The notes beneath the pieces were generated by a model. That model was not told the DNA's origin. It did not search any database and saw only the letters and a program-made list of their open reading frames with translations. Of a stretch of 55,157 bases of DNA, positions 1 through 55,157 are shown piece after piece. Origin of the DNA: Janthinobacterium sp. (GTDB lineage Bacteria > Pseudomonadota > Gammaproteobacteria > Burkholderiales > Burkholderiaceae_D); the NCBI GenBank assembly GCA_025356595.1, contig JANXSQ010000159.1, positions 1 to 55,157 on the forward strand, in the 5' to 3' direction. Position 1 is the stretch's first letter, and each line of letters begins with the position of its first letter. The position numbers and the translations under genes were made by a program.

Positions 1-59
1 CGACGCCAGTCAGGCGCTTCGAGGTGGTTTGCCAGGAAATGGAGAGTGTCATCGAGCAT
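1..59 (-). CDS. possible 5' end of a gene leaving the window
   Basis: An open frame on the minus strand begins with an ATG at position 59 and runs off the left edge after 19 codons (begins MLDDTLHFLANHLEA). It lies just beyond the terminator that closes the sdaA operon, which is where a new transcription unit could begin. No convincing ribosome binding site precedes the ATG and the piece is too short to recognise. It could be chance. Confidence 0.25.
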   Translation of the reverse strand, partial: MLDDTLHFLANHLEAPDWR

Positions 60-108
60 CGCCGCGTAGGTTAACAGCTGGCCCGGGCGTTTACAAGCCC
101 AAAATAAA

Positions 109-138
109 AATGCCGTCCAGTCTTAACTGAACGGCATT
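109..138 (-). terminator. intrinsic terminator of the kbl-tdh-sdaA operon
   Basis: The arms AATGCCGT and ACGGCATT enclose an inner CAGT/ACTG stem with a CTTA loop. Read on the minus strand the hairpin is followed by TTTTTATTTT, the classic intrinsic terminator form. It lies about 125 bases after the sdaA stop codon. Confidence 0.8.
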
Positions 139-261
139 ACCTGCCCACAGCCGTCTTTATTCTTGCGAGGGCGCACTATTCAACGTCAGGAAGCAGGCCG
201 CCCCGCCCGGCCCCTGATGGCGCGGGCAGGACAACGCCCCGTCCGGGCCGGAAGCGAGGCT

Positions 262-1671
262 TTAGCAGGCCGCGTGGTTGACGGTGATGACGTGGATGGC
301 CAGGCCGCCCAGCGAGGTTTCCTTGTACTTGTCCTGCATGTCGGCGCCGGTCTGGCGCATGGTTTCGATGACCTCGTCGAGGCTGACGAAATGGGTGCCG
401 TCGCCCTTCAGCGCCAGCGACGCCGCCGTGATGGCCTTCACGGCGCCCATGCCGTTGCGCTCGATGCAGGGGATTTGCACCAGTCCGCCGATCGGGTCGC
501 AGGTCATGCCGAGGTGGTGTTCGATGCCGATCTCGGCGGCGTTTTCGATCTGTTCGTTGCTACCGCCCAGCGCGGCGACGAGTCCGGCCGCCGCCATTGC
601 GCAGGCCACGCCGACTTCGCCCTGGCAGCCGATTTCGGCGCCCGAGATCGACGCGTTGCGCTTGCACAGCATGCCGATGGCCGCCGAGGTCAGCATGAAT
701 TTGCGCACGCCGGCCACCGGGTCGCTCGGGTGGCAGTCCTCCGCGTAGTAGCGCAGCACGGCCGGGATGATGCCGGCGGCGCCGTTCGTTGGCGCCGTGA
801 CGACCCGCCCGCCGGCGGCGTTTTCCTCATTCACCGCCATCGCGTACAGGCTCACCTGGTGGATGGCGTCGTGCGGCAGGTCGTTGGCGCGGTCGTCCGA
901 AGCCTTGGCGTCCTGCGCGCTGCGCCATAGTTTGGCGGCGCGGCGCTTGACGCTCAGGCCGCCCGGCAGCGTGCCGCCCGTTTCCAGGCCGTGGGCGATG
1001 CAGTCGCGCATCACGTGCCAGATCCTGTCGATGCCGGCGTTGAGTTCATCGTTGTCCAGTTTCACGCACTCGTTGGCGCGCAGCATGGCCGGGATCGACA
1101 GACCGCTGGCCTTGCCGTGCGCCAGCAACTGGTTCATCGTGTCGAAGGGATACGGCACCCTGGAGGCCGGCGCCGCGCCCGCCTCGACGGCCTGCAGCTT
1201 GGCGTGGGCCTCGCCGGCGGCGTGGATGAAGCCCCCGCCAACCGAGTAGAACACGCGGTCGATGGCGCTGCCGTCGGCCAGCCTGAGGGTGAAGCGCATG
1301 CCGTTCGGGTGTTCCGGCAGCGATTCCTTCTTGTGCCAGATCAGGCCGCCGGCGGCCGTGAAGGGCACCGCGTGGGTGCCCAGCAATTTCAGCTCGCCGG
1401 CCGCCTCGACCGCGGCCAGCATCGCGTCGACCTGGTCGGGCGCGACGCCCTGCGGCGTTTCGCCCATCAGGCCGAGGATGACGGCCTTGTCGGTGGCGTG
1501 GCCGACGCCGGTCAGCGCCAGCGAACCATACAGCGCCACCTCGACGCCGACGGCCCGCTCCAAGGGAGCGCATTCAATCAGGAAGCGGCGCGCCGCGACC
1601 ATCGGTCCCACGGTGTGGGAACTCGACGGCCCGATGCCGATTTTAAACAGATCAAATACGCTCATGTCCAT
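262..1671 (-). CDS. sdaA: L-serine ammonia-lyase (single-chain, iron-sulfur type)
   Basis: This 469-residue protein deaminates L-serine to pyruvate and ammonia in the cytoplasm. Its length is usual for the fused form carrying both alpha and beta domains. The start [18 protein letters not shown] is the family's N-terminal signature. Cysteines that would hold the 4Fe-4S cluster occur in the C-terminal half, in the LCKRNAS, GCQGEVG and TCDPIGG segments. It is the last gene of an operon with kbl and tdh, 42 bases after tdh, so threonine-derived glycine and serine catabolism are probably expressed together. ATGs at codons 1 and 3 are both possible starts and neither has a strong Shine-Dalgarno sequence. 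Confidence 0.95.
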
Positions 1672-1713
1672 TGGATAGTCTCTTATTTATATGTTTTTTT
1701 GGTTTGCCTTGAA

Positions 1714-2661
1714 TCAGGCCGCCTTGGCCAGATTCACGTCTATGTTCGCCAGCATGTCGCCGACCAGCTCTTGCAGGCCGACGCGCGCCTTCCAGCCCCA
1801 GTCCGCCGTCGCCCGCGCGTCGTCCAGGCTTTGCGGCCAGCTGTCGGCGATGGCCTGGCGGCTGTCCGGCTGATAGCCGATCTTGAAGTCCGGCACCCGC
1901 TGGACGATGGCTTGCGCCAACTGCTCCGGATTGAAGGACAGGCCGGCGACATTATATGCCGAACGGATCTTGATTTTCTCGGCCGGAGCGTCCATCAGTT
2001 CGATGGTGGCGCGGATGGCGTCGGGCATGTAGATCATCGGCAGCGCGGTCTGCGCGCCCAGGAAGCAGCTATAGCGTTCACCGCGCAGCGCCGCGTGGAA
2101 GATGGCGATGGCGTAGTCGGTGGTGCCGCCGCCCGGGGGCGATTTATAGCTGATGATGCCGGGGTAGCGGATGCTGCGCACGTCGACGCCGTATTTGCTG
2201 AAGTAGTACTCGCACAGGCGCTCGCCGGCCAGCTTGCTGATGCCGTAGATCGTGCTCGGATCCATCACCGTCATTTGCGGCGTGTTCGGGCCGAAGGCGG
2301 CGATGGACGAGGGCCAGAAGATGCGCAGCGGCTTGCCGATTTCGCCCCGCTCGCGCGCCACCTCGAGGATGTTGAGCAGACCGTCCATGTTCAGCGTCCA
2401 GGCTTTCAGCGGCGCCTGTTCGCCGGTGGCCGAGAGCAGCGCCGCCAGTTGGTAGACCTGGGTGATGTTTTCCTGCGCGACGAGGGCGGCCAGGCCGGCC
2501 CTGTCGAGCACGTCGAGGCGGGTGTAGCGCGCCGCGTTGTAGACGTTGGCGGCGCCGATGTCGCCCGCGATGACGTTTTCCGCGCCGTGCTGGGCGGCCA
2601 GGGCGCCCACCAGTTCACTACCGATTTGGCCGTTCGCGCCGATGACTAAGATACGTTCCAT
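1714..2661 (-). CDS. tdh: L-threonine 3-dehydrogenase, SDR (epimerase-like) type
   Basis: This 315-residue NAD-dependent enzyme of the short-chain dehydrogenase family oxidises L-threonine to 2-amino-3-ketobutyrate. The N-terminal GANGQIG is the NAD-binding glycine motif, and STIYGISKLAGE contains the Tyr-x3-Lys catalytic pair. This is the epimerase-like threonine dehydrogenase known from Cupriavidus and Flavobacterium, not the zinc alcohol-dehydrogenase type of E. coli. It sits 24 bases after kbl, whose enzyme uses the unstable product, which supports the assignment. A GGAAGA ribosome binding site precedes the ATG. A general NAD-dependent epimerase is the alternative, made unlikely by the kbl neighbour. 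Confidence 0.92.
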   Translation of the reverse strand: MERILVIGANGQIGSELVGALAAQHGAENVIAGDIGAANVYNAARYTRLDVLDRAGLAALVAQENITQVYQLAALLSATGEQAPLKAWTLNMDGLLNILEVARERGEIGKPLRIFWPSSIAAFGPNTPQMTVMDPSTIYGISKLAGERLCEYYFSKYGVDVRSIRYPGIISYKSPPGGGTTDYAIAIFHAALRGERYSCFLGAQTALPMIYMPDAIRATIELMDAPAEKIKIRSAYNVAGLSFNPEQLAQAIVQRVPDFKIGYQPDSRQAIADSWPQSLDDARATADWGWKARVGLQELVGDMLANIDVNLAKAA

Positions 2662-2685
2662 TTTTATTCTTCCCGATGCAGTAAA

Positions 2686-3900
2686 TTATTGAGTCTTCAG
2701 CAGGCCGAGTTCGCGCCCCGCCTGTTCGAACGCCGCCAGCACCGTCACCAGTTGTTCGCGGCTGTGCGCGGCCGACAGCTGCACGCGCACGCGCGCCTGG
2801 CCCATCGGCACCACCGGATAGAAGAAGCCGGTGACCAGCACGCCCAGCTCGTACAGGCGGGCGGCGAATTTCTGCGCCACCGGCGCGTCGAACAGCATCA
2901 CCGGCACCACCGGATGCGTGCCCGGCTTGATGGTGAAGCCGATGCGCTCGATCTCGGCGCGGAAGAAGGCGGTGTTCTCGTGCAGGCGGTCGCGCAGCTC
3001 GGTCGATTTCGACAGGCGCTCGAGCACCGACAGCGAAGCGCCGGCGATGGACGGCGCCAGGGTGTTCGAAAACAGGTAGGGACGCGACTTCTGGCGCAGC
3101 GTGTCGATGATTTCCTTGCGCGCGGAGGTGAAACCGCCCATCGCGCCGCCCAGGGCCTTGCCCAGGGTGCCGGTGATGATGTCGATGCGGCCCATCACAT
3201 TGTGGTGCTCGTGCGTGCCGCGGCCGGTCGCGCCCATGAAGCCGGAGGCGTGGCATTCGTCGATCATGACGAGGGCGTCGTATTTGTCGGCCAGGTCGCA
3301 GATCTTGTCCAGCTGGGCGATCGTGCCGTCCATCGAGAACACGCCGTCGGTGACGATGACCTTATGGCGCTTGCCGGCGGCGACGGCCGCTTGCAGTTGC
3401 ACTTCCAGGTCCGCCATGTCGTTGTGCAGGTAGCGGTAGCGGCCGGCCTTGCACAGGCGGATGCCGTCGATGATGGAGGCGTGGTTCAGGGCGTCGGAGA
3501 TGATCGCGTCCTGCTCGTCGAAGAGCGGTTCGAACACGCCGCCGTTGGCGTCGAAGGCGGCCGCGTAGAGGATCGTGTCGGCGGTGCCGAGGAAGCTGGA
3601 GATGGCTTGCTCGAGCTCCTTGTGCACGGTCTGGGTGCCGCAGATGAAGCGCACCGACGACAGGCCGTAGCCGTATTTCTCCGTCGCCGCGATGGACGCC
3701 TGCTGGGTTTGCAGGTCGCCGGACAGGCCGAGGTAATTATTGGCGCACATATTGATCAGCGTGCGGCCGTCGTCGCACGTCACTTCGGCGCCCTGGCGCG
3801 TGGCGATCACGCGCTCGGACTTGTACAGTCCCTGGCCGCGCAATTGATCCAGATTCTCTTGCAGGCCGCTGAAAAAAGCGTTCTTGGTTTGCTCGCTCAT
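2686..3900 (-). CDS. kbl: 2-amino-3-ketobutyrate CoA ligase (glycine C-acetyltransferase)
   Basis: This 404-residue PLP enzyme splits 2-amino-3-ketobutyrate with CoA into glycine and acetyl-CoA. It shows the alpha-oxoamine synthase pattern: CANNYLGLS near the N-terminus, DECHASGFMG for cofactor binding, and the PLP lysine in TGTLGKALGG. Its length matches E. coli Kbl (about 398 residues). It is the first gene of the kbl-tdh-sdaA operon, with a GAGGA ribosome binding site before the ATG. The XRE-cupin gene is divergent across about 190 bases and is the likely local regulator. Confidence 0.96.
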   Translation of the reverse strand: MSEQTKNAFFSGLQENLDQLRGQGLYKSERVIATRQGAEVTCDDGRTLINMCANNYLGLSGDLQTQQASIAATEKYGYGLSSVRFICGTQTVHKELEQAISSFLGTADTILYAAAFDANGGVFEPLFDEQDAIISDALNHASIIDGIRLCKAGRYRYLHNDMADLEVQLQAAVAAGKRHKVIVTDGVFSMDGTIAQLDKICDLADKYDALVMIDECHASGFMGATGRGTHEHHNVMGRIDIITGTLGKALGGAMGGFTSARKEIIDTLRQKSRPYLFSNTLAPSIAGASLSVLERLSKSTELRDRLHENTAFFRAEIERIGFTIKPGTHPVVPVMLFDAPVAQKFAARLYELGVLVTGFFYPVVPMGQARVRVQLSAAHSREQLVTVLAAFEQAGRELGLLKTQ

Positions 3901-4043
3901 AATTGTCCTCGTCTCTCATGGTGTTGGTGGCCGCTTGACCGATCGCCGCACTCTGTTGTACCGTAGCCGCGCCTGGATAATTTTTCGAGTTTACACTCAT
4001 TTCCATTGGCACTACAGAAATCCGTTATCTTGAACTAAAATTC

Positions 4044-4058
4044 AATATAGTGGATATT
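4044..4058. promoter_or_regulatory. candidate operator dyad between kbl and the XRE-cupin gene
   Basis: AATAT and ATATT arms flank the centre AGTGG in an AT-rich patch of the divergent kbl/XRE-cupin intergenic region. A dyad here would suit binding by the adjacent helix-turn-helix regulator and control of both directions. The arms are short and AT-rich, so chance is possible. Confidence 0.3.
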
Positions 4059-4093
4059 ACCCAAGCCCATTGAACTTTGCAAGCCTCGCCCCG

Positions 4094-4669
4094 ATGAAAA
4101 CTACCGTTTCGACCAATTCCCCTCCCGAAGTGGGCGCCACGCTGCAAAGGCTGCGCCTGGCGCGCGGCCTGACGCTGGAGGATTTGTCGCGCATCGCGGG
4201 GGTGTCGAAGTCGATGCTGTCGCAGATCGAGCGGGAAAAAGCCAATCCCACCATCGCCATCACCTGGCGCCTGGCGAACGCGCTGGGCGTGGCCATCGGC
4301 GAGCTGCTCTCGAGCGCGGAAAAGAGCGTCGAGACCATCCGCGTGCTGGACGCGCACGAGACGCCCACCCTGCCCGGCGACCACGCCGGCTATGTGCTGC
4401 GCATCCTCGGTCCGATGGAGCTGGCGGGCAAGTATGAATGGTATGAGCTGACGCTGGCGCCGGGCGGCGAACTGGTGTCGCAGCCGCACGACCCCGGCAC
4501 CACCGAGCATCTGACCCTGCTGCACGGTTCGATGGAGCTGGAAGTGGGCACGGCCAAGCGCAAGGTAAAGATAGGCGGCACGGCGCGCTATCCGGCCGAC
4601 CAGCACCACGCCATCCGCAACATCGGCAAGGCCGAGGCGAAAGCGCTGCTGGTGGTAATACACCGCTAG
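4094..4669 (+). CDS. XRE-family regulator with C-terminal cupin domain
   Basis: This 191-residue DNA-binding protein has an N-terminal XRE helix-turn-helix (GATLQRLRLARGLTLEDLS, then SKSMLSQIEREKANPT; about residues 15-70). A cupin domain occupies about residues 100-190 and probably senses a small ligand. Proteins of this layout commonly control amino-acid or polyamine catabolic genes. Divergence from kbl-tdh-sdaA suggests it controls threonine/serine catabolism, which is inference from position. The frame can extend upstream to a TTG at 4070; I chose the ATG at 4094, although neither start has a clear ribosome binding site. Confidence 0.88.
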   Translation: MKTTVSTNSPPEVGATLQRLRLARGLTLEDLSRIAGVSKSMLSQIEREKANPTIAITWRLANALGVAIGELLSSAEKSVETIRVLDAHETPTLPGDHAGYVLRILGPMELAGKYEWYELTLAPGGELVSQPHDPGTTEHLTLLHGSMELEVGTAKRKVKIGGTARYPADQHHAIRNIGKAEAKALLVVIHR

Positions 4670-4678
4670 TGCGCCGGG

Positions 4679-4730
4679 CAAAAAAAGGGCGGTGAAGCCG
4701 GCTCAGCGCCCGGCCTCACCGCCCTTTTTT
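4679..4730. terminator. bidirectional intrinsic terminator
   Basis: A strong hairpin (GGGCGGTGA arm paired with TCACCGCCC, continued by GCCGG/CCGGC) is flanked by an A-run on the left and TTTTTT on the right. It can end both the XRE-cupin gene on the plus strand and the MerR-methyltransferase gene on the minus strand, which converge here. Confidence 0.88.
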
Positions 4731-4744
4731 GCTTCCAACAACGG

Positions 4745-6640
4745 TCAAACGGCGGCGCGCACCAGGCGCGTCACGCCGCCCATGCGCAGACCATCGCTGC
4801 GTCCGGCCAGATAGCGTTCGCTCAGTTGCGCCGCGCTGTAGCACTCGACCTGCCTGAATCCCATCTCGCGCAGCATCCCGGCCAGGGCCTGCGGATCGAA
4901 ATAGCTTTTCCAAGGCTCGCCGCGTTCGGCCGCCTTCGCGCTCATCATCTGCACGGCGGTGCGCTGCGCCGGCTCCAGCAAGGCTGGATCGACGCCGAAA
5001 TCGAAGACGATGGCGCTGCCCGGCGCGGCGGCGGCGACGACGCAGCGCAAGGTGCGCAGGATGTCCTCCATCTCCAGGTACATGGTCACGCCCAACCAGG
5101 CGAAGAAGGCCGGCTGGTCGGGACGGAAGCCGGCGTCCGCCAGCCCCGCGGCCAGCGTGCCGCGATCGAAATCGATTCCCGCGTAGCGCAGCGCGGCCGG
5201 TTCGGCGATGCCGGCGGCGCCCAGGCGCGCGCGTTTCCAGTTCTGGGTGGCCGGCAGGTCGACCTCGAAGATGCGGCTGTCGTGGCGCGGCGCGCCGCGA
5301 TAGGCGTAGGTGTCGAGGCCCGCGCCGAGCAGCACGTACTGGCGCACGCCGTCCTCCTCCGCGGCGGCCCATTCGTCCTCGGCCAGGCGGCTGCGCACCA
5401 CCAGCGAGGTGCGCAGCGCCGTCGACATCGGGTCGCGGTAGCGGCCGGCGGCGACGCTGGCGCGCAGGGCCTCCGCCTCGGCGGCGCCGAGAATCGTCAG
5501 GGCCAGCGGGTCCTCGAACACCAGCGGCGCGTCCAGCAATTGATGCGCGGCGCGCAGCACGGCCACCATGTGGGCGCTCGGCTTCGGTCCCGCCGCCTCT
5601 TCCTCCGGCGGGCGGTGCAGGTACATGATGGCCTGCTGGACGAACGCGATCAGGCGGGCGTCAACGCCGATGCCGCTCGACAGATCCGGTTCGACGTGGA
5701 AGGCGGCGCGCACCTTGGCGAGCAGGGCGCCGTCCTCGCCGCAGTAGGAGCTGTGGAACAAGGCCTCCCAGCGGCGCGCCAGGACCTGCACCGCCGCCTC
5801 GTCCAGGCCCGCCCCGGCATCCATTTGCCGGCGCAGGGCGGCGATCAGCGGCGGCCATTGCGCCGCATTCTCCAGCATGCGCAAGCGCACCCGCGCCGCT
5901 TCGTCCGGCGTCATGTGGCGCGCGAACAGGGCCGCGCGCAGGCCGGCGACGGCCTCCTGCACCCAGGCCGCCATGGCCTCGCTGACGCCGCTGATGTGGC
6001 GCAGGCGCGCCTCGTTCTTCTGCATGGTTTGAACCTTGAGCGCCCGGCCGATGTCGCCGCCCACGCTCTGGTCGAGCAAGTGCATCCAGCGCCGCGCCAG
6101 CGCCTGCGCCGCCGCGCCGCCGGCCGGCGTGGCCTGTTCGAGCGCGGCGCCGACTTCGCCGATGAGCGCCCTCCAGGCGCCGTCCAGGCCGGGGCCGGCG
6201 CCGTCCTTGCGCGCGCGCAGGGCCGCCAGTTCGTTTGCTGAAAAGTATTTTTCGTACATGGTCATTTTCTCCAGGATGGTGAGCCAATCGGCGATGGTGG
6301 TTTCCCGCCCGTCCTCCAGTTCCCGCCGCATGCGCCGCAGGCGCTTGGCCAGGCGCTGGCCGCGCTGCACCTGGGCGTCGACGGCGGCGATCTGCCGGGT
6401 GACGACCTCGAGCGGCGCCAGGCCGTTCTCGTCGAGCAGGGCGCCGATGTCGGCCAGCGAACAATCGAGTTGCTTGAGCGCGAGGATGCGGTGCAGGCGC
6501 AGCACGTCGTCCTGGTTGTACAGGCGAAAGCCGCTGGCGGAGCGGGCCGATGGGGAAAGCAGGCCGATGCCGTCGTAATGGTGCAGAGTGCGCACCGTCA
6601 ATGCGGCCCGCTTCGCCAGTTCTCCAATTTTCAACAACAT
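4745..6640 (-). CDS. MerR regulator - TipAS-like - SAM methyltransferase fusion
   Basis: This 631-residue protein joins parts that are normally separate. Residues 1-70 are a MerR winged helix (LLKIGELAKRAALTVRTLHHY, then GFRLYNQDDV), followed by a dimerisation coiled coil to about 125. Residues 130-210 and about 225-345 resemble two TipAS-like ligand-binding helical bundles. Residues 355-631 form a leucine-carboxyl-methyltransferase-type SAM enzyme (PPM1/TIGR00027 family), with VLLGAGLDTYAYR (436-448) as SAM-binding motif and DLPATQNWKR (461-470) as family motif. The frame is intact, with no sign that two genes were joined by error. I chose the ATG at 6640 because GGAGGAAG sits just upstream; the frame extends eight codons further. 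A MerR-type promoter lies before it, implying autoregulation. The methyl acceptor is unknown. Confidence 0.88.
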   Translation of the reverse strand: MLLKIGELAKRAALTVRTLHHYDGIGLLSPSARSASGFRLYNQDDVLRLHRILALKQLDCSLADIGALLDENGLAPLEVVTRQIAAVDAQVQRGQRLAKRLRRMRRELEDGRETTIADWLTILEKMTMYEKYFSANELAALRARKDGAGPGLDGAWRALIGEVGAALEQATPAGGAAAQALARRWMHLLDQSVGGDIGRALKVQTMQKNEARLRHISGVSEAMAAWVQEAVAGLRAALFARHMTPDEAARVRLRMLENAAQWPPLIAALRRQMDAGAGLDEAAVQVLARRWEALFHSSYCGEDGALLAKVRAAFHVEPDLSSGIGVDARLIAFVQQAIMYLHRPPEEEAAGPKPSAHMVAVLRAAHQLLDAPLVFEDPLALTILGAAEAEALRASVAAGRYRDPMSTALRTSLVVRSRLAEDEWAAAEEDGVRQYVLLGAGLDTYAYRGAPRHDSRIFEVDLPATQNWKRARLGAAGIAEPAALRYAGIDFDRGTLAAGLADAGFRPDQPAFFAWLGVTMYLEMEDILRTLRCVVAAAAPGSAIVFDFGVDPALLEPAQRTAVQMMSAKAAERGEPWKSYFDPQALAGMLREMGFRQVECYSAAQLSERYLAGRSDGLRMGGVTRLVRAAV

Positions 6641-6662
6641 CGTCGCTTCCTCCATGCAGGAC

Positions 6663-6693
6663 ATCGTAAATCCTCACCCTGCGTCAGGATCAA
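6663..6693 (-). promoter_or_regulatory. MerR-type promoter/operator of the methyltransferase fusion
   Basis: On the minus strand a -35 TTGATC (6693-6688) and a -10 TACGAT (6668-6663) are separated by 19 bases, the over-long spacer typical of promoters activated by MerR proteins. Within the spacer and -35, ATCCTGAC and GTGAGGAT form a near-perfect dyad around GCAGG (6670-6690), as expected for a MerR operator. The ribosome binding site and ATG of the fusion gene follow directly. Confidence 0.7.
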
Positions 6694-6726
6694 GGAAAAA
6701 ATGCCATTTGCCATTGTAATGGGCGT

Positions 6727-6756
6727 AAAAAAAGGCGGGCGATGGTTCCGCCCGCC
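6727..6756 (-). terminator. intrinsic terminator of the prolyl oligopeptidase gene
   Basis: The arms GGCGGGCG (6734-6741) and CGCCCGCC (6749-6756) form a GC stem, with seven A on the plus strand at 6727-6733 that read as seven T at the end of the minus-strand transcript. It lies 20 bases after the peptidase stop codon. Confidence 0.88.
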
Positions 6757-6776
6757 CCCTTCCCGATTGCCTCGGC

Positions 6777-8954
6777 TTATTGCGCGGCCACCTTGGCCGG
6801 TTCGCTCATGCGCAGGGCGCGGCTGAGGAAGCCCCAGCGGTCCGCCACCTCCTCGATCACTTTCGCGGTCGGCTTGCCGGCGCCATGGCCGGCCTTGCTG
6901 TCGATGCGGATCAGCATCGGCGCCGGGCCGCCCTGCGCCGCTTGCGCCGCCGCCGCGAACTTGAAGCTGTGCGCCGGCACGACGCGGTCGTCATGGTCGG
7001 CGGTGGTGATCATCGTGGCCGGATAGCAAAGCCCCTTCTTCAGGTTGTGCAGCGGCGAATAGGCCATCAGCGCCTTGAACTCCTCGGCGTTGTCGGACGA
7101 GCCGTAGTCCGAGGTCCAGGCCCAGCCGATGGTGAACTTGTGGAAGCGCAGCATGTCGAGCACGCCCACCTGCGGAACGGCCGCGGCGAACAGCTCGGGA
7201 CGCTGGGTCAGGGCCGCGCCCACCAGCAGGCCGCCGTTGCTGCCGCCGCCGATCGCCAGTTTCGCCGGCGAGCTGACCTTGTTGGCCACCAGCCATTCGG
7301 CCGCGCCGATGAAGTCGTCGAAGACGTTTTGCTTTTGCAGCTTGGTGCCGGCCGTGTGCCAGGCTTCGCCGTACTCGCCGCCGCCGCGCAGATTGGCCAT
7401 CACGTACACGCCGCCCATTTCCACCCAGGCCAGGTTGGCCACCGAGAAGCTCGGCGTCAGCGAGACGTTGAAGCCGCCGTAGCCGTACAGATAGGTCGGA
7501 TTGTTGCCGTCGAGTTTCATGCCCTTCTTGGCGACGATGAACATCGGCACCTTGGTGCCGTCGCGGCTGGTGAAGAATTGCTGGCGCGTCTCATAGGCGT
7601 TCGGGTCGAAATCGACCTTGGGCTGGCGGTAGATGCTGCTCTTGCCGGTCTTCATGTCGTAGCGGTAGACGGTGGCCGGCGTGGTGAAGCTGGTGTAGGA
7701 GTAGAAGGTTTCCGTGTCGCCGCGTTTGCCGCCGAAGCCGCCGGCCGAGCCTATGCCCGGCAAGGCCACTTCGCGCACCAGTTTGCCGTGCAGGTCGAAG
7801 ACCTTCACCTGGCTGCGCGCGTCGCTCAGATAGTCGAGCACCAGTTGCCGGTTGACGATGTTGGCCGACACCAGGGTCTGCGCCGATTCGGCGACGATTT
7901 CCTTCCAGTTGGCCGCTTGCGGGCGGCGCGTGTCGATGGCGATCACGCGCGATTTCGGCGCCTTGTTGTCGGTGGTGAACCAGAACACCGGGCCCTCATT
8001 GTCGATGAAGCTGTAGGAGGCGTCGAAGCCGTCGAGCAAGGTGGCGACCTTGCCGTCGTGTTGGCGCAGATCCTTGAAGAAGACGCGGTTCTTGTGCGCC
8101 GTGCCCTGAGTCGAGGAGATGATCAGGTAGTGGCCGTCGTCGCTCACCTGGCCGGAGAAGCCCCATTCCTTCTGATCGGGACGGTCGTAGACGAGCACGT
8201 CGCTGCTTTGCGGCGTGCCGATCTTATGGAAATACAGTTTCTGGAAGTAATTGATGTCGGCCAGCTTGGTCGCTTCCTTGGGCGCGTCGTAGCGGCTGTA
8301 GAAGAAACCTGTGCTGTCCTTGGTCCATGAGGCGCCGGAGAATTTGACCCATTTCAGCTCGTCGCTGAGGTCCTTGCCGGTGTCGATGTCGCGCACCTTC
8401 CACTCATTCCAGTCGGAACCGGAGGCGGCCGTACCGTAGGCCAGGTATTTGCCGTTCGGGCTCACCGAGGTGCCGGCCAGCGCCACGGTGCCGTCGGCGG
8501 CCAGGGTGTTCGGGTCGAGCAGCAGGCGCGGCGTGTCGTCCAGGCTTTTCAGGGTGTACAGCACGGACTGGTTTTGCAGGCCGTCGTTGCGGCTGTAGAA
8601 ATAGCGTCCGCCTTCCTTGAAGGGCACGCTGAAACGCTCGTAGTTCCACAGCTTGGTCAGGCGCTGCTTGATCGCCTCGCGACCGGGAATCTGGCCCAGG
8701 TAGGATTGCGTCAGCTTGTTCTGGGCCACGACCCAGTCCTGTGTTTCGGCGCTGTTGGCGTCTTCCAGCCAGCGGTAGGGATCGGCGACTTGGGTGCCGT
8801 GGTAGTTGTCTTGCTGGTCGACTTTTTTGCTGTCCGGATAGTTCACCGGACCGTTGCCGATGCCGAAGGCGGAGGCTGGGCAGCTTTGCGCCAGCGCGTT
8901 GCCGCCGAGGCCGGCGATCAGGCTGAGGATGAGGGTGGCGCTACGTAATTGCAT
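6777..8954 (-). CDS. secreted prolyl oligopeptidase family serine peptidase (S9A)
   Basis: This 725-residue enzyme starts with a Sec signal peptide (LRSATLILSLIAGLGGNALA, cleavage about residue 22) and is therefore probably periplasmic or exported. An N-terminal beta-propeller region (about 40-450) opens with the family motif YPDSKKVDQQDNYHGTQVADPYRWLED. The alpha/beta-hydrolase domain follows, with catalytic Ser in GGGSNGG (about residue 572), Asp in TADHDDRV (about 655) and His in KAGHGAG (about 690). The family cleaves short peptides after proline. The gene is monocistronic, with its own terminator. Confidence 0.95.
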   Translation of the reverse strand: MQLRSATLILSLIAGLGGNALAQSCPASAFGIGNGPVNYPDSKKVDQQDNYHGTQVADPYRWLEDANSAETQDWVVAQNKLTQSYLGQIPGREAIKQRLTKLWNYERFSVPFKEGGRYFYSRNDGLQNQSVLYTLKSLDDTPRLLLDPNTLAADGTVALAGTSVSPNGKYLAYGTAASGSDWNEWKVRDIDTGKDLSDELKWVKFSGASWTKDSTGFFYSRYDAPKEATKLADINYFQKLYFHKIGTPQSSDVLVYDRPDQKEWGFSGQVSDDGHYLIISSTQGTAHKNRVFFKDLRQHDGKVATLLDGFDASYSFIDNEGPVFWFTTDNKAPKSRVIAIDTRRPQAANWKEIVAESAQTLVSANIVNRQLVLDYLSDARSQVKVFDLHGKLVREVALPGIGSAGGFGGKRGDTETFYSYTSFTTPATVYRYDMKTGKSSIYRQPKVDFDPNAYETRQQFFTSRDGTKVPMFIVAKKGMKLDGNNPTYLYGYGGFNVSLTPSFSVANLAWVEMGGVYVMANLRGGGEYGEAWHTAGTKLQKQNVFDDFIGAAEWLVANKVSSPAKLAIGGGSNGGLLVGAALTQRPELFAAAVPQVGVLDMLRFHKFTIGWAWTSDYGSSDNAEEFKALMAYSPLHNLKKGLCYPATMITTADHDDRVVPAHSFKFAAAAQAAQGGPAPMLIRIDSKAGHGAGKPTAKVIEEVADRWGFLSRALRMSEPAKVAAQ

Positions 8955-9120
8955 GGGTGTTCCGTTTCATCGATGAGCAGGTCGAGATGGCGGCCCGAGG
9001 CGGCGCCGCCGTTGCTGGTCAGGAGGCGGTGGGAGGGAATCCGACCACTTCTTTCGCCGATGAAATCATAGCGCGTATCGTGGCTTTTAAAGCACAATTA
9101 TATAAGAGTTAAACCGTATA

Positions 9121-11529
9121 TTATTCGGCCGGGGCGCCCTCGGGCGAGGCGGTGGCCGGCGCCGGCGGCGCCTGCCATTGCGCCAGCCAGGCCGGCAACT
9201 GCTCGGCCGGCATGGGCCGGCTCATGAAATAACCCTGGCCCTGGTCGCAGCCCATCGCCTGCAGCAGGCGCCAGGCGGCCGCGCTTTCGATGCCCTCGGC
9301 CACCACGCGCAAGCCCATATTGTGGCCCAGGTCGATGGTCGAGCGTACGATCTTCTTGTCGCCCTCGTCGTGCTCCATGTTCAGCACGAAGGACTTGTCG
9401 ATCTTCAATTCATCGACCGGCAGGCGCTTCAGGTAGGCCAGCGAGGAGTAGCCGGTGCCGAAGTCGTCGATCGACAGGTCGACGCCCATGGCGTGCAGGC
9501 GCTCCAGTGTGTGCTGGGCGCGCACCGGGTCGTCCATTATCGCGCTTTCCGTGATTTCCAGGCAAAAGGAGGACGGCGCCAGGGCGTGGCGCGCCAGGAT
9601 GTCGGCGAATTTGGCCGGCAAATCCTGGTCCAGCAAGTCGCGCGTCGACAGGTTCACCGACACCTTCAGGTGCACGCCTTGGGCGGTCAGCTGCTGGCAC
9701 AGCGCGGCCGATTTCTCCAGCACCCAGCGGGTCAGGACGCGGATGAAGCCGGTCTGCTCGGCGAAGGGGATGAAGTCGTCCGGGAAGACATTGCCGCGTT
9801 CCGGATGTTGCCAGCGCACCAGGGATTCGATGCCCACCACCCGGCCGCTGTCGAGCGTGATCTTGGGTTGCACGTGGAGGCGGAATTCCTCGCGTTCGAT
9901 GGCCTGGCGCAGTTCGCTGAGCAGGGACAGGCTCTGTTCGCTGGCCTGGTCGAGGGCCGCGTCGTAGACCACGGCGCCGTCCTTGCGCAGCTTGGCCGCA
10001 TACATCGCCACCTCGGCCATGCCGAGCAGCGCCTCGGCCGAGGCGGCGTGCAGCGGGAAGGCGGCGATGCCCAGGCCGGCGCCGATGTCGACCATCTGCT
10101 CCTCCAGCGCCAGCGGGGTTTCCAGCGCGCGCAGCACGCGCGCCGCCATCTGGCGCGCCTGCTCCAGGTCGGCGCCCGGCAGGAGGATGGCGAATTCGTC
10201 GCCGCCCAGGCGCGCCACCTGGGCCGATGCGTGCTGGTCGGTGGCCAGCTCCAGTCGCAGCCTTTCGGCCACCTGGCGCAGCAGCGCGTCGCCGAAGCTG
10301 TGGCCCATGACGTCGTTGACGTGCTTGAAGCGGTCCAGATCCATCATCAGCACGAAAACGGCGTGCTCGCGCCGCGCCGCCGCGTCGATTGCGTCGTTGA
10401 GCAGCAGGGTGAACTGGGCCCGGTTGGGCAGATTCGTCAGCGGGTCCCAATACGCCAGGCGGCGGATCTCCTGTTCGCGTTTGGCGATCCCGTCGCGCAT
10501 GCTGTCGAAGGCTTGCGCCAGGGCGCCGATCTGGTCCTTGCGCTGGAAGCCGATCTGGCCCTTGTAGTCGCCCTGCTCGAGGCGTTTGGCGGTGGCCGCC
10601 AGTTGGCTCAGCGGCTGGGCGATGCGCTTCGCCGTCAGCACGCTGGCAACGGCGGCGACGACTATGCCGGCAACGCTGAGCGCCAGCAGCAGCCATTTCA
10701 GGCGGCTGTATTCGGCGGTGGCCTCGTCGATCGAGCGGGCCAGCACGACGCTGGCCAGTTGCCCGCCGTCGCGGCCGATCGGCAACAGGCGCGCGCGGTA
10801 CTGGCTGCCGCCGACGTCGAGCTCGAAGGCGCCGGCGGGGGCGCCGCTCATGGCCTGCAACTGCGCGACGACGGGATTGACGTCCGGCGGCGGCAGCGTC
10901 GAGGCGGCCGACAACCAGACGCCGCCGGCGTCGCGCGTCAGGATCGACACCTGCAGCGAGGAGATGTCGCGCATATCGTTGACCAGTTGGCGGTCGATCG
11001 GGAAGGCCATCACGACATAGCCGATGATGATGGGCGCCTTCACCGGCACGACCACGATCTGGTAGGGATGGCGCTCGACGATGGCGATGCCGCTGGCGCC
11101 GTCGAACTGTTCGGCCCGGTCGAGCATGCTCAGGACCAGCTTTTCCAGGCCGGCCGACTGGTCGGAGTTGGTCGAGGCCTTGATCTGCCGCTCGGCGCCG
11201 ACCAGCATGGTGAGCGAGGCCTTGATGCGCCGCCCGCTGTTGTCCAGCGCCGATTCGATGGTCGCGCGGTCGGCGCTGTCGTCGTTGCCGATCGCCTGCA
11301 CGAAGGCGGTGTCGCGCGCCAGTACGCTGGCGCCCAGCAGCAGCTTCTGCGCGTTTTGCTCGAGCAGGCGGCGGAACACCTTGGCGCCGGTGTCGAGCTC
11401 GGCGCCGATGGCGCTGCGCGCGTTGCTGGCGATGCCCTGCCAGATGGCCACCAGGCCGAGCGCCTGCACCACCAGGATGAGAACCAGGAACAGCGTGACG
11501 ATACGGCTTTCGAGACTGCGGAAACGCAT
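9121..11529 (-). CDS. membrane sensor GGDEF-EAL protein (dCache_3-HAMP-GGDEF-EAL)
   Basis: This 802-residue inner-membrane protein should make and/or break down cyclic-di-GMP in response to a periplasmic signal. Residues 10-31 and 279-299 are membrane helices. Between them lies a dCache_3-like sensor region (VFRRLLEQNAQKLLLGASVL). HAMP covers about 300-352 and GGDEF about 357-525, with an intact LGGDEF at 441-446 and no RxxD product-inhibition site in the usual place. EAL covers about 535-785, with ESLVRW at 568-573 and DFGTGYSSL. ESL in place of EAL is common in active enzymes. It begins 9 bases after the stop of the cupredoxin gene, so the two are almost certainly one operon and the copper protein may supply or modulate the signal. 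Confidence 0.94.
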   Translation of the reverse strand: MRFRSLESRIVTLFLVLILVVQALGLVAIWQGIASNARSAIGAELDTGAKVFRRLLEQNAQKLLLGASVLARDTAFVQAIGNDDSADRATIESALDNSGRRIKASLTMLVGAERQIKASTNSDQSAGLEKLVLSMLDRAEQFDGASGIAIVERHPYQIVVVPVKAPIIIGYVVMAFPIDRQLVNDMRDISSLQVSILTRDAGGVWLSAASTLPPPDVNPVVAQLQAMSGAPAGAFELDVGGSQYRARLLPIGRDGGQLASVVLARSIDEATAEYSRLKWLLLALSVAGIVVAAVASVLTAKRIAQPLSQLAATAKRLEQGDYKGQIGFQRKDQIGALAQAFDSMRDGIAKREQEIRRLAYWDPLTNLPNRAQFTLLLNDAIDAAARREHAVFVLMMDLDRFKHVNDVMGHSFGDALLRQVAERLRLELATDQHASAQVARLGGDEFAILLPGADLEQARQMAARVLRALETPLALEEQMVDIGAGLGIAAFPLHAASAEALLGMAEVAMYAAKLRKDGAVVYDAALDQASEQSLSLLSELRQAIEREEFRLHVQPKITLDSGRVVGIESLVRWQHPERGNVFPDDFIPFAEQTGFIRVLTRWVLEKSAALCQQLTAQGVHLKVSVNLSTRDLLDQDLPAKFADILARHALAPSSFCLEITESAIMDDPVRAQHTLERLHAMGVDLSIDDFGTGYSSLAYLKRLPVDELKIDKSFVLNMEHDEGDKKIVRSTIDLGHNMGLRVVAEGIESAAAWRLLQAMGCDQGQGYFMSRPMPAEQLPAWLAQWQAPPAPATASPEGAPAE

Positions 11530-11538
11530 CGTCGCGCC

Positions 11539-12192
11539 CTAGAAGTCGGAGCCGGAAGCGGCCGCGTCGGCGCCCGCGCCTGCCGGCTTGAGGGTCAACG
11601 TGAAGCTCAGCGGCAAGACCGTCTCGGCGCCCTTCAGCGTCAGCGCCTGCTCGGCGGTGGCGCCGCCGGCGGCCTGGTAATGCCAGACTTTCAACACGTA
11701 CTTCCCGGCCGGCAGTTCGATGCGGGCCGCGCCGGCGCCATCGGTCTTGGCGAAATACGGCGTGTCGACCACCTTGACGTAGGCCAGCATCTTGTCGTGG
11801 ATGTTGCAACCCAGCACCACGGTGCCGGCCTTGTCGAACACCTGTGGCGCCGCCGCCACGCCGGAGTACAGCTTCTGGTCGAATTTCTTGGCGGGCGAAA
11901 AGGAATAAATATGGTGGCGCACCTTGTCGTTGTTCGGGAAGGCGACGCTGCTGCCGGTCTGCACGACGCTGACCAGGGGGATGAATTTCAAGCCCTTCTG
12001 TTCGATCGAGGCGGCGCGCATGGTTTTCGGCGCCGCGGCGCCGTCCGCTTCGGCGTACACGACGACGTCCGACAAGGCCTGGCCGGCGCCATCGCGCACC
12101 TGCACGGTGACGGCGGCGGCGCCGCAAGCGCCGCTGGCGACCAGGCACGCGGCCAACAGCGGCGTATACAAATGGCAAACTGGCTTCGGCAT
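11539..12192 (-). CDS. periplasmic cupredoxin-like protein ('methylamine utilization' family)
   Basis: This 217-residue protein has a signal peptide (about residues 1-27) and a plastocyanin/amicyanin-like fold. Probable type-1 copper ligands are His93 or His94 in VRHHIYSFS and Cys129, His132 and Met135 in GCNIHDKM; the C-x2-H-x2-M spacing equals that of amicyanin. A beta-sandwich like a carboxypeptidase regulatory domain follows (about 145-210). Databases often call such proteins 'methylamine utilization protein', but no methylamine genes are present. It is the first gene of an operon with the dCache-GGDEF-EAL sensor, suggesting a redox or copper input to cyclic-di-GMP signalling. That role is inference. 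Confidence 0.85.
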   Translation of the reverse strand: MPKPVCHLYTPLLAACLVASGACGAAAVTVQVRDGAGQALSDVVVYAEADGAAAPKTMRAASIEQKGLKFIPLVSVVQTGSSVAFPNNDKVRHHIYSFSPAKKFDQKLYSGVAAAPQVFDKAGTVVLGCNIHDKMLAYVKVVDTPYFAKTDGAGAARIELPAGKYVLKVWHYQAAGGATAEQALTLKGAETVLPLSFTLTLKPAGAGADAAASGSDF

Positions 12193-12362
12193 CGTGGGTG
12201 GTCCTGGCTGACAAGGGGCGGCTGGGCCGTCTGCGCCTATTGTAGCGCCTGAAAATTCTTTCCCAAAAAAAGATTTGCATGCCGAATCAGTTTCCCATGA
12301 GGAAAATTTAATTGCATTTCATCAAGCTGTCACAAATCATCCTTACCATGAAGGAGAAGATC

Positions 12363-12419
12363 ATGGCCGAACGCGACAGGCTATGCCGAACGTCCGTGCC
12401 ACCTAGAAGCCCCCAGTGA
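12363..12419 (+). CDS. short leader peptide overlapping the next start codon
   Basis: An 18-codon frame (MAERDRLCRTSVPPRSPQ) starts at an ATG preceded by a perfect AAGGAG (12351-12356) at ideal distance. Its TGA stop (12417-12419) overlaps the GTG start of the EAL-CBS-GGDEF gene (12416-12418) as GTGA. The downstream GTG has only a weak AGAAG of its own, so ribosomes finishing the leader probably restart on the enzyme gene. A second in-frame ATG at 12348 would lengthen the peptide by five residues but lacks a ribosome binding site. The peptide matches nothing I know, and its value may lie in the act of translation. Confidence 0.6.
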   Translation: MAERDRLCRTSVPPRSPQ

Positions 12420-14326
12420 ACCCTATCCAGAACCTAGCCCCGCTCCCGTCCACACCCGCGCCCATAGTCGGCGCGCCGGCCTCCAAGGTCAGCTATCTGA
12501 GGGCCGTGCCCGGCGTGGACGGGGAAGCCGCGGCGGATGATTTGATCCTGCGTGAACATTTGCAAGAGATTCTCGCCGCGCGCAAGCTCAGCGCGCTGTT
12601 CCAGCCCATCATCCAGATGCAGAGCGGCGAGATCATCGGCTACGAGGGCTTGATACGCGGGCCGTCCGACAGCCCGCTGCACGCGCCCATGAATCTGTTC
12701 AAGGTGGCGCGCGCCAATCGCCTGACGCCGGAAGTCGAGCACCTGTGCCGGCAAGTGGTGCTGGAGCGCTTCGCCGAACTGGATCTGCCGGGCAAGCTGT
12801 TTCTCAATGTCAGCCCGGAATGTCTGCTGCTGCACAATGAGCCGCACGGCCAGACCTTGGAATTCATCGAACGCCTGGGCATCAACCCGGAGCGCGTCAT
12901 CATCGAGTTGACCGAGAACCAGCCCACCTACGACTACGAACTGATGCGCGAAGCGGTGTTGCACTACCGCCAGATGGGCTTCCAGATCGCCATCGACGAC
13001 CTTGGCGAGGGGTTTTCCAGCCTGCGCCTGTGGTCCGAGCTGCGCCCGGAGTACGTGAAGATCGACATGCACTTCATCCAGGGCATCAACCACGACCCGG
13101 TGAAGCTGCAATTCGTCCGTTCCATCCAGGAAATCGCCGAGAAGTCGGACACCCTGGTGATCGCCGAGGGCATCGAGGCGCAGACGGAATTGCTGGTGCT
13201 GCGCGACTTGGGCGTCGCCTTCGGCCAGGGCTACCACCTGGGACGGCCGAACGCCGTGCCGGCCAGGGCCCTGCCGGCCGAGGTGATGAAGGCGCTGGGC
13301 AGCAACGGCGTCGCCGTCTATCCGCGCCGCAGCGGCCTGGAGAAAAACGCCGTCACCATCTTCAAGCTCTTGCACCGGGTGCAGGCGGTGCCGCCGACGA
13401 TGAACAACAACGAGGTCTACGAGATTTTCCTCAAGGAGCCCAAGCTCTTGATCATCCCCGTCGTCGACAACGACGTGCCGCTGGGGCTGATCAGCCGCTT
13501 CGAGATGATCGACCATTTCGCCCGCCCCTATCAGCGCGAACTGTATGGCAAAAAGTCCTGCAAGCTGTTCATGGACGCCACGTCCCTTATCGCCGACAAG
13601 GAAACCAGCCTGCAGGACTTGAGCTTCATCATGGTGCAGGCCGACGCCCACCACCTGTTCAACGGCTTCATCATCACCGACCAGGGCCGCTACCTGGGCA
13701 TGGGCACCGGCCACGACCTGATGCGCGAAATCACCCAGATGCAGATCAACGCCGCGCGCTACGCCAATCCGCTTACCCTATTGCCGGGCAATGTGCCGAT
13801 CAACGAGCATATCGACCGCCTGCTGCACAGCGGCACGCGCTTCTGGGTCTGCTATTGCGACCTGGATAATTTCAAACCCTTCAACGATGTCTACGGCTAC
13901 CGCAAGGGCGACGACGTGATCCAGTTGACCGGCGAAATCCTCAGCCGCCACTGCGACGCCAACCGCGACTTCATCGGCCACATCGGCGGCGACGACTTCA
14001 TGATCCTGTTCCAGAGCGAAGACTGGGAAACGCGCTGCAATGCCATCCTGGAACAGTTCGCCGCCGGTATCCTGGATTTCTACAGCATCGACGACCGCGA
14101 ACGGGGCGGCTATATCAGCGAAGACCGCCAGGGCAAGAAAGTGTTTTATTCCCTGATCAGTCTGTCCCTGGGGGCGATCAAGGTCGAGGCGCGCCAATAC
14201 TATACGCACCACCAGATCGCCACGGCGGCGGCCGAAGCGAAGAAGCAGGCCAAGAAAATCCACGGCAACAGTCTGTTCCTGGACCGTCGCCAGGAGGCGC
14301 AAGGCCATCCCCGCAAACCGGCCTGA
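12416..14326 (+). CDS. cytoplasmic EAL-CBS-GGDEF cyclic-di-GMP enzyme
   Basis: This 636-residue soluble protein has the order EAL (about 50-290), a CBS pair (about 310-440) and GGDEF (about 455-620). EAL motifs are present: EGLIRG at 77-82, NVSPE, ELTENQ and IDDLGEGFSSL, then EGIE. The GGDEF signature reads GGDDF (524-528); the family tolerates this, though activity is uncertain. CBS pairs usually bind adenine nucleotides, so the enzyme may be tuned by energy status. There is no signal peptide or membrane helix. Translation starts at GTG and appears coupled to an upstream leader peptide. It is divergent from the cupredoxin/GGDEF-EAL operon across a short regulatory region. Confidence 0.92.
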   Translation: MNPIQNLAPLPSTPAPIVGAPASKVSYLRAVPGVDGEAAADDLILREHLQEILAARKLSALFQPIIQMQSGEIIGYEGLIRGPSDSPLHAPMNLFKVARANRLTPEVEHLCRQVVLERFAELDLPGKLFLNVSPECLLLHNEPHGQTLEFIERLGINPERVIIELTENQPTYDYELMREAVLHYRQMGFQIAIDDLGEGFSSLRLWSELRPEYVKIDMHFIQGINHDPVKLQFVRSIQEIAEKSDTLVIAEGIEAQTELLVLRDLGVAFGQGYHLGRPNAVPARALPAEVMKALGSNGVAVYPRRSGLEKNAVTIFKLLHRVQAVPPTMNNNEVYEIFLKEPKLLIIPVVDNDVPLGLISRFEMIDHFARPYQRELYGKKSCKLFMDATSLIADKETSLQDLSFIMVQADAHHLFNGFIITDQGRYLGMGTGHDLMREITQMQINAARYANPLTLLPGNVPINEHIDRLLHSGTRFWVCYCDLDNFKPFNDVYGYRKGDDVIQLTGEILSRHCDANRDFIGHIGGDDFMILFQSEDWETRCNAILEQFAAGILDFYSIDDRERGGYISEDRQGKKVFYSLISLSLGAIKVEARQYYTHHQIATAAAEAKKQAKKIHGNSLFLDRRQEAQGHPRKPA

Positions 14327-14432
14327 GGCCAAGCCCCGGCCCCACGACAGCGAGGCGGCGCAGCCGGATTCGCGGCGCACGGCCCCGCACCCGGCGCTGC
14401 GCCTTTGGTGCCCTTACCCGGCCACTGGCAGC

Positions 14433-15806
14433 CTAACCGGCGCGATGGAGTTGCCGCCAGTGGCGCGTCATATCCTGCGCCGTCAGCAGTTCGTCCGGCG
14501 TCATCTTGCCGGCCATGGCGGTCTTGTTGCTGGCGGCCGTCTCGTCGCCCGCTTCGGCCGCCAGCGCGATCCACATATACGAACACACCGCGTCCTTCGG
14601 CACGCCGCGCCCGCTGTTGTACATGCCGCCCAGATTGTATTGCGCCAAGGCGTGGCCCTGTTCGGCGGAGCGGCGATACCAGAGCACGGCCAGCACATCA
14701 TCCTGCGACACGCCCTGGCCATTGGCGTACATCACGCCCAGATTATTCTGCGCGCTGGCGTCGCCCTGCTCCGCCGCCGTGCGATACCAGTGCACGGCGC
14801 GTTCCGCATCGCGCTCCACGCCATGTCCGTTGGCGTAAATGACACCCAGATTGAACTGGGCGTTCGGCGCGCCCTGCTCGGCCGCGCGCCGATACCATAG
14901 CAGGGCCTGCGCCAGGTCGCGCGCGACGCCGCGCCCGCCGGCGTACATGCCGCCCAGATTGTATTGCGCCAGCATGTGGCCCTGCATGGCGGCGCGGCAA
15001 TACCAGGCAAACGCCTTCTCCTCATCCTTGGCCACCCCCTGGCCCCGGGCCAGCATGACGCCGAGGTTGAACTGGGCGTCGGCGTCGCCCTGCTCGGCGG
15101 CGCGCGACAGCCAGGCGTAGGCGCGCAACTGATCCGCCGTCACGCCCCGTCCCTCCGCATAGGCGATGCCCACCTGGCGCTGCGCCACGGCCACGCCCTG
15201 CGCGGCCGCCTGGCGAAACCAGGACAAGGCCTGCTCATCGCTCTGCAGCACGCCCTGGCCCTTCTGATAGACCAGGCCCAGCTTGAGCTGCGCCCCGGCG
15301 TCGCCTTGCAGCGCGGCCTTGCGGAACCAGGCCACCGCCAGGGCGGGATTTTTCTTCGTCCCCAGCCCTTGCGCGTAAGCCTCGCCGAGCAAGGCCTGGG
15401 CGCCCGCCACGCCCTGCTCCGAGGCGCGGCAAAACCAGGCCAGCGCCATGACGTCGCTTTGCGGCACGCCACGGCCCTTCTTGTACATTTGGCCCATGTT
15501 TTGCTGCGCCGAGGCGTCGCCCTGCGCGGCCGAGCGGCGGAACCAGAACAAGGCTTCCTTGTCGCTCTGGGCCACGCCGCGTCCCGTGAAATACATGGCG
15601 CCGAGATGGTTCTGCGCGAAGGCGATGCCCTGCAGCGCCGCCAGCCGCAGCCAGACGAACGCCCGCTCGTCGTCGCGCGGTATGCCGTCGCCCTTCTTGT
15701 ACATCAGGCCCAGATTGAATTGCGCGTAGGCGTTGCCCTGTTCGGCCGCCGTCCGAAACCAGATATAGGACTGGTAGTTCTCCGTGGAAGTCTGTCGATT
15801 ACTCAT
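14433..15806 (-). CDS. Sel1-like repeat protein (12 repeats)
   Basis: This 457-residue protein consists almost entirely of twelve 36-residue Sel1-like (TPR-type) repeats. Each has the pattern A-x2-W-[FY]-R-x-A-A-x-Q-G then A-Q-x-x-L-G-x-M-Y-x-x-G-x-G-V; the twelfth is degenerate. There is no signal peptide or membrane segment, so it is probably a cytoplasmic scaffold for protein contacts. It converges on the EAL-CBS-GGDEF gene with 106 bases between stops. Adjacency to two cyclic-di-GMP genes hints at a shared pathway, but this is only positional. A GGGGAC ribosome binding site precedes the ATG. The partner is unknown. Confidence 0.92.
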   Translation of the reverse strand: MSNRQTSTENYQSYIWFRTAAEQGNAYAQFNLGLMYKKGDGIPRDDERAFVWLRLAALQGIAFAQNHLGAMYFTGRGVAQSDKEALFWFRRSAAQGDASAQQNMGQMYKKGRGVPQSDVMALAWFCRASEQGVAGAQALLGEAYAQGLGTKKNPALAVAWFRKAALQGDAGAQLKLGLVYQKGQGVLQSDEQALSWFRQAAAQGVAVAQRQVGIAYAEGRGVTADQLRAYAWLSRAAEQGDADAQFNLGVMLARGQGVAKDEEKAFAWYCRAAMQGHMLAQYNLGGMYAGGRGVARDLAQALLWYRRAAEQGAPNAQFNLGVIYANGHGVERDAERAVHWYRTAAEQGDASAQNNLGVMYANGQGVSQDDVLAVLWYRRSAEQGHALAQYNLGGMYNSGRGVPKDAVCSYMWIALAAEAGDETAASNKTAMAGKMTPDELLTAQDMTRHWRQLHRAG

Positions 15807-16009
15807 GCTCGTCCCCAGCGTTCACATCAGGTTCGAACCGGACCAAAGCCGGGCCTTCGCGGGCAAACGCCGGCGAATAAAGATATACAAATATATGTTG
15901 TTTAAATTATAAAACTACTTCACAGAAAGCATTTGATGCGACTCAAGGAAAATGTCAAAATGCTATTACTTGTTGGGCCCGTCTAAACGCGCGCGCCGTG
16001 CCGGGGCAA

Positions 16010-16042
16010 TAAAAAACCCGCGTCGCTCGCGCGCCGCGGGTT
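16010..16042 (-). terminator. intrinsic terminator of the metal ABC transporter operon
   Basis: AACCCGCG (16015-16022) pairs with CGCGGGTT (16035-16042). On the minus strand it is followed by a T-run (six A at 16011-16016 on the plus strand). It lies 24 bases after the permease stop codon. Confidence 0.85.
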
Positions 16043-16065
16043 GCATGTGGTGAGGGCTGCGGCGT

Positions 16066-16839
16066 TCAGGCGCGGACGCCCTCCACCGGTTTCGGGCCGC
16101 AGGCGTAGACCAGCACCGCCAGCGCCGTCAGGCACCAGACGATCAAGGCACCCGAGGGCAGATCAAGCAGGGTCGACAGCACCAGGCCGCCCAGATAGCC
16201 GCCCGCTCCTATGCCATACGCCAGCAGCAGGCGCCGGGCGCTGCGGTAATGGCGCACCGCCAGGCTCGGCACGATCAGGCTGGTGAAGACCAGATACACG
16301 CCCACCAGTTGCACCGAGGCGGTGACGGCCAGCGCGAAGATCAGATAAAAGCCGAGCCGACTCAGGCGCTCGTTGAAGAAGTACAGCACCGCGCTGATGA
16401 ACGCCGTGCCCAGCGCCGGCAACAGCAACTGCTCCCAGCGCACCCACAGGATCTGGCCGGCCAGCAAGTCCTGCAAATGCTCGCCGCCGTGCGGATTGTG
16501 CGCCACCAAGAGCAGGCCGCCGGTGGCCGCCAGGATGAACATGACGCCGATCTGCGCCTCCTGCACCTCCGGCCAGCGCTTTTCCGTCCAGGTCAGCAGT
16601 AAAGCGCCCAGCAAGGCGGCCGCGCCGGCCGCCAGCTGCACGGCCCAGCCCTGCGGGTCGAGGTCGCCGGAGCCGGCGATGATGACGCCCAGCGCGGCGA
16701 TCTGGGCGATCGCCAGGTCGATGAAGACGATGCCGCGCTTGAGCACTTGCGCGCCGAGCGGGATATGCGTCACCAGCACCAGCAGGCCGGCCAGGAAGGG
16801 CAGCCAGATGATGCTCAGATCAAGCGAGGAGGCCGTCAT
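16066..16839 (-). CDS. znuB: metal ABC transporter permease (ZnuB family)
   Basis: This 257-residue inner-membrane protein has seven to eight hydrophobic helices and the ABC-3 pattern of zinc/manganese importers (GAQVLKRGIVFIDLAIAQIA, later SLIVPSLAVRHYRS). Its ATG overlaps the TGA of the binding-protein gene as ATGA, so the two are translationally coupled. It would import the metal delivered by the upstream periplasmic protein. No ATPase gene is present in this operon or elsewhere in the window, so it must borrow one encoded elsewhere. Zinc is the likely substrate, but manganese cannot be excluded from sequence. Confidence 0.9.
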   Translation of the reverse strand: MTASSLDLSIIWLPFLAGLLVLVTHIPLGAQVLKRGIVFIDLAIAQIAALGVIIAGSGDLDPQGWAVQLAAGAAALLGALLLTWTEKRWPEVQEAQIGVMFILAATGGLLLVAHNPHGGEHLQDLLAGQILWVRWEQLLLPALGTAFISAVLYFFNERLSRLGFYLIFALAVTASVQLVGVYLVFTSLIVPSLAVRHYRSARRLLLAYGIGAGGYLGGLVLSTLLDLPSGALIVWCLTALAVLVYACGPKPVEGVRA

Positions 16840-17750
16840 TTCGCCGCGTCCAGCAAGCGCTGCACGGTGCTGTCGAAGAGCGCGAACAAATCCTTGCTCT
16901 TGTCATCGGCGCCGACCGTGAACGGCACGACGACGGCCGGGACGTGGGCATGCTCGGACAACCATTGCGAAGCGCGCCCGTCCTGGTAGGCGGCGCGCAA
17001 GACCATCTTGGCCGGCTGGCGCTGCAACTGCGCCAGCAAGCCCGACAAATGGGCCGCGCTCGGCTCGACGCCCGGCTTCGGCTCCAGCGTGCCGACCTGG
17101 CGCAGACCCAGCCAGGCCATCAGATACTCCATATTCTTATGGTGCTCGACCACGGCCACGCCCTTCAGCGGCGCCGCCTGCTTCTCCCACTTCAGCATCG
17201 CCGCGTTCCAGCGCGCCGTGAAATCCTTCAGGCGGGCCTGGTACTCGGCGGCGTTGGCCGGATCGATCTCGGCCAGGCGCTTGGCCAGCGCCGGCGCGAC
17301 CAGGGCGATGTTGTGCGGATTCTGCTGGATGTGCGGATTGCCGGCGGCGTGCACATCGCCCTCGCTGCGGTCGACCTTGCCCGGCACGTCGAGGCGCGGC
17401 ACGAAGGCGCCCGCCTCGAAATTGCCCGGCTGGCCGGGCGCGATCCTGGCGTTGCTCGATTGCTGCAGCAAGACCGGCAACCAACCCACCTCCAGCTCCA
17501 GTCCGGTGCACACGAGCAAGTCGGCGTTGCGCGTGCGCGCGATCAGGCTGGGCCGCGCCTCGATGCGGTGCGGGTCTTGCAGCGCGTTGGTGGCGCTCGA
17601 GACCTTGATCTTGTCGCCGCCCAATTCCTTGCTCAGCGCTTCCCATTCCGGCTCGCAGGCGAGCACATTGACGGCCGCGTGGGCCGAAGCCATGGCGCCG
17701 GCCCACGCGAAAGCGGCGGCCAGCAGTGTTGTAGTCAGTTTCGATGTCAT
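16836..17750 (-). CDS. znuA: periplasmic zinc/manganese-binding protein (ZnuA family)
   Basis: This 304-residue protein has a signal peptide (TLLAAAFAWAGAMASAHA) and the cluster A-I fold of metal-binding lipoprotein/ZnuA proteins. Candidate metal ligands are His in DVHAAGNPHIQQNPHN and in VVEHHKNMEY, and the acidic/His residues near the end. The His-rich loop seen in many zinc-specific ZnuA proteins is missing. Its AGGAG ribosome binding site overlaps the stop codon of the preceding outer-membrane gene, and it overlaps the permease by four bases. Together these genes describe uptake of a metal from outer membrane to cytoplasm. Confidence 0.9.
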   Translation of the reverse strand: MTSKLTTTLLAAAFAWAGAMASAHAAVNVLACEPEWEALSKELGGDKIKVSSATNALQDPHRIEARPSLIARTRNADLLVCTGLELEVGWLPVLLQQSSNARIAPGQPGNFEAGAFVPRLDVPGKVDRSEGDVHAAGNPHIQQNPHNIALVAPALAKRLAEIDPANAAEYQARLKDFTARWNAAMLKWEKQAAPLKGVAVVEHHKNMEYLMAWLGLRQVGTLEPKPGVEPSAAHLSGLLAQLQRQPAKMVLRAAYQDGRASQWLSEHAHVPAVVVPFTVGADDKSKDLFALFDSTVQRLLDAAK

Positions 17751-17759
17751 GCCGTGCTC

Positions 17760-19133
17760 CTAGAACGAGTGGGCCGCGTGGGTGCCCAGGCTCATGATGT
17801 ATTGAAGGAAAATTTGATTGTCGACCACGCCTGGGCGCGACTTGTCGCGCGCCAGTTGCAGGCGCAGACGGGAGAATTCCGAGGGGCTGTAGTCGAACAT
17901 CAGGCTGGTGCGCGAGGGCGCGTAGGCCTCCAGGATGGGCACGCCCGGCAGCGTCAGCGCGCCGTTCAGGTCGCGGCTGCCCGAGGACAGGCGGTCATAG
18001 CGCAGGCCGGTGCGCCAGTTCGGCATGAACTGGTAGACGCCCTGCAGATACCAGCCGGACTGGGCACTGCGATACTGCGCGCCCGCGTCGGCCAGCGCCA
18101 GGCTGCCGCTTTCCCGGTTGCGGAAATACTCGCCCTGCACCTTGAGGTTGGTGCCGGTCGGGTTGCCGTTCGGCGCCCACTTGTAAATCGCGTCGGCGAT
18201 CCACATGGCCGACTTGCCGCTGAATTTGGGGCCATCCTCGGCGCCGCGCTCATCCGCGCCCGTGCGCAGATAGGACAGGCCGGCGCGGTAGCTCGAGGAC
18301 GCGCCGATATCGTCGCCGACATGGGCGAACAGCGCGGTAGCGCCGGCGCCGTTCTTGTTGCGGTCATTGCCGGGGAAGCCGTTGCCGCGCGACACTTCCA
18401 TGCCCAGTTCGACGAATTGATCCAACGGCGCCAGCCATTTCGCCTGCACGCCGTCGGCCTTGTACTGGCCGCCGAAAAAGGCTTGATAGGCCAGCGGCGC
18501 GTCGACGAAGTCCCAGGTGTGGGCGTGCTGGCCGTTCAGGTAGCCGACCGAGGACAGGAAGCGGCCGGCCTTCAGGTTCATGCCGTTCGACATGGCGCGC
18601 GTCTGCACGAAGGCCTCTTCGACGCTGACGGTGTTATCACCGCCCAGGGAGAACGTCAGTTGGCCGGCGAACTGTGGATCGATGTTGGCCGCCAAGGTCA
18701 ACTCGGACTCGCCGAGATTGAAGCCGCGGTTGCCGGGGCCGGCTTCGCCGCCGGAGGGCAGGAATCCCTGCAGGCGATAGTCTTTCGGCGCCTGCGACAG
18801 ATTCGACAGGGTGCCGCCCAATATCATCGAAATGTTCGGATTGAAGATATTGCTGGCGGTGGCGGCCGCCGCCGCCGGCGGCGCGGCGCCGGTCGCGGGA
18901 GCCACGGGCGCCGCCTCCGCGAGCGCAGCAACGGCCGGGGCGGCCGGCGCGGAGGCGGCCTGGGCCTGCTGCAAGCGCTCCTCCAATGCCTGCAGGCGGG
19001 CCTCGTAACTGTCCTTCATGGCGCGAATCTGCGCGCGGATTTCCTGCAACTCTTTATCGCTGGCGCCCGCGGCGCTCACGGGCGTGACGAAGGCGGCGGC
19101 CAGGGCGGCCGCGACAACGGTGTGTTTTAACAT
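17760..19133 (-). CDS. outer-membrane channel linked to metal uptake
   Basis: This 457-residue protein has a signal peptide (residues 1-21), a coiled-coil stretch (DKELQEIRAQIRAMKDSYEA to about 60), an Ala/Pro-rich linker and a beta-barrel ending in Phe. The coiled coil plus barrel recalls trimeric porins of the DcaP/OprO type. It is not a TonB receptor: no plug or TonB box is visible. It lies directly before the binding protein and permease genes in the same operon, so it probably lets the metal, or a metal chelate, cross the outer membrane. Substrate is inferred from context only. Confidence 0.82.
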   Translation of the reverse strand: MLKHTVVAAALAAAFVTPVSAAGASDKELQEIRAQIRAMKDSYEARLQALEERLQQAQAASAPAAPAVAALAEAAPVAPATGAAPPAAAAATASNIFNPNISMILGGTLSNLSQAPKDYRLQGFLPSGGEAGPGNRGFNLGESELTLAANIDPQFAGQLTFSLGGDNTVSVEEAFVQTRAMSNGMNLKAGRFLSSVGYLNGQHAHTWDFVDAPLAYQAFFGGQYKADGVQAKWLAPLDQFVELGMEVSRGNGFPGNDRNKNGAGATALFAHVGDDIGASSSYRAGLSYLRTGADERGAEDGPKFSGKSAMWIADAIYKWAPNGNPTGTNLKVQGEYFRNRESGSLALADAGAQYRSAQSGWYLQGVYQFMPNWRTGLRYDRLSSGSRDLNGALTLPGVPILEAYAPSRTSLMFDYSPSEFSRLRLQLARDKSRPGVVDNQIFLQYIMSLGTHAAHSF

Positions 19134-19211
19134 GACTAGTCCTGTCGAAAATAGATATGGCAGGCCCGCGCAGGCGAAGGCCCGCGCGCGGCGCTGGAAT
19201 AGGGCTATGAG

Positions 19212-19565
19212 TCAGACAGGTGCGGGCGGGGCGCGCGGCTGGAAGACGCAGACCGTGCGCAGGCAGGTCGGCGGCGTAAGGGCGGCGATGCGGGTCGGCG
19301 CGCTGGAGTGGAGGGACGGAACCGCGTAGAGGGGCGCAGCGAGGATGGTGCCGATCTGGGCGAAAGCCAGACACTGGGCGCAGCTCTGATCGACGGCCAG
19401 CGACTTCGCCGCGTGGCGGCCGTCTTGGCCCGCGTCCTGAAGCGCGGACCGCGCCGCCGGAGCGGCATCCGCCCAATGCGACATGCCATGCGAAATCCCC
19501 ATCTGCTGGGACAAGACCAGCAAAAGCGACAGCAAGGCATAGGCAATGGAACGGTGTAATCTCAC
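19212..19565 (-). CDS. small exported Cys/His protein (DUF2946-like)
   Basis: This 117-residue protein has an N-terminal hydrophobic signal or anchor (IAYALLSLLLVLSQQMG), then HGMSHW and DQSCAQC, which could bind a metal, and a proline-rich end. It resembles the loosely defined DUF2946 proteins often found beside metal transport genes. It is the first gene of the channel/ZnuA/ZnuB operon, 78 bases before the channel gene. It starts at GTG with no clear ribosome binding site, so the exact start is uncertain. A metal-sensing or chaperone role is plausible but unproven. Confidence 0.65.
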   Translation of the reverse strand: MRLHRSIAYALLSLLLVLSQQMGISHGMSHWADAAPAARSALQDAGQDGRHAAKSLAVDQSCAQCLAFAQIGTILAAPLYAVPSLHSSAPTRIAALTPPTCLRTVCVFQPRAPPAPV

Positions 19566-19599
19566 GACAAACGGGACCGGTAGGGTTGCATCGATGGCA

Positions 19600-19611
19600 G
19601 CATTGTAATGC
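19600..19611. promoter_or_regulatory. palindrome upstream of the metal-uptake operon
   Basis: GCATTGTAATGC is a perfect 12-bp palindrome 35 bases before the first gene of the metal-uptake operon, where a Zur-type repressor site might be expected. It is not a good match to the usual Zur box, so this is only a candidate. Confidence 0.25.
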
Positions 19612-19653
19612 GCATAGCGCCGTCGCGGCGCATATTTGTACGCCGCCCTTGGC

Positions 19654-19679
19654 GCCCCGCCGTATGGCCCCGCCGTATG
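19654..19679. repeat. two perfect tandem copies of a 13-mer
   Basis: GCCCCGCCGTATG is repeated twice head to tail in the intergenic region before the metal-uptake operon. No function is evident. Confidence 0.6.
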
Positions 19680-19712
19680 CCTCCGCCCGGCGGCGCGGAA
19701 CCAGGTATTGAA

Positions 19713-19876
19713 CTAAGTACTCGTGCAGAATATTTTGTGAGATGGATGCGGCTCAGGCCGGAAGCGATGCAAGGCGGCCGTCCCGACGCAATGCGAGCAT
19801 TACGAGGGGCGGCCAACTCCGCAGCGCGCCGGCCTGAGCCGCAGACACTCACTAAATATTTTGCGCGGGTACTTAG
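19713..19876. repeat. long inverted-repeat (hairpin) element
   Basis: Arms of about 49 bases (19713-19761 and 19829-19876) are nearly perfect inverted copies; the outer ends are CTAAGTAC and GTACTTAG and the inner ends GGCTCAGGCCGG and CCGGCCTGAGCC. The 67-base middle also folds (GGCCGTCCC with GGGGCGGCC, AATG with CATT), so the whole element makes one long hairpin. Three of the differences between the outer arms are G-U pairs when the plus strand is RNA. The right end supplies the stop codon of the exonuclease gene. It could be a MITE or a structured RNA element; no transposase is present. Confidence 0.75.
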
Positions 19877-20508
19877 ATGCGCGCGGCCAGCGATTGTTTC
19901 TGCAGGAATTGCGGCACCTTGGCCGCCGCCAGCCGGTTCAGCGACACCAGCAGTTCCGGGTCGACGTCGGCGAAGCCATATGTGCGGCCGAGGTGGCGGC
20001 CGATGTGGATCAGCACCTGGGCCGCCACTTCCGCATCCGATTCGGCCCTGTGGGCGGCGCTCTTGAAGTGGATGCCGAGCTGGCTGGAGAGCAAGCCCAG
20101 CTTGTAGCTCGACAGGCCGGGGAAGACGCGCCGCGACAGTTTCAGGGAGCAGACCAAGCCTTGATGCGCCGGCGTCAGTCCCAGGCGGGCGCTTTCGGCG
20201 CGCAGGAACTTCTCGTCGAAGCTGGCGTTGTGGGCCGACAGCGCGTCGCTGCCGATGAAGTCCAGCAGGCGCGGCAGCACCTGCGCCACCGGCGGCGCGG
20301 AATCGACCATCGCCTGCGTGATGCCGGTCAGGCCAGTGATGAAGGAGGGAATGCGTGCGTTGCAGTTGATCAGCGACACATAGCGGTCGACCACTTGCCC
20401 ACCGACGATGCGCAGGGCCGCCACTTCGGTGATGCGGTCGCCCATGTCGGGCGACAAACCGGTCGTTTCAAAGTCGATCATGACGATCGGTTTTTCAAAC
20501 ACATTCAT
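19873..20508 (-). CDS. DEDDh 3'-5' exonuclease (DnaQ-like)
   Basis: This 211-residue exonuclease of the DnaQ superfamily carries all motifs: DFETTG (ExoI Asp and Glu), HNASFDEKFL (ExoII Asp) and HRAESDAEVAA (ExoIII His and Asp). It is shorter than, and distinct from, the true epsilon subunit gene later in the window. I start it at the ATG of MNVFEK (20508) because the family begins there; the open frame extends upstream into the Hsp70 gene. It lies 41 bases after the YegD-like gene, likely cotranscribed. Its stop codon is formed by the long hairpin element, so the natural C-terminus may have been altered. Confidence 0.88.
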   Translation of the reverse strand: MNVFEKPIVMIDFETTGLSPDMGDRITEVAALRIVGGQVVDRYVSLINCNARIPSFITGLTGITQAMVDSAPPVAQVLPRLLDFIGSDALSAHNASFDEKFLRAESARLGLTPAHQGLVCSLKLSRRVFPGLSSYKLGLLSSQLGIHFKSAAHRAESDAEVAAQVLIHIGRHLGRTYGFADVDPELLVSLNRLAAAKVPQFLQKQSLAARI

Positions 20509-20549
20509 CTGGCGTTCTTTCGCGGTGAGGACGGGACTGCGGAACTGCT

Positions 20550-21800
20550 TTAGCCGAATTTGCGCACGGCGTCGAGCGCCAGGCCGGCGCCTATGCTGCC
20601 GAACAAGTCGCCCTCGACGCGGCGCGCCGACGGCACCAGCGCGGCGATCTGCTCGCGCAACAGGCGCACGCCGCTGGAACCGCCGGTGAAGAAGACGGTG
20701 TCGACGGCGTCCGGCGCGACGCCGGCGTCGCGCAGCAGGTTCAGCACGGTCTGCTCGACCGAGCCGCACAGGTGGCCGATGGCCTCGTTGAACTGGCTGC
20801 GCTGCAGGATCAGGCTGTGCGCCGGCGACAGCCGGTCCAGCTCGAGTTGCACCTCGGCGGCGTCGGACAGGGCGATCTTGCCCTCCTCCACCTTCATCGC
20901 CAGCCAGTGGCCGGCGCGCGTGTCGATCAGCTTTTGCAGGCGGCCCATCTTATCCTGTTCGCGCGCGTCGCGGCACACGTCGGCCAGTTGCACCCAGATT
21001 TTCTTGGTGTAGGCCAGGTTGATGGTGTGCCAGGTGGCCAGGTTGAAGTAATAGCTGGACGGCACCTCACTGTTGTTGTGCAGGCGCGAACCATAGCCGA
21101 GCAGGGGCATCACCGACGACAGGCTGAGGTATTTATCGAAGTCGGTGCCGCCGATGTGCACGCCGCCGGTGGCGAGGATGTCGTCGCGCCGTTCGGCTTT
21201 CCTGACCCGCTCGGGCGACAGGCGCACCAGCGAAAAGTCCGAGGTGCCGCCGCCGATGTCGGCGATCAGCACCAATTCCTCGCGTTCGATCTGCGACTCG
21301 TAGTCGAAGGCGGCGGCGATGGGCTCGAACTGGAAGGCGACGTCCTTGAAACCGACCGAGCGGGCCACCTCGGCCAGGGTGTCCTCGGCCAGTTTGTCGG
21401 CGCTGGCGCTGTCATCGATGAAGAACACCGGGCGGCCGAAGACGGCGCTGCTGAACTCGCGGCCGGCGGACAGCTCGGCGCGGCGCTTCACCTCGCCGAT
21501 GAATTGCGACAGGAGCAGACGGAAAGGCAACGCGCGGCCGCCCACCTCGGTCTGGCCGTCGATCAGGCTGGTGCCCAGCAAACTCTTGAGCGAGCGCATC
21601 AAGCGCCCCTCGTAACCGGCCAGATAAGAGGCCAGCGCGGCACGTCCGAAGCTGACTTCTTCGTCCTCGGCATTGAAGAATACGACGGACGGCAGTGTCG
21701 TCTTGCCATCCTCGAGACCCAGCATCGTCGCCTGTCCCGGTCGTACCCAGCCTACTGTGGAATTGGAGGTGCCAAAATCGACGCCGCAAGCATTGGCCAT
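20550..21800 (-). CDS. yegD: Hsp70-family protein, YegD-like
   Basis: This 416-residue protein has the actin/Hsp70 ATPase fold: GVDFGTSNSTVGW (phosphate loop 1), IADIGGGTSDFSL (phosphate 2) and FTGGSSGVRLLR (adenosine motif). It stops after the ATPase domain and lacks the substrate-binding domain of DnaK, as does E. coli YegD. Its cellular task is not established. It is followed by a DEDDh exonuclease gene in the same direction. The ATG opens MANACGVDFGTSN, exactly at the fold's first strand, so the start is secure. Confidence 0.92.
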   Translation of the reverse strand: MANACGVDFGTSNSTVGWVRPGQATMLGLEDGKTTLPSVVFFNAEDEEVSFGRAALASYLAGYEGRLMRSLKSLLGTSLIDGQTEVGGRALPFRLLLSQFIGEVKRRAELSAGREFSSAVFGRPVFFIDDSASADKLAEDTLAEVARSVGFKDVAFQFEPIAAAFDYESQIEREELVLIADIGGGTSDFSLVRLSPERVRKAERRDDILATGGVHIGGTDFDKYLSLSSVMPLLGYGSRLHNNSEVPSSYYFNLATWHTINLAYTKKIWVQLADVCRDAREQDKMGRLQKLIDTRAGHWLAMKVEEGKIALSDAAEVQLELDRLSPAHSLILQRSQFNEAIGHLCGSVEQTVLNLLRDAGVAPDAVDTVFFTGGSSGVRLLREQIAALVPSARRVEGDLFGSIGAGLALDAVRKFG

Positions 21801-22084
21801 GTCGACCCTTCACGTAATAAAGGGGCGTGATATTACCAGAAATAATTGCGAAAACGAAGTCTTAGATGCGCCGGGACGGGCGGCGGCCGGGCGGACACGG
21901 AAAGGCGCGCGCCGGGACGGCATTTTATTGCAAGAAACAACAGTGTGCGCGCCGCACAGAGGCGGCATTTCTTGCCATAAAGTAAGTTTTTGCGGTATGC
22001 TGGCTTACGATGGCTCCCCCGGCGCGGCCACACCCCGCGCTACACCGGCCCGCCATACGACAGTCAAGTTGCCGGATCAACATA

Positions 22085-23212
22085 ATGAAAATACTGATAC
22101 CCGCATCCGCGCCGCGCCGCGCGAAAACGGCCGGCGCGGCCGAAGGCGGCGGCCGCCGCGTCACCTCCTACGACGTCGCGGCGCTGGCCGGGGTTTCGCA
22201 ATCGGCCGTCTCGCGCTGCTTCAAGCCGGGCGCCAGCGTCTCCAAAGCCACCTACGCGCGCGTCATGCAGGCGGCGCAGAGCCTCGACTACATCCCCAAC
22301 GCGGCGGCGCGCAGCCTGATCACGCGGCGCTCCAACCTGGTGGCCGTGATCATCTCCAGACTCGCCAATCCGCACGCGCCGGCCGCGCTGGCCGAACTGA
22401 GCCGGCAACTGGCCAGCCGCGGCAAGCGCGCCCTGCTCTTCACACCCGAGCGCGAAAGCGAACTCGACGCCACCCTGTCCGACATCTGGCAATATCAGGT
22501 GGACGGCGTCATCGCCGCCGCCAACCTGTCCGAACGGCATGTGGCGCAATGCGCGCGCCGCAGCGTGCCCCTGGTCATCTTCAACCGCTGCGCCGCGGAC
22601 GTCAGCGCCGTCGTCTGCGACCACGCCGAGGCGACGCGCCTGCTGGTGTCGCGCCTGGCCGAGGCCGGCCACCACCAATTCGCCCTCATCGACGAGGGCG
22701 AGGCCAGCGCCACCGCGCGCGAACGCCAGCGCGGCGCGCGCGCCCGGCTGGCCGAGCTGGACTTGCCGGCACCCGTCGTCGTCGCTGTCGAGGGCGGCGA
22801 CGACTACGCCGGCGGCGCGCGCGGCATCCGCGCCATCATCGCGCAACTGGGACGGGTGCCCGACGCCGTCATTTGCGGCAACGACATCATCGCCATCGGC
22901 TGCCTGGACACGGCGCGGCACGAACTGGGCATCAATATTCCGGGGAAAATGTCGGTGGCCGGCTGCGACGCGGTCGACGCCTCGGGCTGGCTCAGCTACA
23001 ACCTGACCACGCTGCGCCAGCCGATCCAGAAGATGGCGCAGGCGGCGGCCGAGCTGCTGGCGGCGCTGATCGAGAGCCGCGATCCGGCGCCGGAGAAGCG
23101 CGTTTTCTGCCCGCAACTGGTGGAGGGCACGACGGCGCGCCTGCAAACGGCGGACAAGCTGGATCTGGCGCTGCGCCTGGAATTGAACAAGCACGGCCTG
23201 ATGACCATGTAG
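22085..23212 (+). CDS. LacI-family transcriptional regulator
   Basis: This 375-residue protein has a LacI helix-turn-helix (VTSYDVAALAGVSQSAVSRCFKP, about residues 25-47), the hinge helix (IPNAAARSL) and a periplasmic-binding-protein-like sensor domain to the end. I start it at the ATG of MKILIPA (22085); an in-frame ATG 25 codons upstream would add an unlikely Arg/Pro-rich tail. No sugar or catabolic gene lies beside it, so its target operon and effector cannot be named. The neighbours on both sides face away from it or converge on it. Confidence 0.9.
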   Translation: MKILIPASAPRRAKTAGAAEGGGRRVTSYDVAALAGVSQSAVSRCFKPGASVSKATYARVMQAAQSLDYIPNAAARSLITRRSNLVAVIISRLANPHAPAALAELSRQLASRGKRALLFTPERESELDATLSDIWQYQVDGVIAAANLSERHVAQCARRSVPLVIFNRCAADVSAVVCDHAEATRLLVSRLAEAGHHQFALIDEGEASATARERQRGARARLAELDLPAPVVVAVEGGDDYAGGARGIRAIIAQLGRVPDAVICGNDIIAIGCLDTARHELGINIPGKMSVAGCDAVDASGWLSYNLTTLRQPIQKMAQAAAELLAALIESRDPAPEKRVFCPQLVEGTTARLQTADKLDLALRLELNKHGLMTM

Positions 23213-23226
23213 GGCCGGCGGAAGCC

Positions 23227-23262
23227 CGGCGCGCGGGGAACCGGCATGATCCCCGCGCGCCG
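23227..23262. terminator. 12-bp GC hairpin after the LacI-family gene
   Basis: CGGCGCGCGGGG and CCCCGCGCGCCG pair perfectly across a 12-base loop, 14 bases after the LacI-family stop codon. No T-run follows, so it is a termination aid or mRNA-end stabiliser, not a standard intrinsic terminator. Confidence 0.55.
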
Positions 23263-23307
23263 GACTCGACGCAAGCGGGCCGGACGACGCCGCGCGACGC
23301 CGGCCGT

Positions 23308-23330
23308 CGGGCGCCGAAGGAAACGGCGCC
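23308..23330. terminator. hairpin after the YidB gene
   Basis: GGGCGCCG and CGGCGCCC pair across AAGGAAA, 9 bases beyond the YidB stop codon (minus strand). There is no T-run; it may end or protect the converging YidB transcript. Confidence 0.5.
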
Positions 23331-23339
23331 CCTCCGACC

Positions 23340-23756
23340 TTAGCCGAACAGCTTGCCCTTCAGCAGCTCCATGCCCTGTTGCAGCAAGTCACCGCTAGGT
23401 ACTTCGCCCTGCGGCGTCAGCTTGTCGATGATTTGCGGCAGCAACTGCGCCAGCCCCGTCGAGGCGTGCTCCGGCTCGATGCCGGCGTGCTGGGCGATCG
23501 AAGCCAAGGCGTCGTCGCCCAAGGCTTCCTTGATCTGGTTGCCCGAAACCGTCTGGTTTTCGCCGTGTCCGATCCACGAGGCCACTTGGTCGCCCAAGCC
23601 GCTGGCCTGCAGCTTTTGCAGCAAACCCTGCAAGCCGCCGGCCTGATCGATCAAGCCCATCACGCCGCCCAGCAACGCCGATTGCGGCGCCGAATCCTGT
23701 TGTTGCGCGCCCAGAGCACCCATCGCCCGCCCTGCCAATTCGTCTAGCAATCCCAT
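23340..23756 (-). CDS. yidB: YidB family protein (DUF937)
   Basis: This 138-residue protein shows the YidB/DUF937 layout: MGLLDELAGRAMGAL start, Gly-rich middle (LLGGVMGLIDQAGGLQGLLQKLQASGLGDQVASWIG) and the SGNQIKEALG segment before a final QGMELLKGKLFG. There is no signal peptide. The family is widespread in proteobacteria with no settled function. It is a single gene with a hairpin after its stop and faces the LacI-family gene. Confidence 0.88.
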   Translation of the reverse strand: MGLLDELAGRAMGALGAQQQDSAPQSALLGGVMGLIDQAGGLQGLLQKLQASGLGDQVASWIGHGENQTVSGNQIKEALGDDALASIAQHAGIEPEHASTGLAQLLPQIIDKLTPQGEVPSGDLLQQGMELLKGKLFG

Positions 23757-23879
23757 CGCAACCTCCTGAAGATACTTGTCTGATATGCCACATGCGAGCG
23801 TGGCGGCCGGCGGGAAACGTCACGCTTCCCGCGTCGAATCCATTGTACCGCAGACAACATCGCCGAGAGCGTTCAGACA

Positions 23880-24086
23880 TCAGCGTTCCGCCACGCCGGC
23901 TTTCTTCAGCATGATTTCAAGTGGACAAAAACGCGTGAAGCTGCTTTGCAGCAGATTGGCGCCGACAAACGCCGTGAACCACAGCGCGTAGCGGCTGACA
24001 AAGAGCGGACTCTCGGGCACGCCCAACGCCAGCGACAGCAGGATAAACAGCCCGGCGAACAGCCGCACCATCTGATTCGTATTCAT
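23880..24086 (-). CDS. DUF2892 (YgaP-type) inner-membrane protein
   Basis: This 68-residue protein has two hydrophobic helices and the DUF2892 signature FCPLEIMLKKAG, with the conserved Cys-Pro at residue 54. I chose the ATG at 24086 because a strong GAGGAG precedes it. DUF2892 is also the membrane part of E. coli YgaP, a rhodanese linked to persulfide handling. It is the last gene of the RND efflux operon, 20 bases after the permease. A second DUF2892 gene opens the same operon. Confidence 0.85.
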   Translation of the reverse strand: MNTNQMVRLFAGLFILLSLALGVPESPLFVSRYALWFTAFVGANLLQSSFTRFCPLEIMLKKAGVAER

Positions 24087-24106
24087 ATGCACTCCTCTCA
24101 TTCAGA

Positions 24107-27100
24107 CTATGAAAACTTCTTGTGGTTCGCCGCGTAGTACAGCACGGGAATCACCACCAGCGTCAGCAGCGTCGCGACGAAGATGCCGAAAATCAGCGAG
24201 ATCGCCAGGCCGTTGAAGATCGGATCGTCGAGGATGAAGAGCGCGCCGATGATCGCCGCCAGCCCGGTCAGCACGATGGGCTTGGCGCGCGCGGCGGCCG
24301 AGCCGACCACGGCGTCGACGAAGGGCATGCCGCGCCCCACCTGCAAGTTGATGAAATCGACCAGCAGGATGGAGTTGCGCACGATAATGCCGGCCAGGGC
24401 GATCATGCCGATCATCGAGGTCGCCGTGTATTGCGCGCCCAGCAAGGCATGGCCGGGCATGACGCCGATGATGGTCAGCGGTATCGGCGCCATGATGATC
24501 AGCGGCGTCAGGTAGGAGCCGAACTGGGCCAGCACGAGGATGTACACCAGCAGCAGCCCGACCGCGTAGGCCAGGCCCATGTCGCGGAAGGTTTCATAGG
24601 TGATTTGCCATTCGCCGTCCCATTTGACGGCGAACTGGCGATAGGGGTCGGAGGGCTGGGCGATGAAGTATTCGCCCGGCGCCCCGCCCTGCCCGCCGCC
24701 CAACTGCGCCAACTTGGCGCGGGCGGCGAACATGCCGTACAGGGGACTGTCGAGCTTGCCGGCCATGTCGGCCGTCACATAACTCAGCGGCAGCAAGTCC
24801 TTGTGATAAATGGTTTTCTCGCGCTGGCCCGGCACGGCCGTGACCAGTTCGGACAGGGGCACGTTGTCGCCGGCGCCGGACTTCACCGTCAGCGCCAGCA
24901 GGCTCTCCAGGCGCGCCTGCTTCTCGGCGGGCAGGACCAGGCGCACCGGCACGGCGTACTTGGCCTGGCCTTCGCGCAGGGCCGTGACGTCCTCGCCGTC
25001 GAGCGCCACGCGCACCGCCCGCACCACGTCGACGGCGGCCACGCCCAGCAGCGCCGCCTTGCGCTGGTCGACGCGCAGTTGCACCTTCGGCGCCGCCGCC
25101 TCGATCGAATCGTCGATGCCGACCAGGTCCGGCGTCTGCGCCAAGGCTTGCCGCAACTGGCGCGCCAGCGCGTGCCGGCCGGCCTCGTCGGGGCCGTAGA
25201 CCTCCGCCACCAGCGGCGCCATCACCGGCGGACCGGGCGGCACCTCGACCACCTTCACCTTGCCGCCGTGGCGCAGCGCGATCGCCTCCAGCGCCGGACG
25301 GACGGCGCCGGCGATGGCGTGGCTCTTGCGCGCGCGCAAGCGCTTGTCGACCAGATTCACTTGCAGGTCGCCCAGTTCCGGCGCCTGGCGCAGATAGTAC
25401 TGGCGCACCAGGCCGTTGAAATTGATCGGCGCGGCCGTGCCGGCGTAGGCCTGGTAATCGCGCACCTCGGCCAGCGTGGCCAGATGCGCGCCCAGCTCGC
25501 GCAGCGCCGCCGCCGTGTTCTCCACCGGCGTGCCGACCGGCATGTCGAGCACGACCTGGAATTCCGACTTATTATCGAACGGCAGCATCTTCAACACCAC
25601 CAGTTGCAGCGCCGCCAGACTCAGCGAAAGGGCGATGGCCACGCCGATGCCGCCCCACAGCCAGCGACGCTTGCGCGGCGCCGCCTCGCCGGACAGGAAG
25701 GGCAGCAGCAGAGCGCCGAAATAGCGCTGCAGGCGCGCCGGCGCGGCGTGCGCGTCCGGCGGCGCCACGGCATGCCGTTGCGACAGGCGCTGCGCCAACC
25801 ACGGCGTGACGGTGAAGGCGATCAGCAGCGAAATCAGCATACCCATGCTGGCGTTGATGGGAATCGGACTCATGTAGGGGCCCATCAGGCCGCTGACGAA
25901 GGCCATCGGCAGCAAGGCCGCGATGACGGTGAAGGTGGCCAGGATGGTCGGCCCGCCGACCTCGTCGACGGCGCCGGGAATGAGCTCGTACAGCGCCGCC
26001 TCCGGATGCAACTGACGGTGGCGGTGGATGTTTTCGACCACCACGATGGCGTCGTCGACCAGGATGCCGATGGAAAAGATCAGCGCGAACAGGCTGACCC
26101 GGTTCAGCGTGAAGCCCCAGGCCCAGGAGGCGAACAAGGTCGCCGCCAGGGTCAGCACGACGGCGATGCCGACGATGGCCGCCTCGCGCGCGCCCAGCGC
26201 GAAGAACACCAGCACGACCACGGCGCCTGTGGCGAAAATGAGCTTTTCGATCAGTTTCAGCGCCTTGTCGTTGGCGGTGGCACCATAGTCGCGCGTGACC
26301 GACACCTGCACGCCGGCCGGGATGACGCTGTTGCGCAACTCCGCCACGCGGGCGAGCAAGTTGCCGGCCACTTGCACGGCGTTCTCGCCGCTCTTCTTGC
26401 TGATCGCGATGGTCACGGCGGGAAACTCGCTGCCGGAGCGCGTCGCCGCCGTGGCGCCCGCCGCGCCAACGCCGAACCAGACGTAATTGCTGGCCTGCGG
26501 CGGCCCGTCAACGACGCGCGCCACCTCCGACAGCAGGACGGGATTGCCCTCGCTGACGCCGACCACCAATTCGCCGACCTCGGCCGCGCTGGCGAGGAAA
26601 TTGCCGGTCTGCACCTCCAGTGTGCGGTTGTCGGCCGCCAACTGCCCGGAAGGCAGCGCCGCGTTCACGCCCAGCAGCGCCTGGCGGATGTCGCCGACGG
26701 CCAGATGGTAGCCGTTCAGCTTGTCGATATCGAGCAGCACGCGCACCACCCGCCCCGGCCCGCCCAAGGTGAGCACCTCGCCCGTGCCGGCCACCCGCTT
26801 CAACTCCGCCTCCATGGCGTGGGCGACGCGCTCCATATCGAAGGCGCCGCGCGCCGCGTCGTCCGTCCACAGGGTCAGCGCCAGCACCGGTACATCGTCG
26901 ATGCCCTTCGGCTTGACCAGGGGTTCGCCCACATTGAGCTCCGCCGGCAGCCAGTCGCGGTGCGAATGCACGCTGTCATACAGGCGCACCAAAGCCTCGC
27001 TGCGCGGCACGCCGACCTTGAACTGCACCGTCAACACGGCCATGCCGGGCTTGGACATCGACAACACGTGCTCGACGCCCTGGATCTGCGCCAGCACCTG

Positions 27101-27319
27101 CTCGGCCGGCGTCGCCACCAGCGCCTCGACGTCCCTGGCTGTCGCGCCCGGAAACGGGATCAGCACATTGGCCATCGTCACATTGATCTGCGGCTCCTCC
27201 TCGCGCGGCGTGACCAGCACGGCGAACAGGCCCAGCAGCAGCGCCGACAGCGCGATCAACGGCGTCAATTGCGAGTGCAGGAAGAATTTCGAGAGACGAC
27301 CGGCGATGCCCATATGCAA
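24107..27319 (-). CDS. RND efflux pump, inner-membrane permease subunit
   Basis: This 1070-residue protein has the AcrB/MdtC-type build: a first membrane helix, a large periplasmic loop, a membrane block with the TM4 proton-relay motif (SIGILVDDAIVVVENI), a second loop, and a final membrane block. It uses the proton gradient to expel substrates. It lies 35 bases after the adaptor gene. No outer-membrane factor gene is present, so it must share a TolC-like channel. The substrate is not readable from sequence; the flanking DUF2892 genes and the BigR-like regulator point to sulfur stress rather than antibiotics, which is inference. Confidence 0.93.
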   Translation of the reverse strand: MHMGIAGRLSKFFLHSQLTPLIALSALLLGLFAVLVTPREEEPQINVTMANVLIPFPGATARDVEALVATPAEQVLAQIQGVEHVLSMSKPGMAVLTVQFKVGVPRSEALVRLYDSVHSHRDWLPAELNVGEPLVKPKGIDDVPVLALTLWTDDAARGAFDMERVAHAMEAELKRVAGTGEVLTLGGPGRVVRVLLDIDKLNGYHLAVGDIRQALLGVNAALPSGQLAADNRTLEVQTGNFLASAAEVGELVVGVSEGNPVLLSEVARVVDGPPQASNYVWFGVGAAGATAATRSGSEFPAVTIAISKKSGENAVQVAGNLLARVAELRNSVIPAGVQVSVTRDYGATANDKALKLIEKLIFATGAVVVLVFFALGAREAAIVGIAVVLTLAATLFASWAWGFTLNRVSLFALIFSIGILVDDAIVVVENIHRHRQLHPEAALYELIPGAVDEVGGPTILATFTVIAALLPMAFVSGLMGPYMSPIPINASMGMLISLLIAFTVTPWLAQRLSQRHAVAPPDAHAAPARLQRYFGALLLPFLSGEAAPRKRRWLWGGIGVAIALSLSLAALQLVVLKMLPFDNKSEFQVVLDMPVGTPVENTAAALRELGAHLATLAEVRDYQAYAGTAAPINFNGLVRQYYLRQAPELGDLQVNLVDKRLRARKSHAIAGAVRPALEAIALRHGGKVKVVEVPPGPPVMAPLVAEVYGPDEAGRHALARQLRQALAQTPDLVGIDDSIEAAAPKVQLRVDQRKAALLGVAAVDVVRAVRVALDGEDVTALREGQAKYAVPVRLVLPAEKQARLESLLALTVKSGAGDNVPLSELVTAVPGQREKTIYHKDLLPLSYVTADMAGKLDSPLYGMFAARAKLAQLGGGQGGAPGEYFIAQPSDPYRQFAVKWDGEWQITYETFRDMGLAYAVGLLLVYILVLAQFGSYLTPLIIMAPIPLTIIGVMPGHALLGAQYTATSMIGMIALAGIIVRNSILLVDFINLQVGRGMPFVDAVVGSAAARAKPIVLTGLAAIIGALFILDDPIFNGLAISLIFGIFVATLLTLVVIPVLYYAANHKKFS

Positions 27320-27354
27320 TTTGTCCGTGATGAAGAGGATGCGCCGGGGCGCGT

Positions 27355-28401
27355 TCAGTGTCCGCCCAGCCCGGCCTTGACCGGGTCTTGCGCGACGCGT
27401 TCGCCTTCCCGCACACCGGACAGGACTTCGACAAAGCCGCCGCCGGCCTCGCCCACGCGCACCTGGCGCAATTGCGCCCGGCCGTCGGCGCCGAGCACAT
27501 ACACGGCCGTCAACTCGCCGCGGCGCAGCACGGCGCCGGCCGGCAACGCCAGCTTGCGGGTCGTCCCAGCGCTGAAATACACCCGCGCGAATTGCCCGGG
27601 AAACAGGCCGGCGCCGTCGGCCACGTCCAGGCGCAGCTTGGCCGTATGCGTGCGGCTGTCGGCCAAGGGCAGCACGGTGACGCGCGTCGCGCTCACGCTG
27701 CCCTGCGATCCCGGTACCTCGATGCGCGCCCCTTGCTGCGTACGCAAGGCGCGCAAGCTCGATTGCGGCAAGGTCGCCAGCACGCGCATATCGGCGGGAT
27801 CGAAGACGGTCAACAAGGCCCGTCCCGGCGTCGCCATGTCGCCCACCTCGACCAGCGTGGCCGCCACCACGCCGTTGAACGGCGCCGTGATGGTGGCGAA
27901 GGTGTGCGCCGTCGCCGCCTGGCCCGCCGCCGCCCGCTGGGCTTCGAGACGCGCCCGCGCCGCCTGGTAATCCAGTTCGGCCTGATCCAGCGCCGCCCTG
28001 CTGAGGAATTTCTGCGCGTACAACTGCCGGCTGCGCTCATAGGCGCGCGTGGCGTTGCCGAAGATAGCCCGCGCCTCGGCCAGCTGGCTTTGGCTGCCGG
28101 CCAGCGCCTGTTCGGCCGTGCGCGCGTCGATGCGCGCCAGCACCTGGCCCGCCCTGACGCGGTCGCCCACCTTGACCTTCAGCTCGACCACCTGGCCGGC
28201 GATCTGCGCCGCCAGCGTCGCCTGGCGCACCGCCTCGACGACGCCGTCGGCGCTGATCCAGCTGTCGACGTCGCGATACGCGAGTACATGCGCGGCGAGG
28301 GGCCCGGCGGCCAGCGCGGGCGCGACCGGCAGGAGCGCGAGCAAGGCATACGCCAGCCCGCGCACCAGCGTACGGGCGAGGCGCGCGCCGGGAGCCCTCA
28401 T
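27355..28401 (-). CDS. RND efflux pump, periplasmic adaptor subunit
   Basis: This 348-residue membrane-fusion protein has an N-terminal signal or anchor (LAYALLALLPVAPALAAG), a lipoyl/barrel-sandwich half motif (LAAQIAGQVVELKVKVGDRVRAGQVLARID), an alpha-helical hairpin (about 95-150), the second half motif (TITAPFNGVVAATLVEVGD) and a beta-barrel domain. It links the permease to an outer-membrane channel. Its ATG overlaps the stop codon of the DUF2892 gene by one base (TAATG), so the two are coupled. Confidence 0.93.
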   Translation of the reverse strand: MRAPGARLARTLVRGLAYALLALLPVAPALAAGPLAAHVLAYRDVDSWISADGVVEAVRQATLAAQIAGQVVELKVKVGDRVRAGQVLARIDARTAEQALAGSQSQLAEARAIFGNATRAYERSRQLYAQKFLSRAALDQAELDYQAARARLEAQRAAAGQAATAHTFATITAPFNGVVAATLVEVGDMATPGRALLTVFDPADMRVLATLPQSSLRALRTQQGARIEVPGSQGSVSATRVTVLPLADSRTHTAKLRLDVADGAGLFPGQFARVYFSAGTTRKLALPAGAVLRRGELTAVYVLGADGRAQLRQVRVGEAGGGFVEVLSGVREGERVAQDPVKAGLGGH

Positions 28402-28601
28402 TATTTACCCCGCAACTTGCACGTGCGCAGGCCGAACGGCAGATACGCCGGGCACCAGCCGATCAAGCCCGTCAGCAAGGGCACCAGCCCGAGCAGCGCC
28501 CACCAGCGCGCCGCGTCGCCGAGGACGAAGAACAGGCCAAGAATGAGCACCCCAGCCAGAATGCGCAGCACGCGATCGATACCACCAAGATTCTTTTCCA
28601 T
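28401..28601 (-). CDS. DUF2892 (YgaP-type) inner-membrane protein, first gene of the RND operon
   Basis: This 66-residue protein has two membrane helices and the DUF2892 end GWCPAYLPFGLRTCK, with cysteines at 50 and 61. E. coli YgaP carries the same module fused to a persulfide-transferring rhodanese. It is the first gene of the operon, opposite the BigR-like repressor, and overlaps the adaptor gene by one base. Its cysteines could take part in sulfur chemistry, but this is unproven. Confidence 0.85.
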   Translation of the reverse strand: MEKNLGGIDRVLRILAGVLILGLFFVLGDAARWWALLGLVPLLTGLIGWCPAYLPFGLRTCKLRGK

Positions 28602-28698
28602 GATTTGTTTCCTGAAAATTCAACAATGAAATGTCCGGCGCCGTGGCCGGGAGGCCGCCGAATTGCGGCTCCCGGAAAACAGTCTACCTCATTACATT

Positions 28699-28712
28699 AT
28701 ATAAATCAATAT
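28699..28712. promoter_or_regulatory. candidate BigR-type operator, copy 1
   Basis: ATATAAATCAATAT matches the second copy at 28772 in 13 of 14 bases. It lies upstream of the RND operon, next to a minus-strand -10-like TATAAT (28701-28696). BigR-family repressors bind AT-rich palindromes between their own gene and the regulated operon, as here. Confidence 0.5.
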
Positions 28713-28771
28713 ACTATAATTACGTAGATTGGCGCATGGACGGGCGCGACGACAACTAGCCCTGCGATATA

Positions 28772-28785
28772 ATATAAATCTATAT
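28772..28785. promoter_or_regulatory. candidate BigR-type operator, copy 2
   Basis: ATATAAATCTATAT is a near-palindrome (12 of 14 positions symmetric) and almost identical to the copy at 28699. It overlaps the likely -10 TATAAT (28768-28773) of the ArsR-family gene, a position suited to autorepression. Confidence 0.5.
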
Positions 28786-28813
28786 GACATGCGCCAGCGC
28801 GCGCCCCATACCC

Positions 28814-29140
28814 ATGACAACGGAACCACTAGATCTTGAATTGCTGCAATCGTCGGCGGCGCGGGCTTGCGGCCTGCTGAAGGTGATGGCCAATCCGGAT
28901 CGTCTGCTGCTGCTGTGCCAACTGACCCGGGGCGAGCACTGCGTCAGCGAACTTGCCGAGCGCCTCGGCATCGCCCAGCCGACGCTGTCGCAACAATTGG
29001 GAGTGCTGCGCGACGAGCAACTGGTGAGTACCCGCCGCGAGGGCAAGCAGATCTTCTACAGCATACAGAGCAAGGAAGCGATGGCGCTCATCGAAGTCTT
29101 GTACGCGCAGTTTTGCGCCGGCGACGCGGCGCGGAAATGA
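28814..29140 (+). CDS. ArsR/SmtB repressor of the BigR/SqrR/YgaV persulfide-sensing type
   Basis: This 108-residue winged-helix repressor reads CVSELAERLGIAQPTLSQQLGVLRDEQLVSTRREGKQIFY through the recognition helix and wing. Cysteines at 35 (LLLLCQL) and 101 (AQFCAG) are 66 residues apart, exactly as Cys42/Cys108 in BigR and Cys41/Cys107 in SqrR, which form a polysulfide bridge when sulfide rises. Extra cysteines are at 19 and 43. It is divergent from the RND/DUF2892 operon, and two AT-rich repeats lie between them. The frame also has an ATG at 28784, inside the second repeat; neither start has a clear ribosome binding site. Confidence 0.85.
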   Translation: MTTEPLDLELLQSSAARACGLLKVMANPDRLLLLCQLTRGEHCVSELAERLGIAQPTLSQQLGVLRDEQLVSTRREGKQIFYSIQSKEAMALIEVLYAQFCAGDAARK

Positions 29141-29163
29141 AGGATTAAAGCGGGCGACTCCCC

Positions 29164-29643
29164 TTATGGCGCGTCGCGGCCCGCCTTCAGGCGGCCGGCC
29201 GCCGACTGTTTGCCGCCGGCGGCCGGCTGCAGGATGCCCGCCTTGCCGAGTCCGAAGGATGGCATGTTGACGTAGATATTCTCGTAGGTGCCCGCCGACG
29301 CGGCATAGGTCTCGTGCCAGATGCCGACCGAGCCGTCGGTGCCGATGGCCTTGTTGAAGGCTTGCCAGGCCGGCAAATGCTGCGCCTGGCGGTCCTTCGC
29401 GTAGGCCAGCAACTGCTCCATCGAACGCCAGTATTGAACCAGGATGATGGTTCTGGAGAACCACATTTCCGCGTGCAGGAAACCCAACTCGGGCTGCTTG
29501 CTGAGCTCCCGTATCATGCGCGGCATCGCGGCGGCGACGGGCAACCACTTGTGCACCATCAAAGGCTTGTTGATGCGCATGCCAATAAGAAATACCACGA
29601 AGTCACCGTCCAGCGTGGCGGTCAGGCGTTCGCGGTAGATCAT
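29164..29643 (-). CDS. DUF4188 family protein
   Basis: This 159-residue protein begins MIYRERLTATLDGDFVVFLIGMRIN and contains WFSRTIILVQYWRSMEQLLAYA and IGIWHET-like (VGIWHETY) segments typical of DUF4188. The family is a ferredoxin-like fold related to phenylacetaldoxime dehydratase and small monooxygenases; no reaction is established. I chose the ATG at 29643 because GGGAG lies upstream; the frame extends further without family similarity. It converges on the BigR-like gene, with about 23 bases between stops. Confidence 0.8.
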   Translation of the reverse strand: MIYRERLTATLDGDFVVFLIGMRINKPLMVHKWLPVAAAMPRMIRELSKQPELGFLHAEMWFSRTIILVQYWRSMEQLLAYAKDRQAQHLPAWQAFNKAIGTDGSVGIWHETYAASAGTYENIYVNMPSFGLGKAGILQPAAGGKQSAAGRLKAGRDAP

Positions 29644-29870
29644 GGCGTGGACTCCCAGGAGTACGGTTGGCGATGTATTCCGGAATGGAAAACTTGCCGC
29701 AACGAGTAGCCAATTTAGCATGACATTGGCGAATCCCCAAGCCGCAGGCGCTTGCGCGTCCCTTTCTCTCATCTTGCTTGCTCATCTTGCGTGCCGCTTC
29801 AGAGGCCGGCCGGAGATGAACCGCGAATCCATCAACAGCGCGGCGTTCGCCGCGGCGCAAGGGCATGCAG

Positions 29871-31853
29871 TTATGCCGTCCCTTGATCGAGTTTAAACAC
29901 GGCCACCGCGCGCGCCAGATTGCCGGCCTGCTCCTGCAGACTTTCGGCGGCGGCGGCGGCCTGCTCCACCAGCGCCGCGTTCTGTTGCGTGACGCCATCC
30001 ATTTGCCCGATCGCCTGATTCACCTGGGCGATGCCCTCGCTCTGTTCGGCCGTGGCGACACTGATCTCGCCCATGATCTCGGTGACGCGGCGCACGCTGG
30101 CGACGACCTCGTCCATCGTGCCGCCGGCGTGGTCGACCAGCTTGCTGCCTGCCGCCACCTGGTCCACCGACGCGCCGATCAGGGTCTTGATTTCCTTGGC
30201 CGCGGCGGCGCTGCGCTGGGCCAGGTTGCGCACCTCCGAGGCGACGACGGCGAAGCCCCTGCCCTGCTCGCCGGCGCGCGCCGCCTCCACCGCCGCGTTC
30301 AGCGCCAGGATGTTGGTCTGGAAGGCGATGCCGTCGATGACGCCGATGATGTCGACGATCTTGCGCGAGGAATCATTGATCGAGGCCATGGTCTTGACCA
30401 CTTCGTGCACCGCCGCCCCGCTCTGCTGCGCCACCGCCGAGGCGGACGCGGCCATCTGGTTGGCCTGCCGCGCGTTGTCGGCATTGCCCTTCACGGTGCT
30501 GGTCAGTTGCTCCACCGAGGCGGCGGTTTCTTCCAGCGAACTGGCCTGCTGCTCGGTGCGCGCCGACAGGTCGTTGTTGCCCTGCGAAATTTCGGCGCTG
30601 GCCCTGGCGACGTTGTCGGCGCTCACGCGCACCTCCAGCAAGACGGCGTGGATTTTCTCGACGAAACGGTTGAAACCGGCGCCGATGACGGCCAGCTCGT
30701 CATTGCCGCGCACCGCCAGCTTGACGCTCAGGTCGGCGTCGCCGCTGGCCATGCCCGTCATCGCCACGCCCAGGACGCGCAGCGGCTGGGTCAGCCGATA
30801 CACGACCGCCACCAGGATGACGGCCGTGGCCGCCGCGCAAACCAGGGCCACCAGCAGCGTGTACAGCAGCAATTCGCGGGCCGACGCCGTCGCCACGCTC
30901 TTCGGGAAACTCAATTGCACGCTCCACGGCGCGATATCGGCGTGGATCGCCAGGGGTTGCAGCAAATGCACGATGCCTTGCGCGTCCTCATACTCATAGC
31001 TTTGTCCCTGGCGGATACGCTCCAGCCCGGCGGCCGGCACGTCGGCCGCCTTCTTGCCCAGCGCATCGGCGGACGGATGGCTGGCGTACAGGCCGCCGTT
31101 CGAAATCAGGCTCAGCTGCCCAGCGTCGACGACCTTCAGTTCGGCGAGAATTTTGCTCAAGCGCGTGAGCATGAAATCGGCGCTGGCCGCGCCCTTGAAT
31201 TGCCCATCGATCATGATGGGCGCCACCAGCGAGGCCATCAACACGCTCTTGCCGTCGACCGGATACAGATACGGCTCGGTGAAGAAGATCCGCCCGGTGC
31301 GCTTGGGCACCTCGTACCAGTCGTTGGCGCCGGGCGCGGCGTCGAACACGATGGGTTCCACCTGCATGGCGCCGGCCTTGCCGCGCGACCAGTAGGGCAT
31401 GAAGCGGCCGCTGGCGTCGTACCAGGGCTTCTTGTCGGCGTAGTCGGCGTCCTTGCCGTCGAGCGCGTTGGGCTCCCAAGTGACGGCCGCGCCGACCAGG
31501 TCGGCGGTGTCGCTCAGCGTCGCCTTGACCATTTCATTGATCTGCTCGCGCTGCAGCGGCTGATTCGCGGCCCGGGTCGAACGCATCGCGCCGGCCAGGG
31601 CGTTGACGGCGGACAAGTCGGCGCCGATCCGGCTGCGCAGCGCGCCCGCCACCTCGCGCGCCGAGGTGCGCGCCAACTCCATCGCCGCCGCCTCCGCGCT
31701 GGCGCTGCTCTTGATGCCGACGACGACGGCCGTGATCGCCAGACTCAGCATGACGAGTGCCGTCGCCGCCACGCAAATCTTGCTATTGAGCGAAAGCTGA
31801 ATCCCGCCACCCTTGCGTGTCGTCTGGCCTTGCGCTGCGTAATTCATGCTCAT
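29871..31853 (-). CDS. methyl-accepting chemotaxis protein
   Basis: This 660-residue chemoreceptor has a membrane helix at about 26-48, a periplasmic Cache-type sensor region to about 330 ([15 protein letters not shown] and [15 protein letters not shown] are typical dCache segments), a second membrane helix ([20 protein letters not shown]), a HAMP domain, and the signalling domain whose tip reads [21 protein letters not shown]. It would pass ligand binding to CheA/CheW. AAGGA precedes the ATG. No che genes are nearby. The 5' leader contains two hairpins, one terminator-like. Confidence 0.94.
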
Positions 31854-31869
31854 TGATTCCTTTGTGCTT

Positions 31870-31943
31870 CAAGACCGCGCGGCGCCTGGCCCTGTGATGA
31901 TGGTCGCGGTCTTGGGATGAAAAAACGGGCGCCGGCGACGCCC
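31870..31943 (-). promoter_or_regulatory. terminator-like hairpin and second hairpin in the chemoreceptor leader
   Basis: On the minus strand GGGCG/CGCCC (31943-31927) is followed by TTTTTT (31925-31920), an intrinsic-terminator form only about 65 bases before the chemoreceptor ATG. It is followed by a perfect 10-bp inverted repeat CAAGACCGCG/CGCGGTCTTG (arms 31905-31914 and 31870-31879). This may end an upstream transcript or act as an attenuator. No known riboswitch core is recognisable. Confidence 0.5.
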
Positions 31944-31989
31944 TGGGCTTCTGCTGATTCGATCGCGGATAAAAAACCGGCTGGCGCAT

Positions 31990-32616
31990 GCCTGATCAAA
32001 TGACTTGTCCTCGATAATTCGACTTCCAAACTCCGTGACCTTGATCCGAACAGAAAAATTGGTTTTATTCTGGCTTTTAATGTATCGCCACACGGAACCG
32101 TATTCGCTGGCATCCCGCGACAAGTAATTTTTCGACGAAGCACTTTATATTGGAGTTATTTTGACAATTCGCTTATCAATATAAAAACATACTTTAAATG
32201 TTATCATTTTAATGGTAGGCTAAATTGTGAGGAAAAGTCAACTTTGCTGTAGCCGATTTCCAACAACCCGCGTCCGCCAACGAATATCAGGCCGATATTC
32301 ATAATCAATACGCCCCCGTTGAACGGCTCCGGGATAGAACTGGGCTCAATTGGACGCCGACCGCGTGGCTGGCGCAAATACGGCGATGGAGTGAGGAGGA
32401 CGCAGCCACCCATAGGATTTCACTTGATCGACATTGTTTGTTGCTATAACATGCATTTTTATCATTAAACTAAATGCTGCGCCATTCGCCGCCTGCCTGT
32501 GCCTTGCCACGCGGTCCAAAGCATTCGCGTTTTAACATGACATCCAAAAATGCGATGAATTAACAGTCTTCCCCGTTTTTTATTCAAGGCCCTCGTCCGA
32601 TGTCCCAAGCAATTAA
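31990..32616. other. AT-rich stretch without a convincing gene
   Basis: This gap between the chemoreceptor leader and the ABC exporter genes is AT-richer than its surroundings. Short frames exist on both strands, but none has a ribosome binding site together with a recognisable product. It marks the left border of the accessory region. Confidence 0.5.
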
Positions 32617-33840
32617 ATGATAGAAATGCTCTTGCGCAAGCGCTTGCGATGGTATGCCCTTGCCACCGGCTGCCTTGTGCTGCGACGCTGGCAGGCACTG
32701 CTGCTGATTCTTGGCCTATTTGCGCCCATGGGCGTTTCGCTACTGTCCCAGCTTAAATCGCTGGCCTTTCCGGTTCTTCTTTTAATGGCGCCGGAAGATA
32801 GCTTCGTATGGCGCTATACATATATTTGTGCGCTGCAAGCGCTCGCGGTGATCTGGATAATGATGCAGCGCGATCAAGTCAGTGGCGGCGCGTTCATGCA
32901 GTACGCTGAATCGCTTCCATTGTCGCGCCAGCAAAAGCATGCGGTCGATGCGCTCCTCGTATCGACCGCGAACAGTCCGCTTTTTTTGATGCCGGTTGCG
33001 GCAATATGCTGGTTTTACGTTCAAGATGGGGGCACATTCGCGTGGCTACTGCATTGCTTGTTCATCCTCGTTTTTCTGCTCCTGATGACCTTCGGCCAAC
33101 TCAAGGCACTGGATCGACAATATACCGCCTGGGCCGGCATCGCGGTCGCGAACATCTCGCTCGCTGCGGCAGCGGGCGGCGGCCAAGCGGCAGAATTGAT
33201 CCTGCTGGGATGCGCACTGGCCATTGCCCGTCCATGGGCGGCCATCGTTCCGGCAAGCATTCACCTACCCTACCGGCGCGCCCTGCATCGCAGGTTTTCC
33301 ACAGTGTTTTCGAAGGCATCGTTTTCACGCGTGCATCCCGCAGCCTTTATCCCTTTGCACTTCCTGCTGCGCCAGTCGCTCGTGCAATCGCTGGCGAAAA
33401 TCGCCGTCGCGTTGGGCATCGCCACTGTGGCACTTGGACTGATGGCGGTCTGGGACTATGACGAACGCATAGTCCCCTTGGCGGTCATCGCGCTGGCCTG
33501 CATAGCGCTGGTGATCAGCGGCTTGTATCGCGATTTGCACATGGCGCACGATGCCGCCCAAGCTATCGTCGGCGCGTTTCCGCTGCCCGACAAATGGGAA
33601 CGCAAATTCGACACCGCGCTGCTGATGATGCTTGGCCTGCCATTCGCAGCGGTACTGGGCGGCGTCATCGTTTTTTATCATGCCCGATTACTCGCCGCCG
33701 TAGTCCTTGCCAGCGCGACGTTTTTAGGGCTGATAGGAATACTCCGCTGGCCGCAAGTTAACGCGCAACGCCAGGCCGTTTTTCTGAGTTCAGTGACCGC
33801 CGCGCTATGGGCCGTGCTGACCTTATCCGTGCATCTTTAG
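32617..33840 (+). CDS. polytopic membrane protein, probable ABC exporter permease
   Basis: This 407-residue protein has about ten hydrophobic helices, grouped in two halves around a loop (about 205-245, RRALHRRFSTVFSKASF), and no signal peptide. It is followed after 9 bases by an ABC ATPase gene, so the pair looks like an ABC-2-type exporter. I do not recognise the family, and the cargo is unknown. The start is uncertain: an ATG three codons later is equally possible and neither has a clear ribosome binding site. Its base composition is less GC-rich than the chromosomal genes nearby. Confidence 0.78.
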   Translation: MIEMLLRKRLRWYALATGCLVLRRWQALLLILGLFAPMGVSLLSQLKSLAFPVLLLMAPEDSFVWRYTYICALQALAVIWIMMQRDQVSGGAFMQYAESLPLSRQQKHAVDALLVSTANSPLFLMPVAAICWFYVQDGGTFAWLLHCLFILVFLLLMTFGQLKALDRQYTAWAGIAVANISLAAAAGGGQAAELILLGCALAIARPWAAIVPASIHLPYRRALHRRFSTVFSKASFSRVHPAAFIPLHFLLRQSLVQSLAKIAVALGIATVALGLMAVWDYDERIVPLAVIALACIALVISGLYRDLHMAHDAAQAIVGAFPLPDKWERKFDTALLMMLGLPFAAVLGGVIVFYHARLLAAVVLASATFLGLIGILRWPQVNAQRQAVFLSSVTAALWAVLTLSVHL

Positions 33841-33849
33841 GAGTGAATC

Positions 33850-34539
33850 GTGTTGCATTTTGAAAAGCTGTGCAAATCGTTTGGAAGTAAATCGGTCCTG
33901 GACAACGCTACTGCTCGATTTGATCATGACGTATTCGCTCTGCGGGGGCCGAATGGAATTGGCAAATCGACATTGCTGAAGGTTTTGGCCGGCATAGTCA
34001 AACCAGACAGCGGAATGATACAAATCGGCCCTCATTCGCTGCGGGACTCCCCTTTACTTGCCAAGGCCCGTCTGTCTTATGTTCCTGACGAATGTCCGGT
34101 CTACCCCTTCATGAGCGGTCGGGAGTTTTTGAAATTTGTCGCGTACGCCAAACGATGCGAGATCAGCGCCGACGTTTTTCGTATCGTCGCAAGCCTCGGC
34201 ATGACCCCGCACCTCGACACCCGGGTTTCGGACATGTCACTTGGCATGCAAAAGAAAACGATGCTGGCCGCCGCATGGATAGGCGAGCCGCTCGTCATGC
34301 TCTTCGACGAGCCGAGCAACGGTTTGGATGTGGCGGCGCGCGACGTGGTCATCGGCCTGGTGAAGGCCTCCCGGCTTAGCCGCACCATACTGATTTCAAC
34401 GCATGATGAATATTTTATCGCCGGGCTCGAGGCCAAGATCATCATGTTCGAGAGCCTGCTTCAAGACGGCCTCATGGAGAAACAAGCGGAAAAACGCTCG
34501 TATCGAATTGAACAATCCGCCTCGACGACATTCCAGTAA
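33850..34539 (+). CDS. ABC transporter ATP-binding protein
   Basis: This 229-residue ATPase has Walker A GPNGIGKST (about 37-45), a variant signature DMSLGMQKK, Walker B LVMLFDEPSNGLD and switch His in ISTHDE. The LSLGM-like signature is common in ABC-2 exporters. It starts at GTG, 9 bases after the permease stop, with GGAG just upstream. An IS110-type remnant begins right at its 3' end, so the last residues may have been changed by that insertion. Substrate unknown. Confidence 0.9.
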   Translation: MLHFEKLCKSFGSKSVLDNATARFDHDVFALRGPNGIGKSTLLKVLAGIVKPDSGMIQIGPHSLRDSPLLAKARLSYVPDECPVYPFMSGREFLKFVAYAKRCEISADVFRIVASLGMTPHLDTRVSDMSLGMQKKTMLAAAWIGEPLVMLFDEPSNGLDVAARDVVIGLVKASRLSRTILISTHDEYFIAGLEAKIIMFESLLQDGLMEKQAEKRSYRIEQSASTTFQ

Positions 34540-34574
34540 AGCGGCTTCGACGCTTGGGCAACAGGCGAGTCTGG

Positions 34575-34800
34575 CCTTGGCGCTCCCGCCACTCCTGCCC
34601 GACGTCCGCCAACTTGCGGGCCACCCAGTGCCCGCCCGTGCAGGCGTCCATAAACATGGTGCAGGCAGGGTAAATTGGCGAGGAAATCGATCAGCTGCTT
34701 GTGACTGCACTTCTTGCGCAGCAGGGCCTTGCCATGCCGCTCCTGGCCGTGAAGATGAAAGCTATGCTTGCCGAGGTCGACACCGATGAGCGTATAGTGT
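34575..34800 (-). pseudogene. IS110-family transposase remnant (N-terminal part, frameshifted)
   Basis: The minus strand encodes YTLIGVDLGKHSFHLHGQ and KALLRKKCSHKQLIDFLANLP, the start of an IS110-type DEDD transposase including its first Asp. The reading frame then shifts and continues as MDACTGGHWVARKLADVGQE before homology fades. The rest, about 250 or more residues, is missing. No intact ends can be defined. The fragment abuts the 3' end of the ABC ATPase gene and shows past transposition in this region. Confidence 0.8.
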
Positions 34801-35139
34801 TCGCCCCGCCTCCCCCAAGCACTGCGCATCAAAAAACAGCCTGGCATATTGAGTGGCATGATGCGTCGATAGGAAGTTCGAATTGGGAATTTTCCATCCA
34901 GAATATTTCTGGACATACACAAGCACGCATTTCTACTTGGCGCGAAGAAACAGTGAGACGGCCCCTGCATTATCCTGAAAACACCCCGCGAAACTCCCCA
35001 CATGCATACCGGAGAAAATTGGACGCCGGTCAATTCATGGCACATTCCTTGGACTACGATTAATTAACGCGAGGCGTTTCATTTTGATTCCAATGGTCAT
35101 CAAATTAGTGGCTTGCGTGAATTATATTCTGGGGGAAAT

Positions 35140-35664
35140 ATGGACGAACAAGAGATGCTGCTATTTTTTCTTTTGCTTTTCCTTGACAATCCCCGGCCTG
35201 GAAAACTAGGGCCTATTGTTTATGTTCAGCCGCCCGCCGGTCGTGTCGATACGCCCGATTCAGGATGCAATGGTGCCGAACCCAACTTTGATCTTGCCGC
35301 TGGCATCATCAGGGCCAGCGGCGTGTCCAAAGGAGAGAAAAGCCTTCCAGCGCTGAACATAAAACCAAAGAAATTGCAAAATCTGGCGACGTGCGCCGCT
35401 GTATGCACCACAGTTCCAAATTGGGTAAAGGCATCGGACTCCAATGTCGACATCCTATGGAATCCATTGGGCGGCAAGCCCGACGAGGTGCATCCCTACG
35501 CCAAGGCGGCCTACAACAGAACCGACGCGGGGCTAGGCTATCATCGGGTTTACAGCGGGGTCACCTCAGGCGCTTGGGGCGAGAATAATCTTGTTTGCAA
35601 ATTCGTTCAGAATTGGGCCTATCCCGGACCGGCCCGTTCATTTCGCCTTCGGGTTAACTATTAG
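35140..35664 (+). CDS. unrecognised 174-residue protein
   Basis: I do not recognise this protein. The ATG at 35140 follows a strong GGGGGAA ribosome binding site. The N-terminus has a short hydrophobic run (MLLFFLLLFL) without a positive start or clear cleavage site, so export is uncertain. Four cysteines occur (SGCNGAE, ATCAAVC, LVCKFV), and the end (CKFVQNWAYPGPARSFRLRVNY) looks like beta strands. It stands alone after the IS110 remnant and downstream of the ABC exporter, in AT-richer DNA. It might be an exporter cargo or a cargo gene of the island; nothing shows this directly. Confidence 0.65.
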   Translation: MDEQEMLLFFLLLFLDNPRPGKLGPIVYVQPPAGRVDTPDSGCNGAEPNFDLAAGIIRASGVSKGEKSLPALNIKPKKLQNLATCAAVCTTVPNWVKASDSNVDILWNPLGGKPDEVHPYAKAAYNRTDAGLGYHRVYSGVTSGAWGENNLVCKFVQNWAYPGPARSFRLRVNY

Positions 35665-35802
35665 CGTCGAATATATAGTTATGGTTTATGTGAACAGGGC
35701 AAGAAAAGATGCGACAGAAAGCGCGCCTGGAGAACGCTCTAAAAACCAGCTGCATATTGAAGCGGATCTTTCAATATACTCACTACCATTATGTGATCGC
35801 GA

Positions 35803-35830
35803 TGAAAAACGGCGGCTTCAAGCCGCCGCC
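35803..35830 (-). terminator. intrinsic terminator of the 542-residue protein gene
   Basis: CGGCGGCTT and AAGCCGCCG form a tight hairpin (35810-35828). On the minus strand it is followed by GTTTTTC. It lies about 25 bases after the stop codon of the gene at 35854. Confidence 0.8.
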
Positions 35831-35853
35831 ATGATGAAGAGCAGATTTGCCAA

Positions 35854-37482
35854 CTACTGAGCGGCGCTGGCGCGATCCTTGCCGGCGGGCTCCACCGTGC
35901 TCAGGACATCAGGATAGGGCCGCAGGAAGATCTGCTCATTCAGGGCCGACAGCGTTTGCTCGCGCTGGTAGATTTTTTCGTCGCGGGTCTGCTTGCCAGT
36001 TCCGCTTTGGTAAAGCGCCAAGGCATCCACCAGATCGCGCTGCAAGGATTGCTGACCGGGCGTGATCGTGTCGTTCACCAGTTTGCCCAGCGCATAGCGC
36101 ATGAAGTGGCTGGACTGCTTGGCCGACTGCTCGATCGTCGCCTTGCTCAGGCGTCCTTCGGCATAAGCCAAACGCACATCGCTGTTGGCCGAGTCGTCGA
36201 TCTGATAATAGTCGTAATACTGCGATTCTTGCGTGTGGTCCAGTCTCAACTGGGTGCCCGGCGTGCTCGGCGTGTGGAAGCTGGCGCTCAGCGCGGATTT
36301 TTGTTGCTGTGCGATGGAGCGACTGTCCTTGTCGCGGCCCGTCAGGCTGGTGCTCTGCGACACTTGGTACGAGAAGCTGTCCTGTTCCATCGGGCGCATC
36401 GGATTGCTCGACTTCGCAGTCTGCGTGAGCGTAGCCTTGAAGTCGGCCAGGCCGGTCAGGACGGCGCGGTCCTCGGCCGCCAATTGCCACTTGCTCGGCT
36501 GAAGCGCGCCGCCAGCCGCTTGCGCCGCGGCGCCGTAATTGCTGTTCATCCCGACAAACCCATCCTTGAACATGGACATGAGCGCCGCGTCGCCGTGTCC
36601 GCGCGACGCAGCCTGGTCGAATTGATTCACATAATTGGCCACGGCCTTCGCCTGCTGCCGCGCATTGCCCACGCCGGCAAGCTTGCTCATGTCCACGCTG
36701 ACGGCGGCCGCGCCGGACGCATTGCTAAAGCTGAGCTTTCTTTGCGCGCCGTCGGCGTGGAACTCCAACGTTTGCGTGCTTTCCGGATCGGTGTTCATCT
36801 TCACCGCGGCGCGCAAATCCACCGACGCCAGCACCGCCGGATCGAATTGCGTCAGCCCCGCCAGCTTGATTTGCGGAGGATTATGGGCGATGCCATCGAT
36901 AGCATCCTGAAACGCCGCCGCAAGGCCGGCCAGCGCGCGCCGCTCAACGTCGCTGAGTTCGCCGCTGGTGCTCATTTTGACGGCCAAGCCATCATCCTGG
37001 CTATCCAAGGCTAGGGTGACTTGCGCCCCGCTCGCGGTGGTGATGTTAAGGGATACTTTATTGTCGCCAACGCCATGCAGCGCGGCGGGCGACACGGCGT
37101 CGATTTCACCATATGTATCGGCTTGAGTCCGCTGCGGCGCGAGTTGCACCGATTGCGACACGTTCTTGCCCTCGCCCTTGAATTGCTCGAGCAGCGCCGC
37201 ACCCAAGCCACTGAAGCGGCCGGCGAGGAAACGCGAAGAAAAATTCTTCGCTATCAAGGCGCTGACCGCGTCCTGCGACTTGTTTTCCCACGTCAGCGAA
37301 GGCGCCACATCCGCCATCCCCTGCAAGCCTTGCAGGGACGCCGTGACGCCCCCCGGAGTCAAGGTGACGATGGTGGAAGGCATGACCAATGGAGAGGCCG
37401 GCGCCTCATCCTGCTTCGCCGCCAACGCGGACGAGCGGGCCGAGGTCGGATTCCAGGCGGGAACTGAGGATATGGCGGTCAT
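35854..37482 (-). CDS. unrecognised 542-residue soluble protein
   Basis: I cannot assign this protein to a characterised family. It has no signal peptide and no membrane helix, a Ser/Ala/Pro-rich start (TAISSVPAWNPTSARSS), and a middle part with a beta-rich segment (VSLNITTASGAQVTLALDS) followed by a helix (ELSDVERRALAGLAAAFQDAIDGI). The C-terminal part is rich in Gln and Ser. Parts of that pattern recall hypothetical proteins of motile betaproteobacteria. It is monocistronic with a good terminator, and its codon use is closer to the chromosomal genes than its left neighbours, so it is likely an expressed gene. Confidence 0.75.
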   Translation of the reverse strand: MTAISSVPAWNPTSARSSALAAKQDEAPASPLVMPSTIVTLTPGGVTASLQGLQGMADVAPSLTWENKSQDAVSALIAKNFSSRFLAGRFSGLGAALLEQFKGEGKNVSQSVQLAPQRTQADTYGEIDAVSPAALHGVGDNKVSLNITTASGAQVTLALDSQDDGLAVKMSTSGELSDVERRALAGLAAAFQDAIDGIAHNPPQIKLAGLTQFDPAVLASVDLRAAVKMNTDPESTQTLEFHADGAQRKLSFSNASGAAAVSVDMSKLAGVGNARQQAKAVANYVNQFDQAASRGHGDAALMSMFKDGFVGMNSNYGAAAQAAGGALQPSKWQLAAEDRAVLTGLADFKATLTQTAKSSNPMRPMEQDSFSYQVSQSTSLTGRDKDSRSIAQQQKSALSASFHTPSTPGTQLRLDHTQESQYYDYYQIDDSANSDVRLAYAEGRLSKATIEQSAKQSSHFMRYALGKLVNDTITPGQQSLQRDLVDALALYQSGTGKQTRDEKIYQREQTLSALNEQIFLRPYPDVLSTVEPAGKDRASAAQ

Positions 37483-38092
<610 letters not shown>

Positions 38093-40954
38093 TTGAGCAA
38101 AAAAAATATTTTTTTAAAAAAGAGTGTAGTGGCTGTTGCGTTGACGCTGGCATCCTCGCATGTGGTCATGGCGCAGGAAGCGGCCAACGCGGCCCCGATT
38201 CAAAGAGTGGTCGTCACCGGTTCCAACATCAAGCAAATTGACCAGGAATCCGCTGCGCCCGTACAAATCATCAAGCGCGAAGAAATCACCCGTCTCGGCG
38301 TGAACTCCGTCAAGGAAGTGCTCGACACCCTGACTTCGTCCAGCGGCGGCAGCCTGAGCGACTCCAATGGCAGCAACTCCTTCGCCGGCGGCGCCTCCTC
38401 GGCCGACCTGCGCAACCTGGGCAAGCAATCGACCCTGATCCTGCTGAACTCGCGCCGCGTCGCGCCCTACGCGCTGGCCGACTACAACGAGGTGTTCACC
38501 AACCTGGATTCGCTGCCTCTGGACGCGATCGAACGCATCGAAGTGTTGCGCAGTGGCGGCTCGTCGATCTACGGCTCCGACGCCGTCGCCGGCGTAATCA
38601 ACATCATCACGCGCTCCGACTTCCGTGGCGTGCAACTCAAAGCCAACCGCGACCAGTCGCTCAAGAACAGCGAATTCCAGACCCAGACGGCCAGCCTCAC
38701 GGCCGGCTTCGGCGACCTGAGCGCCGACCGCTACAACGTGCTGGCCAATGTCGAGGTATTCCAACGCAAGTCCGTCATGTGGCGCCAAGTCATCGATAGC
38801 ATAAATCCCGTCTACGGCACGAAATTCGCCACCGTCAAGGACGGCAGCGGCCTGATGTTCGGCAACCGCGGCACGCCATCCACCTACAGCTATCCGGGCA
38901 ATCTCATCGGCCAGGGCCCGCTGCCCGGCTGCACGACGCTGAACGCTGGCGGCCTGTGCGTGTTCGACCGCTTCAGCCGCTTCCAGGCGGCGCCTGCGTC
39001 GGACCGCGTCAACATGCTGGTGTCGGGTAAATTCAACATCAACAACGACCTGCAAGCCTTTTCCGAGGTCTTGCTGTCGAACACCAAAACCACCTACCGC
39101 AGCGCCTTCCCCGTCTACGACTCGAACGCGGCCGACGTCATCTGGGGCGACGCCCGCAACAACACGACGAAGTCCTACAGCACGCGCTATCTGCCGTCGA
39201 CCCACCCACTCAACCAAACCGGCGACGACGCCGAACTGCGCTACCGCTTCGCCGACGCGCCGGCAGAGCGCAAGATCGACAGCACCCAATACCGCGTCCT
39301 CGGCGGCCTCAAGGGCAGCTGGGAGAAATACGACTGGGAGACGGCCGCCGGCGTCATGGGCAGCAAGACCAAGGACGTCTCGCGCGACCGCATCAGCCTG
39401 AGCGGCGTCAACAAGGTCATCGGCATCACCGACCCGACGCAAAACGATCCGCAGTTCTTCAACCGCGACTACAAGATCGGCCAAAAGAACTCCGAAGCCA
39501 CGCTCAATGCGCTGTTCCCCGCCTACGGCACCGACGGCAAGATCACCCAGGTGTTCGTTGACGCCAAGATCAGCGGCGAACTGACCACGTTCCAGGGCCG
39601 TCCGGTCGGCATCGCGCTGGGCGCCGACCTGCGCCACGAAAGCTTCAAGATCGCCCCGTCCGACCTGCTGGTGGCGGCCGACATCGTCGGCCTGGGCGCC
39701 GCCAGCGCCGACGCGGCGCGCACGACCAGTTCGATCTTTTCCGAGATCAACGTTCCACTAACCAGCAGCCTGGACCTCCAGGGCGCCGTGCGGGCCGACA
39801 AATATCCGGGCTTCGAAGCCCACCTGTCGCCGAAACTGGCGCTGCGTTTCGAGGCGTCCAAGCAATTGCTGCTGCGCGCCACCTTCGAATCCGGCTTCCG
39901 CGCGCCGAATCTGACGGAAAGCGCCGCCTCGAGTAAATCGGCCTTCAATAACGGCACCAACGATCCAAAGCGTTGCACCCAGGCGAGTAAGCTGTCCGAC
40001 GATCTGACCGCGGCCGCCGATCTGCTGCCCAAGTCCGACCCGAACAAGGCCGTGCTTCTGGCGCGCGCCGACTCTGTCTACGGCAACGAATGCAGCGGCG
40101 GCGTGGCCAGCCTGGTCAGCAACAATCCGAACTTGAAACCGGAAACCTCACGCAGCGCAACACTGGGCTTCGTGGTCGAACCGATCAAGAACTTCAACCT
40201 GTCGCTGGACTACTGGTTCATCGAACGGCGCAACGAAATCGGCGCTAAGAGCACCGACGAACTGCTGTCGGAAGAGGACAGCCTGGCCTCGGGCGTCGTC
40301 GTCCGCGCGCCGCTGAGCACGGACCGCACCTTCACGGCCGCCGAACGGGCGAAGTATGGCGTTACCGCCGGTCCGCTGTCGAGCACCTCGGGCATGTTCG
40401 AAAACCTGTCGAAAACCAAAGTCAGCGGCCTCGACCTGGGCGCTTCGGGCCGCGTCGACACCCGGTTCGGGAAACTGAACCTGAGCGCGAACGGCACCTA
40501 CCTGCTGGAATTGCGCAACTACGCGTCGTCGCTGAAGAGCTATGGCGACAACCTCGCCGGCCGCTACGGTCACTCGAAAATGGTCAGCAACATTGGCGCG
40601 ACCTTGCAAACGGGTGCCTTCACGAACGGCCTGCGCGTGACCTACAACAGCCCGTACAGCCTGCAGAGCGACTACTTCGACAAGGATGCCTACGGCGTCG
40701 AGGCTTGCGCCACGAAGAAAAAATGGAGCGCAGGCGAATGCCGGGTTGCCTCGACAACCCGACTGGACTACAACTTCAGCTACACCGGCATCAAGAACCT
40801 GACGCTGTCGGCCTTCGTGCGTAACGTGCTCGACAAGCGTCCGCCGATGGATCTGAAGGCGTTCGACAAGGATGGCCAGGGCGTCACGCCTCAGGACGTC
40901 GACGACGTCAAGGGTCGCAGCCTGCGCCTTCAAGCGGAGTACAAGTTCTTCTAA
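38093..40954 (+). CDS. TonB-dependent outer-membrane receptor
   Basis: This 953-residue receptor has a signal peptide (KKSVVAVALTLASSHVVMA), the sequence QRVVVTGSNIKQ near the TonB box position, and a plug domain (about 45-170; VLRSGGSSIYGSDAVAGVINIITR). A 22-strand barrel with several extracellular loops follows, ending in Phe. It resembles the large receptors of Oxalobacteraceae and Xanthomonadaceae that import plant-derived carbohydrates or siderophores; the ligand is unknown. It starts at TTG with GGAG upstream, an uncommon start. The gene is monocistronic with a near-perfect terminator. A microsatellite lies in its upstream region. Confidence 0.93.
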   Translation: MSKKNIFLKKSVVAVALTLASSHVVMAQEAANAAPIQRVVVTGSNIKQIDQESAAPVQIIKREEITRLGVNSVKEVLDTLTSSSGGSLSDSNGSNSFAGGASSADLRNLGKQSTLILLNSRRVAPYALADYNEVFTNLDSLPLDAIERIEVLRSGGSSIYGSDAVAGVINIITRSDFRGVQLKANRDQSLKNSEFQTQTASLTAGFGDLSADRYNVLANVEVFQRKSVMWRQVIDSINPVYGTKFATVKDGSGLMFGNRGTPSTYSYPGNLIGQGPLPGCTTLNAGGLCVFDRFSRFQAAPASDRVNMLVSGKFNINNDLQAFSEVLLSNTKTTYRSAFPVYDSNAADVIWGDARNNTTKSYSTRYLPSTHPLNQTGDDAELRYRFADAPAERKIDSTQYRVLGGLKGSWEKYDWETAAGVMGSKTKDVSRDRISLSGVNKVIGITDPTQNDPQFFNRDYKIGQKNSEATLNALFPAYGTDGKITQVFVDAKISGELTTFQGRPVGIALGADLRHESFKIAPSDLLVAADIVGLGAASADAARTTSSIFSEINVPLTSSLDLQGAVRADKYPGFEAHLSPKLALRFEASKQLLLRATFESGFRAPNLTESAASSKSAFNNGTNDPKRCTQASKLSDDLTAAADLLPKSDPNKAVLLARADSVYGNECSGGVASLVSNNPNLKPETSRSATLGFVVEPIKNFNLSLDYWFIERRNEIGAKSTDELLSEEDSLASGVVVRAPLSTDRTFTAAERAKYGVTAGPLSSTSGMFENLSKTKVSGLDLGASGRVDTRFGKLNLSANGTYLLELRNYASSLKSYGDNLAGRYGHSKMVSNIGATLQTGAFTNGLRVTYNSPYSLQSDYFDKDAYGVEACATKKKWSAGECRVASTTRLDYNFSYTGIKNLTLSAFVRNVLDKRPPMDLKAFDKDGQGVTPQDVDDVKGRSLRLQAEYKFF

Positions 40955-40981
40955 CCGTTCTATTTAGTGCGGCATTCCAGG

Positions 40982-41009
40982 GCGGGCGCTTCGGCGCCCG
41001 CTTTTTTTT
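40982..41009 (+). terminator. intrinsic terminator of the TonB-dependent receptor gene
   Basis: GCGGGCGC, a TTCG tetraloop and GCGCCCGC are followed by eight T. It is a textbook terminator 27 bases after the stop codon. Confidence 0.95.
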
Positions 41010-41506
41010 GCGTGCGCCGCGTGCACGAACGGGCCAGACGGCGACCAAGACTGTAAATTTGACTTGACCACGATACCGGCTGTCGTCAGCAGCAATTCCC
41101 TATCAGCGTGCGCCAGCCGCCCACCAAGCCTACGGACAGCGCTCCTGGATTATGGTCGACTGGGGACGGCAATCATGCCGGGCCAGGCTGACCCAAACTC
41201 CGAAAATTGAGCCCTGTATCTGGTAGCGAGGCAAGGACACTGACCGGCACCCCAGATCGCCGCTTGCTGATCCGATTGATCGAGGAGGCCGAGGCCATTG
41301 GGCGACCGAACCGGCTGTGGCCGTGGGCTACTGCCTGATCTACGGCAGACGTGTAGGAGCAGCGGCGGCATGATTTAGCACGATACCCGTGTTGACAACT
41401 TCCGGGGTGGCACTCAAGAACACATTCGCAATTCTTCGTCTATTCACATTTCATCGGAATAAATCGATGGAACACTATGAAAATAACGTAAAATTACCAG
41501 AATTCT
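41010..41506. other. gap before the HipA-like gene
   Basis: About 500 bases hold no gene I can support. The short frames show no known domain, and the sequence becomes AT-rich after 41400 as the HipA-like gene is approached. The mixed composition suits decayed mobile DNA, but no transposase motif could be read. Confidence 0.45.
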
Positions 41507-41525
41507 TTATTCATTGCTTATTCAT
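41507..41525. promoter_or_regulatory. direct repeat upstream of the HipA-like gene
   Basis: TTATTCAT occurs twice (41507-41514 and 41518-41525), 11 bases apart, one helical turn, ending 11 bases before the ATG. The fused helix-turn-helix of the downstream protein could bind here and repress its own gene. Confidence 0.35.
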
Positions 41526-41536
41526 AAAAGCCACTC

Positions 41537-42898
41537 ATGCCACTCACTCGCCTGCATTTGCTCCTCGCTGACTCAGACAAATCAGCAAAGCAACTTTGCG
41601 CCGAACTGGGCATCAGCCAACCCACTCTCTCACGCCTGATCGCAAAATCGGCGTTGGTCACCGCGTATGGGGCGAAGTCAGCAACGAGGTACACGCTCTC
41701 CGTCATCGATCATGAGGGAGAATGCGCCTGCCCCATGTACCTCGTCGACCAGGACGGCAGGATTTCGGCTGCGGGGATGCTCATACCCGTGTTGCGTGGC
41801 CGCTTCGTGGAGGTGGATAAAAACGGCGCCAAGACCTTGCACCACAGTTTGCCCTGGTATGTGCAGGATGTCCGGCCGCAGGGGTTCATCGGTGCGCGCT
41901 TCGCACGCGCCAATGCCGACCTGCATCTTCCGGAATCGGTGCGCGACTGGTCGCAGCAGCATATCCTGACCGCGCTGACCCGCCGAGGCGAAGACCTGCC
42001 CGGCAATCTGATCATTGGTTCGGCGTCATTGAGCCGCTACCTGAGCGCCGCCGCCCCCGTCGCGCGCACTCGCGAGGAATACGCTGGACTGGCCAGCGCC
42101 GCGATCGCGGGCGAAATCAACGCCTCCTCCGCAGCTGGCGAGCAACCAAAATTTCTCTGTTTCGACGGGACCCGTCATCTGCTGGTGAAGTTCTCGGCAC
42201 CGATCTCCGGCCCCGCCGCCACGACGGCCGCGCGCCGTTGGGCGGATCTGCTTGTCTGTGAAGCCATCGCCAACGACGCGCTGGCGGCGCACGGCATCGT
42301 GACGGCGGCGACGACGGCGCTTCAGGTCGGCGAACGCATGTACCTTGAGTCCGCACGCTTCGACCGCAGCCGCCACGGCCGCGTCGGCCTGGTCTCGCTG
42401 GCCGCCATCGACGCCGAATTCATCGGCCTTGAGCAAGGTTGGGCGCGCGCGGCGCAGGTATTGCACGCGCAAAAGCGGATCGATGCCGATGCGCTGAGCA
42501 CCATTCATGTTCTTGATCTGGTCGGCCGCATGTTGGGCAATTCCGATATGCATTCCGGCAATTTGTCATTTTTCACGGAAAATTTCAAAGATTTCCGGCT
42601 GGCGCCCGTGTATGACATGACGCCGATGATGTTTGCGCCATCGAGCCAGGGCGAGATCTCGCACAAGGAGTACCGACCGCCGACCGCGACGCCGGACACG
42701 CTGCTGCACTGGCGCGCGGCGCGCGCGATCGCCGGCCGGTTCTGGACCGCCGTTGCGGCGCATCCCGACATCGCGTCCGACTTCCGGGCAATCGCGCTCG
42801 AATGCGGGCGGCGCCTGGCCCAGCTCGACCGCGCTGCGGAAATGATCGTGCCGGCGCCGCCAGCCAAGCCGAGGGCAATCAGGCGCCAGAAAGCCTGA
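41537..42898 (+). CDS. yjjJ: HipA-family kinase-like toxin with fused helix-turn-helix (YjjJ type)
   Basis: This 453-residue protein starts with a helix-turn-helix (SAKQLCAELGISQPTLSRLIA, about 16-36), then a HipA-type kinase fold. Features are the glycine-loop-like AAGEQPKF (199-206), catalytic GNSDMHSGN with Asp337 and Asn342, and metal-binding Asp360 in VYDMTP. HipA phosphorylates glutamyl-tRNA synthetase to cause dormancy. E. coli YjjJ has this same fused layout, and its DNA-binding part may replace the separate antitoxin HipB. No hipB gene is present here. The start has no strong ribosome binding site. It lies in the island-like region beside an integrase remnant. Confidence 0.88.
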   Translation: MPLTRLHLLLADSDKSAKQLCAELGISQPTLSRLIAKSALVTAYGAKSATRYTLSVIDHEGECACPMYLVDQDGRISAAGMLIPVLRGRFVEVDKNGAKTLHHSLPWYVQDVRPQGFIGARFARANADLHLPESVRDWSQQHILTALTRRGEDLPGNLIIGSASLSRYLSAAAPVARTREEYAGLASAAIAGEINASSAAGEQPKFLCFDGTRHLLVKFSAPISGPAATTAARRWADLLVCEAIANDALAAHGIVTAATTALQVGERMYLESARFDRSRHGRVGLVSLAAIDAEFIGLEQGWARAAQVLHAQKRIDADALSTIHVLDLVGRMLGNSDMHSGNLSFFTENFKDFRLAPVYDMTPMMFAPSSQGEISHKEYRPPTATPDTLLHWRAARAIAGRFWTAVAAHPDIASDFRAIALECGRRLAQLDRAAEMIVPAPPAKPRAIRRQKA

Positions 42899-42967
42899 TC
42901 AATCGAATCGCTTGGTCCGACAACTTTGCAACGTGCAAGCGCATTGCACTCACCATTTTTTCTGGGA

Positions 42968-43108
42968 CTGAGTGTGAACCCGCACACGGCCAGAAAAATC
43001 CTAGACCACAGCAATGTCCAGGCCACGCGGCGCTACGCCCATCTACAGGTAGACGCCCAGCGCGCCGCATTGGACAAGTTGTCGATGTTAGTGCAAAAGC
43101 AAAAGTAA
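42968..43108 (+). pseudogene. C-terminal remnant of a tyrosine recombinase (integrase)
   Basis: The 46 residues LSVNPHTARKILDHSNVQATRRYAHLQ... match the end of tyrosine recombinases: the L-x-H-S-x3-T-x-R-Y-A-H pattern with the nucleophilic Tyr and the final helix. Everything upstream, including the catalytic Arg and most of the protein, is missing. It ends 77 bases from the 3' end of the tRNA-Val gene, the usual home of an integrase, and supports past insertion of an island at this tRNA. Confidence 0.8.
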
Positions 43109-43120
43109 AATTACACAGGC

Positions 43121-43153
43121 AAAAAAAAAGCCGACCATTCAATGGCCGGCTTT
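43121..43153 (-). terminator. intrinsic terminator of tRNA-Val
   Basis: AAGCCG and CCATT pair with AATGG and CGGCTT around one mismatch. Nine A on the plus strand (43121-43129) read as a T-run after the hairpin on the minus strand, ending the tRNA transcript. The right side (TTTATTT) may also serve the plus strand. Confidence 0.8.
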
Positions 43154-43185
43154 ATTTCTAAGTACTGAATTTCAATACGTATTCT

Positions 43186-43260
43186 TGGTGGGAAGTGGCA
43201 GTTTCGAACTGCCGACCCCTGCAGTGTGAATGCAGTGCTCTACCCCTGAGCTAACCTCCC
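43186..43260 (-). tRNA. valV: tRNA-Val (anticodon CAC)
   Basis: A complete 75-base cloverleaf reads on the minus strand. The acceptor GGGAGGT pairs with ACTTCCC (one G-U) and CCA is encoded. The D arm contains TTAGCTCAGGGGTAGAGCA. The anticodon stem CTGCA/TGCAG encloses TTCACAC, giving anticodon CAC (codon GUG). The T arm holds GGTCGGCAGTTCGAAACTGCC. It lies downstream of dnaQ in the same direction. The gene-symbol letter is a guess; the tRNA identity is secure. Confidence 0.95.
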
Positions 43261-43358
43261 GAAGCGGGGCGAATTATGACATCCCGCAAAACATTTTGCA
43301 AGGACCGAGGGGAAATATCTGCGCGAGCAATACGCTTCCCCCGCATGGTCCGCAGGCC

Positions 43359-44072
43359 TCAGCCCGCCGGCGGCGTAGTCAGGGCGCGCCAGATGCAGGC
43401 GCCCTTGACGGCCTTGTCCAGTCCGGCCAGGTTGGCTTCGTGCTCGGCCAGTTCCTCCGCGCTGGCCGGCAACACGATGACCTCGGCCAGCGGCACGTTG
43501 TCGAGCGCTTCGCCGTCCGCGCTCACTTCCACCTCCTCCTCCATGCTCAGGCTGTTCTGCCCGCGCGTCATCGACAGGTATACGTCGGCCAGCAATTCGG
43601 CATCGAGCAAGGCGCCGTGCAGCTTGCGGTGCGAGTTCGACACGCCGTAGCGGTCGCACAGCGCGTCCAGGGAGTTGCGCTTGCCCGGATGCATTTCCTT
43701 CGCCTGCACCAGAGTGTCGATGACGTTGCCGATATGCTCGCTGAAGGTGGGCAGATTCAGGCGCTTGAACTCGGCGTTCAGGAAGCCCAGATCGAAGGGC
43801 GCGTTGTGGATGATGACTTCGGCGCCGGCTATGTAGGCGCGCAACTCCTCGACGATCTCGGCGAACTTCGGCTTGTCGCTCAGGAACTCGGTGGTCAGGC
43901 CGTGAACCGCCAGCGCGCCCTCCTCCGAATCGCGCTCGGGATTGATGTAGCGGTGGAAGTTATTGCCCGTCAACATGCGGTTGTGCATTTCGACGCAACC
44001 GATTTCGATGACGCGGTCGCCCGTGCGGGGGGTCAGGCCCGTGGTTTCAGTATCTAGAACAATTTGGCGCAT
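43359..44072 (-). CDS. dnaQ: DNA polymerase III epsilon subunit (proofreading exonuclease)
   Basis: This 237-residue protein has the DEDDh motifs LDTETTG, HNAPFDLGFLN and HGALLDAELLADVY in the order and spacing of DnaQ, and the classic start MRQIVLDTETTGL. It removes mismatched bases during replication. The C-terminal tail (about 190-237) would bind the alpha subunit. It follows rnhA by 44 bases; rnhA next to dnaQ is a common proteobacterial arrangement. The smaller DEDDh exonuclease at 19873 is a different family member. Confidence 0.96.
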   Translation of the reverse strand: MRQIVLDTETTGLTPRTGDRVIEIGCVEMHNRMLTGNNFHRYINPERDSEEGALAVHGLTTEFLSDKPKFAEIVEELRAYIAGAEVIIHNAPFDLGFLNAEFKRLNLPTFSEHIGNVIDTLVQAKEMHPGKRNSLDALCDRYGVSNSHRKLHGALLDAELLADVYLSMTRGQNSLSMEEEVEVSADGEALDNVPLAEVIVLPASAEELAEHEANLAGLDKAVKGACIWRALTTPPAG

Positions 44073-44116
44073 GGGGAATCAGTGGGGAGTGGATCGAAAG
44101 GCGATTCGGGCGGCGC

Positions 44117-44554
44117 TCAACGGCGCACGGTGTCGACGCCGCGGTTGGCCAACTGGTCGGCCCGCTCGTTGCCGGCGTGGCCGGAATGGCCGCGCACCCA
44201 GCGCCATTCGACCTTGTGCACGGCCTGCGCCGTGTCCAGCGCCTGCCACAGGTCAACGTTCTTCACCGGCGCCTTGGCGGCCGTCTTCCAGCCGCGCGCC
44301 TTCCAGCCGTGTATCCACTCGCTGATGCCCTTTTGCACGTACTGGCTGTCGGTGTAGAGCACCACTTCGCAGGGCCGCTTGAGCGTGTTCAGGGCCTCGA
44401 TCACGGCCAGCAATTCCATGCGGTTGTTGGTGGTGTTCAATTCGCCGCCGAAAATTTCCTTTTCCGCGCCGTCCGCCACCATCAGCGCGCCCCAGCCGCC
44501 GGTGCCGGGGTTGCCCTTGCATGCGCCGTCGGCATAAATTTCGACTTTATCCAT
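44117..44554 (-). CDS. rnhA: ribonuclease HI
   Basis: This 145-residue enzyme degrades the RNA strand of RNA-DNA hybrids. The active-site residues are visible: Asp in [13 protein letters not shown], Glu in [12 protein letters not shown], Asp in [12 protein letters not shown] and Asp in [12 protein letters not shown]. The length is typical. Its start overlaps the end of the preceding methyltransferase gene by eight bases, so expression is coupled, and dnaQ follows. Confidence 0.97.
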
Positions 44555-45335
44555 CTTGATGTTCCCGCCTTTTATTAGTCACCGGCACGCCCGCGGAGGC
44601 CGTTGCCGGTTTTTTAGTCCACGCCGGACCGATCAGGCGCATCCCCTTGACGCGCTTGATCGCCTGCACAATATACACGGCGCCCAGATAGGGCCACCAG
44701 CGGGCACCGGCCTGATCCATGAAGGCATAGCGGTGCAACCACTTCTCGGTCCGGCAAGCCGGCGCGTAGCAGCCGAAATGGCTCTGGCTGACGCCCATGT
44801 TCAATAATTTTAACCAGTCTTTCATGCGCGGCATAGAGATGAATTCGCCCGCGCGCGGCAGATAGTGCGAACCGGCCACCCGCCCGGCGGCCTGGCGCAA
44901 ACCCCACAGGCTGGCGGGGTTGAAGCCGCAGATGATCAACTGCCCTTCGGGGATCAGCACCCGCTCGACCTCGCGCAGCACCTGGTGCGGTTCGGCGGCG
45001 AACTCTAACACATGCGGCAGCACCACCAGGTCCAGGCTTTGCGAGGCGAACGGCAACTCGTCGCAGCTGAGCATGATGCGCGAGCGCCCGCCGGCCGGAT
45101 GCAGCACCTGCGCCGGCCCGGGCAGATGGGTGTCGGCCAGCCACTGGTTCGGCATGCGGTTGGCCGCCAGCGCGTCGATCTGCGGCATGCCGATCTGCAG
45201 CGCGTTGAAGCCGAAGATGTCGACCGTCAGCATGTCCAGGCAAGCCTGTTCCCACGCCCTCACATACACGCCGGCCGGCGTTTGCAGCCAGCCATCAAGC
45301 GCTATAATGGATTTCTCGGATGTTGCACTGTCCAT
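44547..45335 (-). CDS. class I SAM-dependent methyltransferase
   Basis: This 262-residue protein has a compact methyltransferase fold: a degenerate SAM loop region, [47 protein letters not shown] (motifs II-IV) and a C-terminal cap. This family regularly precedes rnhA-dnaQ in betaproteobacteria; its substrate is unknown. I chose the ATG at 45335, with AAGG upstream and MDSATSEK as start. gloB begins only 20 bases away in the other direction, so promoters must overlap coding sequence. Confidence 0.85.
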
Positions 45336-45355
45336 GTCCAGCCTTCCCAATACCA

Positions 45356-46159
45356 ATGACAACCACCGCACAGCACGCCCCGGCCATTCTGACCGTTCCC
45401 GCCTTCGCCGACAACTACCTGTGGATGATCCATGACGGCGTCCACGCCGCCGTCGTCGACCCGGGCGACGCGGCGCCGGTCCTTGCGGCGCTGCGACGGC
45501 ACCAGCTCACGCTTACCGCCATTTTACTCACCCATCACCACGCTGACCACATCGGCGGCGTGCCTGAATTGTTGCAGCATTATGCGGTACCCGTGTTCGG
45601 GCCGCGCAATGAGGCTATCACAGCCGTCACGCGGCCGCTGGCGCAGGGCGATGTCGTGCAACTGCCGCAACTGGCGGCGCGTTTCGCCGTGCTCGAGGTG
45701 CCGGGCCACACGCGCGGACACATCGCCTACGCGCGCGCCGACGCGGACGCGGAACACTGGCTGTTCTGCGGCGACACATTGTTTGCGGGAGGGTGCGGCC
45801 GCCTGTTCGAAGGCACGCCGGAGCAGATGGTGGAGTCGCTGGGCAAGCTGAGCGCCCTGCCCGACGACACCCTGGTGTTCTGCGCGCATGAATACACGCT
45901 GGCCAACCTGCGCTTCGCCGCCGCCGTCGAGCCCGACAACCTGGCCCTGAAGGCGCGCGTGCAGATCGAAACGGAAAAGCGCGAGCGCGGCATACCCACC
46001 GTGCCCACCAGCATAGGCGTGGAGAAGGCGACCAATCCCTTCCTGCGCTACCGCGAGCCGGCCATCGTCGCCCACCTGATCGCCGCCGGCAAACTGGCGC
46101 CGGGGGCCTCCGACGTGGCGGCCTTCGCCGCGCTGCGGCAATGGAAGAATACGTTCTGA
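45356..46159 (+). CDS. gloB: hydroxyacylglutathione hydrolase (glyoxalase II)
   Basis: This 267-residue metallo-beta-lactamase-fold enzyme hydrolyses S-D-lactoylglutathione to lactate and glutathione, completing methylglyoxal detoxification. Metal ligands are in [36 protein letters not shown] and the C-terminal substrate-binding motif [14 protein letters not shown] chose the ATG opening MTTTAQ (45356) because it fits the family N-terminus. It is divergent from the methyltransferase gene. Confidence 0.95.
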
Positions 46160-46170
46160 GCATGTTGCCC

Positions 46171-46200
46171 AGGCCGGACGGGCGGGCGCCCGTCCGGCCT
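46171..46200. terminator. 13-bp GC hairpin between gloB and malate synthase
   Basis: AGGCCGGACGGGC and GCCCGTCCGGCCT pair perfectly around GGGC, between two converging genes. It lacks a T-run on either side, so it may act as a bidirectional block or mRNA-end stabiliser. Confidence 0.6.
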
Positions 46201-46208
46201 CCCCGCCC

Positions 46209-47807
46209 TTAAATTTCCTCGTACAGGGGCAGGGTCAGGAACTCGGCGAAGGAATCCGAGGTCGACATTTCCTCGAAGATATCTGCGGCGCGGGCGTAGC
46301 TCGGGCTGTCGCCGTTCGGCGCCACTTGCTTGACCTTCGCCAATTCCTCGGGGATCATCGCGCGCACCATGTCGGCCGTCACCTTGCGACCGTCTTCCAG
46401 CACGCCCTTGCTGGAGCGGATCCACTGCCACACCTGCGAACGGCTGATCTCCGCCGTCGCCGCGTCTTCCATCAAGTTATGGATGGGCACGCAACCATTG
46501 CCCGTCAACCAGCTGCCCAGGTAGTGGATGCCGACGTTGATGTTGTAGCGCAAGCCCGCTTCCGTGATCGGCGCCTCCGGCTGGAAGTTCAGCAGGTCGG
46601 CCACCGAGACTTCGATGTCGGGACGCTGCTTGTCGATCTGGTTCGGCTTGTCGCCCAGCACCTTCTTGAATTCCGTCATGGCCAGTTCGACCAGGCCGGG
46701 ATGGGCCACCCAGCCGCCGTCGTAGCCGTCGGTGGCGTCGCGCGCCTTGTCGGTGCGCACGCCGCCCATGGCGATGTCGTTCTTTTCCGGATCGTTCTTG
46801 ATCGGGATCAGCGCGGCCATGCCGCCGATCGCCGGCGTGCCGCGCTTGTGGCAGGTTTTCAGCAGCAGCAAGGCGTAGGCGCGCATGAAGGGCGCCGTCA
46901 TCGTCACCTTGGCGCGGTCGGCCAGGCAGAAGTCCTTGTCGAGCTTGAATTTCTTGATGCAGGAGAAGATGTAATCCCAGCGGCCGGCGTTCAGGCCCGA
47001 GCTGTGCTCCTTCAATTCGTAGAGGATCTCATCCATCTCGAAGGCGGCCAGGATGGTTTCGATCAGCACGGTCGCCTTGATCGTGCCCTGCGGCAGGCCC
47101 AATTCGTTCTGCGTCATGACGAAGATGTCGTTCCACAGGCGCGCCTCCAGATGCGATTCCATCTTCGGCAGGTAGAAATACGGGCCGGCGCCGCGCGCCA
47201 GTTGTTCCTTGGCGTTGTGGAACATGAACAGGGCGAAATCGAAGATGCCGCCGGAGATGCGCTTGCCGTCCACCAAGACATGCTTCTCGTCCAGATGCCA
47301 GCCGCGCGGACGCACCACCAGGGTCGCGATCTTGTCGTTGAGCTTGTAGGACTTGCCGTTCTGCTCCATCGAAATGGTCTTGCGCACGGCGTCCATCATA
47401 TTCACCTGGCCGGAAATCTGGTTGTCCCAGTTCGGCGTGTTCGAATCCTCGAAGTCCGTCATATAGCTGTCGGCGCCCGAATTGAAGGCGTTGATGACCA
47501 TCTTGCGCTCGACCGGGCCGGTGATTTCCACGCGGCGGCATTCCAGCGCGGCGGGAATCGGCGCGATCTTCCAGTCGCCGTCGCGGATGTGCGCGGTCTC
47601 GGCCAGGAAATCGGGACGCTCGCCAGCGTCCAGGCGCTTGGCGCGCGCGACGCGCACGGCCAGCAATTCCTGGCGGCGCGGCTCGAAGGCGCGCGTCAGC
47701 TTGGCGACCAGGGCCAGCGCTTCCGGCGTCAACACTTGCTCGTAACCAGGCTTGATCGCGCCTGTGATTTCCATACCTGCTGGCGTGGCGATGGTGGACT
47801 GTGTCAT
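46209..47807 (-). CDS. aceB: malate synthase A
   Basis: This 532-residue enzyme condenses glyoxylate with acetyl-CoA to malate in the glyoxylate shunt. Length and motifs fit isoform [39 protein letters not shown], and the catalytic Asp region near [12 protein letters not shown]. No aceA (isocitrate lyase) is in the window. The divergent LysR-family gene 189 bases away is the probable local regulator. A weak ribosome binding site (GGAGATCTTC) precedes the ATG. Confidence 0.96.
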
Positions 47808-47996
47808 GAAGATCTCCGCTAAAAGTAATCAATGCATCAAAAAAAAATCGGCCCCGCGCGCGGCCACCGCCGCCGCGCCGCAAGCCGCCAGTATAGGCGA
47901 CTTGGTGTTTTATATGTCTTACAGTATATTCACTATATGGTAGTAAAACGAGACTAAAAATCACTTCATCTATGCGTTTTTATCACAAGTGAGCAC

Positions 47997-48908
47997 ATGG
48001 GACAATTCAGACAAATCTCCACCTTCGTCGAAGTCGTGGCCAGGGGCAGCCTGTCGGCGGCCGCCCGCGCCGAGGGCATCGCGCCGGCCATGATAGGGCG
48101 CCGCTTGGACGCCCTCGAACAGCGCCTGGGCGTCAAATTGCTCCAGCGCACCACCAGGAAACTGGCGCTGACCAACGAGGGCGCCGCCTTCCTCGAAGCG
48201 TGCCAGCGCATCCTCGGCGAGCTCGAGGACGCCGAGGCGGCGGTGGCCGAGCGCAGCATCAAGGCCAGTGGGCATCTGCTGATCTCGGCGCCGGCCGGCT
48301 TCGGGCGCCAGCACGTCGCCCCGCTGCTGCCCTCCTTCGTCGCCGAGCACCGCGACGTCACCGTCGCCCTGAACCTGAACGACCGCATCGTCGACCTGAT
48401 CGGCGAAGGCGTCGACGTCGCCATCCGCATCGCCAGCCTGCCCGATTCCGGCCTCGTCAGCGCGAAGCTGGCGGACAACAAGCGCGTCCTGGTCGGCGCG
48501 CCCGCGTACTTGAAACGCCACGGCACGCCGCAGACGCTGGCCGACCTAGCCAGGCACAATTGCCTGGCCATCAGCAGCGAAGGAAGCCAGCGCGGCTGGA
48601 CTTTCCGCGAACACGGCAAGAACGTCACGCTGAAGGTGTCGGGAAACATGGGGTGCAACGACGGCGAAGTGCTGCACGACTGGGCGCTGGCCGGCAAAGG
48701 CCTGGCCTGGCGGTCGATGTGGGAGGTGGGCGCCGAAATCGAATCGGGCCAGTTGATGACGGTGCTCGACCAATACGCGGCGCCGGGCAACGATATCTAC
48801 GCCGTGTTCGCGCAACGCCAGCATTTGCCGCTGCGCATACGCGCCTTCGTCGACTTCCTGCGCCACAGCTACGCGCAACCCGAGTATTGGCGCGCCCGCG
48901 CCGCCTGA
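47997..48908 (+). CDS. LysR-family transcriptional regulator
   Basis: This 303-residue regulator has an N-terminal helix-turn-helix (MGQFRQISTFVEVVARGSLSAAARAEGIAPAMIGRRLDALEQRLGVKLLQRTTRKL) and a substrate-binding domain (about 90-295). It belongs to the large CrgA/AaeR-like subgroup of LysR proteins. Being divergent from aceB, it probably controls malate synthase; the AT-rich centre of the intergenic region (47900-47945) is the likely binding area. The inducer is unknown. Confidence 0.92.
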   Translation: MGQFRQISTFVEVVARGSLSAAARAEGIAPAMIGRRLDALEQRLGVKLLQRTTRKLALTNEGAAFLEACQRILGELEDAEAAVAERSIKASGHLLISAPAGFGRQHVAPLLPSFVAEHRDVTVALNLNDRIVDLIGEGVDVAIRIASLPDSGLVSAKLADNKRVLVGAPAYLKRHGTPQTLADLARHNCLAISSEGSQRGWTFREHGKNVTLKVSGNMGCNDGEVLHDWALAGKGLAWRSMWEVGAEIESGQLMTVLDQYAAPGNDIYAVFAQRQHLPLRIRAFVDFLRHSYAQPEYWRARAA

Positions 48909-48920
48909 AAAAACAGCCGC

Positions 48921-48957
48921 ACAAAGCCCCGCGACCGCGCGACCAAGGGGCTTTTTG
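48921..48957 (+). terminator. intrinsic terminator of the LysR gene
   Basis: AAAGCCCC (48923-48930) pairs with GGGGCTTT (48947-48954), continued by further T. It lies 15 bases after the LysR stop codon. Confidence 0.85.
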
Positions 48958-49012
48958 TGGCGCCGCGCGGGAAAACCCGGGGCGGCGCTCACGCAAACGG
49001 GGCGTACAGACG

Positions 49013-49045
49013 AAAAAAAATCCCCGGAGACCGAGGATTTTTTTA
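49013..49045 (-). terminator. intrinsic terminator of the cold-shock gene
   Basis: AATCC with CCGG and CCGAGGATT form a hairpin flanked by eight A on the left and a T-run on the right. On the minus strand it ends the cold-shock transcript, 20 bases after its stop. Confidence 0.82.
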
Positions 49046-49064
49046 TTTCGTTTGATTCAGCGTA

Positions 49065-49268
49065 TTAGATTGGCTGAATGTTCGAAGCTTGCTTGCCTTT
49101 AGGGCCAGCAGTCACTTCAAAAGAAACACGTTGGTTCTCTTGCAGGGACTTGAAACCGTTCGACTGGATAGCCGAGAAGTGAGCGAACAGATCTTCGCCG
49201 CCTTCGTCAGGGGTAATAAAGCCGAAGCCCTTCGAATCATTGAACCATTTTACGATGCCAGTTGCCAT
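49065..49268 (-). CDS. cspA: cold-shock protein, CspA family
   Basis: This 67-residue OB-fold RNA chaperone has RNP1 KGFGFI and an RNP2-like DLFAHF (usual form VFVHF), with the typical start [18 protein letters not shown] and end [12 protein letters not shown]. About 220 bases without a gene precede it (49269-49490), AT-rich and suited to the long structured 5' leader of cold-shock mRNAs. A GAAATTGTAATG context precedes the ATG with a weak ribosome binding site, as is usual for cold-shock genes. Confidence 0.96.
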
Positions 49269-49527
49269 TACAATTTCCTATTTCAGTTAAGTTGGGCTTA
49301 CGCCCGTTATATCGTTTGAAGCAAGAAAGGAATGACAGACTAACTGCACTACTACCTCGAATCCAACGATTGCCTATTATACCGAATAAAACAGGAAAAA
49401 TACATTCTCGCGAAAAAATAAACCTGCGAGCGCTGCATTGATGGCGTAAACCTGTGCTGCAGCGCGCTGTTTTAGCGGCATAGGCTTCCACTATAGCCCA
49501 CTGGAGGCCTCTTTGGGTTGCGAAAAG

Positions 49528-49908
49528 TCAAACGAAACGGACCGTCGCCGATGCGGGCGCGCCGCTGCGGGCGTCCTTGCCGGCCCAATCGAGCAAAAAC
49601 ACCACCTCGGCGTCCAGCGCCGGCCAGCCCGCGGCGCCGTCGGCGCCCCGCTCCAGCAGCGCGCGCAGCAGGTGTTCCAGGCGGCGGCATTCCTGCCCCA
49701 GCGCGGCGAAGCCGAAGGTGCCGGCGGAACCGGCCACCGCGTGCAGGGACTTGTGCAGCGCCACGGCGGCCTCGCCGGCGCAGCCTTCGGCGTGGCAACG
49801 CGCCAGCGCGCGGGCGATCGCCGCCAGCAGGTCCGGCACGCCGGCCGCGTATTTATCATTCAGCGCGTTCAGCCGCGCGCGGAAGTTCGGGTCAATCAAT
49901 GTAGCCAT
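49528..49908 (-). CDS. Hpt (histidine phosphotransfer) domain protein
   Basis: This 126-residue protein is a single Hpt domain; the likely phosphorylated His is His56 in LHAVAGSAGTFGF. Such proteins relay phosphate between hybrid histidine kinases and response regulators. No kinase is nearby, so its partner is encoded elsewhere. It begins 12 bases after upp, probably in the same transcript. Confidence 0.88.
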   Translation of the reverse strand: MATLIDPNFRARLNALNDKYAAGVPDLLAAIARALARCHAEGCAGEAAVALHKSLHAVAGSAGTFGFAALGQECRRLEHLLRALLERGADGAAGWPALDAEVVFLLDWAGKDARSGAPASATVRFV

Positions 49909-49920
49909 CGCGCAACTGCG

Positions 49921-50571
49921 TTACTTGGTGCCGAAGATGCGGTCGCCGGCGTCGCCCAGGCCCGGCACGATGTAGGCGTGATCGTCCAGGTGGGAATCGA
50001 GCGAGGCGGCGTACATCTTGACGTTCGGATGGGCGTTCTGGAACACCGTCACGCCTTCGGGCGCGGCGACCAGGGCTAGGAAGATGATTTGCTCGTCGCT
50101 CACGCCGCGCTTCTTCAGCACGTCGACGGCATACACGGCCGAATTGCCGGTCGCCACCATCGGGTCGCACAGGATGAAGGTGCGCTCGCTCGGGTCCGGC
50201 AGGCGCACCAGGTACTCCACCGGCATCTTCGTCGCCGGGTCGCGGTACACGCCGATGTGGCCGACGCGGGCCGAGGGCACCAGGTTCAGCAGGCCGTCGC
50301 TCATGCCGATGCCGGCGCGCAGGATGGGTACGATGGCCAGTTTCTTGCCGGCGATCACGGGCGCGTCGACCGTCATCAGGGGCGTCTGGATCGAGCGCGT
50401 CGTCAACGGCAGGTCGCGAGTGATTTCATACCCCATCAACAGGGTGATTTCCTTGAGCAGCTCGCGGAAGGTGCGCGTCGACGTGTCGTGCTCGCGCATA
50501 TGGCTTAATTTGTGCTGGATCAGCGGGTGGTCGGTGATGAAGAGATTGGGGAAGCGCGGATCTTGTTTCAT
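49921..50571 (-). CDS. upp: uracil phosphoribosyltransferase
   Basis: This 216-residue enzyme makes UMP from uracil and PRPP (pyrimidine salvage). The PRPP-binding loop [13 protein letters not shown] and the uracil-binding end [17 protein letters not shown] are intact. I chose the ATG of [10 protein letters not shown] (50571), which fits the family start; the frame continues upstream without similarity. An Hpt gene follows. Confidence 0.96.
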
Positions 50572-50694
50572 TTGGTTGTGCTCTTTTCTGGGTGATGGAG
50601 CGCGGCGCGGCGCGGTTCGCATCTTATTGATAATTGTTATATATACGCATTATCCCAGCCAACGCCCCCACCCGTGCCGTATTTTTGCAAATAT

Positions 50695-51279
50695 TTACAG
50701 CAGAAACATGCCGACGGCCTCCTCGGCCAGCTCGTCCAGCGTGCAACCCTTGCCCGGCTGATACCACTGCACGCTGAAGTTGATCGCCCCCATCAGCAGC
50801 AGGCGCGCCACCTTGCTGTCGCTCTTGATCAGGCCGGCCTGTTTCAGCTCGGTGATGGCGACCTGCCACACCCGGTCGTAGCGGTCGCGCAGGGCGACGA
50901 TGCCCTCGCGCAGCCCGGGGCTGAGGGCGCGCCAGTCGTACAGCAGCACCGGAATGAAATCGTGGCCCTCGGCCAGCACCGTCTCCAGATGCGCGCGCAC
51001 CAGGGCCTGGAACTTTTGCCGCGGCGGCAGCTCGCCGCCGACGATGCGCTCCACCGCCGGCAGGCAGGACAGCAAGCCCTCCTCCATCACGGCCGCCAGG
51101 ATCTCCTGCTTGCTCTTGAAGTGGTAAAAGGGGCTGCCGGAGCGCATGCCGACGGCGTCCGCGATGTCGCGGATGGTCGTGCCGTCGTAGCCGCGGTCGC
51201 GGAACAGGCGGGCCGACACGCGGATCAGGTCGGCGCGCCGGTTGCCGTCGATCACGCTGGGAGGGGAAATGGTCGTCAT
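50695..51279 (-). CDS. TetR-family regulator
   Basis: This 194-residue repressor has an N-terminal helix-turn-helix (IRVSARLFRDRGYDGTTIRDIADAVGMRSGSPFYHFKSKQEIL) and a helical ligand domain. It begins 7 bases after the acyl-CoA dehydrogenase stop, in one operon with it. By position it should control that gene and the divergent thiolase, probably responding to an acyl-CoA. I chose the ATG of MTTISPP (51279); the longer frame overlaps the dehydrogenase gene. Confidence 0.9.
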   Translation of the reverse strand: MTTISPPSVIDGNRRADLIRVSARLFRDRGYDGTTIRDIADAVGMRSGSPFYHFKSKQEILAAVMEEGLLSCLPAVERIVGGELPPRQKFQALVRAHLETVLAEGHDFIPVLLYDWRALSPGLREGIVALRDRYDRVWQVAITELKQAGLIKSDSKVARLLLMGAINFSVQWYQPGKGCTLDELAEEAVGMFLL

Positions 51280-51286
51280 GCCGCTA

Positions 51287-52957
51287 TTATAGTAAAGCCC
51301 GGGCCAGTATCGCCCCGCAATCGACGCCGTCCGGCAGGCAGCCATAGGCGCCGCCCACGCCCGCCGCCAGGCGCGAGCGCGCGAAGGCCTGCGCGACATA
51401 CGCCGGCGCGTGGCGCAGCAGCAACGCCGCCTGCACCGCCAGGACGATGCGCTCGGCCAGGCGGCGCGCGCCGTACTCATCCGTCTGCGGCCGCGCCAGG
51501 TCGGCCAGCAGCGCGTCGGCGTAGGCATTGAAATGGCCGTCGGCCCGGCCGGCCAGCGCCAGTTCCGCCGCCAGCGCCTCGCGCGCCGCCGTCTTGCCCA
51601 GCGCGCGCAGCAAGTCCAGGCACATCACATTGCCGGAACCCTCCCAGATCGAATTCACGGGGAATTCACGGTACAGGCGCGCCAGCGGGCCGTCCTCGAC
51701 GTAGCCGGCGCCGCCCATCACCTCCATCGCCTCGGCGCCGAAGCCGGGGCCGCGCTTGCAGATCCAGTATTTGCCGGCCGGCGTCAGCAGGCGCGCCAGC
51801 GCCGCCTGCGCCGGATCGGCCTTTTCGTCGAAGCAGCGCGCCAGGCGCAGGGCGAAGGCGGTGGCCGCCTCCGACTCCAGCGCCAGATCGGCCAGCACGT
51901 TCTGCATCAACGCTTGCTGCGCCAATGGCCGGCCGAAGACGGCGCGTCCGCGCGCGTGGTGCAGCGCGTGGCTCAGGGCGGCGCGCATGATGCCGGCGCT
52001 GCCCAGCACGCAATCGAGGCGGGTGTGGCTGGCCATTTCCAGGATGGTCGGCACGCCGCGTCCCGGCGCGCCGACCAGCCAGGCGTAGGCGCCGGTGAAC
52101 TCCACCTCCGAGGAGGCGTTCGAGCGGTTGCCCAGCTTGTCCTTCAGGCGCTGCACGCGGATCTGGTTGCGGCTGCCGTCGGGCAGAAAGCGCGGCAACA
52201 GGAAGCAGGACAGGCCGGCGCCGCCCTCCTCCCCGGTTTGCGCCAGGATCAGGTGGGCGTCGCTTTGCGGCGCCGAGAAAAACCATTTGTGGCCGACGAT
52301 GCGGTACAAGTCCTGCGCGTCGGCGGCGCCGAACAGGCGCGCGCCATCGGCCGCGTCGACGGCGACGGCGCGCGTGGTGTTGCTGCGCACGTCGCTGCCG
52401 CCCTGTTTTTCCGTCATGCCCATGCCGATCAGCGCGCCGCGCTTCTGCTCCAGCGGCAGCGAGCGCGGATCGTATTCGCGCGAGAGGATCTTCGGCAACC
52501 AGCGCGCGGCCAGACGGGGCGCCTGGCGCAGCGCCGGCACCGCCGCGTAAGTCATCGTCACCGGGCATTGCGAACCGTTTTCGAGCTGGCCGAAGAGGAT
52601 GTACTGGGCCGCCCGCGCCACCTGCGTGGCGCCGCCGTCCCACGGCGAGGCGTGCGCCCCGGACTCGATCAACAAGGTCATCAACTGGTGCCAGGCGGGA
52701 TGGAATTCAACTTCGTCGATGCGCCGGCCGGCGCGGTCGAAATTGTGCAGGCGCGGCGGGTTGACGTTGGCCTGGCGCGCCAGATCCTGCATCGCCGCGC
52801 GGCCCAGGCGCGCGCCCAGCACGCTCAGGGCCGGCACGGCCGCCGCGCCGCCCTCGCGCTGCACCGCTTCGCGCAGCGCCGCGTCGCAGGCGAACAGATT
52901 CACGTTCTCGAACGCCGGCGCCTGGTTGAACACCGTATGCGTGTCGAATTCATTCAT
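51287..52957 (-). CDS. acyl-CoA dehydrogenase, AidB/isovaleryl-type
   Basis: This 556-residue FAD enzyme shows the AidB-type layout: N-terminal FNQAPAFENVNLF, MTEKQGGSDVRSNTT (substrate/FAD region), VGHKWFFSAPQSDAHL, and WEGSGNVMCLDLLRAL near the C-terminus, where this family has its FAD/active-site segment. AidB proteins are larger than ordinary acyl-CoA dehydrogenases, as here. The start at 52957 is fixed by AGGAGG at ideal spacing. It is divergent from the thiolase gene and followed by a TetR gene, so a role in degrading a specific acyl chain is more likely than DNA-alkylation response. Confidence 0.9.
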   Translation of the reverse strand: MNEFDTHTVFNQAPAFENVNLFACDAALREAVQREGGAAAVPALSVLGARLGRAAMQDLARQANVNPPRLHNFDRAGRRIDEVEFHPAWHQLMTLLIESGAHASPWDGGATQVARAAQYILFGQLENGSQCPVTMTYAAVPALRQAPRLAARWLPKILSREYDPRSLPLEQKRGALIGMGMTEKQGGSDVRSNTTRAVAVDAADGARLFGAADAQDLYRIVGHKWFFSAPQSDAHLILAQTGEEGGAGLSCFLLPRFLPDGSRNQIRVQRLKDKLGNRSNASSEVEFTGAYAWLVGAPGRGVPTILEMASHTRLDCVLGSAGIMRAALSHALHHARGRAVFGRPLAQQALMQNVLADLALESEAATAFALRLARCFDEKADPAQAALARLLTPAGKYWICKRGPGFGAEAMEVMGGAGYVEDGPLARLYREFPVNSIWEGSGNVMCLDLLRALGKTAAREALAAELALAGRADGHFNAYADALLADLARPQTDEYGARRLAERIVLAVQAALLLRHAPAYVAQAFARSRLAAGVGGAYGCLPDGVDCGAILARALL

Positions 52958-53072
52958 TGCCGCCTCCTGTGCCGATGTCATTGTTGTCTCCCCAGATGTA
53001 TGCCCATGCTTGCCGCCCCTTTCGCGCGCGGATGTCGCGTAGAGCCTCCACATTAGCGCAAAGGAAGTCGGG

Positions 53073-53088
53073 AAGCAAGCACTTGCTT
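53073..53088. promoter_or_regulatory. 16-bp palindrome, probable TetR operator
   Basis: AAGCAAG-CA-CTTGCTT is a perfect dyad in the divergent region between the acyl-CoA dehydrogenase and thiolase genes. It overlaps the likely -35 of the thiolase promoter, a position where the locally encoded TetR protein would block transcription. Confidence 0.65.
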
Positions 53089-53111
53089 TGTTGGTATTTT
53101 GGCCCTACCAT
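53083..53111 (+). promoter_or_regulatory. probable promoter of the thiolase gene
   Basis: TTGCTT (53083-53088) and TACCAT (53106-53111) are separated by exactly 17 bases, a reasonable housekeeping promoter. The -35 lies inside the 16-bp palindrome. Confidence 0.5.
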
Positions 53112-53138
53112 GGCGGCAAACATCATCAGGGAGACCGC

Positions 53139-54341
53139 ATGAGCGAGGCATTTTTGTACGAGGCGCTGCGCACACCGCGCGGCAAGGGCAAGCACGACGG
53201 CAGCCTGCACGGCGTCAAGCCGATCAGCCTGTTGACGGGCCTGATGCGCGAGCTGCAGGGCCGCCACCACCTCGACACCGCGCAGATCGACGACCTCGTG
53301 CTGGGCTGCGTCACGCCGCTGGGCGACCAGGGCGCCTGCATCGCCAAGACGGCGGCGCTGGCGGCCGGTTGGGACTGGCGCGTCGCCGGCCTGCAGCTGA
53401 ACCGCTTCTGCGCCTCCGGCCTGGAGGCGGTCAACCTGGCGGCGCAAAAGGTGCGCTCGGGCTGGGAGGATCTGGTGGTCGCCGGCGGCGTCGAGTCGAT
53501 GTCGCGCGTGCCCATGGGCGCCGACGGCGGCGCCTGGGCGCTCGATCCGGAAACCAGCTTCGCCACCGATTTCCTGCCGCAGGGCATAGGCGCCGACCTG
53601 ATCGCCACCCTGGACGGCTTCAGCCGCGCCGACGTCGACGCCTACGCCCTGCGCTCGCAGAAGAAAGCCGCCGCCGCGCAGGCCGCCGGCCGCTTCGCCT
53701 CCGTCGTCGCGGTGCGCGACCAGAGCGGCGTGGCGATCCTCGAGCGGGATGAATTCATCAAGCCGGACACCACGCTGCTGACCCTGGCCGGCCTGAAGGC
53801 CTCCTTCGAATTGCACGGCAAGATGGGCTTCGACAGCCTGGCGCTGCGCAAGTATCCGCAACTGGCGCGCGTCGAGCACGTCCACACGGCCGGCAACTCC
53901 TCGGGCATCGTCGACGGCGCCGCCCTGGCCCTGATCGGCAGCGCCGCCATCGGCGCCCGCCTGGGCCTGCGCCCGCGCGCGCGCATCGTCGCCACGGCCG
54001 TCACCGGCACCGATCCGACCATCATGCTGACCGGCCCGGCGCCGGCCAGCCGCAAGGCGCTGGCCAAGGCCGGCCTGCGCGCCAGCGACATCGACCTGTT
54101 CGAGGTCAACGAAGCCTTCGCCTCGGTGGTCATGCGCTTCATGCGCGAGCTCGACGTGCCGGAGGAGAAAGTCAACGTCAACGGCGGCGCCATCGCCCTC
54201 GGCCACCCGCTCGGCGCCACCGGCTGCATGTTGCTCGGCACCCTGATCGACGAGCTCGAGGCGCGCCAGCTCAGGCGCGGCCTGATCACCCTGTGCGTCG
54301 GCGGCGGCATGGGCATCGCCACCATCATCGAACGAGTCTGA
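53139..54341 (+). CDS. acetyl-CoA C-acyltransferase (thiolase)
   Basis: This 400-residue thiolase performs the last step of beta-oxidation, releasing acetyl-CoA. The acylated Cys is in [12 protein letters not shown] (about residue 89), the His in [15 protein letters not shown] and the second Cys in [16 protein letters not shown] precedes the ATG of [17 protein letters not shown]. The 41 bases after its stop lead into an enoyl-CoA hydratase-type gene, so both belong to a fadAB-like operon controlled with the divergent dehydrogenase. Confidence 0.95.
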
Positions 54342-54382
54342 GCGCCGCGCGCCCAGACAGCGAACCATTTCAGGAAGCCACC

Positions 54383-55157
54383 ATGATCGACTACCACAGC
54401 AGCGACACGCATCTCGTCACCCTGCGCATCGACGCGCGCGCCGTCAACCCCTTGAGCCGGCGCTTCCAGCAGGCGCTGGAGGGCGCGCTGGACCGGCTGG
54501 ACGGCGCGGCGGCGCAACTGCGCGGCGTCGTGCTGCGCTTCGACAACGCGGCGCCGCCCGGCGGCCACGAACTGGAGCACCTGCTGGCCCTGACGCCAGC
54601 CCAGGCGGACGACTGCATGGCGATGCTGGCGCACTACAACGCCTTGTTGCGCCGCCTCGAAACGCTGGGCCGGCCGGTGGTGGCCGCGCTGGCCGGCCCC
54701 ATCCACGGCCACGCCCTGGGCCTGGCGCTGGCCTGCCCGCGGCGCGTCGCCCTGCGCGGCGCCAGCCTGCGCCTGCCCGAGGTGACGATGGGCTTGACGC
54801 CCTCCGGCGGCGCGCTGGTGCGCATGGTGCGCAGCATCGGCCTGAAGGCGGCGCTGCCCCTGCTGCGCGACGGCTTGGCGCTGGACGCCGCGGCGGCCCT
54901 GCAAGCGGGCCTGCTGCACGGCGTCGCCGCCGACGCGGACGCCCTGACGGCGCTGGCGCACGGCGCCGCCGACGCCGCCTCCGCCCCGCCGCAGCCCTGG
55001 GACGAGCCGGACTACCGCATGCCCGGCGGCGCGCCCGGCGCGGCGCAATTGCATATGCTGCTGTTGACGGCGCCGGCGCTGCTGCGCGAGCAAACCGGCG
55101 GCCTCTACCCGGCCCCGGAGGCGGTGCTGTGCGCGATGGTCGAGGGGGGGGGGGGGG
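54383..55157 (+). CDS. enoyl-CoA hydratase domain, probable start of a FadB/FadJ-type protein (cut by window end)
   Basis: An open frame starts at the ATG at 54383 (AGGAAG upstream) and has no stop before the window ends. The crotonase fold is seen in [24 protein letters not shown] and [16 protein letters not shown]. The Glu of LPE is present, but the first catalytic Glu of FadB falls in GLALAC and appears to be missing. The last readable part ([15 protein letters not shown]) matches the linker of multifunctional FadB/FadJ proteins, so a 3-hydroxyacyl-CoA dehydrogenase part probably follows. The final glycine codons come from an artefactual G-run. Confidence 0.8.
55144..55157. other. run of 14 G at the window end
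   Basis: The last 14 bases are all G, directly after a normal coding stretch. Terminal poly-G is typical of reads from two-colour sequencing chemistry running without signal, so this is probably a contig-end artefact. Confidence 0.7.

What the first reader, a model, noticed from the sequence alone, without database searches (positions are those of the whole stretch)
4745..6693. MerR regulator fused to TipAS-like regions and a SAM methyltransferase, with its own MerR-type promoter
One intact frame joins a MerR DNA-binding part, two TipAS-like ligand-binding regions and a leucine-carboxyl-methyltransferase-type SAM enzyme (LGAGLDTYAYR). MerR-TipAS proteins bind drugs; here an enzyme is added that could modify the bound ligand, making sensor and detoxifier one molecule. 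A TTGATC-19 bp-TACGAT promoter with an inner dyad lies just before it, so the protein probably activates its own gene. The domains are established families; the combined role is inference.
Basis: partly seen in the sequence, partly recalled or inferred. Interest (0 to 1): 0.72.

Follow-up and report, generated by a model that had tools for sequence, protein, structure and literature searches.

The report
Drug-sensing regulator fused to methyltransferase
A relative of Janthinobacterium carries one protein that joins a self-switching drug sensor of the AlbA type to a methyl-transferring enzyme, and other bacteria keep the same two parts as neighbouring genes under the same switch, which suggests a one-protein antibiotic resistance device.

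Summary
The gene (4745-6640, minus strand, 631 aa) is one intact frame: a MerR DNA-binding part, two TipAS repeats matching the albicidin-binding protein AlbA (E 1e-26), and a TIGR00027/LCM-type SAM methyltransferase (E 6e-53). It is no assembly join: five other genomes, one in another family, carry the fusion, and the six sensor parts form one clade. A MerR-type promoter with 19-bp spacer stands before all six. The strongest new result is from unfused relatives: there the methyltransferase gene lies beside a MerR-AlbA gene, with the same operator directly before the methyltransferase. The operator is present in 28 of 28 linked loci (one read by eye) and 5 of 37 unlinked. So the enzyme looks like an output of the sensor, and the fusion merges both. 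Three relatives have a second accD copy in the operon, one an amidase. That the enzyme methylates the captured drug is inference; the ligand is unknown (6 of 11 albicidin contacts kept). I call it a new variant of the TipA/AlbA class; five literature searches listed no paper on it.

The parts
4745..6640 (-). fusion gene, 631 aa plus stop, likely start ATG at 6640
6326..6640 (-). MerR-type DNA-binding part, residues 1-105
   Evidence: MerR_1 4-71; TipA DNA-binding chain 2vz4, 4-102
5924..6259 (-). first TipAS repeat, residues 128-239
   Evidence: PF07739 155-231; AlbA-S
5612..5923 (-). second TipAS repeat, residues 240-343
   Evidence: AlbA-S match runs 126-343; not seen by Pfam
4748..5575 (-). 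LCM/TIGR00027 SAM-dependent methyltransferase, residues 356-631
5297..5329 (-). SAM-binding motif LGAGLDTYAYR, residues 438-448 (motif role recalled)
   Evidence: GAGLDT invariant in five fusions
6663..6693 (-). MerR-type promoter TTGATC - 19 bp - TACGAT
6672..6688 (-). operator dyad CCTGAC-N5-GTGAGG (5 of 6 matched)
6649..6653 (-). ribosome-binding site GGAGG, 8 nt before the ATG
6257..6259 (-). possible internal start (Met128) for an AlbA-S-like short form that keeps the enzyme
   Evidence: Met conserved in 5 of 5 fusions, GGAG before it in 4 of 5 (those bases also encode Leu-Glu, so protein constraint may explain them)
4678..4732 (-). strong hairpin whose arms end in A and T runs, possible terminator
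   Evidence: z -5.2 as single-stranded DNA; the consensus terminator scan did not list it

Best explanation
It is a self-inducing antibiotic resistance protein. The MerR part sits on the 19-bp-spacer promoter of its own gene. When the double TipAS part closes on a drug, the protein remodels the promoter and more of it is made. The rising protein soaks up drug as AlbA does, and the C-terminal methyltransferase, an output of the same switch in relatives, methylates the captured compound, by family chemistry most likely at an acidic oxygen such as a carboxylate. Shown here: architecture, conservation, operator, coupling of enzyme and sensor. Inferred from AlbA/TipA: drug binding and self-activation. 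Inferred only: the methylation step and the ligand.
For: Same fusion in six genomes of two families; the six sensor parts form one clade, SH-aLRT 100. Operator before all six (leave-one-out scores of five 28.9-37.5). Operator before the methyltransferase in 28 of 28 loci where it is fused to or beside MerR-AlbA or TipAS parts (L082 read by eye with a 20-bp spacer). TipAS-methyltransferase proteins without MerR in four genomes keep the operator, so the binding part may serve the enzyme apart from DNA binding. SAM motif intact. dN/dS of the enzyme 0.34-0.49 in three comparisons. Resistance-type companions: second accD copy in three genomes (positions), amidase and beta-lactamase-family protein in one. 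K. oxytoca AlbA binds a dyad in a 19-bp spacer and activates transcription with albicidin (PMC10189885, passages).
Against: Five of 11 albicidin contacts differ (F16, N24, N75, H78, W195), so the ligand may not be albicidin-like. The contacts W27, W133, W162 and R181 are kept in 33-36 of the 37 rows labelled unlinked and prove little. On the methyltransferase tree the full-fusion state changes at least three times, so that tree alone does not show one fusion event; the independent-pairs test has 3 pairs and is not significant. The fusion is rare: 3 of 40 genomes in the genus, 2 of 399 in the order sample. The first TipAS repeat has dN/dS 0.47-0.82 in the three close comparisons. No enzyme activity or substrate is shown. 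The structure model failed (pLDDT 46), so how pocket and active site lie to each other is unknown.
Confidence: 0.55

Rival explanations
1. The sensor induces the enzyme, but the enzyme methylates a cellular molecule (target protection or signal), not the drug.
For: The operator link shows co-regulation only. In three relatives the operon also holds a spare AccD, so target-side resistance occurs in this setting. The eukaryotic LCM enzyme acts on a protein carboxyl end (recalled; one abstract start states methylation of PP2A Leu309).
Against: Direct fusion to a drug-binding-type part, and TipAS-methyltransferase proteins without MerR, favour the bound compound as substrate.
Confidence: 0.2
2. 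The protein handles an endogenous metabolite: the regulator senses an own product and the methyltransferase is its biosynthetic or catabolic enzyme.
For: TIGR00027-type enzymes also stand without operator or MerR-AlbA neighbour in 35 of 66 loci.
Against: The five neighbouring genes searched are serine dehydratase, epimerase, glycine C-acetyltransferase, HTH-cupin regulator and prolyl oligopeptidase, no biosynthetic cluster; the rest of the window was not searched for one. Presence is scattered and companions in some relatives are resistance-like.
Confidence: 0.13
3. The methyltransferase part is inert or only senses SAM for the regulator.
For: No catalysis shown; fusion to a regulator.
Against: In 17 of 66 loci the enzyme is a separate gene preceded by the operator (L082 by eye); SAM motif kept and dN/dS below 0.5.
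Confidence: 0.07
4. Frame error or assembly join of two genes.
For: Unfused neighbours exist in relatives.
Against: Six intact fusions in separate assemblies.
Confidence: 0.01

Closest known systems
AlbA of Klebsiella oxytoca (MerR-type albicidin-binding regulator, short form AlbA-S)
   Same: MerR part plus double TipAS; 19-bp-spacer dyad promoter of its own gene (PMC10189885, passages); binding part also made alone
   Different: AlbA-L is 348 aa, so has no room for an enzyme (PMC6078987, passages); 5 of 11 albicidin contacts differ here
TipA class (TipA-L/TipA-S, SkgA, Mta)
   Same: MerR DNA-binding part and TipAS effector domain (PMC7762955, passages)
   Different: one TipAS repeat and no methyltransferase in the class as described in those passages
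TIGR00027 / PF04072 methyltransferases (ML2640, Rv0731c structures)
   Same: family match above cut-off with SAM motif; sequence match to both structures
   Different: those are short single-domain chains called putative methyltransferases; here fused to a regulator
AdmT, the duplicated accD of andrimid producers
   Same: extra AccD copy, seen in three relatives' operons
   Different: there in the andrimid cluster (PMC13151354, passages); the window's genome has one accD match

Membership tests
TipA/AlbA class of MerR regulators | N-terminal MerR HTH | tested here: met
TipA/AlbA class of MerR regulators | C-terminal TipAS domain, double as in AlbA | tested here: met
   second repeat by AlbA alignment only
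TipA/AlbA class of MerR regulators | 19-20 bp spacer promoter with dyad before own gene | tested here: met
   by sequence, no binding data
TipA/AlbA class of MerR regulators | short form from an internal start | tested here: inconclusive
   internal ATG in 5 of 5, GGAG in 4 of 5; no expression data
TipA/AlbA class of MerR regulators | antibiotic binding and induced self-activation | not testable with these tools
   needs bench work
AlbA as albicidin binder | albicidin contact residues | tested here: inconclusive
   6 of 11 identical
TIGR00027/LCM methyltransferases | score over curated cut-off | tested here: met
   179.8 against 93.55 bits; 145.8 against 22.3 bits
TIGR00027/LCM methyltransferases | SAM-binding GAGLDT motif (motif role recalled) | tested here: met
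   invariant in five fusions
TIGR00027/LCM methyltransferases | SAM-dependent methyl transfer to a carboxylate or other oxygen | not testable with these tools
   no assay

The most novel reading that the evidence does not exclude
A complete antibiotic resistance system in one polypeptide with one operator in the genome: it senses a drug, switches on its own gene, sequesters the drug and esterifies its acid group. It is the fused end of an undescribed family of MerR-AlbA operons whose enzyme output is an LCM-type methyltransferase, sometimes joined by a spare AccD or hydrolases.
Probability: 0.4. Interest if true: 0.82.

Novelty: new variant of a known kind. Interest (0 to 1): 0.62.

Why it matters
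AlbA-type proteins are known as sponges that make more of themselves. A fused enzyme would turn a sponge into a catalyst, and drug inactivation by an LCM-type methyltransferase would be resistance chemistry that I saw in none of the papers listed. The operator ties sensor to enzyme in many genomes of the window's family, so a regulon can be predicted and the inducing compound looked for with a simple reporter. The second accD copies point to acetyl-CoA carboxylase inhibitors as candidate ligands in one branch.

Tried and rejected
Structure of the whole fusion: only three sequences were put into the alignment (the rule on eligible sequences), the model is poor (pLDDT 46, pTM 0.32) and was neither searched nor used.

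Albicidin as the ligand: 6 of 11 contacts kept, not decisive. I first took the kept contacts of the second half as a sign of a carboxylate-bearing ligand, but W133, W162 and R181 are kept in 35, 36 and 33 of the 37 rows labelled unlinked (one of these, L073, is mislabelled: it does have a methyltransferase upstream), so I dropped this as evidence. The same mislabel of L073 stands in the tree.

Tree-based significance of operator and linkage: too few independent pairs.

Defence link: the only PADLOC hit (mad1) covers residues 1-51, the HTH, alone, rejected.

L075 and L151, in the second operator clade, have no operator by the matrix; not resolved. Spacers of 20 bp were tried for part of the loci and by eye for L082, not across all loci.

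accD search by BLAST used a wrong reading frame of L031 and is void; the accD calls rest on the TIGR00515 search and the frames printed.

Left out of the 66-row methyltransferase table: G507 (two copies) and G359; the contig-end piece of G051, the short match of G023, and matches weaker than 1e-25. A further 21 methyltransferase loci (L165-L177 and nine of L192-L204, less L175 which repeats G028) were looked at with 1.5-kb flanks: none has MerR-AlbA beside it and none has a site of 15 or more (in L192 the contig ends at the gene). They were not added to the counts. Three long rows (L083, L084, L091) were dropped. The operator matrix was trained on five of the six fusion promoters.

Searches score only the best few candidates per genome, and the genome samples overlap, so the frequencies are not additive.

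Literature: searches found no paper; others (19 papers, 15 listed; 5 listed) were seen as listings only and no title or abstract start describes such a fusion. Subscription papers and domain-architecture databases were not searched.

Slips in my notebook: entry 6 says GGAG in 5 of 5 (it is 4 of 5); entry 2 gives a class name for G423 that no call showed, and counts G209 among the fusions.

Full report
What is there. The window gene at 4745-6640 (minus) is one intact frame of 631 residues. The upstream ATG at 6664 overlaps the -10 box, and a GGAGG lies 8 nt before the ATG at 6640, so 6640 is the likely start. MerR_1 (4-71), TipAS (155-231), LCM (356-534) and TIGR00027 (356-611) match above their cut-offs. 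Residues 126-343 match AlbA-S structures over nearly their whole length (E 1e-26), so the two TipAS-like regions are the double TipAS of AlbA. A strong hairpin whose arms end in A and T runs follows the gene (4678-4732, z -5.2), though the consensus terminator scan did not list it.

Not an artefact. With the window that is six. Frequencies of the full fusion, window included: 3 of 40 genomes of the genus (a fourth, G209, has the binding part and enzyme without MerR), 3 of 195 sampled in the family, 1 of 369 in the class sample, 2 of 398 in the phylum sample, 2 of 399 in the order sample. The samples overlap. Of 39 genus genomes with the flanking HTH-cupin gene, 25 gave loci: 3 carry the fusion beside it, and in the other 22 no match to it lies within the 1.5-kb flank. 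dN/dS between the window gene and the two Janthinobacterium genes is 0.15-0.17 for the DNA-binding part, 0.35-0.41 for the second TipAS, 0.40-0.49 for the enzyme and 0.77-0.82 for the first TipAS; between the two Janthinobacterium genes these are 0.11, 0.27, 0.34 and 0.47. The first half of the pocket changes fastest.

Promoter. The five fusions first compared carry a -35-like box, 19 bp and a -10-like box with a dyad at the same place; G1061 has it too. A matrix built from the five scores each left-out site at 28.9-37.5. Of 44 distinct MerR-AlbA proteins without a methyltransferase in the locus held, 38 have a site of 20 or more within 400 bp upstream, 4 score 15-20 and 2 less (L162, whose site looks similar by eye, and L031, where an accD gene lies between); of 440 shuffled upstream stretches, 1 reaches 20. 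So this operator belongs to the MerR-AlbA family at large. In the window's genome a fuller pattern has one exact match, this promoter; the only other hit has three mismatches and the reversed control gives four hits. The protein therefore probably controls only itself.

The enzyme as output. I collected 66 methyltransferase loci: all 60 matches listed in the family search, 5 of the 8 in the class sample and one. Five are full fusions; four carry TipAS sequence without MerR (L087, L122-L124; the TipAS part of L122 is seen by BLAST to the window protein, not by Pfam), three of them with a separate MerR-AlbA gene behind; 17 others have a separate MerR-AlbA gene on the same strand, 15 with the methyltransferase first and 2 with MerR first; 40 have none in the flank held (for L070 the contig ends 110 bases past the gene). 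The operator lies before the methyltransferase in 5 of 5, 4 of 4, 17 of 17 and 5 of 40. One of the 17, L082, scores low because its spacer is 20 bp; I read it by eye. Otherwise scores are bimodal: 20.9 and up, or 14.6 and down. With G1061 and the pair in G986 (L161) added and three long rows dropped, 28 of 28 linked loci have the operator and 5 of 37 unlinked do. Caveat: related loci count many times. On the tree the operator state changes at least 3 times, and the independent-pairs test has 3 pairs and cannot reach significance. The argument rests on conservation of an intergenic site between enzymes that are mostly 44-59% identical to the window's.

History. In the sensor tree (quick method) the six fusions form one clade, SH-aLRT 100, while the MerR-AlbA genes beside methyltransferases fall in two other groups. 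In the methyltransferase tree the fusions lie in one clade (100/100) with the operon-type enzymes, all 25 rows of which carry the operator, but there the full-fusion state changes at least three times. Some operon-type enzymes (L122-L124) still carry a TipAS half. My reading is one fusion, later trimmed in part of the clade and served by another MerR-AlbA; independent fusions are not excluded.

Companions. In L129 and L132 the order is operator, methyltransferase, accD, MerR-AlbA; in L031 it is operator, accD, MerR-AlbA. These three genomes each have two accD matches over the cut-off; the window's genome and one other checked have one. AccA/AccD is the target of andrimid and moiramide, and andrimid producers duplicate accD for self-resistance (PMC13151354, passages). 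In L073 an amidase lies between methyltransferase and MerR-AlbA, and a beta-lactamase-family protein is the second gene after MerR-AlbA. Not every neighbour fits: the genes after the pair in L125 and L126 are TPR proteins. Still, a spare target and hydrolases argue that the switch answers to antibiotics.

Mechanism. AlbA binds a dyad in a 19-bp spacer, activates with albicidin and is called a self-regulatory sponge (PMC10189885, passages); unliganded TipAS domains hinder DNA binding until drug binds (PMC7762955, passages). By analogy the window protein would capture a drug and raise its own level. The added step is methylation. LCM-family enzymes methylate carboxyl groups (recalled for the eukaryotic enzyme), so an acidic group on the drug is my guess; nothing here shows it. 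Of 11 albicidin contacts in AlbA-S, W27, W133, W162, Y169, R181 and Q205 are kept and F16, N24, N75, H78 and W195 are not (residues from PMC6078987, passages). The ligand may be related or quite different. An internal Met128 is conserved in five fusions, with GGAG before it in four; it could yield a short sponge-enzyme form without the DNA-binding part, which G209 seems to have as its only form.

Known or new. MerR plus double TipAS is AlbA; TIGR00027 enzymes are known; an operator of this kind is expected. The fusion, and the coupling of this enzyme to MerR-AlbA sensors, appeared in no paper listed. I call it a new variant of a known kind, interest 0.62.

Noticed in passing
L129, L132 and L031 (accD between operator and MerR-AlbA): A second accD copy sits under the MerR-AlbA operator, with the methyltransferase in two genomes and without in one; this looks like inducible target duplication against acetyl-CoA carboxylase inhibitors.
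   Followed up: partly
L073:5906-11965: MerR-type operator followed by methyltransferase, amidase, MerR-AlbA, a 455-aa protein without Pfam match at 1e-5 and a beta-lactamase-family protein.
   Followed up: partly
L179:4962-10460 (minus): An 1833-aa open frame in another genome of the phylum ends in an LCM methyltransferase domain (1560-1736); no other Pfam family at 1e-5.
   Followed up: partly
window 32000-36000: Low-GC stretch (0.53-0.54) with what reads like a membrane protein plus ABC ATPase pair (32617-34539); no family search run.
   Followed up: no
window 34461-35045 (minus): Frame whose middle resembles the start of an IS110-type transposase (motif recalled), probably a remnant.
   Followed up: no
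window 5924-6259: The first TipAS repeat evolves faster than the other parts in all three close comparisons (dN/dS 0.47-0.82), hinting at changing ligands.
   Followed up: partly
L122, L123, L124: Methyltransferases that keep only a TipAS half at their N-terminus, with a complete MerR-AlbA gene directly behind.
   Followed up: partly
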